Below, in pieces: positions 1 to 64,000 of a DNA stretch of 64,000 nt. How positions within the stretch are numbered: the first letter of the stretch is position 1; each line of letters begins with the position of its first letter. Origin of the DNA: Agrococcus sp. Marseille-Q4369 (lineage in GTDB: Bacteria; Actinomycetota; Actinomycetes; Actinomycetales; Microbacteriaceae); the NCBI RefSeq assembly GCF_018308945.1, contig NZ_CP070501.1, positions 806,001 through 870,000 on the forward strand, given 5' to 3'. A program made the position numbers and the translations under genes. Below the pieces are notes generated by a model. That model was not told the DNA's origin. It made no database searches and saw only the letters and a list, made by a program, of their open reading frames with translations.

Positions 1-2
1 CG

Positions 3-620
3 GTCCCGGATCGGAACGCCGAGCGCGCGCCGGATCTGCTCGAGCGCGACTTCACCGCGCCGGCCCCCAACCAGCGCTGGGTGGCGGACTTCACCTACGT
101 GCGCACCTGGGCCGGGTTCGTCTATGTGTCGTTCGTGATCGACTGCTTCTCGCGCGCGATCGTCGGCTGGCAGGCGGCGACCACGAAGACCACGCCGCTG
201 GTGACCACCGCGCTGCGCATGGGTCTGTGGCGGCGCGACCGAGCCGGCCGCCCAGCGCTCGACGGACTGGTCCATCACAGCGATGCCGGGTCGCAATTCA
301 CGTCCGTGAGCTTCGCCGAGACGCTCGCGCTCGAGGGCATCGCCGCCTCGATCGGCTCGATCGGCGACGCCTACGACAACGCGCTCGCCGAGTCCACGAT
401 CGGGCTGTTCAAGACCGAGGCGATCCGAGACGACTCACCGTTCCGGACCGGGCCGCTCAAGCAGCTCGAGGACGTCGAGTGGGTGACGGCCGAGTGGGTC
501 GACTGGTACAACGCCAGGCGCCTGCACTCGACCCTCGGCGACGTCCCGCCCGAGGAGTTCGAGACCGCGTACTATGCTGACCTCGAAACGCCAACCCACC
601 CGGTGCTGGCACCCGCATAG
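3..620 (+). CDS. IS3-family transposase OrfB, DDE integrase domain, 5' end outside window
   Basis: The frame is open from the first bases of the window (codons from position 3) to the TAG at 618-620, so the start lies upstream. The visible ~205 residues are the rve-type catalytic core. The DDE residues sit in VADFTYV, HHSDAGSQF and NALAESTIG, followed by the conserved IS3 C-terminus with WYNARRLHSTLG. In this family OrfB is normally made as an OrfAB fusion by -1 frameshifting; OrfA is not visible here. It would catalyse copy-out/paste-in transposition of its own element. It lies directly before an excisionase/integrase pair, so the insertion sequence appears to have landed inside a larger integrative element. 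Identification as IS3 OrfB is firm; the subgroup is not determined. Confidence 0.93.
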   Translation, partial: VPDRNAERAPDLLERDFTAPAPNQRWVADFTYVRTWAGFVYVSFVIDCFSRAIVGWQAATTKTTPLVTTALRMGLWRRDRAGRPALDGLVHHSDAGSQFTSVSFAETLALEGIAASIGSIGDAYDNALAESTIGLFKTEAIRDDSPFRTGPLKQLEDVEWVTAEWVDWYNARRLHSTLGDVPPEEFETAYYADLETPTHPVLAPA

Positions 621-627
621 GAGCGGC

Positions 628-647
628 AGAGAACCGGGGACGGTTCA
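628..647. repeat. Probable right terminal inverted repeat of the IS3 element
   Basis: Eight bases after the transposase stop lies GAGAACCGGGGACGGTTCA. Read inwards from its right edge it begins TGAACCGTCCCCGG, which resembles the TGAACCGCCCCGG-type ends known from actinobacterial IS3 elements. The spacing just after the transposase stop is as expected. The left partner is outside the window, so the pair cannot be verified. Confidence 0.6.
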
Positions 648-688
648 TCTACCGCTCCCTCGATCCGGCCACGGGTGAAGTCTCATGA
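648..688 (+). pseudogene. Possible 3' remnant of a gene interrupted by the IS (rep-like position)
   Basis: After the presumed IS end, the frame at 647-685 reads IYRSLDPATGEVS and stops with TGA at 686-688. That stop overlaps the ATG of the next gene (685-687), an ATGA coupling typical of operons. This suggests that a real upstream gene once ended here and was cut by the IS. In pSAM2-like elements the gene before xis is the replication initiator, but only about 13 residues remain and they cannot be assigned. This is inference from position and coupling. Confidence 0.3.
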
Positions 689-900
689 CCGGCGCGCCAG
701 AGCCCACCGTCTCCTCACCGCTGCTGCACAGTCGTGATGTCGCCGCCTACCTGAAGGTGTCGGAATCCACGCTGTCGCGGTGGCGCTCGGCAGGCACGGG
801 GCCGCCATTCATTCGCATGAGCGGTATCGCGCGGTATCGCATCGACGCCGTCGACGCGTGGTTGACCGAACTCGAGCACGACCATGCCGCGCAAGGGTGA
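685..900 (+). CDS. xis: Excisionase-type helix-turn-helix DNA-binding protein
   Basis: A 71-residue protein with a MerR/HTH_17-like fold: LHSRDVAAYLKVSESTLSRWRSAGTGPPFIRM (residues ~12-43, described in two parts: the helix pair RDVAAYLKVSESTLSRW and the wing GTGPPFIRM), then the RYRIDAVDAWL tail common to excisionases of actinobacterial integrative elements. Such proteins bend the attachment DNA and direct the integrase towards excision. Its 3' end overlaps the integrase start by 17 bases, so the two are co-translated. A perfect tandem 10-bp duplication (GCGGTATCGC twice, 821-840) lies in the wing region. The ATG is chosen because it overlaps the preceding stop. Confidence 0.85.
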   Translation: MTGAPEPTVSSPLLHSRDVAAYLKVSESTLSRWRSAGTGPPFIRMSGIARYRIDAVDAWLTELEHDHAAQG

Positions 901-2113
901 GCCGCTCCCGAAGGCCGATCCGAAACCGGTGCCACCTATCGGGGTGAAAGTCTCCACCGACATGGAGCGCCGCTCCTACGGAATCCGTGCGCGGGCCAGG
1001 TGGACTGATCCGATCACGAAGCGCCGTGTGATCCGGTCTGAGATCGTTCCTGATGAGGCCGCTGCTCACGCGTTCTTCGACCAACTGCGGAACTCTTCCG
1101 TTAAGGGCATGGATACGACCATGACGTTGACGGAGTTCGTCACCTCGATCGGTGACCGGTGGGCGCGAGGCCTGGACCCGACATCGACCGGCGAGACCTA
1201 CGGGTTCGGGCTCAAGCTCCGTGTCCTGCCTGCACTGGGGCATCTGCCGGTGACGCAGATCACCGCGGGCATCATCGACCGGACCATCGACGGGTGGGAG
1301 CAACGCTACGGCGCATCCACGATCAAGAACTCGATCGCACCGCTCGTGCGTGTCCTCGATGAGGCGGTGCGAGACGGGCTGATCACCATCAACCCGGCGA
1401 AGAACCGTGCGAAGCGGAGCCTGAATCGGAACGCGTTCCGGACGCAGTCAGCCGAGCAGGCGTCACCACGCGCGCATGCCATCCCTGACATGAAGACGCT
1501 GAACAAGCTCGCGGCAGCCTGCGGCAAGGTCGACCAGTCCTACAGCGACTTCGTGATGCTCGCCGCGCTCCTCGCCGCACGCTCCTCCGAGGTGTCAGGC
1601 CTGCAAGTCGGTGATGTGAAGTTCGACAAGAACCTCGTCGTCATCGCGCGTCAGATCTTCCCCGGCAAAGGCGGGCTCGTCACCAAGCCGACCAAGAGCC
1701 GGAAGGAACGACGAGTGCCGATTCTCGAACCTCTCCGCCCCGTACTGGAACGGCTCACCGCGGGCAGACAACCAGAGGCGCAGCTTCTCGTCGGGCCGAA
1801 AGGCGGGGTCCTGACGACCGCGACCGTCCGCGACGCGACCAACTGGGACAAGATCGTCGCAGACCTCGGGCTTCCCGACCTCACCCGCCACGGGCTCCGC
1901 CACACCGGAGCCACCTGGATGGCCGACGCCGGCGTTCCCCTCCACGTGCTCCAAGAGATCCTGGGACACGCATCAATGGAAACCACCCGCGGATACCTTC
2001 ACCCCGACGACCGCCACCTCGCATCCGCCGCAGAGCAAGCCAATGCCTTCCTCTCGCCCTCCGGGCAGAAGCGCCAGAACCCGCGCGGCAGGCCGTCCGC
2101 GCGAGGCATCTGA
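884..2113 (+). CDS. int: Tyrosine recombinase (integrase) of a tRNA-targeting integrative element
   Basis: The 409-residue protein has an N-terminal region with an AP2-like arm-binding fold (about 25-70), a SAM-like core-binding domain (about 80-175) and a C-terminal catalytic domain. The visible catalytic residues are Arg233 (LAARSSEVSGL), Lys near 271, His336 and Arg339 (RHGLRH), His362 (LGHAS) and the nucleophile Tyr371 (TTRGYLHPDD). It would cut and join attP and attB. It directly follows xis and points at a tRNA-Pro 200 bp downstream, the usual int-att arrangement; pSAM2, with the same xis-int order, also uses a tRNA-Pro. The ATG at 884 lies inside the xis reading frame, giving translational coupling. 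Confidence 0.95.
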   Translation: MPRKGEPLPKADPKPVPPIGVKVSTDMERRSYGIRARARWTDPITKRRVIRSEIVPDEAAAHAFFDQLRNSSVKGMDTTMTLTEFVTSIGDRWARGLDPTSTGETYGFGLKLRVLPALGHLPVTQITAGIIDRTIDGWEQRYGASTIKNSIAPLVRVLDEAVRDGLITINPAKNRAKRSLNRNAFRTQSAEQASPRAHAIPDMKTLNKLAAACGKVDQSYSDFVMLAALLAARSSEVSGLQVGDVKFDKNLVVIARQIFPGKGGLVTKPTKSRKERRVPILEPLRPVLERLTAGRQPEAQLLVGPKGGVLTTATVRDATNWDKIVADLGLPDLTRHGLRHTGATWMADAGVPLHVLQEILGHASMETTRGYLHPDDRHLASAAEQANAFLSPSGQKRQNPRGRPSARGI

Positions 2114-2141
2114 CGACCGGAATCGGTGCCCGAGATGCTTC

Positions 2142-2245
2142 TGGTCCCCTTTTGGTCCCCTTATCCACAGGAGAGCGGGTTGCACCGCACGCACCGAGCC
2201 CGACGCCCGCATGCGGAAGCGTCCGCGGGGACCAGAGGGGGACCA
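2142..2245. repeat. Two inverted pairs of TGGTCCCC sites (probable integrase arm sites)
   Basis: TGGTCCCC occurs at 2142-2149 and 2153-2160, and its reverse complement GGGGACCA at 2227-2234 and 2238-2245. Within each pair the copies are 11 bp apart, one helical turn, and the pairs face each other across 66 bp. They lie between the integrase stop and the tRNA attachment site, where tandem arm-type sites for the N-terminal domain of tyrosine integrases are found. The repeat pattern is seen directly; the role is inferred. Confidence 0.6.
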
Positions 2246-2273
2246 ACAAAAACCCGTCGCCGGACATGACGAA

Positions 2274-2308
2274 GCCCTGATGAAAATGGCTTCTCATCAG
2301 GGCTTTTC
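2274..2308 (+). terminator. Rho-independent terminator after the integrase gene
   Basis: GCCCTGATG and CATCAGGGC form a perfect 9-bp stem, with a further A-T extension, around a short AT-rich loop. TTTT follows on the plus strand. It would end xis-int transcription before it runs antisense through the tRNA genes. Confidence 0.8.
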
Positions 2309-2310
2309 TG

Positions 2311-2384
2311 TCGGGCTGACAGGATTTGAACCTGCGACCCCCTGACCCCCAGTCAGGTGCGCTACCAAGCTGCGCCACAGCCCG
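2311..2384 (-). tRNA. tRNA-Pro (anticodon GGG), attachment site of the element
   Basis: Read on the minus strand the gene begins CGGGCTGTGGCGCAGC and ends CAGCCCG with discriminator A at 2311. The 7-bp acceptor stem pairs perfectly. The D-arm GCGC/GCGC, the anticodon stem CCTGA/TCAGG with loop CTGGGGG (anticodon GGG), and the T-arm GCAGG-TTCAAAT-CCTGT are all present. CCA is not encoded. The 3' end faces the integrase, so the 3' half was probably restored by the element's att core on integration. Confidence 0.95.
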
Positions 2385-2405
2385 TGGCATTCAATTTTCA
2401 GTTGT

Positions 2406-2476
<71 letters not shown>

Positions 2477-2517
2477 TCGCTCTCGCAATCGAGTCGCCCG
2501 GAGGCAACCAAGACAGC

Positions 2518-4077
2518 CTACCGCATGCAGGAGAGGTCGGTTCCCCCTTCGACACGCTCTGCGCCTCCGGCGCGGAGCGTGTCGGAGGGAGCGGAGCGGC
2601 CGGAGCGGCGCTGCACGAAGTCGGCGAGGTCGGCCGCCTGCGCGACGCGCGAGGGCTCGTGCACGTACATCATGTGGCCGGCCTCGTAGTAGCGGTGCTC
2701 GAGGTTGTCGCGCAGCGCCGCCGGGATCTGCAGGTGCGCGACCGAGTCCTCCGCCGACGAGAACGGCGTCGCGCCGTCGAACCAGCCGTACGCGAAGTGG
2801 ACCCCGAGGTGCGGGTTCTGCCGCATCGCGCGAGAGAGCCGGTCGATGACGTAGACGGGCGCGTTCTCGAACTCCTTGTAGCTCCAGTGCTCGATGACGT
2901 CCTTGCCGAACACGTGGTACGGCCCGGTGTCGCGCACGCCGAGCTCGTGGTGGAGGTAGTGCTGGTAGGCAGCGGCGTACGGCCCGAGGATGGCGTCCAT
3001 CGACGGGTCGGCGTCCATGTGCTCCGCGATCCCGCTCGCCGCGGGGCCGGTGAAGCGCGAGTCGAGCCGGCCGACGGTGAGGCCGCGATCGCGCAGCAGC
3101 TCGCCGAAGTAACGCCAGTGCTCGATGCGCAGGTCAGCGCGGTCGACGTAGGACTCGCTCAAGCCGGTGAGGCGCGCGACGCGAGCCACCGCATCCGCCC
3201 TCTCCTCCGTCGTCAGGCGCGCACCTCGACCCAGCGCGTACGGGTAGTCGCGCGCCGCGTAGTCCTGCGCCTCGGCGACGACCTCCTCGAGCGATCGGCC
3301 CTCGTGGAACCCGTGCTGCCACGCCGTCGCGGCGTAGAACGGCAGGTACATCGCGTGCGCGCGGTCGCCGCCGCGCTCGAAGTTCGCCGTCGAGAAGTCG
3401 AGCACGCTCGAGATGAGCAGCAGGCCGTTGAGGTACATGCCCAGCTCGCCCTGCAGGTGCTGCGCGAGGCCTGCCGCGCGCGTCGTGCCGTACGACTCCC
3501 CCGCGAGGAACTTCGGGCTCAGCCAGCGGCCCTCAGCCGTCACCCACTGGCGGATGATCTCGGCGACCGACTCGATGTCGGCGGAGAAGCCGTGGAAGTC
3601 CTTCGCCTTCTCGCCCTCGGCGGGCCGCGAGCGACCGGTCGAGACGGGGTCGATGAAGACGAGGTCCGAGACGCGCAGGAGCGACTCCGGGTTGTCGGCG
3701 ATGCCGTAGGGCGGCGCGGCGAGCGAGCCGGCATCGCCCATCACCACGCGGCGCGGCCCCAGCACGCCCATATGCAGCCACACGCTCGCCGAGCCCGGAC
3801 CGCCGTTGAACGCGAAGGTGACCGGGCGCCGCGTCGGGTCGGCCCCGTCGAGCGTGTAGGCAGTGATCGCGACCTGCGCGCGGGCGCGGCGGCCGCGGAA
3901 GACGTCGTCCTCGGTCTTCTCCTGCCACAGCACCACGCGGCCCGATCGCGCCGTGTAGGCGAGCTCGCCCTCGTCGGTCGCGAGCGTGTGCCGCGTGGTG
4001 ATGAGCTCGTCGTCGAGCTGCGTGATGCCGGTGTCGGGTGCGGGCTTGGAGTCGTCGCTGCGCTGCGTGTCGTTCAC
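2518..4077 (-). CDS. Serine carboxypeptidase-like peptidase, family S10
   Basis: The 519-residue protein has the S10 signatures: the oxyanion element FNGGPGSASVW (around 90-100), FIDPVSTGRS (141-150), and nucleophile Ser195 in LAGESYGTTRA. The likely acid is Asp434 in WFDGATPF and the base His468 in YYEAGHMMY. The family removes C-terminal residues from peptides. No signal peptide or membrane segment is visible, so a cytoplasmic location is likely. The start is GTG at 4077. The last ~25 codons run through a long DNA palindrome (2551-2583) and look like an extension of the normal C-terminus. It stands alone: the tRNAs lie downstream and the FBP gene 28 bp upstream on the same strand. The physiological substrate is unknown. 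Confidence 0.9.
   Translation of the reverse strand: MNDTQRSDDSKPAPDTGITQLDDELITTRHTLATDEGELAYTARSGRVVLWQEKTEDDVFRGRRARAQVAITAYTLDGADPTRRPVTFAFNGGPGSASVWLHMGVLGPRRVVMGDAGSLAAPPYGIADNPESLLRVSDLVFIDPVSTGRSRPAEGEKAKDFHGFSADIESVAEIIRQWVTAEGRWLSPKFLAGESYGTTRAAGLAQHLQGELGMYLNGLLLISSVLDFSTANFERGGDRAHAMYLPFYAATAWQHGFHEGRSLEEVVAEAQDYAARDYPYALGRGARLTTEERADAVARVARLTGLSESYVDRADLRIEHWRYFGELLRDRGLTVGRLDSRFTGPAASGIAEHMDADPSMDAILGPYAAAYQHYLHHELGVRDTGPYHVFGKDVIEHWSYKEFENAPVYVIDRLSRAMRQNPHLGVHFAYGWFDGATPFSSAEDSVAHLQIPAALRDNLEHRYYEAGHMMYVHEPSRVAQAADLADFVQRRSGRSAPSDTLRAGGAERVEGGTDLSCMR
2551..2583. repeat. Long perfect inverted repeat at the 3' end of the S10 gene
   Basis: GACACGCTCTGCGCC (2551-2565), loop TCC, then GGCGCGGAGCGTGTC (2569-2583): a 15-bp stem with one T-G. 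It resembles the dispersed TTCGACACGCTC-type palindromes common in Microbacteriaceae intergenic DNA, but here it lies inside the annotated C-terminus. It may also terminate transcription. Confidence 0.7.
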
Positions 4078-4105
4078 GCGCCGACGCTATCGAACCGCAG
4101 GCCGC

Positions 4106-4606
4106 TCAGCCGCCGCGCGCCTCGCGCGTCGCGCGCTCGACCCGAGCGGTGAAGCGCTCGAGCCGCTCGAGCAGCGCGGCACCGCGAGCGGCGATGCGCG
4201 CCGGGCTCGTGAGGTGCGGCGGGCCGCTGCGGATGATGTGCGAGCACGCGAGGTCATCGCAGAGGTACGTGCCGATCGAGCTGCCGGTGTCGCCGTCGAG
4301 GCTCGCGAGCCGCGCGCTGAACATCCGCACCTGGGTCGCGGGCTGCGTCGACTGGCACATCGAGCACATCGCCGCGATGCCGGGGCGCAGGCCGCCGGGC
4401 GCCGCGCGCACGACGACGCCGACGAGCTCGTCGCCGCGCCAGTGGACGATGTAGCCGACCCGGCTCGAGCGCTCGCCGCGCCAGCCGAGGTACTCCCGCT
4501 CGTCCCAAATGGTCTCGTGCAGCCCCGGCATGGGCAGCTGCTCGAGCTCGCGCCGCGTCGCGTTCACGAAGCACGCGCGGAGCTGCTCCTCGGTCACCTC
4601 GCGCAT
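4106..4606 (-). CDS. FBP-domain protein (elongation factor G-binding, FusB-like zinc finger)
   Basis: The 166-residue protein opens with MREVTEEQLRACFVNATRRE. Its C-terminal half has a treble-clef zinc site formed by CSMCQ and, about 40 residues later, CDDLACSH, which is diagnostic of the FBP_C domain. Family members related to FusB bind EF-G and help release it from stalled ribosomes; some give fusidic acid resistance in staphylococci. A role in the actinobacterial ribosome is inferred from the family only. It is monocistronic or co-transcribed with the downstream S10 peptidase gene (28-bp gap). Confidence 0.8.
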   Translation of the reverse strand: MREVTEEQLRACFVNATRRELEQLPMPGLHETIWDEREYLGWRGERSSRVGYIVHWRGDELVGVVVRAAPGGLRPGIAAMCSMCQSTQPATQVRMFSARLASLDGDTGSSIGTYLCDDLACSHIIRSGPPHLTSPARIAARGAALLERLERFTARVERATREARGG

Positions 4607-4646
4607 GCCGACGACGCTATCGGATGCGCGCTGGACGTCGAGGGGT

Positions 4647-4691
4647 TTGCCCCCGTCGGGCCTCCACCCAGGAGAGTCCCGACGGGGGCAA
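4647..4691. terminator. Hairpin between the gap and FBP genes
   Basis: TTGCCCCCGTCGGG (4647-4660) and CCCGACGGGGGCAA (4678-4691) form a perfect 14-bp stem around a 17-base loop, starting 7 bp after the gap stop. There is no clear T-run, as is usual for actinobacterial terminators. It probably ends gap transcription. Confidence 0.75.
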
Positions 4692-4697
4692 GTCGTG

Positions 4698-6140
4698 TCA
4701 GGCCGGGGCGAGCTGCCGGGCCTTGGCCATCTGGTCGGCCATGTGCTCGATGACGCGGATGACCTGCGACGAGTAGCCGAACTCGTTGTCGTACCAGACG
4801 TAGAGCACGAGGTGACGGCCGGTCGCGATCGTCGCGAGGCCGTCGACGATGCCGGCGCGGTTGTTGCCGACGAAGTCGGAGGAGACGACCTCGGCCGAGT
4901 CGGTGAAGTCGATCTGCGCGCGCAGCTCGCCCGTGAGCGACGTGCGGCGCAGCAGCTCGTTGACGGCGTCGCGCTCGACGGCCTGCTCGAGCGAGAGGTT
5001 GAGGATCGCCATCGACACGTTGGGCGTCGGCACGCGGATCGCGTTGCCGGTCAGCTTGCCCTCGAGCTCGGGCAGCGCCTTCGAGACTGCCTTCGCGGCA
5101 CCGGTCTCGGTGAGCACCATGTTGAGCGCCGCGGAGCGGCCGCGGCGCGCGCCCTTGTGGAAGTTGTCGATGAGGTTCTGGTCGTTCGTGTACGAGTGCA
5201 CCGTCTCGACGTGGCCGTGCTCGATGCCGTACGCGTCGTTGATGACCTTGAGCACCGGCGTGATGGCGTTCGTCGTGCAGGATGCGGCGGTGACGATGCT
5301 GTCGTCGGAGCCGATGGTCTCGTGGTTGACGCCGAAGACGACGTTCTTGAGCGGGCTCTTGCCCGGCGCGGTGAGCACGACGCGGTCGACGCCGGGGCAT
5401 TCGAGGTGCTGGGCGAGTCCGGCTTCGTCGCGCCACCGGCCGGTGTTGTCGACGACGACGGCGTGCTCGATGCCGTGCTGCGTGTAGTCGACGCTCGAGG
5501 GGTCGTCGGAGTAGATGACCTGGATGAGCGTGCCGTTCGCGAGGATCGTGTTCGCCTCGCGGTCGATCTCGATCGTGCCCTGGAAGGCGCCGTGCACCGA
5601 GTCGCGGCGCAGCAGGCTCGCGCGCTTCTCGAGGTCGTTCTCGCCGCCGCGGCGCACGACGATCGCGCGCAGGCGCAGGCCGAGGCCGCGGCCCGCGTGG
5701 CCGATGAGGATGCGCGCGAGCAGGCGACCGATACGGCCGAAGCCGTAGAGCACGACGTCGGTCGGCTGGTCCTGCTCCCACGACGGCAGCTCGGCGACGC
5801 GCTCGCGCGCCCACTCCTCGAGACCGCGCTCGGGCGCATCGCCGAGCAGCAGGCCGAGGTCGAGCGAGACGCCGCGGATGCCAAGCTCGTCGACGAGGCG
5901 CAGCACGGCCATCGAGTCCTCGATGCGCAGCACGCGCTCGCCCACGCGGCGAGCCCACCGGTGCGCCTTGAGGATCTCGATCGGCGACTGGTTCACGAGC
6001 TGCTTGCCGTGCACGTGCGTGACGACGTCGCGCTCCCGGTAGAGCCGCCCGATGATGGGGACGGCGGACTCGGCCAGGGCGACGCGGTCGAGCCACGCCT
6101 GGTGGGCGCTGTCGACGGCGGGGATGGTTGCGGATGCCAC
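4698..6140 (-). CDS. gap: Glyceraldehyde-3-phosphate dehydrogenase, N-terminally extended (GapB type)
   Basis: The 480-residue enzyme has about 125 residues before the Rossmann motif YGFGRIGRLLAR (132-143), then catalytic Cys288 in SCTTNAITPVL. The substrate-binding region is ETVHSYTNDQN and the C-terminus has WYDNEFGYS. Ordinary GAPDH is about 335 residues. The ~480-residue form corresponds to the second actinobacterial enzyme, exemplified by GapB of Corynebacterium, associated with the gluconeogenic direction or NADP use; that preference cannot be read from this sequence. It acts in the cytoplasm on glyceraldehyde 3-phosphate and 1,3-bisphosphoglycerate. The start is GTG at 6140. Two palindromes lie upstream and a strong hairpin follows the stop. 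Confidence 0.92.
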   Translation of the reverse strand: MASATIPAVDSAHQAWLDRVALAESAVPIIGRLYRERDVVTHVHGKQLVNQSPIEILKAHRWARRVGERVLRIEDSMAVLRLVDELGIRGVSLDLGLLLGDAPERGLEEWARERVAELPSWEQDQPTDVVLYGFGRIGRLLARILIGHAGRGLGLRLRAIVVRRGGENDLEKRASLLRRDSVHGAFQGTIEIDREANTILANGTLIQVIYSDDPSSVDYTQHGIEHAVVVDNTGRWRDEAGLAQHLECPGVDRVVLTAPGKSPLKNVVFGVNHETIGSDDSIVTAASCTTNAITPVLKVINDAYGIEHGHVETVHSYTNDQNLIDNFHKGARRGRSAALNMVLTETGAAKAVSKALPELEGKLTGNAIRVPTPNVSMAILNLSLEQAVERDAVNELLRRTSLTGELRAQIDFTDSAEVVSSDFVGNNRAGIVDGLATIATGRHLVLYVWYDNEFGYSSQVIRVIEHMADQMAKARQLAPA

Positions 6141-6171
6141 GAATTACACGTTAGGCAAGCGGATGCGTCAC

Positions 6172-6236
6172 GACCGTCGAAACGGACGGTCAGGATGGCG
6201 GCAACGTCACCAGGGCGAAAGTTCCGGCGAACTTTC
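6172..6236. promoter_or_regulatory. Two palindromes upstream of gap
   Basis: GACCGTC-N6-GACGGTC (6172-6191) and GAAAGTTC-CGGC-GAACTTTC (6217-6236) are both perfect, 20 bp long and centred 45 bp apart. They occupy the 107-bp gap upstream of gap and downstream of the siderophore-interacting protein gene. They could be operators for gap; the distal one could instead act as the preceding gene's terminator, although no T-run follows. No matching known operator was recognised. Confidence 0.5.
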
Positions 6237-6247
6237 CGCCGCTCGCG

Positions 6248-7045
6248 TCAAGAGACGTACGCCTTGCCGAGCTTCCAGTAGCCCGTGAAGGTGATGCGCC
6301 GCTTGTCGATCCCGCGATCGCGCACGAGGTGCCGACGCGCACCCGTCGCGAGCTGCTGCTCCCCCGCCGCGTAGGCGTAGCCGAACTCCTCGGGCATGCG
6401 CATCCCGCGCAGCTCCTCGAGCGCCGCCTGGCCCTCGCGGAGGCTCCCGCGCTCGACCCAGCGGATGTCGACGCCGGCCGGGCGGCGGAACTCCTGGATG
6501 TCGTCGCGGTGGCCGACCTCGAGCACGACCGTGCCGCGCGCGTCGTCCTCGAGCGAGCCGCACACGCCCGCGACCGCCGGCAGCACCGACTCGTCGCCGA
6601 GCATGAGGATCTCGCCCTCGAGGCCGTCGTCGTTGTAGAGGAGTCCCTCGTCGAGCAGCACGGCGCGCTCGCCGCGCTCCGCGGCCATCGCCCACGCCGC
6701 GCCGGGGCCCGGATCCTCGTGGCAGACGAAGTCGATGTCGAGCTCGCCGGCGTCGAGCCGGAAACCGCGCACCGTGTAGTTGCGGATCCAGGGGCGGTGC
6801 TGCTCGCGCATCGCGAGGTACTGCGGGAACCACGTGGAGGGGCTCTTCGGCACCCGCAGCACGTCCTGCCCCTCGCGGCGCATGAAGAAGCGGAACCACT
6901 GGTCGAAGCCCTGCGGCGTCATCGCCGAGACCTCGTCGCCGCCGAGGGTCACGCGACGGATGTGCGGCGACACCTGCTGGTTGTCGAGCACCTCGAGCTC
7001 GATGAACTTGGGTGCGACCGCAGCGACGCGCTCGGGTCCCGCCAT
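6248..7045 (-). CDS. Siderophore-interacting protein (FAD-dependent ferric-siderophore reductase)
   Basis: The 265-residue protein has the SIP layout: an N-terminal FAD-binding barrel with RNYTVRGF (88-95) and a C-terminal NAD(P)H-binding region ending in GYWKLGKAY. Family members such as ViuB or YqjH reduce Fe(III)-siderophores in the cytoplasm to release iron. The start is ATG 7045, preceded by CCAGGAGG at good spacing; the longer open frame upstream runs across the iron-box-like palindrome and was rejected. It is divergent from the MFS gene. The DtxR/IdeR-type palindrome 29 bp upstream fits iron repression. Confidence 0.9.
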   Translation of the reverse strand: MAGPERVAAVAPKFIELEVLDNQQVSPHIRRVTLGGDEVSAMTPQGFDQWFRFFMRREGQDVLRVPKSPSTWFPQYLAMREQHRPWIRNYTVRGFRLDAGELDIDFVCHEDPGPGAAWAMAAERGERAVLLDEGLLYNDDGLEGEILMLGDESVLPAVAGVCGSLEDDARGTVVLEVGHRDDIQEFRRPAGVDIRWVERGSLREGQAALEELRGMRMPEEFGYAYAAGEQQLATGARRHLVRDRGIDKRRITFTGYWKLGKAYVS

Positions 7046-7073
7046 GCGAAGCCTCCTGGGGATGGGCGCCTCA

Positions 7074-7092
7074 AGTGAGGCAAGCCTTACCA
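7074..7092. promoter_or_regulatory. DtxR/IdeR-like iron box between divergent genes
   Basis: The 19-mer AGTGAGGCAAGCCTTACCA contains the dyad GTGAGGC/GCCTTAC, close to the actinobacterial consensus TTAGGTTAGGCTAACCTAA. It lies 29 bp upstream of the siderophore-interacting protein ATG and 66 bp upstream of the MFS ATG, so one repressor could control both. Match judged by eye. Confidence 0.6.
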
Positions 7093-7157
7093 ATGTAGCA
7101 AGCGAAGCCGTCGGAGCGCATCCGCCTGGATCCTCGGCGCGTAGCATCGACAGCAGC

Positions 7158-8420
7158 ATGCACCCGACTCCCGCGCGACGATCCCTCGCGCTCTTCACCC
7201 TCGCGCTCGGCGGATTCGGGATCGGCACGACCGAGTTCGCGACGATGGGCATCCTCCCCCTCGCCGCGAGCGACCTCGTGCCCGCGTTCGGCGCCGACCC
7301 TGCCGGCGGCATCGCGCACGCCGGCTGGCTCATCACCGCCTACGCGCTCGGCGTCGTGGTCGGCGCGCCGCTCGTGTCGGTGTGGGCCGCGAAGATGTCG
7401 CAGAAGACGCTCGTGCTGCTGCTCGCCGCCGCGTTCGCCGTCGCGAACCTCGCGAGCGGCCTCATGCCGACGTTCGAGCTCACGGTCGCCGCGCGCTTCG
7501 TCGCCGGGCTGCCGCACGGCGCCTACTTCGGGGTCGCGGCGCTGCTCGCCGCACGCATCATGGGGCCTGGGCGGCAAGGCGCGGGCGTCGCGCTCGCGCT
7601 CTCGGGGCTCACGATCGCGAATGTGATCGGCGTGCCGCTCGGCACGTGGCTCGGCCAGGTCGCCGGCTGGCGCTGGACGTATGCGGCCGTCGCCGTCATC
7701 TTCCTCATCACCCTCGTGCTCGCCGCGATCGCGCTGCCGCGACAGCCGGGCGATCCGACGCGCAGCGCGAAGCGCGAGATCTCGGCGTTCCGGAACCCCA
7801 GGCTGTGGCTCATGATCGCCGTCGGCTGCATCGGCTTCGGCGGCTTCTTCGCCGTCTACTCGTACGCGGCCGAGACCGTCACGCGCGTCGCGGGCCTGCC
7901 CGAGCCGGCGATCGCGTGGCTGCTCGCGACGGTCGGCGTCGGCATGACGATCGGCAACGCGATCGGCGGCTGGGCGAGCGACCGCAGCATCCGTCGCACG
8001 ATCCTCATCGGCTTCCCCGTGCTCATCGCATCCCTCGCGCTCTTCGGGCTGCTCGGCTCGCAGCCGGTCGCGCTCTTCGTGCTCGCGTTCATGATCGGCG
8101 GCGCCGGCTCGGTGCTCAACCCCGCCATCCAAGCGCGGATCATGGGCATCGCGGGCGACGCCGAGCTGCTCGGCGCGGCGACGAACCACGCGGCCTTCAA
8201 CGTCGGCAACGCGATCGGCGCGGCCCTCGGCGGCGCCGTCATCGCAGCCGGCCTCGGCTACCTCGCGCCCGCGTGGATCGGCGTCGCGCTCGCCGGCACC
8301 GGCTTTCTCATCGCGATCTGGAGCCTCGCGATCGACCGCCAGCCCGACACCGCGACGCACCACGTCGTCGCGACGGTGCTCGGCCCCACGACGGCGGGCA
8401 TCGAGGTCATCGACCGCTGA
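7158..8420 (+). CDS. MFS transporter, DHA1 drug/sugar efflux type
   Basis: A 420-residue protein with twelve predicted membrane segments. It opens with LALFTLALGGFGIGTTEF and the DHA1 motif GTTEFATMGILP, has WLITAYALGVVVGAP (second helix) and a basic cytoplasmic loop in the middle (RQPGDPTRSAKREI). It resembles AraJ/CmlR-type exporters that use the proton gradient to expel drugs or metabolites. The ATG at 7158 is the first that places the first helix correctly. It is divergent from the ferric-siderophore reductase across an iron-box-like site, so siderophore export is a reasonable but unproven alternative to drug export. It ends 38 bp before pdxY. Confidence 0.88.
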   Translation: MHPTPARRSLALFTLALGGFGIGTTEFATMGILPLAASDLVPAFGADPAGGIAHAGWLITAYALGVVVGAPLVSVWAAKMSQKTLVLLLAAAFAVANLASGLMPTFELTVAARFVAGLPHGAYFGVAALLAARIMGPGRQGAGVALALSGLTIANVIGVPLGTWLGQVAGWRWTYAAVAVIFLITLVLAAIALPRQPGDPTRSAKREISAFRNPRLWLMIAVGCIGFGGFFAVYSYAAETVTRVAGLPEPAIAWLLATVGVGMTIGNAIGGWASDRSIRRTILIGFPVLIASLALFGLLGSQPVALFVLAFMIGGAGSVLNPAIQARIMGIAGDAELLGAATNHAAFNVGNAIGAALGGAVIAAGLGYLAPAWIGVALAGTGFLIAIWSLAIDRQPDTATHHVVATVLGPTTAGIEVIDR

Positions 8421-8458
8421 CGCACGGCTCGCCCGGCGCGCAGTGGGAGAATGGACGG

Positions 8459-9310
8459 ATGAGGTTCCTGTCGATCCAGTCGCACGTCGCCTACGGGCAC
8501 GTCGGCAACTCCGCGGCCGTCTTCCCCCTGCAGCGCGCGGGGCACGAGGTGTGGCCGGTGCTCACCGTCAACTTCTCGAACCACACGGGCTACGGCGCGT
8601 GGGGCGGGCCGCTCATCCCCGCCGACGACGTGCGCGCGGTCGTGACCGGCATCGAGGACCGCGGCGTGCTCGGCTCGGTCGACGGGGTGCTCTCGGGCTA
8701 CCTCGGCGGTGAGGCGATCGTGGAGGTCGTGCTCGACGCCGTCGCCCGCGTGAAGGCCGCGAACCCGCAGGCGACGTACACGTGCGACCCGGTGATGGGC
8801 AACGCGAAGTCGGGCTGCTTCGTCGCCCCGACGATCCCGCCGCTCATCCGCGAGCGCGCGCTGCCGGTCGCCGACATCATCACGCCGAACCAGTTCGAGC
8901 TCGGCTTCATGACCGGCACCGACCCCGACACGGTCGAGTCGACGCTCGAGTCGGTCGACCGCGCGCGCGACCTCGGTCCCGACACGGTGCTCGTCACGAG
9001 CGTGCTGCGGCCCGACCGCGAGCCCGACACGATCGAGATGCTCGCGGTCGACGGCGAGGGTGCGTGGATCCTCCAGACACCGCACCTGCCGTTCAAGGCG
9101 AACGGCTCCGGCGATGTCACGAGCGCGCTCTTCACCGCGCACTACCGCGAGAGCGGCTCGGCGAAGGTCGCGCTCGAGCGCACGGCGTCGAGCGTCTTCG
9201 ACCTGCTGCAGGTGACGCTCGAGTCGGGCGAGCGCGAGCTGCGGATCGTGCAGGCGCAGGATGCGTTCGCCCACCCGCGCATGCAGTTCGAGGCGCGGCA
9301 GGTGCGCTGA
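8459..9310 (+). CDS. pdxY: Pyridoxal kinase
   Basis: The 283-residue ribokinase-fold enzyme phosphorylates pyridoxal (and related vitamers) to pyridoxal 5'-phosphate in the salvage pathway. Visible signatures are SIQSHVAYGHVGNSAA (5-20), NHTGYG, DPVMGN (110-115) and the anion-hole/catalytic NGSGDVTSALF (215-225). Length is as expected for PdxY. The ATG at 8459 is preceded by GGGAGA. It lies downstream of the MFS gene on the same strand, possibly co-transcribed, and converges on der across a repeat-rich 208-bp gap. Confidence 0.93.
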   Translation: MRFLSIQSHVAYGHVGNSAAVFPLQRAGHEVWPVLTVNFSNHTGYGAWGGPLIPADDVRAVVTGIEDRGVLGSVDGVLSGYLGGEAIVEVVLDAVARVKAANPQATYTCDPVMGNAKSGCFVAPTIPPLIRERALPVADIITPNQFELGFMTGTDPDTVESTLESVDRARDLGPDTVLVTSVLRPDREPDTIEMLAVDGEGAWILQTPHLPFKANGSGDVTSALFTAHYRESGSAKVALERTASSVFDLLQVTLESGERELRIVQAQDAFAHPRMQFEARQVR

Positions 9311-9327
9311 CCGCGCTGCCCACCGGC

Positions 9328-9432
9328 GACTCGACCTGATCACGCCGACGCGACCGCTTCCCGCCACGACTCGACCCGTTCCCGGCGACTCGACCCGCTG
9401 CAACGGGTCGACTCAGCGAGAGGGGGTCGAGT
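9328..9432. repeat. GACTCGACC repeat cluster between pdxY and der
   Basis: The gap between the convergent genes carries three forward copies of (C)GACTCGACC and inverted GGGTCGACTC and GGGGTCGAG copies. Two of them form the hairpin CGACCCG-CTGCAA-CGGGTCG (9391-9410). It may serve as a shared terminator or be a degenerate dispersed repeat. Nothing coding is seen here. Confidence 0.5.
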
Positions 9433-9518
9433 GGACCGCCGATCGCTGCGGCCGCGCCCGACATGCGGGTCCGCGACGCCGGAACGGATCCGCGAAGCGC
9501 TCGCCGAACGCTCGTCGC

Positions 9519-11030
9519 CTAGCGGCGCTCTCGCTTCTCCCGCACGCGCATGTTGACCTGGATCGGGGTGCCCTCGAAGCCGTAGTCCTCGCGCAGGCGG
9601 CGCTCGATGAAGCGGCGGTACTGCGGGTCGAGGAAGCCGGTCGTGAACAGCACGAAGGTCGGCGGGCGCGTGCCCGCCTGCGTCGCGAACAGGATGCGCG
9701 GCTGCTTGCCGCCCCGCAGCGGGTGCGGGTGCGCGGCGACGAGGTCGGCGATGAATGCGTTGAGCTTGCCCGTCGGGATGCGCTTGTCCCACGACTCGAG
9801 CGCCGTCTCGAGCGCCGGCACGAGCTTCTCGAGATGGCGGCCCGTGCGGGCGGAGATGTTGACGCGCGGCGCCCACGCGACGTGCGCGAGGTCCTGCTCG
9901 ATCTCGCGCTCGAGGTAGCGGCGGCGCTCGTCGTCGAGCTGGTCCCACTTGTTGAACGCGAGCACGAGCGCGCGCCCCGACTCGAGCACGAGGTCGATGA
10001 TGCGCACGTCCTGCTCCGAGAGCGCCTCGGTGACGTCGAGCAGCACGACCGCGACCTCGGCCTTCTCGAGCGCGGCCTGCGTGCGCAGCGTCGCGTAGAA
10101 GTCGGCACCCTGCTGGAGGTGCACGCGGCGGCGGATGCCGGCCGTGTCGACGAAGCGCCACACGCGCCCGCCGAGCTCGATCTGCTCGTCGACCGGGTCG
10201 CGCGTCGTGCCGGCCATCTCGTTGACGACGACGCGCTCCTCGCCCGCAGCCTTGTTGAGCAGGCTCGACTTGCCGACGTTCGGGCGCCCGAGCAGCGCGA
10301 CGCGGCGCGGTCCGCCGAACTCCTCCTTCGCGACCGCCGAGACCTCGGGCAGCGCCTTGATCGCGAGGTCGAGCAGGTCGGCGACGCCGCGGCCGTGCAG
10401 CGCCGAGACGGGGTGGGGCTCGCCGAGCCCGAGGCTCCACAGCGACGCGGCCTCGAGGTCGCGGCGCGAGTCGTCCGACTTGTTGGCGACGAGCAGCACG
10501 GGCCGCTGCGACTGCCGCAGCATCCGCACGACGTGCTCGTCGGTCGAGGTGGGGCCGACGTTGACGTCGACGACGAAGAGCACGGCGTCGGCGAGCTCGA
10601 CCGCGATCTCGGCCTGCTGCGCGACGGAGCGGTCGATGCCGCGCGCGTCGGGCTCCCAGCCGCCCGTGTCGACGAGCGTGAAGCGGCGGTCGTTCCACTC
10701 CGCCTTGTACGAGACGCGGTCGCGCGTAACGCCCGGGGTGTCCTCGACGACGGCCTCCCGGCGCCCGAGGATGCGGTTCACGAGCGCCGACTTGCCGACG
10801 TTCGGGCGGCCGACGATCGCGAGCACGGGCAGCGCCGGCTCGACCCGGTAGCCGTCCTCGTCCTCGTCGCCGAGGTCGAGGAGCGCGGCGTCCTCCTCGT
10901 CGAGCTCGTATTCGGCGAGGCCCGCGCGCAGCGCAGAGACCCGCGCCTCGTCGGCATCGGCGTCGGTCTGCGCGTCGGTCTCGAAGTCCGGCTCGAGCTC
11001 CCGCTCGTCGCCGTGCAGCTCGTCAGTCAT
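9519..11030 (-). CDS. der: Ribosome biogenesis GTPase Der (EngA)
   Basis: The 503-residue protein has two tandem GTPase domains, the hallmark of Der. The first P-loop is [13 protein letters not shown] (74-86) with DTPGVTRDR and DTGGWE; the second is [15 protein letters not shown] (around 245) with DTAGI and NKWDQ. A C-terminal KH-like domain ends in [15 protein letters not shown] 65-residue acidic extension precedes domain one, as in other actinobacteria. Der is needed for 50S subunit assembly. Its ATG overlaps the end of cmk by 8 bases, so tyrA-cmk-der form one operon. Confidence 0.97.
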
Positions 11031-11703
11031 GGCTCTCCTCGTTCACGAGGCGCACGATGGCCTCAACGGTCTCGTCGAATGTCAGGTCGGTCGAGTCGAC
11101 GACGGTCACGCCCTCCGCGGCGCTCAGGAAGTCGACGACCTTGGCGTCGGATGCGTCGCGCGCGGCCAGGCGGGCACCCACTTGCCGCTCGTCGCCGCCC
11201 ACGTCGCCGAAGCGGCGGCGGATGCGCACAGCCTCGTCGGCGGTCAGCAGCACGCGCACGTCGGCGTCGGGCGCGACGACCGTCGTGATGTCGCGGCCCT
11301 CGGCGACGATGCCGGGCCGCGCCTCGGCGATGATCGCCCGGAACCGCAGGTTGACGGCCTCGCGCGCCGGCAGCGTGCGGGCGACGCCCGAGACGGCCAC
11401 CGAGATGCGCTCGCTGCGGATCTCGTCGGTCACGTCGTGACCGGCGATCGCGACGCGCTGGCCGGCGGCGTCGACCGTCAGCTCGAGCGAGTCGAGCGCG
11501 TCGAGGGCGCCGATCACGGTCGCGGGGTCGTCGGTGTCGCCGCCGCGCTCGACGATGAGCCACGCGAGCGCGCGGTAGGCGGCCCCCGTGTCGAGGAACT
11601 GGAAGCCGAGCTCGCGAGCGACCGCGCGCGCGACCGACGACTTGCCGCTGCCCGCGGGCCCGTCGATCGCGACGACCGTCGCGGCCCGCGCCCCGGCGCT
11701 CAT
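11023..11703 (-). CDS. cmk: Cytidylate kinase
   Basis: The 226-residue P-loop kinase phosphorylates CMP and dCMP with ATP. It has [14 protein letters not shown] (13-26), [21 protein letters not shown] and the lid region RRRFGD, all typical of Cmk. The ATG at 11703 overlaps the tyrA stop as ATGA, and its end overlaps der. The tyrA-cmk-der order is conserved in actinobacteria. Confidence 0.96.
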
Positions 11704-12779
11704 GCGACCACCTGCCAGCCGAGCTGCTCGAGCGCCTCGTGCAGCGGCTGCAGCGCGTCGGGCAGCACCGTGATCTCGACGACGCCGAACTGCGCGCCCT
11801 CGGCGTGCTCGATGCGCACGTCCTCGAGGTTGACGTCGGCGTCGCCGATGTCGGCGAGCAGCCGCGCGAGCTGGCCGGGGCGATCGTCGATCCGCACCTG
11901 CACGCGCGTGAAGCGCGCGTGCGTGCCGTGCTTGCCCGGCAGGCGCGCGACGCCCTCGTTGCCCGCGCGCAGCGCATCCGCCACCGCCTTCCGGCTCCCG
12001 GTTGCGTCGAGCGCGTCGAGCGCGTCGACGAGGCTTGCGAGGTCGGCCTGCATCGCGCGCAGCTGCTCGACGACGGCGGGGGCGTTCGCGCCCAGGATCT
12101 GGATCCACAGCGCCGGATCGGAGGCTGCCACGCGGGTGACGTCGCGCACGCCGCCGCCCGCGAGCCGCAGCGCCTCGTCGGGCGCGTCGGCGAGCCGCGC
12201 GGCCATGAGCGACGAGACGAGCTGCGGCACGTGGCTCACGATCGCGACGGCGCGGTCGTGCTCCTCGGGCGTCGACTCGATCGGCACGGCGCCGAGGTCG
12301 AGGATGAGGTCGTCGACGAGGCTGCCCCGCTCGTAGGAGATGTCGTCGTGCCCGGCGATGACCCACGGCCGGCCGACGAAGAGGTCGCCCGAGCCGGCGA
12401 GCGCGCCGGAGCGCTCCCGGCCCGCCATGGGGTGCGAGCCGAGGTAGCGGCTGATGTCGGCGCCGAGCTCGCGGAGCTCCACGAGGGGCACGGCCTTGAC
12501 CGACGCGACGTCGGTGACCACCGCATCCGGGAATGCCGCGAGCTCGGCGGCGACGACGCGCGCCGTGACGTCCGGCGGCACCGCGACCACGATGAGCTCG
12601 GGCTGGTCGCCCGGCCGCGCGAGCCGGCCGGCGCCGAAGTCGGCGGCGAGCCGCTCGGCGGTCGGGCTCGCGTCGCTCAGCTGCACCTCGACGCCGCGCG
12701 CCGAGAGGCCGAGGCCGATCGAGGTGCCGAGGAGCCCGGTGCCGACGATGCGCACGGGACCGCGCAGTCGGTGGGTCAC
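11700..12779 (-). CDS. tyrA: Prephenate dehydrogenase
   Basis: The 359-residue enzyme converts prephenate to 4-hydroxyphenylpyruvate in tyrosine synthesis. It has an N-terminal NAD-binding fold (VRIVGTGLLGTSIGLGLSARG, residues 9-29, glycine-rich loop GTGLLG), then SHPMAGRERSGA and the helical dimerisation domain. The C-terminal ~75 residues (VQVRIDDRPGQLARLLADIG) form an ACT domain, suggesting feedback by tyrosine. It is the first gene of the tyrA-cmk-der unit, 46 bp downstream of rluB. Confidence 0.94.
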   Translation of the reverse strand: MTHRLRGPVRIVGTGLLGTSIGLGLSARGVEVQLSDASPTAERLAADFGAGRLARPGDQPELIVVAVPPDVTARVVAAELAAFPDAVVTDVASVKAVPLVELRELGADISRYLGSHPMAGRERSGALAGSGDLFVGRPWVIAGHDDISYERGSLVDDLILDLGAVPIESTPEEHDRAVAIVSHVPQLVSSLMAARLADAPDEALRLAGGGVRDVTRVAASDPALWIQILGANAPAVVEQLRAMQADLASLVDALDALDATGSRKAVADALRAGNEGVARLPGKHGTHARFTRVQVRIDDRPGQLARLLADIGDADVNLEDVRIEHAEGAQFGVVEITVLPDALQPLHEALEQLGWQVVA

Positions 12780-12825
12780 GGACGCTCCTCCAGGGATGGT
12801 GTCGGGGGCCGCGGTCGGCGGCGGT

Positions 12826-13575
12826 TCAGCGCTCGGACCTCGCGAGGGTGAGGATGGCGCCTCGCTCCATGCTAGTGAGTTCGCGCACGCGGCCCGACCG
12901 GAGGGTGCCGAGGTGGAGCGGACCGAATGAGCGCCGCACGAGCTCGACGACCGGATGGCCGACGTGGTCGAGCATGCGCCGCACGATGCGGTTGCGGCCC
13001 GAGTGGAGGGTGAGCTCGATCATCGAGTGGCCCTGCGACGGGCGCCCGACGAGCCGCGCGGCGTCGGCGTGGATCTCGCCGTCGTCGAGCTCGAAGCCGT
13101 CGAGCAGCCGGCGGATCACGCGCTGGTCGGCGACGCCCCGCACCTTCGCCACGTACGTCTTCTCGACCCCGAACGAGGGGTGGGCGAGCACGTGCGCGAC
13201 CTCGCCGTCGTTCGTGAGCAGCAGCAGCCCGGAGGTTTCGGCGTCGAGCCGGCCGACGTTGTAGACGCGCTCCCCCACCTCGTCGGTGAACTCGCGCAGG
13301 TCGCGCCGCCCCTGCTCGTCGCGCATGGTCGAGACGACACCGGTGGGCTTGTTGAGCATGAGGTAGCGCTTCGAGACGTCGAGCTGCACGGCGGTGCCAT
13401 CGACGCTCACTCGGGCGTCGGGGCGGATGCGCGTGCCGAGCTCGGTGACGACCCTCCCGTCGACCTCGATGCGGCCGGCGACGATCATGTCCTCGACGAC
13501 GCGTCGGCTCGCGACGCCCGCGGCTGCGAGCACCTTCTGCAGGCGCTCGCCCTCGGCATTGGTCGGATCGGTCAT
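12826..13575 (-). CDS. rluB: 23S rRNA pseudouridine synthase, RluB/RsuA family
   Basis: The 249-residue protein has an N-terminal S4 RNA-binding domain (ERLQKVLAAAGVASRR, about 10-25) and the RsuA-type catalytic domain, with catalytic Asp in GRLDAETSGLLLLTNDG. In E. coli RluB acts at position 2605 of 23S rRNA; the exact site here is inferred. The ATG overlaps the scpB stop. The order parA-scpA-scpB-rluB-cmk-der matches mycobacteria, where the homologue lies in the same place. Confidence 0.93.
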   Translation of the reverse strand: MTDPTNAEGERLQKVLAAAGVASRRVVEDMIVAGRIEVDGRVVTELGTRIRPDARVSVDGTAVQLDVSKRYLMLNKPTGVVSTMRDEQGRRDLREFTDEVGERVYNVGRLDAETSGLLLLTNDGEVAHVLAHPSFGVEKTYVAKVRGVADQRVIRRLLDGFELDDGEIHADAARLVGRPSQGHSMIELTLHSGRNRIVRRMLDHVGHPVVELVRRSFGPLHLGTLRSGRVRELTSMERGAILTLARSER

Positions 13576-14204
13576 GCGAGCACGTCCTCCTCACCGTCGG
13601 GCAGCAGCGGGCTGATCGGCGGCAGCTCGTCGAGCGAGTTGAGGCCGAGCTGGCTCAGCAGCAGCTCGCTCGTCTCGTAGTGGATCGCGCCGGTCTCGGA
13701 GTCGGCGAACGCCTCGCGGATGAGCCCGCGGCCCAGCAGCGTGCGCACGACCGAGTCGACGTTGACGGCGCGGATCGCCGCGACCGCGCCGCGCGTGATC
13801 GGCTGCTTGTAGGCGATGACCGCGAGCGTCTCGAGCGCGGCTTGCGAGAGGCGCGTGGGCGTCTGCGTGAGCACGAAGTCGGCCGCGTCGGCGTCGTACG
13901 CCTCGCGCACGTAGATGCGCCAGCCGCCGCCGACCTCGCGCAGCTCGAAGCCGCGCTCGGGGCCGGCGGGTCGATCCCCCACCGGCTCGCCGTCGTAGTC
14001 GGCGCGGAGCGCCTCGATCGCTGCCTTGACCGCCTTCACGGGCGCCTGCAGCGCGGTCGCGAGGTGCACGGCGCCCTGCGGCTCGTCGGCGACCATGAGG
14101 ATGGCCTCGATGCGGCGCTCGAGCGGCAGGTGCGCGCGGCCCCGAGCACCCGCGTCGTCCGCGCCCGCGTCGTCGGTCAGCGCATCCGTCTCAGGCATGG
14201 TCAT
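13572..14204 (-). CDS. scpB: Segregation and condensation protein B
   Basis: The 210-residue protein is made of winged-helix domains, with [16 protein letters not shown] near the N-terminus and [30 protein letters not shown]-like helices in the middle, the ScpB signature. With ScpA and SMC it forms the bacterial condensin that organises and segregates the chromosome. The start overlaps the scpA stop by 14 bases; the internal Met at 14198 is an alternative. Its own stop overlaps the rluB start. Confidence 0.94.
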   Translation of the reverse strand: [210 protein letters not shown]

Positions 14205-15039
14205 AGTCTGCCCCCAAGCTCACGAGGTCCTCGTCGCGGAAGTCGTGCCCGGTCCAGCTGATCGAGAGCTCGCCGAGCGGCTCGAGCTGCTCGAACGTGA
14301 TCGCGGCGTGCCGGTAGAGCTCGAGCACGGCGAGGAACCGCGCGACAATGACGCCGCGCGTCGCCTCGCCCGCGATCAGCTCGCGGAAGGTCGTCGTGCC
14401 CGCGGAACGGAGCGTCGCGACGATGTGGGCGGCCTGCTCGCGGATCGACACGAGCGGCGCGTGCAAGTGACCGAGGCCGACGGTCGGGATCTCCTTCGGC
14501 GTGAGCGCGAGCAGCGCGAGCGCGGCGAAGTCGTCGGGCGAGAGCGTCCACTTGAGCTCGGGCACGCGCTGCCGGAAGCGCTCCTCGAGCCGCACCGAGC
14601 GCGCGTGGCGGCCGCTCTCGACGGCGATCCGCTCCTCCATCCACGCTGCTGCCTGCTTGAACGCGCGGTACTGCAGCAGGCGGGCGAAGAGCAGGTCGCG
14701 CGCCTCGAGCAGCGCGACGTCCTCGCTGTCGACGACGTCGCCCGCCGGGAGGAGCGACGCGATCTTGAGGTCGAGCAGCGTCGCCGCGACGACGATGAAC
14801 TCGCTCGCCTGCTCGAGCTCCTCGTGCGTGTCGAGCGTGCGCACGTAGGCGATGAACTCATCCGTCACGCGCGAGAGCGCGATCTCGGTGACGTCCATCG
14901 AGCGGTTGCCGATGAGCGTCAACAGCAGGTCGAAGGGGCCGTCGAAGTTGTCGAGCGCGAGGCGGAAGCCGCGCCGCTCCTCGTCGGCGGCCGACTCCCC
15001 TGCCGCCTCGGGCGCGACCGGTTCAGGCGATGGCGCCAC
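14191..15039 (-). CDS. scpA: Segregation and condensation protein A
   Basis: The 282-residue kleisin subunit bridges the SMC heads. The N-terminal FRLALDNFDGPFDLLLTLI motif (25-43) binds the SMC neck; the acidic helical middle contains FIVVAATLLDLKIASLLP; the C-terminal winged helix ends near FEQLEPLGELSISW. A ~25-residue Ala/Glu-rich leader precedes the conserved start. It overlaps the parA stop by 17 bases, so ParA and condensin are co-expressed. No smc gene is in the window. Confidence 0.95.
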   Translation of the reverse strand: MAPSPEPVAPEAAGESAADEERRGFRLALDNFDGPFDLLLTLIGNRSMDVTEIALSRVTDEFIAYVRTLDTHEELEQASEFIVVAATLLDLKIASLLPAGDVVDSEDVALLEARDLLFARLLQYRAFKQAAAWMEERIAVESGRHARSVRLEERFRQRVPELKWTLSPDDFAALALLALTPKEIPTVGLGHLHAPLVSIREQAAHIVATLRSAGTTTFRELIAGEATRGVIVARFLAVLELYRHAAITFEQLEPLGELSISWTGHDFRDEDLVSLGADYDHA

Positions 15040-15901
15040 GGTGGATCAGCTCGCGGGCGAGCTGGCGGTAGACCTCCGCTGCGCTGTGCTCGGGGGCGAA
15101 CTGCGTCACCGGCACCCCGGCGACGGATGCGTCGGGGAACTTCACCGTGCGGCGCACGACGGTCTCGAGCACGGTCTCGCCGAACGCATCCACGACCCGC
15201 TCCATGACCTCGCGCGCGTGCAGCGTGCGGGCGTCGTACATCGTGACGAGAATGCCGTCGAGCTGCAGGGCGGGGTTCAGGCGGTCCTGCACCTTGTCGA
15301 TCGTCTCCTTGAGGAGCGCGACGCCGCGGAGCGCGAAGAACTCGCTCTCGAGCGGGATGAGCACGCCGTGCGCGGCGGTGAGCGCGTTGACCGTCAGCAG
15401 GCCGAGCGAGGGCTGGCAGTCGACGAGGATGAGGTCGTAGTCGTCGGCGACCTTGCGGAGCACGCGCGCGAGGATCTGCTCGCGGGCGACCTCGTTGACG
15501 AGGTGCACCTCGGCGGCCGAGAGGTCGATGTTCGCCGGGATGACGTCGAGGCCCGGGGTGCTCGTCTGCTGGATCGCCTCGCGCGGGTCGAGGCGCGGGT
15601 TCAGCAGCAGGTCGTAGATCGTCGTCGCGTCGTGGTTGTCGACGCCGAGGCCGGCCGAGAGCGCGCCCTGCGGGTCGAAGTCGACGGCGAGCACCCGGCG
15701 GCCGTACTCGGCGACCGCGGCACCGAGGTTGATCGAGGTCGTCGTCTTGCCGACTCCGCCCTTCTGGTTGCACATCGTGATGATGCGCGCCGGCCCGTGG
15801 CTCGGCAGCGGCGTCGGCACCGGGAAGTCGCGCGCGGGACGCCCGGTCGGCCCGAGCGCGGGCGCCTCCAGGCCGGTCAGGGTCTCGCTGCTCGTGCTCA
15901 T
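15023..15901 (-). CDS. parA: ParA/Soj-family chromosome partition ATPase
   Basis: The 292-residue protein has a deviant Walker A motif CNQKGGVGKTTTSINLG (44-60), Walker A' DFDPQGALS and Walker B ILVDCQPSLGLLT. The first ~38 residues are a low-complexity leader. No parB follows; scpA and scpB do, as in Mycobacterium tuberculosis Rv1708-Rv1710, so it is the orphan ParA-like partner of condensin rather than the oriC ParAB pair. The ATG at 15901 is used because TAGACT, a plausible -10, ends 12 bp upstream; longer frames run into a field of inverted repeats. Confidence 0.9.
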   Translation of the reverse strand: MSTSSETLTGLEAPALGPTGRPARDFPVPTPLPSHGPARIITMCNQKGGVGKTTTSINLGAAVAEYGRRVLAVDFDPQGALSAGLGVDNHDATTIYDLLLNPRLDPREAIQQTSTPGLDVIPANIDLSAAEVHLVNEVAREQILARVLRKVADDYDLILVDCQPSLGLLTVNALTAAHGVLIPLESEFFALRGVALLKETIDKVQDRLNPALQLDGILVTMYDARTLHAREVMERVVDAFGETVLETVVRRTVKFPDASVAGVPVTQFAPEHSAAEVYRQLARELIHRGAIA

Positions 15902-15958
15902 GGCTTCGAGTCTAGGAACGCGGCGCGCCTCCGCCCCGCAGGCGGGGACGGCGTGTAT

Positions 15959-16103
15959 CTCAACCTCTGGTTGAGGCTGAGCGGGCCGCGAGCGCCGCTC
16001 AGCCCGGGCTGGCGTCGCGGTCGACGTATCGGTCAGCGCGCACCGACGCCCCGGCGACAGGGGCGGTTCGGCCGCGCGGGGGCCGGCGTGCCCGCCCCTG
16101 TCG
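15959..16103. repeat. Three inverted repeats between parA and the GNAT gene
   Basis: The 266-bp divergent gap holds CTCAACC-TCT-GGTTGAG (15959-15975), GGCTGAGCGG-N10-CCGCTCAGCC (15975-16004) and CGACAGGGGCGG-N25-CCGCCCCTGTCG (16055-16103). All stems are perfect. The first is operator-like, of MerR-type appearance, and lies 58 bp upstream of the parA start. The third is hairpin-like. No gene is seen in the gap. Confidence 0.6.
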
Positions 16104-16167
16104 GGCGGAAGCGCACCCGGCGGCGGATGCCGAGGACGGCACACGCGGCGGATGCCACGATGGGCGC

Positions 16168-16638
16168 ATGGACGTGGTGGTGCGGCTCGCGGCGGATGCG
16201 GAGCTCGAGGCGGTCGCGGGTCTCCGGTGGCGGTGGGTGCGGGAGGAGAGCGACGAGCCGCTGCCCGAGCCGGGCGCGTACGCCGCCGCAGCGGCGGAGT
16301 GGGCTCGCGCGCACACCGGCTCGCACGTGCCGATCGTCGCGATCGCGGGCGGCGAGGTCGTCGGCATGGCGTGGCTCGCGATCCAGTCGCGCGTGCCCTC
16401 GCCGCGAGCGCTCGAGCGCCGATCGGGCGACCTGCAGAGCTGCTACGTCGTGCCAGAGCACCGCGGCGCGGGACTCGGTCGCCGGCTCGCGGCCGCGGTG
16501 CTCGACGAGGCGCGGCGGCGCGGGCTCGAGCACGTGACGGTGCACTCGAGCGTCGAGGCGATCCCCGTCTACGAGCGGGCCGGCTTCCGCTCGAACCCGC
16601 GCTCGCTCTACGCCGACGGCGCGATCCCCGAGCGGTAG
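16168..16638 (+). CDS. GNAT-family N-acetyltransferase
   Basis: The 156-residue single-domain protein has the acetyl-CoA-binding motif A as YVVPEHRGAGLGRRLAAAVL (120-ish, with the RGAGLGRR pyrophosphate loop). It is preceded by the beta-strand segment VVGMAWLAI and followed by VHSSVEAIPVYERAGF, the usual GNAT C-terminus. The acceptor substrate cannot be predicted. It is transcribed against the surrounding minus-strand block and ends 4 bp from the xerD stop (convergent). Confidence 0.88.
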   Translation: MDVVVRLAADAELEAVAGLRWRWVREESDEPLPEPGAYAAAAAEWARAHTGSHVPIVAIAGGEVVGMAWLAIQSRVPSPRALERRSGDLQSCYVVPEHRGAGLGRRLAAAVLDEARRRGLEHVTVHSSVEAIPVYERAGFRSNPRSLYADGAIPER

Positions 16639-16642
16639 TCGC

Positions 16643-17545
16643 TCAGCGGGCGCGCGGGTGCGCGGTCGTGTACATGTCGCGGAGCGTGTCAGCCGTGACG
16701 TGCGTGTAGATCTGCGTCGTCGCGACGGATGCGTGGCCGAGCAGCTCCTGCACGACGCGCACGTCGGCACCGCCCTCGAGCAAGTGGGTCGCGAACGAGT
16801 GGCGGAACGTGTGCGGCGAGACGTGCTCGACGCCCGCCTCCTCCGCGACGCGCTGGATGATCTCCCACGCCGCCTGGCGGCTGAGCCGCCCGCCCCGAGC
16901 ACCGAGCAGCAGCGCCGGTCCCCCGCGGCCCTTCGCGGCGAGCGCGGGCCGACCGCGCACGAGCCACGCATCGACCGCCTCGCGCGCGAACGAGCCGACC
17001 GGGACGAGCCGCTGCTTCGCGCCCTTGCCGGTGACGCGCACGAGCCCGTGCTCGCTGGCGAGGTCGTCGACGTCGAGCCCGAGCACCTCCGAGATGCGCG
17101 CGCCGGTCGCGTAGAGCAGCTCGAGCAGCGCCCGATCGCGCAGGCCCGCCGGGTCGTCGCCGCTCGGCGTCTCGAGCAGGCGCTGCATCTGCGAGACCGA
17201 GATGCCCTTCGGCAGCCGCTGCGGCAGCTTCGGCGGCCGCTCGTCGCGCGTGACGTCCTCGCTCGCGACGCGCTCGTCGACGAGCCAGCGGTGCAGCGCC
17301 TTGACCGCCGAGAGGTGGCGCGCGACGGAGGAGGCGGCGAGCTGCCGGTCGGCGAGCGCCGCGCGGAAGGCGGCGACGTCCTCGCGCACGATCGCCGACG
17401 CATCCGTCACCCCGCGCGCCTCGAGCACCGCGACGTAGCCGGCGAGGTCGCGCCGGTAGGCGGCGATCGTGTGCGCCGAGAGGCCGCGCTCGATCGCGAG
17501 CTGGCGCAGCAGCCGCTCGACCGCGACGGCCGGGGACACGCTCAC
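16643..17545 (-). CDS. xerD: Site-specific tyrosine recombinase XerD
   Basis: The 300-residue protein has an N-terminal SAM-like domain (about 5-95) and catalytic residues Arg150 (YATGARISE), Lys174, His245 and Arg248 ([12 protein letters not shown]), His271 (LLGHAS) and Tyr280 (TTQIYTHV). With XerC it resolves chromosome dimers at dif. It follows the NUDIX gene by 4 bp (GTG start at 17545), the conserved pyrG-NUDIX-xerD order of actinobacteria, which separates it from the element integrase at 884-2113. Confidence 0.95.
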
Positions 17546-17549
17546 CGCG

Positions 17550-18164
17550 TCACGGCCGGTGCGCGGGGTGCCAGTCGAACGGCGCGTCGGCCGCGTGCGG
17601 CTCGGCGCCCCGCGCGCGCATGGCGTGCAGCGCGAGCACGGCAGACAGGAGCGTCGCGTTGTGCAGCCGCATCGCGAGCGCCGCCTCGACGACCTCCTCG
17701 AGCGGCACCCAGCGGCGCTCCATCGCGGCCTCCTCGTGGACGCGCGCGTGCTGCTCCGGCAGCTCCCGCACGTCGGTCGCGAGGTAGACGCGGATGATCT
17801 CGGTCGAGCCGCCGCCCGACGGCGAGAGGTCGACGAGCGTGCGCCACGAGGCGGCCTCGAGGTCGGTCTCCTCGGCGAGCTCGCGCCGCGCGGCGGCGAG
17901 CGGGTCCTCCCCCTCGACGTCGAGCAGGCCCGCGGGCAGCTCCCACAGCGTGCCGCCCGCCGGGTGGCGGTACTGGTGCACGAGCATGACCTCGCCGAGC
18001 TCGTTCAGCGCCACGACCGCGACGGCGCCGGGATGCACGATGACCTCGCGCACGATCCGCTCGCCGCCGAGCTCGAACTCCTGCCGCTCGACGTCCCAGA
18101 TGCGCCCCGAGAACAGCTGCTCGCTCTCGAGCACCGGCTGCCGCCCGAGCGCGTCCTCGAGCAT
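17550..18164 (-). CDS. NUDIX hydrolase, ADP-ribose pyrophosphatase type
   Basis: The 204-residue protein has the NUDIX box [26 protein letters not shown], with the catalytic pattern GX5EX7REUXEE (REL-EE) around residues 85-108. The preceding [18 protein letters not shown] is typical of ADP-ribose/ADP-sugar hydrolases. It would hydrolyse ADP-ribose to AMP and ribose 5-phosphate. The ATG at 18164 overlaps the pyrG stop by one base. A homologue sits in the same place in mycobacteria (Rv1700). Confidence 0.92.
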
Positions 18165-19864
18165 CAGGCGGTCTCGATCGACTCGTCGGTCTCGTCGAAG
18201 AGCTTCGAGGCGCGCTGCCGGTCGAGGGCGGCCGCGACGAGGCCGCGGAAGAGCGGATGCGCGCGGTTGGGCCGGCTGCGGAGCTCCGGGTGGGCCTGGG
18301 TGGCGATGTAGAACGGGTGGCCGGGCATCTCGACGTACTCGACGAGGTGGCCGTCGGGCGAGGTGCCGCTGAACCAGAGCCCCGCCTCGGCGATCTGCTC
18401 GCGGTAGGCGTTGTTGACCTCGTAGCGGTGGCGGTGGCGCTCCTCGGCGGAATCGGCGCCGTAGAGCTGCGCGGCGAGCGAGCCCTCGGCGAGCTTCGCC
18501 TCGTAGATGCCGAGCCGCATCGTGCCGCCGAGGTCGCCGCCGTGGATGTGCTGCTCCTGCTCGGCCATCGTCGCGATGACGGGCGCGGGGGTATCGACGT
18601 CGAACTCGGTCGAGGAGGCGCCCTCGATGCCGGCGAGGTTCCGCGCGGCCTCGATCACCATGCACTGCAGGCCGAGGCAGATGCCGAGCGTGGGGATCTC
18701 GTTCTCGCGCGTGAACTTGAGCGCGCCGAGCTTGCCCTCGATGCCGCGGATGCCGAAGCCGCCGGGCACGACGATCCCGTCGAGCTCGCCGAGCTCGGCG
18801 GCCGCGCCCTCCGGGGTCTCGCAGTCGTCGGAGCGGATCCAGCGCAGGTTGACCTTCGTCTGGTTCGCGAAGCCGCCGGCCTTGACCGCCTCGGTCACCG
18901 ACAGGTACGCATCCGGGAGGTCGATGTACTTCCCGACGAGGCCGATCGTGACCTCGTGCTTCGGGTTGTGCACGCCGTCGAGCACGGGCTGCCAGCGCGA
19001 CCAGTCGATCTCGCCCGCCGAGAGGCCGAGCTGCTCGATGATGTAGGCGTCGAGGCCCTGCTCGGTGAGCATGCTCGGGATGTCGTAGATCGAGGGCTTG
19101 TCGATCGCGTTGACGACGGCACGCTCCTCGACGTCGCACATGAGCGCGATCTTCTTGCGGTTCGACTCGCTCACCGGTCGGTCGCTGCGCAGCACGAGCG
19201 CGTCGGGCTGGATGCCGATCGAGCGGAGCGTCGCGACGGAGTGCTGCGTCGGCTTCGTCTTCTGCTCGCCGGAGGCGCCGAGGAACGGCACGAGCGAGAC
19301 GTGCACGAAGAAGACGTTCTGGCGGCCGAGCTCGTGGCGGATCTGGCGGGCCGACTCGATGAACGGCTGCGACTCGATGTCGCCGACGGTGCCGCCGATC
19401 TCGGTGATGATGACGTCGGGCTGCGGGTCCTGCTCGGACTGCAGCCGCATGCGGCGCTTGATCTCGTCGGAGATGTGCGGGATGACCTGCACGGTGTCGC
19501 CGAGGTACTCGCCGCGGCGCTCGCGCTCGATGACGCGCGAGTAGATCTGGCCGGTCGTGACGTTGGCCGCCTGCGAGAGGTCGACGTCGAGGAAGCGCTC
19601 GTAGTGGCCGATGTCGAGATCGGTCTCGGCCCCGTCGTCGGTCACGAACACCTCGCCGTGCTGGAACGGGTTCATCGTGCCCGGGTCGACGTTGAGGTAG
19701 GGGTCGAGCTTCTGCATCACGACGTGCAGGCCGCGCGCGGTCAGCAGGTTGCCGAGCGACGCGGCGGTGAGGCCCTTGCCGAGGGAGGAGACGACACCGC
19801 CCGTGACGAAGATCTGCTTGGTCACCTTGGCCGACGTGTCGGTCCCGCTCGCACTGAGGTCCAC
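18164..19864 (-). CDS. pyrG: CTP synthase
   Basis: The 566-residue enzyme makes CTP from UTP, ATP and glutamine. The N-terminal synthetase domain starts [24 protein letters not shown] and includes [16 protein letters not shown]. The C-terminal class I glutaminase domain has the nucleophile in [11 protein letters not shown] and His/Glu in the AHPELRSRP region. A ~14-residue leader precedes the conserved start. It lies 11 bp after recN and overlaps the NUDIX gene. Confidence 0.98.
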
Positions 19865-19875
19865 GGGCTTCGAGC

Positions 19876-21570
19876 CTAACCCACCGCGCCCGAGTCTTCG
19901 AGCAACTCGCGGGCATGGGCGAGCGCGGTCTCGGATGCGCTGCCGGAGAGCATGCGGGCGAGCTCGGCCAGGCGCTCCTCGCCCTCGACCGCGGCGACCT
20001 GCGATGCCGTGATGCGGCCGTCGGTGCCCTTCTCGACCCGCACGTGGTGCTCGGCGAAGGCCGCGACCTGCGCGAGGTGCGTGACGACGATCACCTGGCA
20101 GTGCTGCGCGAGCCGCGCGAGGCGCCGGCCGATCTCGGTCGCGGCGGCGCCGCCGACGCCCGCGTCGACCTCGTCGAACACCATGGTGGGCACGCTCTCG
20201 TCGGCGAGCGCGACCTCGATCGCGAGCATGATGCGGCTGAGCTCGCCGCCCGACGCGCCGCGCTGGATGGGGCGCGGCTCGGCGCCCGGGTGGGGCGCGA
20301 GCAGCATCGTCACGCGGTCGCGCCCGGCCGGGCCGAGCGCGTCGGCCTGCGCGACCTCGACGACGAGCCGCGCGTTCGGCATCGCGAGCGCCCGCAGCTC
20401 CTCCCCGACCGCCGCCTCGAGCCGCCCCGCCGCGTCGCGCCGCAGCTCGCTCAAGCGGTCGGCGAGCGCCGTCGCCGCCTCGAGGTGGCGCGCCTGCTCT
20501 GCCTCGAGCCGCTCGAGCTCCGCCTCGTCGCCCTCGAGCTCGGCGAGCCGCAGCGCGGCGCCGGGCGCCGCCTCGAGCGCCTCGTCGAGCGGCCGGGCGA
20601 GCCGGCGCTCGAGCCCCGAGAGGTCGGCGCGCCGCTGCTGCACCTCGTCGAGGCTCCGCTCGGGCCGCTCGAGGTCGTCGAGCGCCGTGACGATCGATGC
20701 CGACGCCTCCTGCAGCAGCGCGTCGGCCTGCACGAGCAGCTCGAGCGCGTCCGCGAGCGCCGCGTCGTCTCCCGCGGCGCGCTCGACGAGCCGGCGCGCC
20801 CGGCCCGCGAGCGTCACCGCGTCCGGCGCGTCATCGTCGTTCGAGAGCGCCTGGTGCGCCTCGCCGAGGTCGGCGCGCAGCGACTCCGCGTGCTCGAGCC
20901 GGTGCGCGAGCGCCGCGAGCTCGTCCTGCTCCCCCGGCTGCGGGTCGAGCGCCTCGAGCTCCTCGAGCTCTTCGCGGATGCGCGTCGCCTCGGCGGCGCG
21001 GGCGTCGTGCTCGGCGCGGATGCGCTCGGCCGTCTCGCGCGCGTCGCTCCAGGCCGCGTGGGCGGCCCGGTACTCGGCGAGCAGCTCCTGCAGCGCGGCC
21101 CCGGCCGCCCGGTCGAGCGCCGCCGCCTGCGCCTCGGCGGAGCGCAGCCGCTGCTGGTCGGACTGCCCGTGCACGGCGACGAGCCGGTCGGCGAGCTCGC
21201 GCAGCAGCCCCGCCGGCACGGCGGCTCCGCCGGCCTGTGCGCGCGAGCGCGCGGTTGCGTCGGGCGTGCGGGTGAGCGCCCGCCCGAGGATGAGCTCGCC
21301 GTCGTCGACCGTGCCGCCCGCGTCCTCGACGAGACCCACCGCATCCGCATCGTCGACGATCCACACGCCCTGCACGGCCGCGCGCTCCTCGCCCGAGCGG
21401 ATGACGCCCGCGTCGGCGCGCTCGCCGCGCAGGAGCGCGAGCGCCTGCACGACCATCGTCTTGCCCGCGCCCGTCTCGCCCGTGATCGCGGTGAAGCCGG
21501 GACCGATCGGCACGCGCGCCTCGTCGATGACGCCGAGCGAGCGGATCGTCAGCTCGTCGAGGCGCGTCAC
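19876..21570 (-). CDS. recN: DNA repair protein RecN
   Basis: The 564-residue SMC-like ATPase acts in double-strand-break repair. Walker A is [15 protein letters not shown] (30-44). A long Glu/Ala/Arg-rich coiled coil spans about 165-380 with a central hinge. Near the C-terminus lie the signature [16 protein letters not shown] and Walker [17 protein letters not shown]. The start is GTG at 21570, overlapping the nadK stop by four bases. No LexA box is visible in front of it because it is inside an operon. Confidence 0.96.
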
Positions 21571-22487
21571 TGCCGCTTCCGCCGGAATCCCTCCACCGGC
21601 AGGTGGAACTTCGCGACGAGCCGGTCGGCGAACGGCGCCTTCGACAGGCGCGCGAGCCGCAGCGGCTTCGCGTCGCGGGTCGCCTCGACGCGCGAGCCCT
21701 GCGGCAGGTCGAACGAGCGGCGCGAGTCGCACCACAGCACCGCGGGGTGCGTCGAGTCCTCGGCGATCGTGACCGCCATCGTCGAGGTCGGCGCGACGAC
21801 GAGCGGCCGCGTGAAGAGCGCGTGCGCGCCGAGCGGCACGAGCAGCAGCACCTCGGCGGTCGGCCAGACGATCGGGCCGCCGGCGGAGAAGGAGTAGGCG
21901 GTCGAGCCCGTCGGGGTCGACAGCAGCACCGCGTCGGTGCCGAACGACGACACCGCTCGGCTGTCGATCTCGAGCAGCGTCGTGATCATGCGACCCGAGC
22001 CCGACTTCTCGATCGCGGCCTCGTTGACCGCCCACGTCTCGTGCACGAGCTCGTCGCCGCGGAAGACGCGCACGCACAGCGTGAGCCGCTGCTCGACCTC
22101 GTAGTCGCGCAGCAGCGCCCGCTCGACGACCTCGGCCGACTCGGCGACCTCCGCCTCGGCGAGGAAGCCGACGTGGCCGAGGTTGATGCCGAGCAGCGGC
22201 GCGTCGAGCTCGCGCTGCAGCTCGGCCGCACGCAGGATCGTGCCGTCGCCGCCGAGCGTCATGATGAGCTCGACCTCGAGGTGCCCCTCGCGGTCCCAGC
22301 CCTCCACGGCGGTGAGCGCCGGCTCCGCCTCGAGCAGCACCGGCCGGTCGTCGCTGAGCACGACGGGCGTCACGCCCGCCGCGAGCAGCCGTCGCGCGAT
22401 CGTGACCGCGCTCTCGACCGCCTCGGCGCGGCCGGGGTGGAACGCGAGCAGGAAGCGGCGCTCCGCCACGTCTCCCGCCTCGTTCAC
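21567..22487 (-). CDS. nadK: NAD kinase
   Basis: The 306-residue enzyme phosphorylates NAD to NADP. Motifs are TLGGDGTILRAAEL (77-90), GINLGHVGFLAE and the C-terminal-domain NEAAIEKSGSGRMITT and STPTGSTAYSFSAGGPI. The start is GTG at 22487, overlapping the tlyA stop as GTGA; an upstream frame continuation shadows tlyA and was rejected. The tlyA-nadK-recN order is the classical actinobacterial arrangement. Confidence 0.96.
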   Translation of the reverse strand: MNEAGDVAERRFLLAFHPGRAEAVESAVTIARRLLAAGVTPVVLSDDRPVLLEAEPALTAVEGWDREGHLEVELIMTLGGDGTILRAAELQRELDAPLLGINLGHVGFLAEAEVAESAEVVERALLRDYEVEQRLTLCVRVFRGDELVHETWAVNEAAIEKSGSGRMITTLLEIDSRAVSSFGTDAVLLSTPTGSTAYSFSAGGPIVWPTAEVLLLVPLGAHALFTRPLVVAPTSTMAVTIAEDSTHPAVLWCDSRRSFDLPQGSRVEATRDAKPLRLARLSKAPFADRLVAKFHLPVEGFRRKRQ

Positions 22488-23281
22488 CGCGCCTCCTTCG
22501 ACAGCCGCACGCACTCGTCCAGCCATTCTGTCGGATTCGACCCGACGCTCGCCGAGAGGTGCGCGAGGTACTCGAGGTTGCCGCGCGCGCCCACGATCGG
22601 GCTGCCGATGAGACCCGCGGTGCCGAGCCCCGCATCCCACGCCGCCCACAGCACGCGCTCGATCGCCTGCGCGCGCAGCGCCGGGTCGGTGACGATGCCC
22701 TCGCGCACGCCCGTGCGCCCCACCTCGAACTGCGGCTTGATGAGCACGACGAAGTCGGCACCGGTCGCGGCGACGCCGACGAGCGGCCCGATCGCGAGCG
22801 CGAGCGAGATGAACGAGAGGTCGGCGGTCACGAGGCTCGGCGCGGGCTCGATCGAGCCCGGCTCGAGGTCGCGCACGTTGCGCCCCTCGAGCAGGGTGAT
22901 CGGATGCGTCGACACGTCGAGCTGGAACTGGCCGTGCCCGACGTCGAGCGCCGTGACGTGCCGAGCGCCGCGCGCGAGCAGCACCTGGGTGAAGCCGCCC
23001 GTCGACGCGCCCGCGTCGAGCGCGTCGCGACCCGACGCATCCACCCCGAACGCGTCGAGCGCCGCGATGAGCTTGTGCGCCGCGCGCGACACCCACGCGT
23101 CGGTCTCGGAGACGGCGATCTCGGCCCCGGCCGGCACCTTCTGGCTCGCCTTGACGACGCCTCGGCCGTCGACCGAGACGAGCCCGGCGGCGATGCGCTG
23201 CTGCGCCTGGCTGCGGCTGCGCGCGAGCCCGCGCTCGACGAGCGCCTGATCGAGCCGGATGGCGTCAGCCACGCGGGTCAA
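22484..23281 (-). CDS. tlyA: TlyA-family rRNA (cytidine-2'-O)-methyltransferase
   Basis: About 265 residues: an S4 RNA-binding domain (IRLDQALVERGLARSRSQAQQ, residues 8-28 region) followed by an FtsJ/RrmJ-type methyltransferase domain with the SAM motif LDAGASTGGFTQVLL. In mycobacteria TlyA 2'-O-methylates C1409 of 16S and C1920 of 23S rRNA, and its loss gives capreomycin resistance; the same role is inferred here. The longest frame starts at TTG 23281, overlapping the small upstream gene's stop; GTG at 23272 is equally plausible. Confidence 0.92.
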   Translation of the reverse strand: MTRVADAIRLDQALVERGLARSRSQAQQRIAAGLVSVDGRGVVKASQKVPAGAEIAVSETDAWVSRAAHKLIAALDAFGVDASGRDALDAGASTGGFTQVLLARGARHVTALDVGHGQFQLDVSTHPITLLEGRNVRDLEPGSIEPAPSLVTADLSFISLALAIGPLVGVAATGADFVVLIKPQFEVGRTGVREGIVTDPALRAQAIERVLWAAWDAGLGTAGLIGSPIVGARGNLEYLAHLSASVGSNPTEWLDECVRLSKEAR

Positions 23282-23403
23282 CCACGGACTGCCCCGAGCT
23301 CGGCCTGCAGCCGGTCGTGGATGCGGGCCAGCTGGTCGGCGCGCTCCTCGAGCGGCTGCTGCTCGAGCAGCTCGAGCTCGTCGAGGAGGTGCTCTTCCGT
23401 CAT
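23278..23403 (-). CDS. Conserved small acidic protein (41 residues) before tlyA
   Basis: The peptide begins MTEEHLLDELELLEQQPL and continues as one amphipathic helix rich in Leu, Glu and Arg. Its ATG overlaps the epimerase stop as ATGA, and its TGA overlaps the possible tlyA TTG start, so it is tightly coupled in the operon. Mycobacteria have a small gene of unknown function at the same place (Rv1693). It is too short for many gene callers. Function unknown; a coiled-coil partner is a guess. Confidence 0.75.
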   Translation of the reverse strand: MTEEHLLDELELLEQQPLEERADQLARIHDRLQAELGAVRG

Positions 23404-24389
23404 GTCGTCGAGGCTAGCGAATCGATGACGCCCAGCTCGTCGGCGCGCGAGAGCCGGTTGGCGCTCGGCCGGTCGAGCCCGCGCCCCTGCTCGTCGGCGA
23501 GCACGTCGGCGAGCATGCCCTCGAGCGGGCGGTGCTCGCCGCCCGCCGCGCGGTAGCGGGCGCTCGAGCGCTGCGCGTGCGGCTCGAGCGAGGCGGGCAG
23601 CGTGAGCGGCAGCGCGCGCGGCCCGGCCCAGTGGCCGACGTCGGCCGCCTCGAGCTGCTCGTCCGTCGCGAGCACGAGCTCGCCCGTGTGACCGGCGATG
23701 CCGCGCGCGGACGCGACGAGCGCGTGCAGCCGCCGCTCGGCGCCCAAGGCGTTGACGACGCCGTCGATCGCGGGGGCGCGGTCGACGAGGAACGCGGCGA
23801 GGTCGCGCACGTCGATCGTCTCGGTCGCCTGGTCGCGCGCCGGCACGAGCGCGGGGCCGTCTCCCGCGAGCGCGAGCCGCGCGACCCAGTATCCGAAGCG
23901 ATCGCTGCCGTCGCCGGGCCCGCCGATGAGCCCGGGGCGCACGATCGCGAGCCGCGCGCCGAGCCGCTCGCGGGCGACGCGCTCGATCCACGCCTTCGCG
24001 CCGCCGTAGTCCTCCTCCGACTCCGACTCCGGCACGAGGTCGTCGTCCTCGTAGGCGCCGACGGGCGCCTCGAGCCGCTGGGCGGAGACCGACGAGACGA
24101 ACGTCCAGTGCGCGGCGCGATCCGCGAGCGCGTCGAGCGCACCGCGCGCGTGCCGCGGGATGCGGGAGACGTCGACGACCTCGTCCCACTCCCCCGAGAG
24201 CCCGTCGTACGCATCCGACTCGTCTCGATCGGCGCGCTCGAGGCGCGCGCCCTCGGGCGCCGAGCCGGCCTCGCCGCGCGCGAGGCACGTGACGTCGGCG
24301 CCGCGCTCGACGTGGCCCTGCGCGATCGCGCGGCCGAGCCACCGCGTGCCGCCGAGCACCAGCACCCGCCGGGGATCCGTCTCGCTCAT
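23400..24389 (-). CDS. NAD-dependent epimerase/reductase family protein (extended SDR)
   Basis: The 329-residue protein opens with VLVLGGTRWLGRAIAQGHVERG, a Rossmann glycine-rich loop (GGTRWLG, 13-19). It has a Tyr-x3-Lys-type motif as YGGAKAWIERVA (around 148-159) and the downstream IVRPGLIGGPGDGSDRFGYW. It resembles NAD-dependent epimerases and nucleoside-diphosphate-sugar reductases of Micrococcales; the substrate is not evident. It is the first gene of the run leading through tlyA, nadK and recN. A decayed pseudogene lies divergently upstream. Confidence 0.85.
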   Translation of the reverse strand: MSETDPRRVLVLGGTRWLGRAIAQGHVERGADVTCLARGEAGSAPEGARLERADRDESDAYDGLSGEWDEVVDVSRIPRHARGALDALADRAAHWTFVSSVSAQRLEAPVGAYEDDDLVPESESEEDYGGAKAWIERVARERLGARLAIVRPGLIGGPGDGSDRFGYWVARLALAGDGPALVPARDQATETIDVRDLAAFLVDRAPAIDGVVNALGAERRLHALVASARGIAGHTGELVLATDEQLEAADVGHWAGPRALPLTLPASLEPHAQRSSARYRAAGGEHRPLEGMLADVLADEQGRGLDRPSANRLSRADELGVIDSLASTT

Positions 24390-24411
24390 GGCGCCACGCT
24401 AGCGTCACGGC

Positions 24412-24807
24412 GTGACCCTCCGAGCCGCCGACGTCCCGCCGTCCGGCACCCCGGTGCCCGAAGCGATCGCCGCGCTCGCTGGCGACGACCCGCTCGAGCT
24501 CGTCCGGCAGAACGAGCAGGGCGGCGTGACCGCGCGCATCGAGCGGCCCGGCGGCGCGATCTTCGCGAAGTGGAACCCGGCCACGGCGACCCGTGCGCGC
24601 CGAACACGCTGATCGCGGGCGGCGCGTTCGCCGGAATCGTCGACCTCGGCCGCGTCGGGGTGTCGGACCGCTGGGCGGGATCTGTCGATCGCGTCCTGGT
24701 CGCTCGAGTGGAACGGCCTCGCGGCGGCCGCGCCGTCCTTCCGGCGTGCCGACGGCATCCGCCGCGACGACGCACGCGTCGCGCCGTGGGAGCCGCCGCT
24801 CGCGTGA
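24412..24807 (+). pseudogene. Decayed aminoglycoside 3'-phosphotransferase-like gene
   Basis: The first ~60 codons give PEAIAALAGDDPLELV, then NEQGGVTARIE and IFAKWNP, which resemble the N-terminal lobe of APH(3')-like kinases. After a frame change at about 24577 the sequence reads GDPCAPNTLIAGG, then FAGIVDLGRVGVSDRWA. These are the catalytic-loop remnant and metal-binding IVDLG of the C-terminal lobe, with about 120 residues missing between. A second frame change near 24680 restores DLSIASWSLEWN and runs to TGA at 24805-24807. An internal deletion and two frameshifts mean no active kinase. The origin could be an ancient resistance gene or a fructosamine-type kinase; APH(3') fits best. Confidence 0.75.
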
Positions 24808-24827
24808 GCGGCACACGGCGGGTCGCC

Positions 24828-25637
24828 TCAGTCGATGCCGGCGGCCCTCGCCGCCCTCGCGGCCGTGCGCACGCCGTCGCGCCACACTTCGCCGTGCCCG
24901 GGCAGCACGATCGTCGCGCCCGTGTCCTCGAGCGCGTCGAGCGAGCGGAGGGCGACCTCGGGCTTGACCGTCGCGGCGCCGGCGACGACGCGTGGTCCGG
25001 TCTTCGTCGTGTGCGGGTCGAGCGTGACGATCGCGTCGCCGCTGATCACCGCGTCGCGGTCGGGGAAGTGCAGCGCGACGTGCCCGTCGGTGTGCCCGGG
25101 CGTCGGCACGACGCGCGGGCTGCCGGGCAGGTCGAGCACGGTGCCCTCCTCCATCGGGACGGTGCCGCGCACGCCGGGCACGCCCAGCGCGCCCACCGTG
25201 GTCATCGCGGCGAAGATCGGCAGCGAGCCCGGGTAGCGGAAGGGGTACCAGAGCCGCGAGTTCGCGGTGCGGTAGCGGTAGGGATGCCGCGCGATGCGCG
25301 CGTCGCCCTGGTGCAGCCACAGCGGCACGCCCTCGCGCTGCAGCTCCTCCGCCATCCCGAGGTGGTCGAAGTGCGCGTGGGTCAGCACGAGCGCTCGCAC
25401 GTCGGCGATCGAGCGCCCGATCGCGGCGAGCGCCGCGTCGAGGTGGGGCCGGCTGCGCGGGAAGAGCGAGTCGACGAGCGTGACCGCTCCGCCGTCCTCG
25501 ATCAGGTAGGCGTTCGTCGAGGCGTGCTGAAGGCGATGGATGCCCGGGGCGACGTCGCGCTCGAGGACCGCCTGACGGCGACGGCGGACGGCGCCCCCGC
25601 GGCGCCCGCTCTCGGACTCGGTCTCGGAGGGATGCAT
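24828..25637 (-). CDS. MBL-fold metallo-hydrolase
   Basis: The 269-residue protein has the metallo-beta-lactamase-fold metal ligands: THAHFDHLGMAEEL (HxHxDH), PGHTDGHVAL, VISGDAI and LPGHGEVW. These indicate a binuclear zinc or iron hydrolase, of the broad glyoxalase II/lactonase-like group rather than a true beta-lactamase. A charged Ser/Glu/Arg leader of ~25 residues precedes the fold and shows no signal peptide. It follows the HAD gene by 52 bp on the same strand. Substrate unknown. Confidence 0.88.
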   Translation of the reverse strand: MHPSETESESGRRGGAVRRRRQAVLERDVAPGIHRLQHASTNAYLIEDGGAVTLVDSLFPRSRPHLDAALAAIGRSIADVRALVLTHAHFDHLGMAEELQREGVPLWLHQGDARIARHPYRYRTANSRLWYPFRYPGSLPIFAAMTTVGALGVPGVRGTVPMEEGTVLDLPGSPRVVPTPGHTDGHVALHFPDRDAVISGDAIVTLDPHTTKTGPRVVAGAATVKPEVALRSLDALEDTGATIVLPGHGEVWRDGVRTAARAARAAGID

Positions 25638-25689
25638 GCCCCCATTCCAGCGCGCGCACCGGGACGGCGCACCGGGCGAACGTCCAGCC

Positions 25690-26724
25690 TCAGAGGGCGA
25701 GCAGCTCGTCGGCGATGCGCAGCCCCAGCACGGGGCGGTCGGCGCTCCACACGGCAGCGCACGCCGCGCGGACCGTGTCGACCGGCCGATCGCCCGCGCG
25801 CACGAGCGTGATGTCGATGCCGGAGCGTCGCACCGCTGCCCTGCCGACCTCGAAGTACACCGCGCGCGTGGACGTCTCGAGCGTCTCGCGCACGGGGAGG
25901 ATCGGCTGCTGGAGGTCGCGCAGGTCCTCGATCACGTGATCGGGCCGCATGGTGGGGTCGGCGCCGATGAGGCTCGGGCCGCGATCGATGCCGGTCAGCA
26001 CGGTGATCGAGCGGATGCCCGCCCTCCGCGCACCGAGGATGTCGGTGTCGAGGCGGTCGCCGATCATGACCGGCGAGCGGGCGCCGAAGCGCTCCGCGGC
26101 GACGTCGAACATCGGCGTCTCGGGCTTGCCCGCGAACTCCGCGAGCCTGCCGACTGCGGTGTGCACTGCGGAGACGAGCGTGCCGTTGCCCGGCGCGATG
26201 CCGCCGGCGACGGGGATCGTCCAGTCGCCGTTCGTCGCGATCCACGGGATGCCGCCGTGCTCGGGCTTGCGCGCGAGCGCGAACGAGGCCTCGGCGAGGT
26301 CGTTCCAGCCGACGGTCGGGTGGAAGCCCTGCACGACCGCCTTCGGCTGCTCGGCCGCGGTGCGCACGACGCGCCACCCGCGGGCCTCGATCTCGACCAC
26401 GATGCCGGCGCCGCCGACGACGAGCACGGGGTCTCCGGGCTGCAGGTGCGGCTCGAGCAGCAGCATCGCGGCTTGCGGGCTCGTCACGACGTCGCGGGGC
26501 TCGACCGGGAGGCCGAACGACCGCAGGTGCTCCGCCACCTCCGCGTCGGTGCGCGATGCGTTGTTGGTGAGGTACGCCGCGGGCAGGCCCGTCGCGACGA
26601 TGCTCTCGACCGCGTGCGGGATCGCGTGCGGTCCCTTGTAGACGACGCCGTCGAGGTCGAGGTAGAGGTAGTCGGCGCCATCGATGGGCGTCGCCGCCGG
26701 TTGCGCCTTCTTGAACAGGCCCAT
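25690..26724 (-). CDS. HAD-superfamily hydrolase, subclass IIA (NagD-like phosphatase)
   Basis: The 344-residue protein carries the HAD motifs YLYLDLDGVVYKGP (20-33, nucleophile Asp in DLDGVVY), TNNASRT (motif II), and GDRLDTDILGARRAG (motif IV), with the C2A cap that defines IIA enzymes such as NagD and phosphoglycolate phosphatases. It would dephosphorylate a small sugar phosphate or nucleotide. The ATG overlaps the stop of the upstream TPR gene by one base. A homologue has the same neighbours in mycobacteria (Rv1691-Rv1692). Confidence 0.92.
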   Translation of the reverse strand: MGLFKKAQPAATPIDGADYLYLDLDGVVYKGPHAIPHAVESIVATGLPAAYLTNNASRTDAEVAEHLRSFGLPVEPRDVVTSPQAAMLLLEPHLQPGDPVLVVGGAGIVVEIEARGWRVVRTAAEQPKAVVQGFHPTVGWNDLAEASFALARKPEHGGIPWIATNGDWTIPVAGGIAPGNGTLVSAVHTAVGRLAEFAGKPETPMFDVAAERFGARSPVMIGDRLDTDILGARRAGIRSITVLTGIDRGPSLIGADPTMRPDHVIEDLRDLQQPILPVRETLETSTRAVYFEVGRAAVRRSGIDITLVRAGDRPVDTVRAACAAVWSADRPVLGLRIADELLAL

Positions 26725-28586
26725 CAGCGCGTGCCCTCGGAGCGCTCCTCGCCCTCGATGAGGTCGTCGCCGAACAGCGCATCGCCGAACAGCGCGTCAT
26801 CGCCCGCGACAGCCATGTCGGCCTCGGACTCGATCGCGCTGGCCGACTCGCCCTCCGGCTCCGCCGGAGCCGGCTCCTCGACGACCGGCTCCTCGACGAC
26901 CGGCTCCTCGACGACCGGCTCCTCGAGCGCGTCGTCCGCGTCGCCGAGCGAGTCGGCCTCGCCCTGGGCCTCGTCGTGCGGCTCGTCCTCGCCTTCGGCG
27001 GCTTCCTCGTCGACCGGCGACTCGAGCCGCTCGGTCGTGATCACCATCTCCTCGAGCTCGCCCGGACGCAGCGCGTCCTCGAGCGCGTCGATCGCGCGGT
27101 CGGCGAGCTCGAACCACTCGGCCGCCTCCTCGTCGCGGCCGAGCTCCTCCAGCACGCCCCCGAAGCTCGCGAACAGCGCCGGGCTGTAGTCGAACGCCTT
27201 GTCCTTGCGCAGCTCGGGGATGCGCAGCTCCTCGAGCGCCGCCTCCTTCTGGCCGAGGTCGAGGCGCGCCCCCGACTTCACGATGGCGAGCTCGACGCGC
27301 ACCGGCGTCTCGAGCGTGGATGCGTCGACCGAGCGCGCGAGCTCGAGCGCCTTCTCGGGGCGGCCGAGTCCGCGCTCGCAATCGGCCATGAGCGGCAGCT
27401 GGTCGTCACGCCCGGTGATGCGGCGGTACGTGCGCAGCTCGCGGAGCGCGAGGGCGAAGTCGCCGAGCTGGTAGGCCGTGATCGCGAGCGTCTCGCGGAC
27501 GACGCCGATGCGGCCGGCGCGACGCGACGCGGCGAGCGCGTGCTGGTGCGCGAGCTCGGGATCCTCGTCGATGAGTCGCGATGCCATCGCCATGTGCTTG
27601 GCGACGAGCTCGGCGTTCTCCTTCGTCAGGGTCTTGAGCTGCGCGCGAGCGCCGATGTCGAGGTCTTCAGGCGCCACGTCATCGGGCAGGTGCGGCGGCA
27701 CGAAGTCGTCGTCGCGCACCTGCTTGAAGCTCTCGCCCGAGCCGTCGCCGCGGCGCTCGTAATCGCGACCCGGTCGCGCGGCGTCGCGCTGCGGGCCCGA
27801 GTTCCTCGAGCGCTGATCATCGCGTCGCTGCTGATCCCCGCGCCCGAAGCGCTCGCCATCGCGCTGCGGGCGACGGTCGCCATCCCGCTGGGGACGCGAG
27901 TCGCCGAAGCGGCGCTCACCATCGCGCTGCGGGCGACGGTCGCCATCCCGCTGGGGACGCGAGTCGCCGAAGCGGCGTTCACCATCGCGCTGCGGGCGAC
28001 GGTCTCCATCGCGCGGCGGACGGCGGTCGCCATCACGCTGCCGACGCGAGTCACGATCGAATCGGCGCTCGCCATCACGCTGCGGCCGACGATCTCCGTC
28101 GCGCTGCGGCCGGGAGTCGCCGAAACGGCGCTCACCATCGCGCGGCGGGCGACGATCGCCATCGCGCTGCGGGCGCGAGTCACGATCGAAGCGGCGCTCA
28201 CCGTCGCGCTGCGGACGACGGTCGTTGTCCCGCTGCGGACGCGAGTCGCCGAATCGACGCTCACCATCGCGCTGCGGTCGACGGTCTCCATCGCGCTGCG
28301 GTCGACGGTCTCCATCGCGCTGCGGGCGGCGATCACCGTCGCGCTGCGGGCGACGGTCGTTGTCGCGCTGCGGACGCGAGTCACCGCCCGGCCGGTACCC
28401 TGTGTCTCCGGGACGCAGCGGCTTCCGGTCGGCATCGCGCGACTGCCCACGGTCGTTCGAGCGCGATCCATCGCGCGAGGGCCGGCTGTCACCGAAGCGG
28501 CGGTCCCCGTCTCGCGGCGGTCGCCGGTCTCCTGCGTCGCGCCGGCGATCGCCATCGCGCGAGCTGCGGTCTGCCTTGTCGTTCAC
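26724..28586 (-). CDS. TPR-like protein with Arg/Asp repeat N-terminus and acidic C-terminus
   Basis: The 620-residue protein has three parts. Residues ~1-285 are a mixed-charge disordered region built from variants of RPQRDGDRR and RRFGDSRPQRD repeated more than twenty times. Residues ~295-520 are a helical repeat domain of tetratricopeptide type (AELVAKHMAMASRLI, then HALAASRRAGRIGVVRETL, GDFALALRELRTY, LGRPEKALELA). The last ~95 are acidic and include VEEPVVEEPVVEEP. The TPR part corresponds to mycobacterial Rv1691, a conserved protein of unknown function next to the HAD phosphatase. The N-terminus looks like an RNA-binding or condensate-forming segment (inference). The start is GTG at 28586. 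No signal peptide. Confidence 0.85.
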   Translation of the reverse strand: MNDKADRSSRDGDRRRDAGDRRPPRDGDRRFGDSRPSRDGSRSNDRGQSRDADRKPLRPGDTGYRPGGDSRPQRDNDRRPQRDGDRRPQRDGDRRPQRDGDRRPQRDGERRFGDSRPQRDNDRRPQRDGERRFDRDSRPQRDGDRRPPRDGERRFGDSRPQRDGDRRPQRDGERRFDRDSRRQRDGDRRPPRDGDRRPQRDGERRFGDSRPQRDGDRRPQRDGERRFGDSRPQRDGDRRPQRDGERFGRGDQQRRDDQRSRNSGPQRDAARPGRDYERRGDGSGESFKQVRDDDFVPPHLPDDVAPEDLDIGARAQLKTLTKENAELVAKHMAMASRLIDEDPELAHQHALAASRRAGRIGVVRETLAITAYQLGDFALALRELRTYRRITGRDDQLPLMADCERGLGRPEKALELARSVDASTLETPVRVELAIVKSGARLDLGQKEAALEELRIPELRKDKAFDYSPALFASFGGVLEELGRDEEAAEWFELADRAIDALEDALRPGELEEMVITTERLESPVDEEAAEGEDEPHDEAQGEADSLGDADDALEEPVVEEPVVEEPVVEEPAPAEPEGESASAIESEADMAVAGDDALFGDALFGDDLIEGEERSEGTR

Positions 28587-28614
28587 GGCACCATTCCATC
28601 CGGGTCCAGAAACG

Positions 28615-28650
28615 GAAAAAGGGGCCCCAGACGAATCTGGGGCCCCTTTC
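28615..28650 (-). terminator. Rho-independent terminator of the rRNA operon
   Basis: GGGGCCCCAGA (28621-28631) and TCTGGGGCCCC (28636-28646) form an 11-bp perfect stem with loop CGAA. On the minus strand TTTTT follows. It lies 11-40 bp after the 5S 3' end and is the best canonical terminator in the window. The TTT on the other side may also let it act on the plus strand. Confidence 0.92.
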
Positions 28651-28660
28651 CAAAAGAAGT

Positions 28661-28777
28661 CCGGCGGTGTCCTACTCTCCCACAGGGTCCCCCCTGCAGT
28701 ACCATCGGCGCTGAGAGCCTTAGCTTCCGGGTTCGGAATGTGACCGGGCGTTTCCCTCTCGCTATGGCCGCCGAAAC
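28661..28777 (-). rRNA. rrf: 5S ribosomal RNA
   Basis: The minus strand starts GTTTCGGCGGCCATAGCGAG and contains GGGAAACGCCCGGTCACATT and CCGATGGTACTGCAGGGG. It ends GGACACCGCCGG, whose last bases pair with the 5' end. The ~117-base length is normal. It is the last gene of the 16S-23S-5S operon. Confidence 0.96.
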
Positions 28778-28845
28778 ACTATTGATGTTTCAGTTCGCAC
28801 AGCTCTCCGCATGAAGCGGAGGGCTGCAGTCCTCGACCGTACATC

Positions 28846-28870
28846 GAGAACCACAAAGTGGACGCGAGCA
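28846..28870 (-). other. 3' arm of the 23S rRNA processing stem
   Basis: This segment (GAGAACCACAAAGTGGACGC on the plus strand, plus GAGCA) is complementary to 32099-32123 on the far side of 23S, with three differences. The adjoining ACATGAG bases also pair. Together they form the long duplex cut by RNase III in pre-23S rRNA. Confidence 0.7.
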
Positions 28871-28888
28871 GCAAGCTCATGTATATGT

Positions 28889-33921
<5,033 letters not shown>

Positions 33922-34045
33922 GAAATGTTGCGTACCGCTCGGGGAAAACCGGGCGGCAGCGAGTTTGATGCTGACAAAATAGACTGTCTACTGACAATCT
34001 GTCTCATCCAAAGGAATCGTGTGCCCGAAGGCACTACGAGTAATT

Positions 34046-34084
34046 TTTGGCATTTGACATTGTGCACGCTGTTGAGTTCTCAAG
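34046..34084 (-). promoter_or_regulatory. rRNA leader element (boxA/processing motif)
   Basis: On the minus strand the leader reads CCTTGAGAACTCAACAGCG then TGCAC, the conserved TTGAGAACTCAA motif found in actinobacterial rRNA leaders. It takes part in antitermination and in base-pairing for 16S processing. It lies about 140 bp before 16S and 55 bp after the proximal promoter. Confidence 0.7.
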
Positions 34085-34138
34085 GATCAGACGCTCTCGT
34101 GCATTCCCCGTGGGGGTCTGCGCCGAGGCAACTTCTCT

Positions 34139-34166
34139 ATGTTAGCCACTTCTCGGTCCGTGTCAA
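34139..34166 (-). promoter_or_regulatory. rRNA promoter P1 (proximal)
   Basis: On the minus strand, TTGACA (34161-34166), a 16-bp spacer and TAACAT (34139-34144). It is a near-consensus sigma-A promoter, closest to 16S. Its spacer lacks the palindrome present in the five upstream copies. Confidence 0.85.
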
Positions 34167-34228
34167 ATCGACACGCCGTGCGGAGTCTCGCTCGCGCCGG
34201 ACATCGACCGGCTCGTGGCAGCCCATTC

Positions 34229-34256
34229 AGGCTACACGCTCCGGAGCGACTGTCAA
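34229..34256 (-). promoter_or_regulatory. rRNA promoter P2
   Basis: TTGACA (34251-34256), a 16-bp spacer containing the palindrome CGCTCCGGAGCG, and TAGCCT (34229-34234) on the minus strand. First unit of a five-fold repeat with ~82-bp period. Confidence 0.8.
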
Positions 34257-34311
34257 GTCGGCGTCGGCTGGAGCCGGCTCGCTGTTCGGCCTGGCTCGTG
34301 GCAACCCGTTC

Positions 34312-34339
34312 AGGTTATACGCTCCAGAGCGACTGTCAA
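34312..34339 (-). promoter_or_regulatory. rRNA promoter P3
   Basis: TTGACA (34334-34339), a 16-bp spacer with CGCTCTGGAGCG, and TAACCT (34312-34317), overlapping an alternative TATAAC. Second repeat unit, 83 bp from P2. Confidence 0.8.
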
Positions 34340-34393
34340 GTCGGCGTCCGCGAGAGCCGGCTCACTGTTGGCCCGGCTCGTGGCAACCCGTTC

Positions 34394-34421
34394 AGGTTAC
34401 ACGCTCCGAAGCGACTGTCAA
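34394..34421 (-). promoter_or_regulatory. rRNA promoter P4
   Basis: TTGACA (34416-34421), a 16-bp spacer with CGCTTCGGAGCG, and TAACCT (34394-34399). Third repeat unit, 82 bp from P3. Confidence 0.8.
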
Positions 34422-34475
34422 GTCGGCATCTGCGAGAGCCGGCTGACTGTCAGTCCGGCTCGTGGCAACCTGTTC

Positions 34476-34503
34476 AGGTTACACGCTCCGGAGCGGCTGT
34501 CAA
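34476..34503 (-). promoter_or_regulatory. rRNA promoter P5
   Basis: TTGACA (34498-34503), a 16-bp spacer with GCTCCGGAGC, and TAACCT (34476-34481). Fourth repeat unit, 82 bp from P4. Confidence 0.8.
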
Positions 34504-34557
34504 ATCGGCTCCTGCTGCACCGGGCTCGCATTCGGCCCGGCTCGTGGCAACCTGTCC

Positions 34558-34585
34558 AGGTTACACGCTCCGGAGCGACTGTCAA
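34558..34585 (-). promoter_or_regulatory. rRNA promoter P6 (distal)
   Basis: TTGACA (34580-34585), a 16-bp spacer with CGCTCCGGAGCG, and TAACCT (34558-34563). Fifth repeat unit, 82 bp from P5. A perfect 20-bp palindrome lies 14 bp further upstream. Confidence 0.8.
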
Positions 34586-34599
34586 GTCGGTGTCTCGCT

Positions 34600-34619
34600 C
34601 GGTCGGCAGCTGCCGACCG
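34600..34619. repeat. Perfect 20-bp palindrome upstream of the rRNA promoters
   Basis: CGGTCGGCAGCTGCCGACCG is self-complementary over its whole length and lies directly upstream of the distal rRNA promoter. The rest of the gap to tyrS (34620-34837) shows nothing coding. It could bind a regulator of the rRNA operon, or be the terminator of tyrS, 219 bp beyond its stop; the first is more likely given the distance. Confidence 0.5.
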
Positions 34620-34837
34620 TGCTCTCCGCACATTCATCGTTGAAGTGGTCTGTCACCGCACCCGCGTCGCAGCCAGCACGCGATTGCGTGGGCCGTTCTG
34701 CTGGGGGTGGTCCCTCTTGATCCGCTGGCCTGTCCGGCTCGGCGTCTTTGGGGTGACGAGTGGATACGTTACACGGCTCGGGGACGCGGGCCGCAAACGA
34801 CGTGCATCCCGGGCGTGTCGCGCCGCTCCCCTGCGCT

Positions 34838-36136
34838 TCAGGCGCCGGCGTCGACGCCCGCGAGCGTCTTCTTGCCGCGGCGCAGCACGGCGAACCGCCC
34901 GTGCAGCAAGCGGCCCTCGAGCGTCGCGGCGGGGTCGTCGATGCGCTCGTTGTTGACCGAGACGCCGCCTTGAGCGATCGCGCGTCGGCCCTCGGAGAGG
35001 GAGTCGACGAGTCCCGTCTCCTGCAGCAGCTGCAGCACGGGCGCGTCATCGGTCGCGGTGGCCTGCCGGTCGAGCGAGCCGACGGCCGCCGCGAGGGTGC
35101 CGGCGTCGAGCGCCGCGAGATCCCCGGCGCCGAAGAGCGCCTCGGAAGCGGCGATCGCCTGCTCGGTCGCCTCGCGGCCGTGGATGAAGGCCGTCGCCTG
35201 CAGCGCGAGCTCGCGCTGCGCCTCGCGTCGGAACGGCGCCTCGACCGTTGCGCGCTCGAGCTCCGCGATCCGCGAGGACGGCAGGAAGGTGAACGACTTC
35301 AGCAGCTGGACGACGATCGCGTCGTCCTGGTTGAGCCAGAACTGGTACATCGCGTAGGGCGTCGTCAGGTTGGCGTCGAGCCACACCGCGTTGCCCTCGC
35401 TCTTGCCGAACTTCCGGCCGTCGGCATCCGTGATGAGCGGCGAGCCGAGCGCGTGCGCGTGCACGCCCTCGGCCTTGCGGATGAGCTCGGTGCCCGCGGT
35501 GAGGTTGCCCCACTGGTCGCTGCCGCCGAGCTGCATGATGCACCCGTAGCGCAGGAAGAGCTCGCGGAAGTCGAGCCCCTGCAGCACCTGGTAGCTGAAC
35601 TCGGCGTAGGAGATGCCCTCGTCGGACTCCATGCGCGAGGCGACCGCGTCCTTGCGGAGCATCGTGCCCACCCGGAAGTGCTTGCCGACCTCGCGGAGGA
35701 AGTCGACCGTCGAGAGGAGCCCTGTCCAGTCGAGGTTGTTCACGAGCCGCACGGCGTTGTCCCCCTCGTCGGAGAGGAAGCGCAGCATCTGCTCGCCGAG
35801 GTACGTGACCCACTCGGCGACGGTCTCCCGCTCGTTGAGCTGTCGCTCAGCGGTGGGCTTCGGGTCGCCGATCAGGCCCGTCGAGCCGCCGACGAGCGCG
35901 AGCGGCTTGTGGCCAGCGAGCTGCAGCCGGCGCATGATGATCAGCTGCGCGAGGTTCCCGAGATGCAGGCTCGGCGCGGTCGGGTCGAATCCGCAGTAGT
36001 AGGTGATCGGGCCGCCGCCGAGCAGCGCGCGCAACGCCTCCGGGTCGGTCGAGACGTGCACGCTCCCGCGGTACTGCAGCTCGTCCCAGACGTTGTCGAA
36101 GGCGGGGTCGAGCTGGATGGGAGCGAGGTCGATCAC
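34838..36136 (-). CDS. tyrS: Tyrosyl-tRNA synthetase
   Basis: The 432-residue class I synthetase charges tRNA-Tyr. The Rossmann domain has the HIGH-like SLHLGN (56-61) and, near residue 235, the KMSKS-like KFGKSEGN; YGCIMQLGGSDQWGN lies between them. The C-terminus carries an S4 RNA-binding domain (LVDSLSEGRRAIAQGGVSVNNERI). In actinobacteria tyrS lies just upstream of the TPR/HAD/tlyA block; here the rRNA operon is inserted between them. It follows argH by 19 bp on the same strand. Confidence 0.97.
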   Translation of the reverse strand: MIDLAPIQLDPAFDNVWDELQYRGSVHVSTDPEALRALLGGGPITYYCGFDPTAPSLHLGNLAQLIIMRRLQLAGHKPLALVGGSTGLIGDPKPTAERQLNERETVAEWVTYLGEQMLRFLSDEGDNAVRLVNNLDWTGLLSTVDFLREVGKHFRVGTMLRKDAVASRMESDEGISYAEFSYQVLQGLDFRELFLRYGCIMQLGGSDQWGNLTAGTELIRKAEGVHAHALGSPLITDADGRKFGKSEGNAVWLDANLTTPYAMYQFWLNQDDAIVVQLLKSFTFLPSSRIAELERATVEAPFRREAQRELALQATAFIHGREATEQAIAASEALFGAGDLAALDAGTLAAAVGSLDRQATATDDAPVLQLLQETGLVDSLSEGRRAIAQGGVSVNNERIDDPAATLEGRLLHGRFAVLRRGKKTLAGVDAGA

Positions 36137-36155
36137 GGTTCGAATCTACCGAACG

Positions 36156-39424
<3,269 letters not shown>

Positions 39425-39435
<11 letters not shown>

Positions 39436-40588
39436 ACGCGGAGTTCTCGTGGACGTACTCGTGCGTGAGGTCGTTCGTGCGGATCGTCGCCGCGTGCTCC
39501 CCCGCGTGCAGCTCGATGCGGATGCGCGTCTCGCGCGGCGTGAGGTCGACCTCCTCGCGCGGGCGGTCGGGCTCGCCGGCGTGGCACACCCGCACCCCGT
39601 TGAAGGCGACGTCGACCTCGAAGGGGTCGAACGACGCATCCGTCGTGCCGATGGCAGCGAGCACGCGGCCCCAGTTCGGGTCGTTGCCGAAGATCGCGGC
39701 CTTGAAGAGGTTGGAGCGCGCGACGGAGCGGCCGACGACGACCGCATCGTCCTCGCTCGCGGCGCCGAGCACCTCGATGGCGATGTCGTGGCTCGCGCCC
39801 TCGGCGTCGGCCTGCAGCTGCCGCGCGAGGTCGTCGCACACGGCGGTGACGGATGCGGTGAGCTCGGCCTCGTCGGCGCGGTGCGCCGATGCACCGGAGG
39901 CGAGCAGCAGCACGGTGTCGTTCGTCGACATGCAGCCGTCGGAGTCGAGGCGGTCGAAGGTCACGCGCGTCGCGGCGCGGAGCGCGCGGTCGAGCGTCGC
40001 GGCATCGGCGACCGCGTCGGTCGTGAGCACGACGAGCATCGTCGCGAGGCCGGGCGCGAGCATGCCCGCGCCCTTCGCCATGCCGCCGACCGTGTAGCCG
40101 CCCCGGCTGTCGATCGCCTGCTTCGGCACCGAGTCGGTCGTCATGATCGCCCGCGCCGCGGCGAGCCCTGCCGCCTCGTCGTCGCCGAGCGCGTCGACCG
40201 CGAGGTCGACGCCGCGGAGCACCGCCTGGCGGAAGGCCTCGTCGCCGACGCCGATGAGTCCCGTCGAGCACACCTGCACCTCGACGGCGCCGATGCCGAG
40301 TCGCTCGGCGACCCGCTCGGCCGTCTGGTGCGTGGTCTGGAAGCCGAAGGCGCCCGTGAAGCAGTTCGCGCCGCCGGAGTTGAGGATCACCGCGCGAGCG
40401 GTGCCGTCGGCGAGCGCCTGCTGGCTCCACAGCACCGGGTTGGCCTTCGCGCGGTTGGCGGTGAAGACACCGGCTGCCGCATCGATCGGGCCGTCGTTGA
40501 CGACGAGCGCGACGTCGGCGCCCCCGCTCGACTTCACGCCCGCGGCGACGCCCGCAGCCCGGAAGCCCGCGGCCGCGGTCACGCTCAC
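39425..40588 (-). CDS. argJ: Glutamate N-acetyltransferase / amino-acid acetyltransferase
   Basis: The 387-residue Ntn-fold enzyme transfers acetyl groups from acetylornithine to glutamate, recycling the acetyl moiety. It is processed at the Ala-Thr bond in [16 protein letters not shown], and Thr becomes the nucleophile. Other motifs are [12 protein letters not shown]-like and NSFNRI-equivalent [12 protein letters not shown]. The start is GTG at 40588, overlapping the argC stop. The recycling enzyme removes the need for a dedicated argE. Confidence 0.95.
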
Positions 40589-41631
40589 GGCGCGACCCCG
40601 TCGATCGGCAGCCCGAGCTGCTCGTCGAGGCCGAGCGCGATGTTCGCCGACTGGATCGCGGCGCCCGCGGTGCCCTTGCCGAGGTTGTCGAGCGCGGCGA
40701 TCATCACGACGCGACCGGCGTCGTGGTCGAGGCCGACGCCTATGTGCACCGAGTTCGAGCCGATGACGTCGGCGGTGCGCGGGTAGTGCCCCGCGGGCAG
40801 CACGTGCACGAAGCGCTCGTCGGCGTAGGCCGAGAGCCACGCGCCGCGCAGCTCGTCGGCGCTCGCGTCGCCGACGAGCGGCGCCGTCACGGTCGCGAGG
40901 ATGCCGCGCGACATCGGCACGAGCACCGGCGTGAAAGAGTGCCGCACCTCGGTCGCGCCCACCATCCGGAGGTTCTGCGCGATCTCCGGCAGGTGGCGGT
41001 GCGTGCCGCCGACGCCGTAGGGCGTCGCGCTGCCGGTGAGCTCGCTCGCGAGCAGGTGGGTCTTCGCGCCACGGCCCGCGCCGGAGGAGCCGACGGCGAG
41101 CGCGGACGTGAGCCCCGTCGGGTCGATGAGCCCGGCCGCGATGCCGGGTGCGGCCGCGAGCGTCACGGCGGTCGCGTTGCAGCCGGGCACGGCGATGCGG
41201 CGGGCGGCGCGCAGCTCGCGCCGCTGGCGGCCGCCGTCGGCGAGCATGAGCTCGGGCATGCCGTAGGGCCAGGTGCCGGCGTGCTCGGTGCCGTAGTAGC
41301 GCGTCCACTCGGCCGCGTCGAGCAGCCGGTGGTCGGCGCCGGCGTCGACGACGAGCGTCTCGTCGGGCAGCTCGGCGGCGATCCCGGCGGAGTGCCCGTG
41401 CGGCAGCGCGAGGAAGACGACGTCGTGGCCGGCGAGCACCTCGCGCGTGGTCTCCTGGAAGGTCAGCGTGGCGAGGGAGCGCAGGTTCGGGTGCACGGAC
41501 ACGAGGGGCTGCCCGGCATTGGCGTGCGCGGTGACGGTGCGCACCTCCAGCTCGGGGTGCTGCGCGAGCAGCCGCAGCAGCTCGCCGCCCGCGTATCCGC
41601 TCGCGCCTGCGACGGCGACGGAGAGGCTCAT
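40585..41631 (-). CDS. argC: N-acetyl-gamma-glutamyl-phosphate reductase
   Basis: The 348-residue NADP enzyme reduces acetylglutamyl phosphate to the semialdehyde. The N-terminal [18 protein letters not shown] (5-22) is the nucleotide-binding loop, and the catalytic Cys lies in [12 protein letters not shown]. The C-terminal region includes [21 protein letters not shown]. It is the first gene of argC-J-B-F-H, whose four junctions all overlap by 4-11 bases. No clear ARG box was found upstream. Confidence 0.96.
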
Positions 41632-41661
41632 GCTCCCAGGCTATCGGCCCCTCGGATGCCG

Positions 41662-42312
41662 CTATGCCCGGAAGGCGACCTCGACGGCGGCCTCGACCTC
41701 GATCTCGCCAGCCGAGAGCGCGACGGGCGCGCCGCCGTCGGCGCTCGCGAGCATCGCTGCCTCGGCGCCGCCGCGCGCCTTGCCGAAGGGTCGCGCCGGC
41801 GCGGGGTCCGGCTCCCGGATGGCCGTGATCGCGGGCTCGCCGAGCGCCGCGGCGCTCGCGTAGTCGGCGGCGCGAGCGCGGGCGTCCTCGACCGCGAGCT
41901 CGCGCGCGCGGCTCGAGAGCCGGCGCTCGGTCTCGTCGGCGAGCGACCACGTCACGCCGCCGACCTCGTGCTCGGGCGCGGAGCCGAGCTCGCCGATCCA
42001 GGCGCCGAGGGCGTCGACGTCGACGAACGTCGCGGTGACGGCGGCGGATGCGGTGAAGACGAGGCGCTGCGGCAGGCCCTCCCCGACCCACTCGCGGTGG
42101 TGCGAGACCCACGCGCGGTCGGCGTGCCACGACTCGATCGCGCCCGCGGCGGCGAGCGCTCGCGCTCGCTCGACCGCGGCCGCGTGGGCCGTCGTCACCG
42201 CGGCCATCGCCGCGTCGGGCGCGTCGGCCTGCCAGCGGGAGTGCACCGTCACGGTCGCGCGCTCGGCGGCGGCGCGCAGCGCGGCCTCGCCGCGCACCAG
42301 GATCTCGACCAC
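41662..42312 (-). CDS. SIMPL-domain (DUF541) protein
   Basis: The 216-residue protein has the SIMPL/DUF541 layout: an N-terminal repeat with VRGEAALRAAAERATVTV and a second half with ARELAVEDARARAADYASAAALG before a C-terminal VEVAFRA strand. Unlike many family members it has no signal peptide, so it is probably cytoplasmic. Its function is not established. It sits between pheT (10 bp upstream) and argC on the same strand. Confidence 0.75.
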   Translation of the reverse strand: MVEILVRGEAALRAAAERATVTVHSRWQADAPDAAMAAVTTAHAAAVERARALAAAGAIESWHADRAWVSHHREWVGEGLPQRLVFTASAAVTATFVDVDALGAWIGELGSAPEHEVGGVTWSLADETERRLSSRARELAVEDARARAADYASAAALGEPAITAIREPDPAPARPFGKARGGAEAAMLASADGGAPVALSAGEIEVEAAVEVAFRA

Positions 42313-42321
42313 GACCGGATG

Positions 42322-44820
42322 CTACTCCCGCAGCCGCGCGCCGTGCCGCTCGGTCGCGACGCGGAGGCCCGCGAGCTTCGCCTCGCTCGCCTCCGCGGCC
42401 GTGAGCGTGCGGTCCGGCGCGCGGAAGCGGAGCGCGAACGTGAGCGACTTCTCGCCGTCGCCGAGGCCGGTGCCGCGGTAATCGTCGACGAGCGCGATGT
42501 GCTCGAGCAGTGCCCCCGCGCCGTCGCGCACGGCCCGCTGCACCTCGCCCGCGGGCACCGCGATCGGCACGACGAGCGAGAGGTCCTGCGTCGCTGCCGG
42601 CACCGGCGCGATCACGCGGGTGTCGAGGCGCACGCGCGAGCGATCGATGAGCGCGTCGAGGTCGAGCTCGGCGACCGCGACGCCGCGCGGCAGGTCGGCG
42701 TCGGCCGCGACCTGCGGCAGCAGCTCGCCCGCGACGCCGACGACCGTCTCGCCGAGCAGCAGCTCGGCGGTGCGGCCCGGGTGCAGCCACGGCCGCTCCG
42801 CCTGCCGCAGCTCGAGCTCGAGCCCGACGGTGCGCGCGATGCGCTCGGCCGCCTCGATCGCGTCGGCGAGCCCGAAGCGCTCGGCGGCGCGGCCGGGCTG
42901 CTTGCGCACCCGCTCCCCCACGAGCAGCACCGCGGCGTGCAGCGGCTGCTCGGGCAAGCGGTCGAGCTCGGCGAGCACGTCGTCGGCGGGCCGCGACTCG
43001 GCGCCCGGCAGCTCGTCGGTGCCCTGGCCATCGACCGCGTGGAAGACCCGGCCGAGCTCGAACAGCGCGAGGTCGGTGAGCCCGCGGCCGAGGTTGCGGT
43101 GCGCGGTGTCGATGAGCGCAGGCACGAGCGCGGTGCGCAGCCACGGGCGCTCGCCGTCGAGCGGGTTCTCGAGCCGCACCGGCGCGTGACCGGTGAGCTG
43201 CGCCTGCCGCTCGGTGACGAAGGGCGCGACGAGCACCTCGGTGAGGCCGCTCGAGGCGAGCGCGTCGGCGACCTTGCGGCGCAGCCGCTGGGCGCGCGTG
43301 TAGCCGCGCCCGGGCGGCGCGACCGGCAGCACCGAGGGGATGCGGTCGAAGCCAACGATGCGGGCGATCTCCTCGACGAGGCCCTCGCGATCGGTCAGGT
43401 CCCGGCGCCACGTCGGCGGGGTGACCGTCCACGCATCCGAGCCTTGTTCGACCTTCGCGCCGACGCTCTCGAGCGCGGCGAGCGCCTCGTCGTCGGTGTA
43501 GTCGCCGCCGAGCAGCGCGCTCCAGTAGCCGACCGGGATCGTGATGGGCGCCAGCTGCGCCACCTCGCCGACCTCGGTGCCGAGCTCGTCGAGCGTGCCG
43601 CCCGCGAGCTCGACGAGCAGCTGCGCGACCCGCGCGGCCGCGGCATCGGCGACTGCGGGGTCGACGCCGCGCTCGTAGCGCTTCGATGCCTCCGAGAAGA
43701 GCTTGTGCCGGCGCGCGGTGCGGCTGATCGAGACGGGATCGAACGTCGCGGCCTCGATGAGCACGTCGGTCGTCGCATCGTCCATCTCGGTCTCGGCGCC
43801 GCCCATGACGCCCGCGAGGCCGATCGCACCGCGGTCGTCGGTGATGAGCAGGTCCTCGACGTCGAGCTTCCGCTCCACGTCGTCGAGGGTCACGAGCGTC
43901 TCGCCCGCGCGGGCGCGGCGCACCGCGATGCCGCCGCGCAGCTTCGCGAGGTCGTAGCCGTGGATGGGCTGACCGAGCTCGAGCATGACGTAGTTCGTGA
44001 TGTCGACCGGCAGCGAGATGGAGCGGATGCCCGCGAGCCGCAGCCGCGAGGCGAGCCACGCGGGGCTCGGACGCGAGGGGTCGATGCCGCGCACGACGCG
44101 CACGACGAAGCGCGAGCAGCCCGCGCGGCCGCGGATGGGCGCGTCGTCGTCGAGCGTGACGGAGAAGCCGGATGCGGCGGGCCCGGATGCGCGGGATGCA
44201 GCGTCGCGAGCGCGCGCGGTCTCGGCGGGGTCGGTGAACGCCTGGCCCGTCGCGGCGGCGACCTCGCGCGCGATGCCGCGGAGCGAGAGCGCGTAGCCGC
44301 GGTCGGGCGTCACGTTGATCTCGACGGCCTGGTCGTCCAGACCGAGGATCGACAGCGCATCCGCCCCGACCTCGCCCTCGATGCCGAGCTCGTCGAGGCG
44401 CATGATGCCGTCGTGGTCGTCGCCGAGCCCGAGCTCGCGCTCGGACGCGATCATGCCGTCCGAGACGTGGCCGTAGGTCTTGCGCGCGGCGATCTCGAAG
44501 CCGCCAGGCAGCGCCGAGCCCGGCAGGGTCACGACGACCCGGTCGCCCTCGACGAAGTTGAGCGCGCCGCAGACGATGCCGCGCACGCCGCCGTGCTGCT
44601 CGCCGACGTCGACCTGCGCGTAGCGGATGGTCTTACCGTTCTTCTGCGGCTCCTCGACGAACGAGAGCACCCGGCCGACGACGATCGGCCCCCGCAGCTC
44701 ACCGCCGTGCAGCGCCTCCTCCTCGAAGCCGACGCGCACGAGCGTCGCGTGCAGCCAGTCGGCCGCGTCCTCGGCGGGCAGCTCGACGTGCTCCGCGAGC
44801 CATGACAGCGGAATCCGCAT
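42322..44820 (-). CDS. pheT: Phenylalanyl-tRNA synthetase beta subunit
   Basis: The 832-residue subunit of the (alpha-beta)2 enzyme has an N-terminal MRIPLSWLAEHVELP and the EMAP-II-like tRNA-binding domain with ARKTYGHVSDGMI. The B3/B4 editing domain has VMGGAETEMDDATTDVLIEAA. The catalytic-like core and a C-terminal anticodon-binding fold with FRAPDRTLTAAE follow. It clears mis-charged Tyr-tRNA-Phe and binds the tRNA. The ATG at 44820 overlaps the pheS stop by one base. Confidence 0.97.
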   Translation of the reverse strand: MRIPLSWLAEHVELPAEDAADWLHATLVRVGFEEEALHGGELRGPIVVGRVLSFVEEPQKNGKTIRYAQVDVGEQHGGVRGIVCGALNFVEGDRVVVTLPGSALPGGFEIAARKTYGHVSDGMIASERELGLGDDHDGIMRLDELGIEGEVGADALSILGLDDQAVEINVTPDRGYALSLRGIAREVAAATGQAFTDPAETARARDAASRASGPAASGFSVTLDDDAPIRGRAGCSRFVVRVVRGIDPSRPSPAWLASRLRLAGIRSISLPVDITNYVMLELGQPIHGYDLAKLRGGIAVRRARAGETLVTLDDVERKLDVEDLLITDDRGAIGLAGVMGGAETEMDDATTDVLIEAATFDPVSISRTARRHKLFSEASKRYERGVDPAVADAAAARVAQLLVELAGGTLDELGTEVGEVAQLAPITIPVGYWSALLGGDYTDDEALAALESVGAKVEQGSDAWTVTPPTWRRDLTDREGLVEEIARIVGFDRIPSVLPVAPPGRGYTRAQRLRRKVADALASSGLTEVLVAPFVTERQAQLTGHAPVRLENPLDGERPWLRTALVPALIDTAHRNLGRGLTDLALFELGRVFHAVDGQGTDELPGAESRPADDVLAELDRLPEQPLHAAVLLVGERVRKQPGRAAERFGLADAIEAAERIARTVGLELELRQAERPWLHPGRTAELLLGETVVGVAGELLPQVAADADLPRGVAVAELDLDALIDRSRVRLDTRVIAPVPAATQDLSLVVPIAVPAGEVQRAVRDGAGALLEHIALVDDYRGTGLGDGEKSLTFALRFRAPDRTLTAAEASEAKLAGLRVATERHGARLRE

Positions 44821-45866
44821 CAGATCACCATCCCGAACTGCTCGGTGAAGCGCACGTCGCCCTCGATCATGTCGCGCATGTCGTCGAGCTGGTACCGGAA
44901 CTGGAGGGTGCGCTCGACGCCCATGCCGAACGCGAAGCCCGAGTAGACCTCGGGGTCGACGCCCGTCGCGCGCAGCACGTTGGGGTTGACCATGCCGCAG
45001 CCGCCCCACTCGACCCAGCGCGGACCGCCGCGCATGCCGGGGTGCCACACGTCCATCTCGGCGCTCGGCTCGGTGAAGGGGAAGTAGTTGGGGCGCAGGC
45101 GGATCTTCGCCTCCTCGCCGAACATGATGCGGGCGAGGTGCTCGAGCGTGCCGCGCAGGTGCGCCATCGTGAGCCCCTTGTCGATCGCGAGGCCCTCCAT
45201 CTGCGTGAAGACGGGCAGGTGCGTCGCGTCGATGTCGTCGGTGCGGTAGACGCGGCCGGGCGCGACGATGTAGATCGGCAGCTCGCGCGTGAGCATCGAG
45301 CGCGCCTGCACGGGGCTCGTCTGCGTGCGCAGCACGAGGTGCCGCTCGGCGGGCGCGACGTAGAACGTGTCGGACTCCCCGCGCGCGGGGTGGTCGGGGT
45401 CGACGTTGAGGGCGTCGAAGTTGTACCACTCGTGCTCGAGCTCGGGGCCCTCCGCCACTTCCCAGCCCATGCCGACGAATACATCCGTCATCTCGTCCGC
45501 GAGCATCGAGAGCGGGTGTCGGCCGCCGGGCGCGCGCAGCCGCGGGAGCGCCGTGACGTCGACGCGCTCGGCCTCGAGCTGCGCAGCCTCCTCGGCCGCG
45601 GCGAGCTCGCCCTGCCGGGCGGCGATCGCCTCGGCGACGCGGGCGCGGCCGGCGCCGATCGTCTGGCCGGCGGCTTTGCGCTCCTCCGGCGCGATGTCGC
45701 GGAGGGATGCGTTGAGGCCGGCGAGCTCTGAGCCCTGCCCGTTGTGGGCGGACTTCGCTGCCTGCAGCTCGGCGATCGTCGAGGCGGCGTCGATCGCGGC
45801 GAGCGCGGCCTCCACGGCCGCGTCGACGCGCGCGCTCAGTTCAGGGGATGCGTCGGGTTGGGGCAC
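44820..45866 (-). CDS. pheS: Phenylalanyl-tRNA synthetase alpha subunit
   Basis: The 348-residue class II catalytic subunit begins with a coiled-coil region (about 8-90) and continues with HPLSMLADEMTDVFVGMGW, motif 2 RTQTSPVQARSM, PSAEMDVW and motif 3 GFAFGMGVERTL. It forms Phe-AMP and charges tRNA-Phe with PheT. It is the first gene of pheST, preceded by 42 bp after the gluD stop (same strand). Confidence 0.97.
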   Translation of the reverse strand: MPQPDASPELSARVDAAVEAALAAIDAASTIAELQAAKSAHNGQGSELAGLNASLRDIAPEERKAAGQTIGAGRARVAEAIAARQGELAAAEEAAQLEAERVDVTALPRLRAPGGRHPLSMLADEMTDVFVGMGWEVAEGPELEHEWYNFDALNVDPDHPARGESDTFYVAPAERHLVLRTQTSPVQARSMLTRELPIYIVAPGRVYRTDDIDATHLPVFTQMEGLAIDKGLTMAHLRGTLEHLARIMFGEEAKIRLRPNYFPFTEPSAEMDVWHPGMRGGPRWVEWGGCGMVNPNVLRATGVDPEVYSGFAFGMGVERTLQFRYQLDDMRDMIEGDVRFTEQFGMVI

Positions 45867-45908
45867 CGGACGATCCTACCGGCGCGCTCGGCGCGCGCCG
45901 GGCCGCTC

Positions 45909-46850
45909 CTAGCCCTGCCCGCCGATGCCCGCGCCGGGCAGTCTCGTGATCTCGGCCTGCGGGTCCTTCACCTCGCGCATCGCCTGCGTCGAGAGCGGGA
46001 TCGCCTCGGTCTTCGATCCATCGAGGTTCGGGCCGCCGCGCCGCGGTTGCGCCATGCGTCGCGCGAGCACGCGGACGAGCCACGAGAGCGTCAGGTTGAT
46101 CGCGAGGAAGATCGCGAGCATCACGAAGAACATCGAGAGCGCGTAGGGGCCGCCGGCTCGGCTGTCGTAGAAGTCGACGAGCTGGCGACCGATGCGGATG
46201 ATCTCGGGCGATCCGACGATGTAGCCGAGCGAGGTGTCCTTCAGCAGCACGATGAGCTGGGCCAGGATGATCGGCAGCATGATGCGGAACGCCTGCGGCA
46301 GCTCGATCTCGAGCGTCGTGCGCAGCGGCGTGAGGCCGATCGCGAGCCCGCTCTCGCGCTGCCCCTTCGGGAGCGACTTCATGCCGGCGCGGAGCGCCTC
46401 GCCGATGATCGCGCCGTTGTAGACGATGAGGGCCCACACGACGGCCCAGTAGGCGCCCGTCGAGAAGACGACGAGGATGAAGAGCATCATCAGCAGCACG
46501 GGCATGCCGCGGAAGAACTCGAGGACGACCGTCACGGGCACCCGCACCCACTTGGAGGGAGCGCTCCGCAGGATCGACAGCACGACGCCGAGGATGAGCG
46601 CGCCGACCGAGGCGATCGCCGCGATCGTGAGCGTCGTGCGCACGCCGACGAGCAGGCCGCGGGCACCGAGCCACAGCTCGGGGGTCTGGAAGATGTCCCA
46701 GCGGTCCTGGTAGAAGGCACCGCCGAGCCAGAGCTGGTAGATGCCGAGGCCGAGCGCGGCGATCGCGCCGACCGCGAAGACGATCGAGAGGATGCGCGAG
46801 CGCCGGATGGCGTTCGGCCCCGGGGCGTCGAAGAGGACGGAACCGCTCAT
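45909..46850 (-). CDS. gluD: Glutamate-type amino acid ABC transporter, permease (GluD-like)
   Basis: The 313-residue membrane protein has a first helix (RILSIVFAVGAIAALGLGIY), a further periplasmic segment with a Trp-rich stretch, and the BPD_transp_1 permease core. The EAA loop is GEALRAGMKSLPKGQRESGLAIG. An extended cytoplasmic tail of about 45 residues follows. The ATG at 46850 overlaps the gluC stop. With GluC it forms the heterodimeric channel of an uptake system like gluABCD of Corynebacterium. Confidence 0.9.
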   Translation of the reverse strand: MSGSVLFDAPGPNAIRRSRILSIVFAVGAIAALGLGIYQLWLGGAFYQDRWDIFQTPELWLGARGLLVGVRTTLTIAAIASVGALILGVVLSILRSAPSKWVRVPVTVVLEFFRGMPVLLMMLFILVVFSTGAYWAVVWALIVYNGAIIGEALRAGMKSLPKGQRESGLAIGLTPLRTTLEIELPQAFRIMLPIILAQLIVLLKDTSLGYIVGSPEIIRIGRQLVDFYDSRAGGPYALSMFFVMLAIFLAINLTLSWLVRVLARRMAQPRRGGPNLDGSKTEAIPLSTQAMREVKDPQAEITRLPGAGIGGQG

Positions 46851-47494
46851 CGATGCACGCTCCACTTGCGCTCGAGGTGATCGACCAGCTGCCCGAGCGG
46901 CACGGTGAGCAGCAGGTAGCTCAGCGCAATGCCGAAGAAGATCTGGAGGGCCTGGTCGCCGTACGTGTTCGAGAGCCGCTGCGCGACCGAGACGAGCACG
47001 AAGACGAAGAAGCCCATCGCGACGGAGGTGTTCTTCACGAGCGCGATGATGACGTTGATGAGCGGCGGCAGCACGCTGCGGAACGCCTGCGGGAGCACGA
47101 CGAGGCCCATCGTCTGGCCGAAGCCGAGGCCGATCGAGCGCGATGCTTCCGCCTGGCCGATCGGCACCGAGTTGATGCCCGAGCGCACCGCCTCGGCGAA
47201 GAACGCGCTCGTGTAGTAGGTGAGCGCGATGATCGCGCCGAGCTGGAAGTCGAGGATGATGCCGAGCTTCGGCAGCACGAAGGCCGTGAAGAAGAACACG
47301 AGCGTCAGGGGCGTGTTGCGCGCGACCTCGGTCCACACGGTCGCCAGGACGCGCAGGGCCGCGACGGGCGAGACGCGCATGCCGGCGAGCAGGATGCCGA
47401 TCGGCAGCCCGATGAGCGTCGTGATCGCCGTGAGCAGGAGCGTTGCGCCCATGCCCTGCAGCCAGAGCGGCCAGTTCTCGAGAAGTGCTTGCAT
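46847..47494 (-). CDS. gluC: Glutamate-type amino acid ABC transporter, permease (GluC-like)
   Basis: The 215-residue polytopic protein starts LLENWPLWLQGMGATLLLTA, has about five membrane helices and the EAA loop AEAVRSGINSVPIGQAEASRSIG, and is the right size for a polar amino-acid permease (HisMQ type). It pairs with GluD, whose ATG overlaps its stop. A 20-bp hairpin separates it from the upstream binding-protein gene, so permease expression is probably lower than that of GluB. Confidence 0.92.
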   Translation of the reverse strand: MQALLENWPLWLQGMGATLLLTAITTLIGLPIGILLAGMRVSPVAALRVLATVWTEVARNTPLTLVFFFTAFVLPKLGIILDFQLGAIIALTYYTSAFFAEAVRSGINSVPIGQAEASRSIGLGFGQTMGLVVLPQAFRSVLPPLINVIIALVKNTSVAMGFFVFVLVSVAQRLSNTYGDQALQIFFGIALSYLLLTVPLGQLVDHLERKWSVHR

Positions 47495-47506
47495 CAGTCC
47501 CTCGTC

Positions 47507-47550
47507 ACGGCACCGGATGCGGGAGGGTGGCCTCCCGCATCCGGTGCCGT
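47507..47550 (-). terminator. 20-bp perfect hairpin between gluB and gluC
   Basis: ACGGCACCGGATGCGGGAGG (47507-47526) pairs fully with 47531-47550 around loop GTGG. It lies 8 bp after gluB, inside the operon, and has no T-run. It is probably a partial terminator or 3'-stabilising structure that raises binding-protein over permease mRNA. Confidence 0.8.
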
Positions 47551-47557
47551 CGATCGA

Positions 47558-48487
47558 TCAGTAGCGGTCGGCTGCCGGGAACTCCGGCGTGGGCAGGACG
47601 GCACCGGCCGTCTGCTCCCAGAGCGAGTCCATCGTGCCGTCGGCGACGGCCTCCTCCAGGACGTCGTTGATCCAGTCGCGGAACGCCTGGTCGCCCTTCT
47701 CGAGGCCGATGCCGTACGGCTCCTGCGTGAAGGTCTCGCCCTCGTTCACGAGCTCGAACTCGCCCGCGTTCTGGTCGACGAAGCCGGCGAGGATCACGTT
47801 GTCGGTCGTGACCGCGACGACCTGGCCGTTGCGCAGCGGGTCGAGGCAGTTCGAGTAGGTGTCGGTCGCCTGGAGCGTCGCGCCGTACTCGTCGACGATG
47901 CGGGCAGCGGGCGTCGAGCCCTCGACCGAGCAGACCGCGAGGCCCGCGACGTCGTCGGGACCGGCGATGCCCTCGGGGTTGCCCGCCTGCACCATGAGCG
48001 CCTGGCCGGCCTCGTAGTAGGGGCCCGCGAAGTCGACCTTCTCCTTGCGCGCGTCGTTGATCGTGTAGGTCGCCGCGACGATGTCGACGGTGCCGTTCTC
48101 GATGAACGTCTCGCGGTTGGCGGAGACCGTCTCCTCCCACTGGATGTCGTCGAACGCGATGCCGAGCTCGGCCGCGATGAGCGAGCCGACCGCGACGTCG
48201 AAGCCCTCGGGCTTGCCGTCGGGGCCGACGAGCCCGAAGAGGGGCTGGTCGAACTTCGTGCCGATCGTGATCGAGCCCGCCTCGGCCAGCTCGGCCATGG
48301 TCGTGCCCGCCTCGAACTCGGGCGACTCCGCGACCTCGAGGCCGTAGGGGTGGTCGGACGTCGTGGCCGAGCCGGTGTCGGTCGGCTCCTCCGGCGCCTC
48401 GGACGAGGTCGTGCCGGCGGGGCCGCCGCACGCGGTGAGTGCGAGGACCGCGAACGCGGCCACGCCGAGCGTGAGCTTGCTGCGCAT
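47558..48487 (-). CDS. gluB: Glutamate-type ABC transporter substrate-binding lipoprotein (GluB-like)
   Basis: The 309-residue protein has a lipoprotein signal with lipobox LTAC (lipidated Cys20), a Ser/Thr/Glu-rich linker, and the SBP_bac_3 fold with TKFDQPLFGLVGPDGKPEGFDVAVG and DIVAATYTINDARKEKVDFAGPYYEAGQ. The latter resembles glutamate/aspartate-binding proteins. It is anchored outside the membrane and delivers ligand to GluCD. It follows gluA by 38 bp. Confidence 0.92.
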   Translation of the reverse strand: MRSKLTLGVAAFAVLALTACGGPAGTTSSEAPEEPTDTGSATTSDHPYGLEVAESPEFEAGTTMAELAEAGSITIGTKFDQPLFGLVGPDGKPEGFDVAVGSLIAAELGIAFDDIQWEETVSANRETFIENGTVDIVAATYTINDARKEKVDFAGPYYEAGQALMVQAGNPEGIAGPDDVAGLAVCSVEGSTPAARIVDEYGATLQATDTYSNCLDPLRNGQVVAVTTDNVILAGFVDQNAGEFELVNEGETFTQEPYGIGLEKGDQAFRDWINDVLEEAVADGTMDSLWEQTAGAVLPTPEFPAADRY

Positions 48488-48525
48488 GGTGCTTCTCCTT
48501 CTTCGGGGGTGCTGGGACTTGCGGA

Positions 48526-49263
<738 letters not shown>

Positions 49264-49327
49264 GCGCTCATCAAAGCACGGCGCGCGCCGTCGATTCGTC
49301 CAGCAGTGCCAGATCGCAATGGAATGG

Positions 49328-50137
49328 TTACACGCCGCGCTGGGCGAGCGCACTCTGGTAGAGGCAGACCGAGGCGGCGGTCGCGAGGTTGAGCGACTCC
49401 GCGCGGCCGTAGATCGGCAGCCGAGCCGCGCGGTCGGCGAGCGAGAGCGTCGCTTCGTCGAGGCCGCGCGCCTCGTTGCCGAACAGCCACGCGGTCGGGC
49501 CCGACAGCATCCCCTCGCCCTGGAGCGCGACGAGGTCGTCGCCCGAGACGTCGGCGGCGAGCACGGTCAGTCCCGCCGCCTGCGCGGCGGCGACGGCGTC
49601 GGCCGTCGAGGCGCCGACGGAGACGTCGAGGTGGAAGAGCGAGCCGGTCGTCGAGCGCACGACCTTGGGCGAGAAGGGGTCGACGGAGTTCGCGGTGACG
49701 ACGACGGCGGATGCGCCGGCCGCGTCGGCGGCGCGGAGGATCGTGCCGAGGTTGCCCGGGTCGCGCACCTCGTGGAGGATCGCGACGAGCGGGTGCTCGG
49801 CCGCCGCCGCGCGCTCGATCGCGGTCTCGAGGGCGATGGGAGACTGCTTCGCGACGGCGACGATGCCCTGCGGCCGCACGGTGTCGGTCATGGCTTTCAG
49901 GGCGCGGTCGGAGACCGCGGTGAGCTGCCGCGCGTCGACGCGGTCGAGCAGCTCGGCGTGGCGCTCGCGCGCCGCATCGGTCGCGAAGACCTCGACGAGC
50001 GACGCGGGCGCGAAGCGCAGCGCCTCGTCGAGCGCGGCCGGTCCCTCCAACAGGAACAGCCCGGTCTCGGACCGGGCTGTTCGCTGCTGGAGCTTGGCAG
50101 CCGCTCGCACGCGAGGCGCGCGGGGGCTGTCGAGCAT
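49328..50137 (-). CDS. TrmH-family (SpoU) RNA 2'-O-methyltransferase
   Basis: The 269-residue SPOUT enzyme has an N-terminal substrate-binding domain with ETGLFLLEGPAALDEAL, and the knotted SAM-binding domain with VAILHEVRDPGNLGTILRAADAAG, LFGNEARGLDE and the C-terminal SLNLATAASVCLYQ. The family modifies 23S rRNA or tRNA, as in TsnR or RlmB; the target is uncertain. It follows rplT by one base, a conserved actinobacterial order. A 13-bp perfect hairpin lies within codons ~19-28. Confidence 0.92.
   Translation of the reverse strand: MLDSPRAPRVRAAAKLQQRTARSETGLFLLEGPAALDEALRFAPASLVEVFATDAARERHAELLDRVDARQLTAVSDRALKAMTDTVRPQGIVAVAKQSPIALETAIERAAAAEHPLVAILHEVRDPGNLGTILRAADAAGASAVVVTANSVDPFSPKVVRSTTGSLFHLDVSVGASTADAVAAAQAAGLTVLAADVSGDDLVALQGEGMLSGPTAWLFGNEARGLDEATLSLADRAARLPIYGRAESLNLATAASVCLYQSALAQRGV
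50054..50082 (-). terminator. Perfect hairpin inside the 5' end of the TrmH gene
   Basis: GAACAGCCCGGTC (50054-50066), loop TCG, and GACCGGGCTGTTC (50070-50082): a 13-bp perfect stem, starting 57 bp after the rplT stop. It may act as the attenuating terminator of infC-rpmI-rplT embedded in the next coding region. Confidence 0.6.
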
Positions 50138-50138
50138 G

Positions 50139-50525
50139 TCAGGCCGCGTTCTGCGGAGCCGAGGTGTCGGCGGGCAGGGCGGCCTTGGCCGACTCGACGA
50201 GCGCGGCGAACGTCGCCGGCTCGTTGACCGCGAGCTCGGCGAGCATGCGGCGGTCGACCTCGATGCCCGCGAGGCCGAGGCCCTGGATGAGGCGGTTGTA
50301 CGTCAGGCCGTTCGCGCGCGACGCGGCGTTGATGCGCTGGATCCACAGGCGGCGGAAGTCGCCCTTTTTCGCCTTGCGGTCGCGGAACGCGTAGACGTGC
50401 GAGTGGAGCAGCTGCTCCTTCGCCTTGCGGTACAGCCGCGAGCGCTGGCCGCGGTAGCCCTCGGCCTGCTCGAGGATGACGCGGCGCTTCTTGGCGGCGT
50501 TGACGGCCCTCTTGACACGTGCCAT
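50139..50525 (-). CDS. rplT: 50S ribosomal protein L20
   Basis: The 128-residue basic protein starts [20 protein letters not shown] and has the conserved [16 protein letters not shown] and [18 protein letters not shown] segments. It binds 23S rRNA early in 50S assembly and, in other bacteria, represses its own operon. It follows rpmI by 39 bp. Ten Ala/Pro-rich C-terminal residues go beyond the E. coli length. Confidence 0.98.
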
Positions 50526-50564
50526 GAGTGGTTCTCTCTCTTCGTCTCTACTTCGTCGCGCGCG

Positions 50565-50759
50565 TCAGCGGGCGAGCAGCTTCTTGATGGTCTTGGCGTC
50601 GGCGGGCGCGAGCACCTTGTCCTTGTTGAGGCGGCGCGTCTGGACCGACGACTTGACCTCGAGGTTGTGGCGCATGCCGGCCTGCTGCTTGCGGATCTTG
50701 CCGGTCCCCGTCACCTTGAAGCGCTTCTTGGCACCGGAGTGCGTCTTCTGCTTGGGCAT
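50565..50759 (-). CDS. rpmI: 50S ribosomal protein L35
   Basis: The 64-residue protein begins [20 protein letters not shown] and ends in a Lys-rich helix with [21 protein letters not shown], typical of L35. It lies between infC (9-bp gap) and rplT, the universal order. Confidence 0.98.
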
Positions 50760-50768
50760 TCTTCTCTC

Positions 50769-51848
<1,080 letters not shown>

Positions 51849-52023
51849 CGCGGGCTCCTTCTCGTTGCTGCTGTGTGCTGGTGCACGGCGAACGAGGAGC
51901 CGAATACGCGCGATGTGCCGCGTGGCTCAGCACGAGCCGCTGCGCATCGAGTGACGCGCGCCGCCGTGCCGCTGACCCGTTAGCCTGGAACGACTGCGGG
52001 TGGGATTGCTCCTCTTTCACCTC

Positions 52024-52036
52024 CGGGCGAAAGCCC
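52024..52036. repeat. Small GNRA-type hairpin between infC and the DUF1844 gene
   Basis: CGGGC-GAAA-GCCCG lies in the divergent 236-bp gap. On the plus strand it would be an RNA hairpin with a GAAA tetraloop 48 bp before the DUF1844 ATG. No riboswitch or L20-leader structure could be recognised in the rest of the gap. Confidence 0.4.
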
Positions 52037-52084
52037 GAAACCTGCAGAACTCTACCAGAGACCAGCCTTCAGGAGAAGAGCGCG

Positions 52085-52444
52085 ATGACTGACGCGATCG
52101 AGCACGACCACGACCACGACGCTCTCGCCGAGGCGCGCGACATCGCCGACGTCCCGGCGGTGGAGCTCATCAACACCGTCGCCATCCACCTGCTGAGCGC
52201 TGCGGCGGTCAAGGTCGGCCTCGCCGACGACCCCGAGCAGCAGATCGACCTCGACGAGGCGCGGAAGCTCATCAACGCGCTCGCGGGCCTCGTCACTGCG
52301 GCCGCTGCCGAGGTCGGGAGCGTCCACGCCGCGCCGCTGCGCGACGGCCTGCGCTCGGTGCAGCTCGCGTTCCGCGAGGCGAGCGCGATCCCCGACGCGC
52401 CGGGCAAGGGCCCGGGCGAGAAGTACACCGGCTCGGTCGTCTAG
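52085..52444 (+). CDS. DUF1844-domain protein
   Basis: The 119-residue protein has a His/Asp-rich start (EHDHDHDAL) and the DUF1844 core: VPAVELINTVAIHLLSAAAVKVGLAD, then IDLDEARKLINALAGLVTAA. The ATG at 52085 follows AGGAGAAG; the longer frame upstream crosses the infC promoter region. The gene is found divergent from infC in many actinobacteria. No function has been established for the family. Confidence 0.85.
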   Translation: MTDAIEHDHDHDALAEARDIADVPAVELINTVAIHLLSAAAVKVGLADDPEQQIDLDEARKLINALAGLVTAAAAEVGSVHAAPLRDGLRSVQLAFREASAIPDAPGKGPGEKYTGSVV

Positions 52445-52456
52445 CGATCGGCCGCC

Positions 52457-53290
52457 TCAGCGCCGCTCGGCGCGCGTGACCGCCGCGAGCGGCGGTGCCG
52501 AGAGCGGCAGCGGCGAGGCTCCGCCGTCCCAGCGGTGCACGCGCAGCGCGAGGCTCTCGACGCGCGCTCGCAGCACCTCGGCCTCGCCGAGCGCGCTCGC
52601 GGCGCGGCCGACCTGCTCGGCGGCATCAGCTGAGCCGTCGACGAGCGCGTGCACCTCGAGGTCGGCGCCCGCGAGCCGGCAGCGCGGATCGCCGGTGGCG
52701 AGCACGACCGCCTGCACCGCCGATTGCTCGAACAGCGCGTCGAGCACGGCCTCGTGCACGGCCGCATCCTCCGCGCCCCACGCCCACGGGGCATCCGCCA
52801 GCATCGCCTCGAGCATCGTGCGCCCGAGCACGAACTCGCTCTCGGAGCCCGGGTCGAGCACGATCCGGCCCGGTCCGTCGAGCGCGGCCGCTGCCGCCCG
52901 CTGCACGCTCGAGGGCACGGGCCGCGCGGCCGCGTTCCAGGCCTGCATCGCCTGCACGTGCGAGAACATCGGCAGGATGGGCGCCCCGTCGGGGCCCTGC
53001 ACCGTCACGATCGAGAGCTCCTGCGTCTTGTCGATCGTGCGGCCCCGCTCGTCGAGGCCTGTCTCCCCCGCCGCCGCGAGCAGCGGCACGAGCACGCGCT
53101 CGCCACGGAGCGCCTCGACGACCGCCGCTCGGTCCGCGCTGCCGTCGGCGAGCGCGCGCACCGCCTCGAGGTAGCCGGCCGGAGCCGACCCGTCGTCGTC
53201 CGCGTAGGTCGAGTCGTGGTGGTGGAACGAGCGCCCCGCCCAGGGTCGGCCGGCCGAGTCGACGTCGCGGCCGGGCGTCGGGCCCGGCAT
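52457..53290 (-). CDS. SseB-domain protein
   Basis: The 277-residue protein has an SseB N-terminal domain: YLEAVRALADGSADRAAVVEAL, then RVLVPLLAAAG and LSIVTVQGPDGAPILPMFSHVQAMQAWN, followed by ELV-type DPGSESEFVLGRTMLEAM. The C-terminal ~110 residues are Ala-rich. SseB proteins are poorly characterised outside Salmonella secretion; in actinobacteria this gene regularly accompanies hisA/priA. It starts 3 bp after the hisA stop, so it belongs to the his transcript. Confidence 0.82.
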   Translation of the reverse strand: MPGPTPGRDVDSAGRPWAGRSFHHHDSTYADDDGSAPAGYLEAVRALADGSADRAAVVEALRGERVLVPLLAAAGETGLDERGRTIDKTQELSIVTVQGPDGAPILPMFSHVQAMQAWNAAARPVPSSVQRAAAAALDGPGRIVLDPGSESEFVLGRTMLEAMLADAPWAWGAEDAAVHEAVLDALFEQSAVQAVVLATGDPRCRLAGADLEVHALVDGSADAAEQVGRAASALGEAEVLRARVESLALRVHRWDGGASPLPLSAPPLAAVTRAERR

Positions 53291-53293
53291 CGC

Positions 53294-54043
53294 CTACTGG
53301 CCCGCGACGTCGAGCGCCGCGGCGAGCGTGAACGCGCCGGCGTAGAGCGCCTTGCCGACGATCGCGCCCTCGACGCCGTGCGGCACGAGCTCGCGGAGCG
53401 CGGCGATGTCGTCGAGGCTCGCGACACCGCCGGAGGCGACGATGGGCTTCTCGGTGCGCTCGCCGACCTGCCGCAGCAGCTCGAGGTTCGGGCCCTTGAG
53501 GGTGCCGTCCTTCGTCACGTCGGTGACGACGTAGCGGCTGCAGCCGGCGGCCTCGAGCCGGTCGAGCACGTGCCACAGGTCGCCGCCGTCCTCGGTCCAG
53601 CCGCGCGCGGCGAGCGTCGTGCCGCGCACGTCGAGCCCGACGGCGATCTGGTCGCCGTACTCGGCGATGACGGATGCGGTCCACTCGGGGTTCTCGAGCG
53701 CGGCGGTGCCGAGGTTGATGCGCTTGACGCCGGTCGCGAGGGCCGCCTCGAGCGAGGCCTCGTCGCGGATGCCGCCCGAGAGCTCGACGTTGACGCGGCC
53801 CTTCGACGCCTTGATGACCTTGCGGATCACGGCGCGGTTGTCGCCGCGCCCGAAGGCGGCGTCGAGGTCGACGAGGTGCAGCCACTCCGCGCCCTGCCGG
53901 ATCCAGTCCTCCGCGGCGTCGACTGGGCTCCCGAACGAGGTCTCGGTGCCCGCCTTGCCCTGCGTGAGCCGCACCGCCTTGCCGCCTGCGACGTCGATCG
54001 CGGGCAGCAGCTGCAGCTTGGGCGACTGGTTGAAGTCGGTCAT
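53294..54043 (-). CDS. hisA: Phosphoribosyl isomerase (HisA/PriA)
   Basis: The 249-residue (beta-alpha)8 barrel isomerises ProFAR to PRFAR in histidine synthesis; in many actinobacteria the same enzyme (PriA) also performs the TrpF step. It begins [19 protein letters not shown] and has [38 protein letters not shown] and [12 protein letters not shown]. The PriA dual role is suggested by lineage; no trpF is in the window. The ATG at 54043 lies 59 bp after hisH. Confidence 0.95.
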
Positions 54044-54102
54044 GGGATGCGTTGCCTTCCGGACGGTGGCCGCGGCGCGGTGGAGCGCGCGGCCGGGTTG
54101 GA

Positions 54103-54741
54103 TCAGAGCCCGCGGACCCAGTTCTCGAGCAGGCGCACGCCCGCTTCGCCCGACTTCTCGGGGTGGAACTGCGTCGCCGAGAGCGGGCCGTTCTCGACGG
54201 CGGCGATGAACCGCTCGCCGTGCTCGGCCCACGTGACGGCTGGCTGGCGCATGCGCGGGTGCGGGTCGATGCCCCACTCGGTGACGCCGTAGGAGTGGAC
54301 GAAGTAGAAGCGCTCGTCGGCGAGGCCCGCGAAGAGCTGCGAGTGCTCGGGCGCCTCGACCTGTGCCCAGCCCATGTGGGGCAGCACGTCGGCCTGCAGG
54401 CGCCGCACGGTGCCGGGCCACTCGTCGAGGCCGCGCGTGTCGCCGCCGCCCTCCTCGCCGGTTGAGAAGAGGACCTGCATGCCGACGCAGATGCCGAGCA
54501 CGGGCCGGCTGCCGGCGAGCCGGCGGCCGATGAGCTCGCCGCCGTGGATCGCCTGGATGCCCTCCATGCACGCGGCCATCGAGCCGACGCCGGGCACGAC
54601 GAGACCGTCGGCCTCCATGATCGCGGTGCGGTCGGCCGTCAGGCGCACGTCGGCACCGGCCGCCTCGAGCGCCTTCGCGGCCGAGTGGACGTTGCCGAGC
54701 CCGTAGTCGAGCAGCGCGACGCGCTTGCGCTGGGCGGTCAC
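54103..54741 (-). CDS. hisH: Imidazole glycerol phosphate synthase, glutaminase subunit
   Basis: The 212-residue class I glutaminase has [19 protein letters not shown], the nucleophile Cys in [11 protein letters not shown] and the His/Glu pair in [12 protein letters not shown]. It supplies ammonia to HisF, which is not encoded in the window. The ATG overlaps the hisB stop. Confidence 0.96.
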
Positions 54742-55337
54742 AGTGCGCCCTTCGTCGACGGCACGCCGGTCACGCGGGGGTCGGGCTCGACCGCGACGCG
54801 CATCGCGCGCGCGAAGGCCTTGAACTCCGCCTCGGCGATGTGGTGCGGGTCGCGGCCCGCGAGCACCTCGATGTGCGCCGTGAGGCGGGCGTTGAGCGCG
54901 ATGGCCTCGAAGGCGTGGCGCACGAGCGAGCCGGTGAAGTGTCCGCCGATGCGGTGCAGCTCGAAGCCCGCGGGCTCGCCGGAGTGCACGAGGAACGGGC
55001 GGCCGGAGAGGTCGACGACGGCGCGCGCGAGCGCCTCGTCGAGCGGCACGGTCGCGTCGCCGTAGCGGCGCACGCCGCGCTTGTCGCCGAGTGCCTCGCC
55101 GAGCGCGAGGCCGAGCGCGATCGCGGTGTCCTCCACCGTGTGGTGCGCGTCGATCTCGGTGTCGCCGCTCGCCTCGACCGTCAGGTCGATGAGCGAGTGC
55201 TTCGAGAACGCCGTCAGCATGTGGTCGAAGAAGGGCACCGTCGTCGAGATCGAGGAGGTGCCGGAGCCGTCGAGATCGACGGTGAGGCGGATGCTCGACT
55301 CGCTCGTCGTGCGCTCGATGGTTGCGGTGCGGGCCAT
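54738..55337 (-). CDS. hisB: Imidazoleglycerol-phosphate dehydratase
   Basis: The 199-residue enzyme is the stand-alone dehydratase without the phosphatase domain. It has [31 protein letters not shown] and the second His cluster in [18 protein letters not shown], which bind two Mn ions. It follows hisC by 9 bp and overlaps hisH. Confidence 0.96.
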
Positions 55338-55346
55338 CCTTCGATC

Positions 55347-56426
55347 CTAGTCCGCGCGCAGTTCGGCCATCGCGGCCAGCACGGCGCTCGTCTCGCCCCT
55401 CGTGCCCGCGGTGATGCGCAGCGTGCCCGGCAGACCGACGTCGCGCACGAGAATGCCGCGCTCCAGCAGGGCGCGGAAGGTCGCCTGCGGGTCGTCGACG
55501 CCCCCGACGAGCACGAAGTTCGCGTCCGACGGGTAGGGGCGGTAGCCGAGCCGGGAGAGCTCCTCGACCATGCGGTCGCGCTCGGCGCGCAGGTCGTCGA
55601 CGCGCGAGAGCATGACGTCGCTGTGGCGCAGAGCCGCGACGGCCGCCGCCTGGGTGATGGCCGAGAGGTGGTAGGGCAGCCGCACGAGCCGGAGCGCGTC
55701 GATGACGGCCGGGTGGGCGGCGAGGTAGCCGACCCGCATGCCGGCGAACGCGAAGGCCTTGCTCATGGTGCGCGAGACGAGCAGCCGCGGGTGCCGCTCG
55801 AGCAGCGTGAGGGCCGTGCGGTCGCGGTCGCGAGCGAACTCGGCGTACGCCTCGTCGACGAGCACGATGCCGCGCGCCGCATCACAGGCCGCCTCGATCG
55901 TCTCGAGGTCGATGCCCGTGCCGGTCGGGTTGTTCGGCGAGCAGAGGAACACGACGTCGGGGTCGTGCTCGGCGATCGCCGCGCGGACGGCGCCGGCGTC
56001 GACGGTGAACTCCTCGTCCCTCGGCACCGGGACCCACCGCATCCCCACGCCCTGCGCGAGCAGCGGGTACATCGAGTAGGTGGGGGTGAACGACAGCAGC
56101 GTGCGACCGGGACCGCCGAAGGCCTGGAGCACGTGCTGGAGCACCTCGTTGGAGCCGTTGCCTGCCCAGATCTGCTCGGGCGTCACGCCGTGGCCCAAGT
56201 AGCGCGCGAACGAGCGGCGCAGCTCGTCGAACTCGCGGTCGGGGTAGCGGTTGGCGTCGGGCAGGGCGCGCGCGACCTCCTGCACGACGTCGAGCGCGAC
56301 CTCCTCGGGCACCCGATAGGCGTTCTCGTTGACGTTGAGCCGCACGGGGACCTCGAGCTGCGGTGCGCCGTAGGGCGTCAGCCCGCGGAGGTCGTCGCGG
56401 ATCGGGAGGTCGTCGAGGCTCGTCAC
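55347..56426 (-). CDS. hisC: Histidinol-phosphate aminotransferase
   Basis: The 359-residue PLP enzyme has [44 protein letters not shown] and the Schiff-base Lys in [17 protein letters not shown]. It makes histidinol phosphate. It is the first gene of hisC-B-H-A-sseB; hisD, which usually comes before it, is absent. Confidence 0.95.
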
Positions 56427-56491
56427 CGATCCAGCCTAGGACTTCGGCGGATGCCGTCGGCCGCGCGCGACCCGGTCGCGGCGCGTGCTGC

Positions 56492-56857
56492 TCAGTCGGC
56501 GTACTGCGCGGGGATGGCGAGCCGCTCGCCCGGCTGGATGGCGCCGGCGATGCCGTTGAGCAGCTCGATCTCGGCGATGACGTCGCGCGGGTCGGCCTCG
56601 GGGGCGACGGCCTCGGCGATCTGCCAGAGCGACTGGCCCGGCACGACCGTGATGTGCTCGAACTCGGCGGTCGAGGCCGAGGAGGAGGCGACGGCACCGG
56701 CGACCGCGTCGCCGATGAGGCCCGCGCCGGCGAGCGCGCCCAGGGCGAGCACGGGCGCGGCGACGAGCAATGCGAGGGCGCGGCGGCCGCGAGCGGTCAT
56801 GCGCAGGCGGAGCGTCGGTGCGGCGCCGGCGGTGGCGGTGATGGCGATGGCGGTCAT
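56492..56857 (-). CDS. LysM-domain membrane-anchored protein divergent from lexA
   Basis: The 121-residue protein has a short basic cytoplasmic start, one membrane segment (about 27-50, [20 protein letters not shown]) and an extracytoplasmic LysM domain (about 68-116, [19 protein letters not shown], then [17 protein letters not shown]). The ATG at 56857 follows GGAGGCA. In mycobacteria and corynebacteria the gene at this place (ChiZ, DivS) is an SOS-induced cell division inhibitor. The LexA-box-like sites in the shared promoter region suggest the same here, although no hydrolase domain is present. Confidence 0.8.
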
Positions 56858-56938
56858 GAGTGCCTCCTCTCGATCCAGTCCGAGGACTGGGATCCGCAGC
56901 CGGTGCTCGGCCGGGAGCACCGGCTGCGAATCTCTGTT

Positions 56939-57018
56939 TCGAATCTACTTTCGAACTGCCGCACGCGTCAACCCCGTCGTGGGAACTTTCTCCACGACTC
57001 GCTCGAACGTGCGTTTGA
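56939..57018. promoter_or_regulatory. lexA: Two LexA-box-like sites between the LysM gene and lexA
   Basis: TCGAAC-GTGC-GTTTGA (57003-57018) is a near match to the actinobacterial SOS box TCGAACN4GTTCGA, and TCGAAT-CTAC-TTTCGA (56939-56954) is a weaker one. They lie 80-145 bp upstream of lexA and 82-160 bp upstream of the LysM ATG, so LexA probably represses both genes. Confidence 0.75.
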
Positions 57019-57098
57019 TCCGGGCGCCCTCTCGGATACGCTTTCGAACCACCAGGAGTCCATCAGGCACCACTGACACGCGGGGATCGGGGCAACGG

Positions 57099-57722
57099 AT
57101 GACGAGGCAGCTCACCGAGAAGCAGCAGGCGATCCTGCAGGTGATCCAGCGCGCCGTGAAGCAGCGCGGGTACCCGCCGAGCTACCGCGAGATCGGTGAC
57201 GCCGTCGGCCTCTCGTCGCTCTCGAGCGTCACGCACCAGCTCGGGCAGCTCGAGCTCGCCGGCTGCATCCGCCGCGACCCGGCTCGTCCGCGCACGATCG
57301 AGGTGCTCGTCGACGACGAGATCGACGAGTCGGTCGGCTCGATCCAGCAGGCGGCGTTCGTGCCGCTCGTCGGCCGCATCGCCGCGGGCATCCCGATCAC
57401 GGCCGAGGAGCAGGTCGACGACGTGTTCCCGCTGCCGAAGCAGCTCGTCGGCTCCGGCGATCTCTTCATGCTGCAGGTCGTCGGCGACTCGATGGTCGAC
57501 GCCGCGATCTGCGACGGCGACTGGGTCGTCGTGCGTCAGCAGCGCGATGCCGTCAACGGCGACATCGTCGCGGCGATGCTCGACGGCGAGGCGACGGTCA
57601 AGGTGTTCAAGCAGCGCGACGGCCACACGTGGCTGCTGCCGCGCAACTCGGCATTCGAACCCATCCTCGGCGACGAGGCCGAGGTGCTCGGCCGCGTCGT
57701 CGCGGTCCTCAGGGCGGTCTGA
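57099..57722 (+). CDS. lexA: LexA repressor, SOS regulator
   Basis: The 207-residue protein has an N-terminal winged helix ([19 protein letters not shown], then [22 protein letters not shown]) and the S24 peptidase domain. The autocleavage bond is Ala96-Gly97 (GRIAAG), with Ser131 ([11 protein letters not shown]) and Lys168 (VKVFK). RecA-DNA filaments trigger cleavage and derepression. The ATG at 57099 is the first that fits; upstream lie the LexA-box-like sites. It converges on hflX with 2 bp between stops. Confidence 0.97.
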
Positions 57723-57724
57723 CC

Positions 57725-59224
57725 CTAGGCGACCACGAACTCCTCGAGCTGCCCCGCGGCAGCCGCGGTGACCATCGCCTCGACGCGCGTGCCGTCGGCC
57801 TCGTAGTCCTCGCGAAGCACCTCGAAGCGGTCGTGCAGCATCGCGATGATGTCGCCGCGATCGAAGGGCACGAGCAGCGAGACCGCGACCTCAGGCCGCG
57901 GCAGCAGCTCGGCGAGCCGCTCGAGGATCTCGTCGACGCCTTCGCCCGTGCGAGCAGACGCGAAGATCGCGTCGGGCTGCAGGCCGCGCAGCACGAGCCG
58001 ATCGTCGTGGCTCACGAGATCCGCCTTGTTGAACACGACGATCTCGGGGATGGATCGGGCACCGGTCTCCCCCAGCACGTCGCGCACGGTCGCGATCTGC
58101 GACGCGGGGTCGGGGTGGCTCGCGTCGACGACGTGCACGATGACGTCCGACTCCGCGACCTCCTCGAGCGTCGAGCGGAACGCCTCGACGAGCTGGTGCG
58201 GCAGGTCGCGCACGAAGCCGACGGTGTCGGCGATCGTGAACTCGCGGCCGTCGGGCGTCTGCGTCCGCCGCACGGTCGAGTCGAGGGTCGCGAAGAGCGC
58301 GTTCTCGACGAGCACGCCCGCGCCCGTGATGCGGTTGAGCAGGCTCGACTTCCCGGCGTTCGTGTAGCCGGCGATCGCGACGCCCGGCACCTCGTTGCGG
58401 TCGCGGTTCGCCCGCTTCGCCTGGCGCACGGGGCCGAACCCCTTGATCTGCTTGCGGAGCCGTGCCATGCGCGAGTGGATGCGCCGGCGGTCGAGCTCGA
58501 TCTTCGTCTCACCGGGGCCGCGCGAGCCCATGCCCGCGCCCTGCCCGCCGACCTGGCCACCGGCCTGGCGCGACATCGACTCGCCCCAGCCGCGCAGGCG
58601 CGGCAGCAGGTACTCGAGCTGCGCGAGCTCGACCTGCGCCTTGCCCTCTCGGCTCGTCGCGTGCTGGCTGAAGATGTCGAGGATGACCGCGGTGCGATCG
58701 ATGACCTTGACCTTCACCCGGTCCTCGAGCGCGCGCCGCTGGCTCGGCGAGAGCTCGCTGTCGGCCACGACCGTGTCGGCGCCGAGCTCCTTCACCATCG
58801 CCGCGAGCTCCTCGGCCTTGCCGCGGCCCACGTAGATCGCCGGGTCGGGGTTCGGTCGCCGCTGGAGGACCCCGTCGAGCACGCGCGCGCCAGCGGTCTC
58901 GGCGAGCGCGGCGAGCTCGCGGAGCGAGTTCTCGGCGTCGTCGGCTGCGCCGCTGTAGACGCCCACGAGCACGACGTTCTCGAGCCGCAGCTGGCGGTAC
59001 TCGACCTCGGTGACGTCCTCCAGCTCGGTGCGGAGGCCGTCGACACGGCGGAGCGCGGCGCGCTCCTCGCGGTCGAGCTGGTCGCCGTCGACGTCGCTGT
59101 GCGCGTCGTCGTCCTGCAGCGCCTGCGCGCGCTCGGCGAGCAGCTCGCGCTCGCCGGGCTCGGCCCACGCGAGGATGCGCTCCATCGCGCGCCCGCCGTC
59201 GGTGCCGTCCTGGGCTTCTGCCAT
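57725..59224 (-). CDS. hflX: GTPase HflX
   Basis: The 499-residue protein has an acidic leader (about 1-60), the HflX N-terminal domain with RNPDPAIYVGRGKAEELAAM and DRTAVILDIFSQHATSREGKAQVELAQL, and a GTPase domain with AGYTNAGKSSLLNRITGA, ADTVGFVRDLP and FNKADLV. HflX splits stalled or heat-damaged 70S ribosomes. In mycobacteria its loss alters macrolide tolerance. Its gene lies next to lexA and dapF, as in Mycobacterium. Confidence 0.96.
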   Translation of the reverse strand: MAEAQDGTDGGRAMERILAWAEPGERELLAERAQALQDDDAHSDVDGDQLDREERAALRRVDGLRTELEDVTEVEYRQLRLENVVLVGVYSGAADDAENSLRELAALAETAGARVLDGVLQRRPNPDPAIYVGRGKAEELAAMVKELGADTVVADSELSPSQRRALEDRVKVKVIDRTAVILDIFSQHATSREGKAQVELAQLEYLLPRLRGWGESMSRQAGGQVGGQGAGMGSRGPGETKIELDRRRIHSRMARLRKQIKGFGPVRQAKRANRDRNEVPGVAIAGYTNAGKSSLLNRITGAGVLVENALFATLDSTVRRTQTPDGREFTIADTVGFVRDLPHQLVEAFRSTLEEVAESDVIVHVVDASHPDPASQIATVRDVLGETGARSIPEIVVFNKADLVSHDDRLVLRGLQPDAIFASARTGEGVDEILERLAELLPRPEVAVSLLVPFDRGDIIAMLHDRFEVLREDYEADGTRVEAMVTAAAAGQLEEFVVA

Positions 59225-59253
59225 GCGTTGCTTCCTTCTGTACTGTCGGATCC

Positions 59254-59859
59254 GTGTCGGACCACTACTTCTCGCCCGATCCTGCCGCGCCCGAGTCGGT
59301 CCGGACGCTCCGAGTGCCGATCGCGGGTCGAGAGCGGGAGATGGTGACCGCCGCCGGCGTCTTCTCCGGCGACCGCCTCGACGTCGGCACTGCGGTGCTG
59401 CTCGACGCCGTGCCCGCGCCGCCCGCGACGGGCGAGCTGCTCGACCTCGGCTGCGGGTGGGGGCCGATCGCCGCGACGCTCGCGCTCCGCTCCCCCGATG
59501 CCCGTGTCTGGGCCGTCGACGTCAACGCCCGAGCGCTCTCGCTCGTCGAGCGGAATGCCGAGCTGCTCAGTCTATCGAACATCGTGCCATCGATGCCAGA
59601 GCGCGTTCCTGCCGATGTGCGCTTCGACGCGATCTGGTCGAACCCGCCGATCCGCATCGGCAAGCAGCAGCTGCACGAGCTGCTCGAGGCGTGGATCCCG
59701 CGGCTCGCGCCGGGCGCGACGGCGTGGCTCGTCGTGCAGAAGCACCTCGGCGCCGACTCGCTGCTGCGCTGGCTGCAGGAGCGCTTCGCCGGCTTCAACG
59801 TCGAGCGCGCCGACTCCAGGAAGACGTACCGCATCATCGCCGTCACGGCGCCGGACTGA
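59254..59859 (+). CDS. RsmC/methyltransferase-small-domain SAM-dependent methyltransferase
   Basis: The 201-residue protein has SAM motif [18 protein letters not shown] and the N6/N2 base-methyltransferase tetrapeptide NPPI in [11 protein letters not shown], with [15 protein letters not shown] near the end. This matches RsmC-like guanine-N2 rRNA methyltransferases; the target is inferred. The start is GTG at 59254, 29 bp from the divergent hflX. Its last 17 bases overlap the 3' end of dapF (convergent). Confidence 0.88.
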
Positions 59860-60706
59860 GCGCCTCCCCGCGGAAGACGATCTCCGCGGGCCCCGTGAGC
59901 CATGCGTGGCCGCGGGCGTCGACGTCGACCTCGAGCCGCCCGCCCGGCACGTCGACGATCCAGCGGTCGGCGGCCCCGCCCGACCAGTGCCGGGTCGCGA
60001 GGGCCGCGGCGACGGCGCCCGTGCCGCACGAGAGGGTCTCCCCCACGCCCCGCTCGTGCACGCGCATCCGGATCGAGCCGATGCCGTCGGCGATGACGCC
60101 GGGGACGACGAACTCGACGTTCGCGCCGTCCTCGGCGACGGGGTCGAGCGAGGGAGGCCGGTGCAGGTCGAGCGCGTCGAGCTCGGCCGCGTCGGCGAGG
60201 GCGACGACGACGTGCGGGTTGCCGGTCGAGACGTCGAGGCCGGGCCTGGCGACGTCGAGGCCGTCTGCGGCCACGAGCCGCGTGCCGCCGAGCTCGAACG
60301 GGCCGAGGTCGACCGCGAGCAGGCTGCCGTGCCGCACGACTCGCTTCACGCCGGCGCGCGTCGCCACGTCGATCGAGCCGCCGTCCGGCAGCTCGGCGAG
60401 CCCCTGCTCGAGCAGGAACCGCACGAACACGCGCACGCCGTTGCCGCACATCTCGCTCGCGCTGCCGTCGGCGTTCCAGTAGTCCATCGCCCACGTGCCC
60501 GCGGGCGCGGCGTCGAGTACCGCGTCGCCGGTGCGGCCCGCCGGCACAGCGCGGATGACCCCGTCGCCCCCGATGCCGAAGCGCCGGTCGGCGAGCGCGC
60601 GCACCTCGCCCGGCAGCAGCGGGCGCTCGCCTGCCGGGTCGGCGACGAGCACGAAGTCGTTGCCCGTGCCGTGGCCCTTCGCGAATCCGGTGGCGTGCGT
60701 CGTCAT
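59843..60706 (-). CDS. dapF: Diaminopimelate epimerase
   Basis: The 287-residue two-lobed epimerase converts LL- to meso-diaminopimelate for lysine and peptidoglycan. The catalytic thiols are Cys87 ([10 protein letters not shown]) and Cys227 ([11 protein letters not shown]). [13 protein letters not shown] opens the protein and GIGGDGVI follows. Its presence is consistent with a DAP pathway, though some Microbacteriaceae use other diamino acids in the wall. It overlaps the miaA stop by four bases. Confidence 0.96.
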
Positions 60707-61611
60707 CCCCCCAGGCTAGCGACCGCGCGCTGTGCGAGCTCGACCGCGTCTGCGGGCGGCGCGGCCGGGTAGCGCTGGAACCACGACACCTGTCGACGCG
60801 CGTAGCGGCGGGTGAGGGCCTGCGTGCGCTCGATGGCCTCGACCTCCGTGATCCGGCCGTCGAGCTGGTCGAGGGCCTGGCGGTAGCCGATGGCCTGCTG
60901 CGCCGTCGTGCCCCGCTCGATCCCGGCCTCCCGGAGCGCTCGCGCCTCGTCGACGATGCCGAGCCGCCACATCCCCACCACGCGCGCATCGAGCCGGGCG
61001 ACGAGCGCTGCGCGATCGACGCGCTCGTGCTGGATGATCGTCGGCCGAGCGAGCGACCGCTCGTCGGGAAGGCCGACGCGGAACGGCTCGCCGGTGAGGG
61101 TGACCGCCTCGAGCGCGCGCACGAGCCGGCGGCCGTTGTGCGGCCCGATCGCCTCGGCGGCCGCCGGGTCGACCGCGAGCAGTCGCGCGTGCATCGCCCC
61201 GGCACCCTCGGCCTCGAGCTCGGCCTCGAGCCGGGCGCGGAGCTCGGCGTCGGTCGCGGGGAACTCGAAGGCGTACAGCACGCTCGCGGCGTAGAGCCCG
61301 CTGCCGCCCACGAGGATCGGCACCGCGCCGCGCGCTTCGATGCCGGCGACGAGGCTCGCAGCCTCGTCGCGATAGGCGGCGACCGCCGCATCCTGCCACG
61401 GCTCGAGCACGTCGAGGAGGTGGTGGGGGTGCCCGCGGCGCTCCTCGGCGCTTGCCTTCGCCGTGCCGATGTCCATGCCGCGGTAGAGCTGCATCGCGTC
61501 GCAGTTGACGATCTCGGCGCGGGCGCCGAGCGCGACCACCGCGTCGGCGATGGCGAGCGACCTGGCCGTCTTGCCGGTGCCGGTGGCGCCGACGACGGCG
61601 ATGAGGGTCAC
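60703..61611 (-). CDS. miaA: tRNA dimethylallyltransferase
   Basis: The 302-residue enzyme adds the dimethylallyl group to A37 of tRNAs reading U-starting codons. It has the P-loop [14 protein letters not shown] (7-20), [29 protein letters not shown] and [12 protein letters not shown]. The start is GTG at 61611, overlapping the miaB stop as GTGA, and is preferred to the longer shadow frame. MiaB acts next on its product. Confidence 0.95.
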
Positions 61612-63098
61612 GTGCCGATGCGGAGCGTCGGCAGGCCGAGCGAGACCGGGCGCCCGGCCCCGGCCCCGGCCCCGGCCCCGACGAGCGAGGGCACGCCGCA
61701 CGAGTCGGCCTGGCCGCGGTCCCACGCGTCACCGGCGCGCGTGCGCCGTACCGCGATCGGGCCCTCGTCAGCGAGCAGATGGAACGGCGCGGCGTGCGTG
61801 ACCCGCACGGTGGCGATGTCGCCGGGCCGCGGCGAGTGGCCGCCGGGCGCGAAGTGCACGAGCCGGTTGTCCTCGGCGCGACCCGAGAGCCGATGCGTCT
61901 CGGCGTCCTTCTTGCCCTCGCCGACGGAGACGAGCACGTCGACCGTGCGGCCGACCTGCGCGAGGTTCTCCTCGAACGAGATGCGGTCCTGCAGCGCGAC
62001 GAGCCGCTCGAAGCGCTCCTGCACGACCGCCTTCGGCACCTGGTCGGGCATCGTGGCCGCGGGGGTGCCGGGACGGATCGAGTACTGGAACGTGAAGGCC
62101 GAGGCGAAGCGCGACGCCTCGACGACGCGCATGGTCTCCTCGAAGTCGTCGTCGGTCTCGCCGGGGAAGCCGACGATGATGTCGGTCGTGATCGCGGCGT
62201 GCGGGATGCGCTCGCGCACCTTCTCGAGGATGCCGAGGAACCGCGCGGAGCGGTAGGAGCGTCGCATGGCGCGCAGCACGCGGTCCGAGCCGGACTGGAG
62301 CGGCATGTGGAGCTGCGGCATGACCGCGTCGGTCTCCGCCATCGCGTCGATCACGTCGTCGGTGAAGGCGGCGGGATGCGGGCTCGTGAAGCGGACGCGC
62401 TCGAGCCCGTCGATCTCACCGGCGGCGCGCAGCAGCTTGCCGAACGCGAGCCGGTCGCCGAACTCGACGCCGTAGGAGTTGACGTTCTGTCCCAGCAGCG
62501 TCACCTCGAGCGCGCCGTCGTCGACGAGCGCCTGCACCTCGGCGAGGATCTCGCCCGGGCGACGGTCGCGCTCCTTGCCGCGCAGCGACGGCACGATGCA
62601 GAACGTGCACGTGTTGTTGCAGCCGACCGAGATCGACACCCAGCCGGCATAGGTCGACTCGCGCTTGGTCGGGAGCGTCGACGGGAACACCTCGAGCGCC
62701 TCGAGGATCTCGACCTCCGCCTCGCCGTTGTGGCGGCTGCGCTCGAGCAGCGCCGGCAGGGAGCCGATGTTGTGGGTGCCGAATACGACGTCGACCCACG
62801 GCGCGCGATCGACGATCGTCGCGCGGTCCTTCTGCGCGAGGCAGCCGCCGACGGCGATCTGGAAGCCGGGCCGCTCGCGCTTGGTCTTCGCGAGGTGCCC
62901 GAGGTGGCCGTAGAGCTTCTGGTCGGCGTTCTCGCGCACCGCGCACGTGTTGATGACGATGACGTCGGGGCGGCCATCGACGGCCTCGGCGTACCCGGCC
63001 TCCTCGAGCGAGCCGCGGAGGCGCTCGGAGTCGTGCACGTTCATCTGGCACCCGAAGGTCTTCACCTCATAGGTGCGCAGCGCGGAGGTCGTGGACAT
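61608..63098 (-). CDS. miaB: tRNA-2-methylthio-N6-dimethylallyladenosine synthase
   Basis: The 496-residue radical-SAM enzyme inserts a methylthio group into i6A37. The N-terminal cluster Cys are 17, 52 and 86 ([26 protein letters not shown]). The radical-SAM triad is Cys160, 164 and 167 (CNNTCTFC). A C-terminal TRAM domain follows ([21 protein letters not shown]). The last ~30 residues hold a GAGAGAGAG tract encoded by four GGCCCC units (61656-61679). It is followed by overlapping miaA. Confidence 0.96.
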
Positions 63099-63135
63099 GC
63101 CCTCCAGCGTACCGAGCGGCGACCGCCCCGAAGCG

Positions 63136-63573
63136 TCAGTCCTGCGTGGCCGTGAGCGTGTAGCTGCTGCCGTTCGTGCCCTCGCCCGAGAGGTCCATCC
63201 GACCGTCCTGGGCGGTGCCGGAGACGGTCAGGTCGAACTCGCCCTCCTCGAGGCCCGTGATCGTGACGGTGAGGTCGGACGAGTCGCCCTCCCACACGTC
63301 CTGCGGGAAGTCGTACTGCGCGTCCGAGTCGCCCCACGTCGTGATGTCGACGGTGCCGTCGGCGTTGAGCGTGAACCCGAAGGGCGCGACGACGCCGTCG
63401 ATGGCGCCCGTCCACGAGGTGTCGTCGAGGCTCTCCGCCGCCGAGCTGCCGGAGCCGTTGCCGGTGTCGGTGTCGTTGCCCGGCGCTGCGGGCGGCATCT
63501 GGATGCAGCCCGTGAGCGCGAGGAGGGAGGCGGCGGCGAGCGCCGGGACGGTGATGAGCTTGGTGGTCTTCAT
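63136..63573 (-). CDS. Small secreted lipoprotein of unknown function
   Basis: The 145-residue protein has a signal peptide with lipobox LTGC (lipidated Cys23), a Gly/Ser/Asp-rich linker (about 30-48) and a compact acidic beta-strand domain beginning [28 protein letters not shown] in two pieces: WTGAIDG and [11 protein letters not shown]. The domain resembles small META- or lipocalin-like folds only in outline. It lies between miaB and recX, 37 bp before miaB on the same strand. No function assigned. Confidence 0.8.
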
Positions 63574-63640
63574 GCGCTCAATCTATCGCTCAGCCATGAG
63601 CCGGATGCTGACCCTCGACCCGGAGCGGCTGCCGTGCTGG

Positions 63641-64000
63641 TCAGCGGAAGCGCGGCCCACTGGGCCGCGAGCGCTCGATCGCGAGGCGCACGGCGCCACC
63701 GCTGAACCCGCGCCGCTGCAGCCAGCCGGCGAGCCGTCGCTCGGCTGTCTCATCGTCGAGCGATCCTATGCGACGCCGCCGGTCGGCGGCCGCATCGATC
63801 GCGCGCTGCAGCTCGTCGTCGCGGTCCGGCTCGTCGAGCACGGCGGGGTCGAGGCCGCGCTGGCGCAGCGCCGCGGCGATCCCGCGCTCGCCGAGCTGCT
63901 TGCGCTCGCGGAGGCGCTCTGCCTCGTCGCGCGCGAGCTGCTCGTCGTCGAGGTAGCGCTCGTCGACGAGCCGGTCGAGCACCGCCGCGCGCACGTCGGG
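63641..64000 (-). CDS. recX: Regulatory protein RecX, 5' end outside window
   Basis: The frame is open to the window edge, so the start is missing. The visible ~119 residues contain two of the three-helix RecX repeats: LVDERYLDDEQLARDEAERLR, split as DERYLDDEQLA and RERKQLGERGIAAALRQRG, and later RRLAGWLQRRGFSGGAVRLAIE. RecX caps and inhibits RecA filaments. In actinobacteria recX directly follows recA, which should therefore lie just outside. It completes the lexA-hflX-dapF-miaA-miaB-recX order seen in mycobacteria. Confidence 0.9.
   Translation of the reverse strand, partial: PDVRAAVLDRLVDERYLDDEQLARDEAERLRERKQLGERGIAAALRQRGLDPAVLDEPDRDDELQRAIDAAADRRRRIGSLDDETAERRLAGWLQRRGFSGGAVRLAIERSRPSGPRFR

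Follow-up and report, generated by a model that had tools for sequence, protein, structure and literature searches.

The only rRNA operon of Agrococcus sp. Marseille-Q4369 is preceded by five duplicated promoters of the housekeeping-sigma type, which, arranged in tandem between the proximal promoter P1 and a candidate distal promoter P0, probably keep this single operon supplied with RNA polymerase, raising or securing its rRNA output. The window analyzed, 64,000 nucleotides of contig NZ_CP070501.1 (positions 806,001 to 870,000), carries on its minus strand the 16S rRNA gene served by these promoters (32401-33921), followed downstream by the 23S (28887-31999) and 5S (28659-28775) rRNA genes, all located with Rfam. 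Directly upstream of the promoter region and in the same direction as the rRNA genes lies an open reading frame of 432 aa (34838-36136, minus strand), which, from its translated protein sequence, we take to be tyrS, encoding tyrosyl-tRNA synthetase; all six promoter sites described below are located between this putative tyrS and the 16S gene. The genome consists of one contig of 2,737,735 bp that contains only one 16S gene, so the operon, which the original prediction had supposed to be perhaps low-copy, is present once. Downstream of the 5S gene, positions 27849-28386 contain complex tandem repeats with periods of 24, 63, 90, 129, and 153.

The six TTGACA-N16-TANNNT sites that the original prediction had placed between 34139 and 34585 were all found on the minus strand, exact to the base, against 0.02 expected occurrences, a count of six being reached in none of 100 shuffles. 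The proximal one, P1 (34139-34166), reads TTGACA-N16-TAACAT and is followed by AGAGAA and a GTTGCC start box. Upstream of it stand five units of a second type, P2, all on the minus strand: unit 1, nearest to P1 (34229-34256, TTGACA-GTCGCTCCGGAGCGTG-TAGCCT, with the box GGCTGCC), unit 2 (34312-34339, TTGACA-GTCGCTCTGGAGCGTA-TAACCT), unit 3 (34394-34421, TTGACA-GTCGCTTCGGAGCGTG-TAACCT), unit 4 (34476-34503, TTGACA-GCCGCTCCGGAGCGTG-TAACCT), and unit 5, the most distal (34558-34585, TTGACA-GTCGCTCCGGAGCGTG-TAACCT). They are carried by a tandem array spanning 34208-34594 (minus strand; TRF period 82, 4.7 copies), in which they follow one another in steps of 82, 82, 82, and 83 bp. The identical five copies were returned in the window by a repeat search made independently of TTGACA. 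The proposed 82-83 bp repeat, and with it the duplication of promoters in an unbroken series of five, is thereby confirmed.

P1 and the P2 units show the features expected of housekeeping-sigma promoters, namely a TTGACA-like -35 element, a spacer of 16-18 bp, a TANNNT -10 element, and a position upstream of 16S. The P2 units share with the P1 promoters of the family a GTTGCC box located 6 nt downstream of the -10 element, with GCTGCC in unit 1. This unit (34229-34256) displays TAGCCT and GGCTGCC instead of TAACCT and GGTTGCC in all three array-bearing species, the dyad between the -10 element and the start box being kept. A generic sigma-70 scan called P1 and none of the P2 units, because the -10 element of the latter, TANNNT, is not close to TATAAT. 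No terminator-like site was found between the array and P1.

By analogy with the rRNA promoters of other actinobacteria, RNA polymerase with RbpA and CarD would bind each P2 unit, and transcription would start at or near the G of its GTTGCC box. The window genome contains an RbpA gene and two CarD-domain matches, in frames of 173 and 1194 aa, the longer of which is presumably Mfd. One polymerase in the open complex covers roughly the ~82 bp of the pitch, so that neighboring units could be loaded simultaneously and hold a row of polymerases; jointly, the units would keep the sole rRNA operon well supplied with polymerase, giving a higher or secured rRNA output. We infer that the array raises this output, bearing in mind that adjacent promoters may occlude one another and that a retained promoter need not be strong. 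No claim is made that all units share the same helix face, since their phase drifts along the array. The idea of 82 bp as a minimum pitch was abandoned on account of pairs of promoters 74 bp apart in Agrococcus and 63-68 bp apart in a genus represented by 148 genomes, which we take to be Mycobacterium.

A candidate for a seventh and most distal promoter, P0, which did not appear among the originally predicted sites, was recognized at 34766-34796 (minus strand) as TTGCGG-N19-TAACGT followed by CTCGTCACCCC. Of the 24 upstream regions read in Agrococcus, 11, belonging to 9 genomes, show a P0-like arrangement ahead of the marker CGTCACCC, hexamers and spacing having been read by eye across regions, and the candidate somewhat resembles distal sites of the family with the form TTGNCA-N17-TAATGT...TTGTCACCCC. 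Just after P0, a stretch at ~34665-34760 (minus strand) is well conserved in 11 Agrococcus regions, with CGTCACCCCAAAGACGC...GGATCAAGAGGGACCACC, and may be a leader RNA element.

Twenty-four genomes of the genus, including that of the window, were compared, 18 of which provided a usable stretch upstream of 16S, with one genome standing for each species. Among the upstream regions, 19 of 24 carry, 270-276 nt ahead of the 16S marker's end, a P1 with a TTGAC -35 element, whose start box is AGAAGTTGCC or alike; of the remaining five regions, one spans only 22 nt. Upstream of P1, the P2 units of the genus carry TAACCT and AGGTTGCC, in numbers that differ widely: four genomes (G001, G013, G021, and G023) have none, eleven have one or two, the window and A. 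pavilionensis have five each, and A. lahaulensis has at least nine, a lower bound due to a run of 150 N within its array. The second unit of both G006 and G007 is P2-like with a different spacer, and the second operon of G007 is preceded by P1 only. Upstream of 16S in G021 (L075, L076) and G023 (L040), a weak -35 element sits within an inverted repeat like CCGGA-TTTGN-TCCGG, unlike the P2 type.

Beyond the upstream regions, a scan of genome contigs with TTGACANNCGCTNNNNAGCGNNTANNNT matched 20 stretches, four of them from Agrococcus (nine matches in A. lahaulensis DSM 17612, five in A. pavilionensis RW1, one in A. terreus, and one in a MAG); each of the remaining 16 matched once, and the pieces scanned contained no 16S start. 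The P2 motif occurs in 7 of 398 genomes of the family, all of them Agrococcus. Across 398 genomes of the phylum, a strict pattern, which demands TTGACA and thus lets promoters with TTGACT escape, gave five matches in the window genome, where it misses unit 1, and never more than three elsewhere; apart from the array, sites closer than 100 bp were limited to pairs with distances of 90 and 87 bp, and no such cluster was detected by this pattern among those genomes outside the window genome.

Comparison among the three array-bearing species informs on the history of the array. Counterparts at three of its five places, namely the two distal units and the one adjacent to P1, are 95-100% identical across them, unit 1 of the window matching its counterparts in A. 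lahaulensis and A. pavilionensis at 99-100% identity, while the two middle units of the window and A. pavilionensis share 83 and 94% identity. Units inside the array of the window are only 69-88% identical to each other. Since these counterparts between species are more alike than units within the array of the window, these sequences indicate that the array most likely predates the species, its middle having probably changed somewhat later. The array of A. lahaulensis grew later by 166-bp dimers, its middle units being exact copies at 166-bp steps. A 16S tree built from 15 Agrococcus unites the three array-bearing species and places next to them G020, a genome with one P2 (support values of 0.76 and 0.94). 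G013, with sites exactly 83 bp apart and other spacers, and G023, with three related units of weaker -35 element as read by eye, seem to have undergone promoter multiplication independently.

Such variability in unit number between close species, together with the recent dimer copying in A. lahaulensis, is what would be anticipated if the array were a neutral by-product of unequal crossing-over, with only P1, and perhaps P0, producing pre-rRNA. This explanation is nonetheless quite unlikely when the divergence among units is considered. All five window units keep both TTGACA and TANNNT, their gapped linkers being only 54-83% identical, and divergence per site is 0.00 in the -35 element, 0.067 in the -10 element, 0.10 in the spacer, and 0.077 in the box region, compared with 0.42 over the 34 bp preceding the -35 element (0/20000 permutations), a test that is too kind, for it counts the -35 and TANNNT positions fixed by the pattern as well as the DNA ahead of the first unit, which is not a repeat linker. 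When restricted to four units with true 28-bp repeat linkers and to pattern-free positions, the comparison still yields in A. pavilionensis spacers that diverge far less than linkers (0.042 vs 0.333; 13/20000), with 0.083 for the 20 nt after the -10 element (45/20000). In the window, the corresponding contrast between spacer and linker is weak and alone not significant (0.125 vs 0.274; 1173/20000), which leaves some room for neutrality, and the 20 nt after the -10 element diverge by 0.100 against the same linker value of 0.274 (401/20000). No decayed units were found in the arrays, whose steps of 81-83 bp are unbroken except for the N gap. Thus, judged from sequence, the copies seem to be held by selection, and each unit most likely works, the evidence for this being good, although not overwhelming.

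What selection holds in the spacers was then considered in relation to the palindrome CGCTCCGGAGCG, on which the original prediction had built a regulator binding between the -35 and -10 elements. The palindrome is perfect in three of the five spacers and one base off in the other two, and the P1 spacer, CGGACCGAGAAGTGGC, is non-palindromic. A dimeric regulator sitting on this dyad and repressing or activating each P2, with P1 left unregulated, would explain its presence in some form in 5/5 units, and a 12-bp perfect palindrome within a 16-bp spacer has a chance of only ~0.002; moreover, among the 23 distinct units out of 35 P2 units, 115 of 138 pairs are kept, slightly above column shuffles (mean 110.6, reached in 22/2000), with rows that include related copies. 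On the contrary, when one P2 per species is taken, the proximal one, across the 14 Agrococcus species with a P2 of the TTGAC-N16 type (the four genomes without P2 being excluded), the dyad is perfect in only 4/14, and pairing equals the shuffles, with 68 of 84 pairs kept for a shuffle mean of 67.7 reached in 977/2000. The anticipated conservation of the palindrome in other species therefore largely fails, and no pair presents two complementary types among these 14 species, as compensating changes would. CGCTCCGGAGCG alone, with one mismatch allowed, is not rare in the window either (6 occurrences vs 3.0 expected, six being reached in 9/100 shuffles), and the spacer pattern, searched in the window genome with up to three mismatches, gave seven matches, five of them in the array and two lacking TANNNT, so that matches with a -10 element are confined to the array. 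The right end of the spacer, CGTG, which adjoins the -10 element, is invariant and the left half varies, a distribution that fits one-sided promoter contacts better than a symmetric operator. A regulator on the dyad is accordingly very improbable, and the spacer sequence would rather be kept as part of the promoter itself than as a palindromic operator.

Other dyads and controls added little to this point. CGACT-N4-AGTCG, around the -35 element, equals shuffles (58/70 pairs, mean 57.9, 1172/2000). AACCT-N4-AGGTT, from the -10 element to the start box, exceeds them (66/70, mean 61.3, 4/2000) and was not built on, because the excess apparently reflects one event, unit 1 in the three array-bearing species. 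The P1 spacer is also conserved (1.5 bits per site vs 1.69 for P2), but it says little as a control since the 40 bp upstream of P1 are conserved as well (1.44 vs 0.65 for P2).

Within the preferred reading of five working promoters that keep the operon supplied, a compatible variant is that the array serves chiefly as a buffer, in polymerase loading or in regulation, against noise, shifts, or stress, and not toward a higher maximal output. Output from stacked strong promoters is expected to saturate, and P1, P2, and P0 differ in their -10 elements and start sequences, which would suit a buffering role; the P2 units are, however, much alike, leaving little room for differing control. In M. fortuitum, all rRNA promoters other than rrnA-P1 are reported to change under stress (PMC2443159). 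On balance, a mainly buffering array is conceivable but rather doubtful.

Tandem rRNA promoters are already described in single-rrn actinobacteria, and the Agrococcus array is a larger and regular version of them, with a copy number that varies between species. The corresponding reports describe five promoters for the rrnA operon of M. chelonae, where the duplication of promoters is discussed along with how few operons can reach maximal rRNA synthesis (PMC10218544), one rRNA operon in this same species (PMC6418233), and, for M. fortuitum, five rrn promoters over two operons, with rrnA-P1 contributing <1% of pre-rRNA (PMC2443159), a caution that a promoter may be retained and yet be weak. The hypervariable multiple promoter region of mycobacterial rrnA likewise sets several promoters in a row in a single-rrn actinobacterium, while the Agrococcus array differs from it in having a regular 82-83 bp unit in 5 to at least 9 similar copies, whose number differs between sister species. 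Two mapped starts are reported for each of the three rRNA operons of P. acnes (PMC3848588). Tandem starts upstream of 16S are found in P. acnes, as well as in E. coli and B. subtilis, but as two promoters and without a repeat array.

The GTTGCC start box recurs in the genomes of the putative Mycobacterium genus, which also contain promoter pairs at distances of 63-101 bp, none of the 148 having more than three matches to the strict pattern, which misses weaker promoters, so that five-promoter operons can escape it. The window genome agrees with the mycobacterial style, marked by one or two rrn operons per genome, in having a single one, and also in multiplying promoters by duplication. Its P2 duplications are not shared with mycobacteria by descent, the near-16S P2 motif having been found in the contig scan only in Agrococcus, which makes it an independent case that works alike. 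The repeated promoter copies upstream of the rRNA unit in eukaryotes, as in the spacer promoters and enhancer repeats of Xenopus rDNA, involve another polymerase and mechanism and provide an analogy only. Among the titles listed in a literature search, none was on such a promoter array.

The relation between operon number and promoter number was also considered. Among one-contig Agrococcus genomes, those with a single rrn operon (G000, G002, G006, and G023) have 6, 3, 3, and 3 promoters near 16S, and those with two (G001, G017, and G021) have 1-2 per operon; in this tally, G021, G023, and one G017 operon were read by eye, P0 is excluded, relatedness is uncorrected, and G012 was left out, its second 16S being a fragment. 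In other genera of the family, none of 21 single-rrn genomes among those listed has more than two promoters, the counts covering near-consensus promoters only. This family sample comprises one-contig genomes with a 16S among those listed; G061 and G089 (one contig, one 16S), many two-rrn genomes, 14 loci, and G112 lie outside it, and G187 was read for one of its two operons. The association of low rrn number with more promoters thus holds weakly in Agrococcus and does not in the wider family sample. A separate observation is that a P1 with TTGAC[AT] and the start box occurs, among the operons listed, in 19/21 single-rrn operons and in 8/31 operons of two-rrn genomes (Fisher 4e-6, for an incomplete sample uncorrected for relatedness); a -35 element close to consensus seems to be preserved where the operon is single.

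A standing question is how one rrn operon can cover the rRNA demand of a bacterium, and the present analysis removes as unsupported the tempting idea of a regulator on the spacer palindrome. As close species of Agrococcus hold 0, 1, 2, 5, and at least 9 copies, promoter number becomes a testable variable, and the copy series asks whether stacked strong promoters add, saturate, or buffer. We would tentatively propose, as a possibility still to be taken with reserve, that the rRNA promoter has here become a repeat unit, an evolvable dial that may tune the ribosome output of a single-rrn bacterium without copying the operon, and whose pitch would let every unit hold a polymerase at once.
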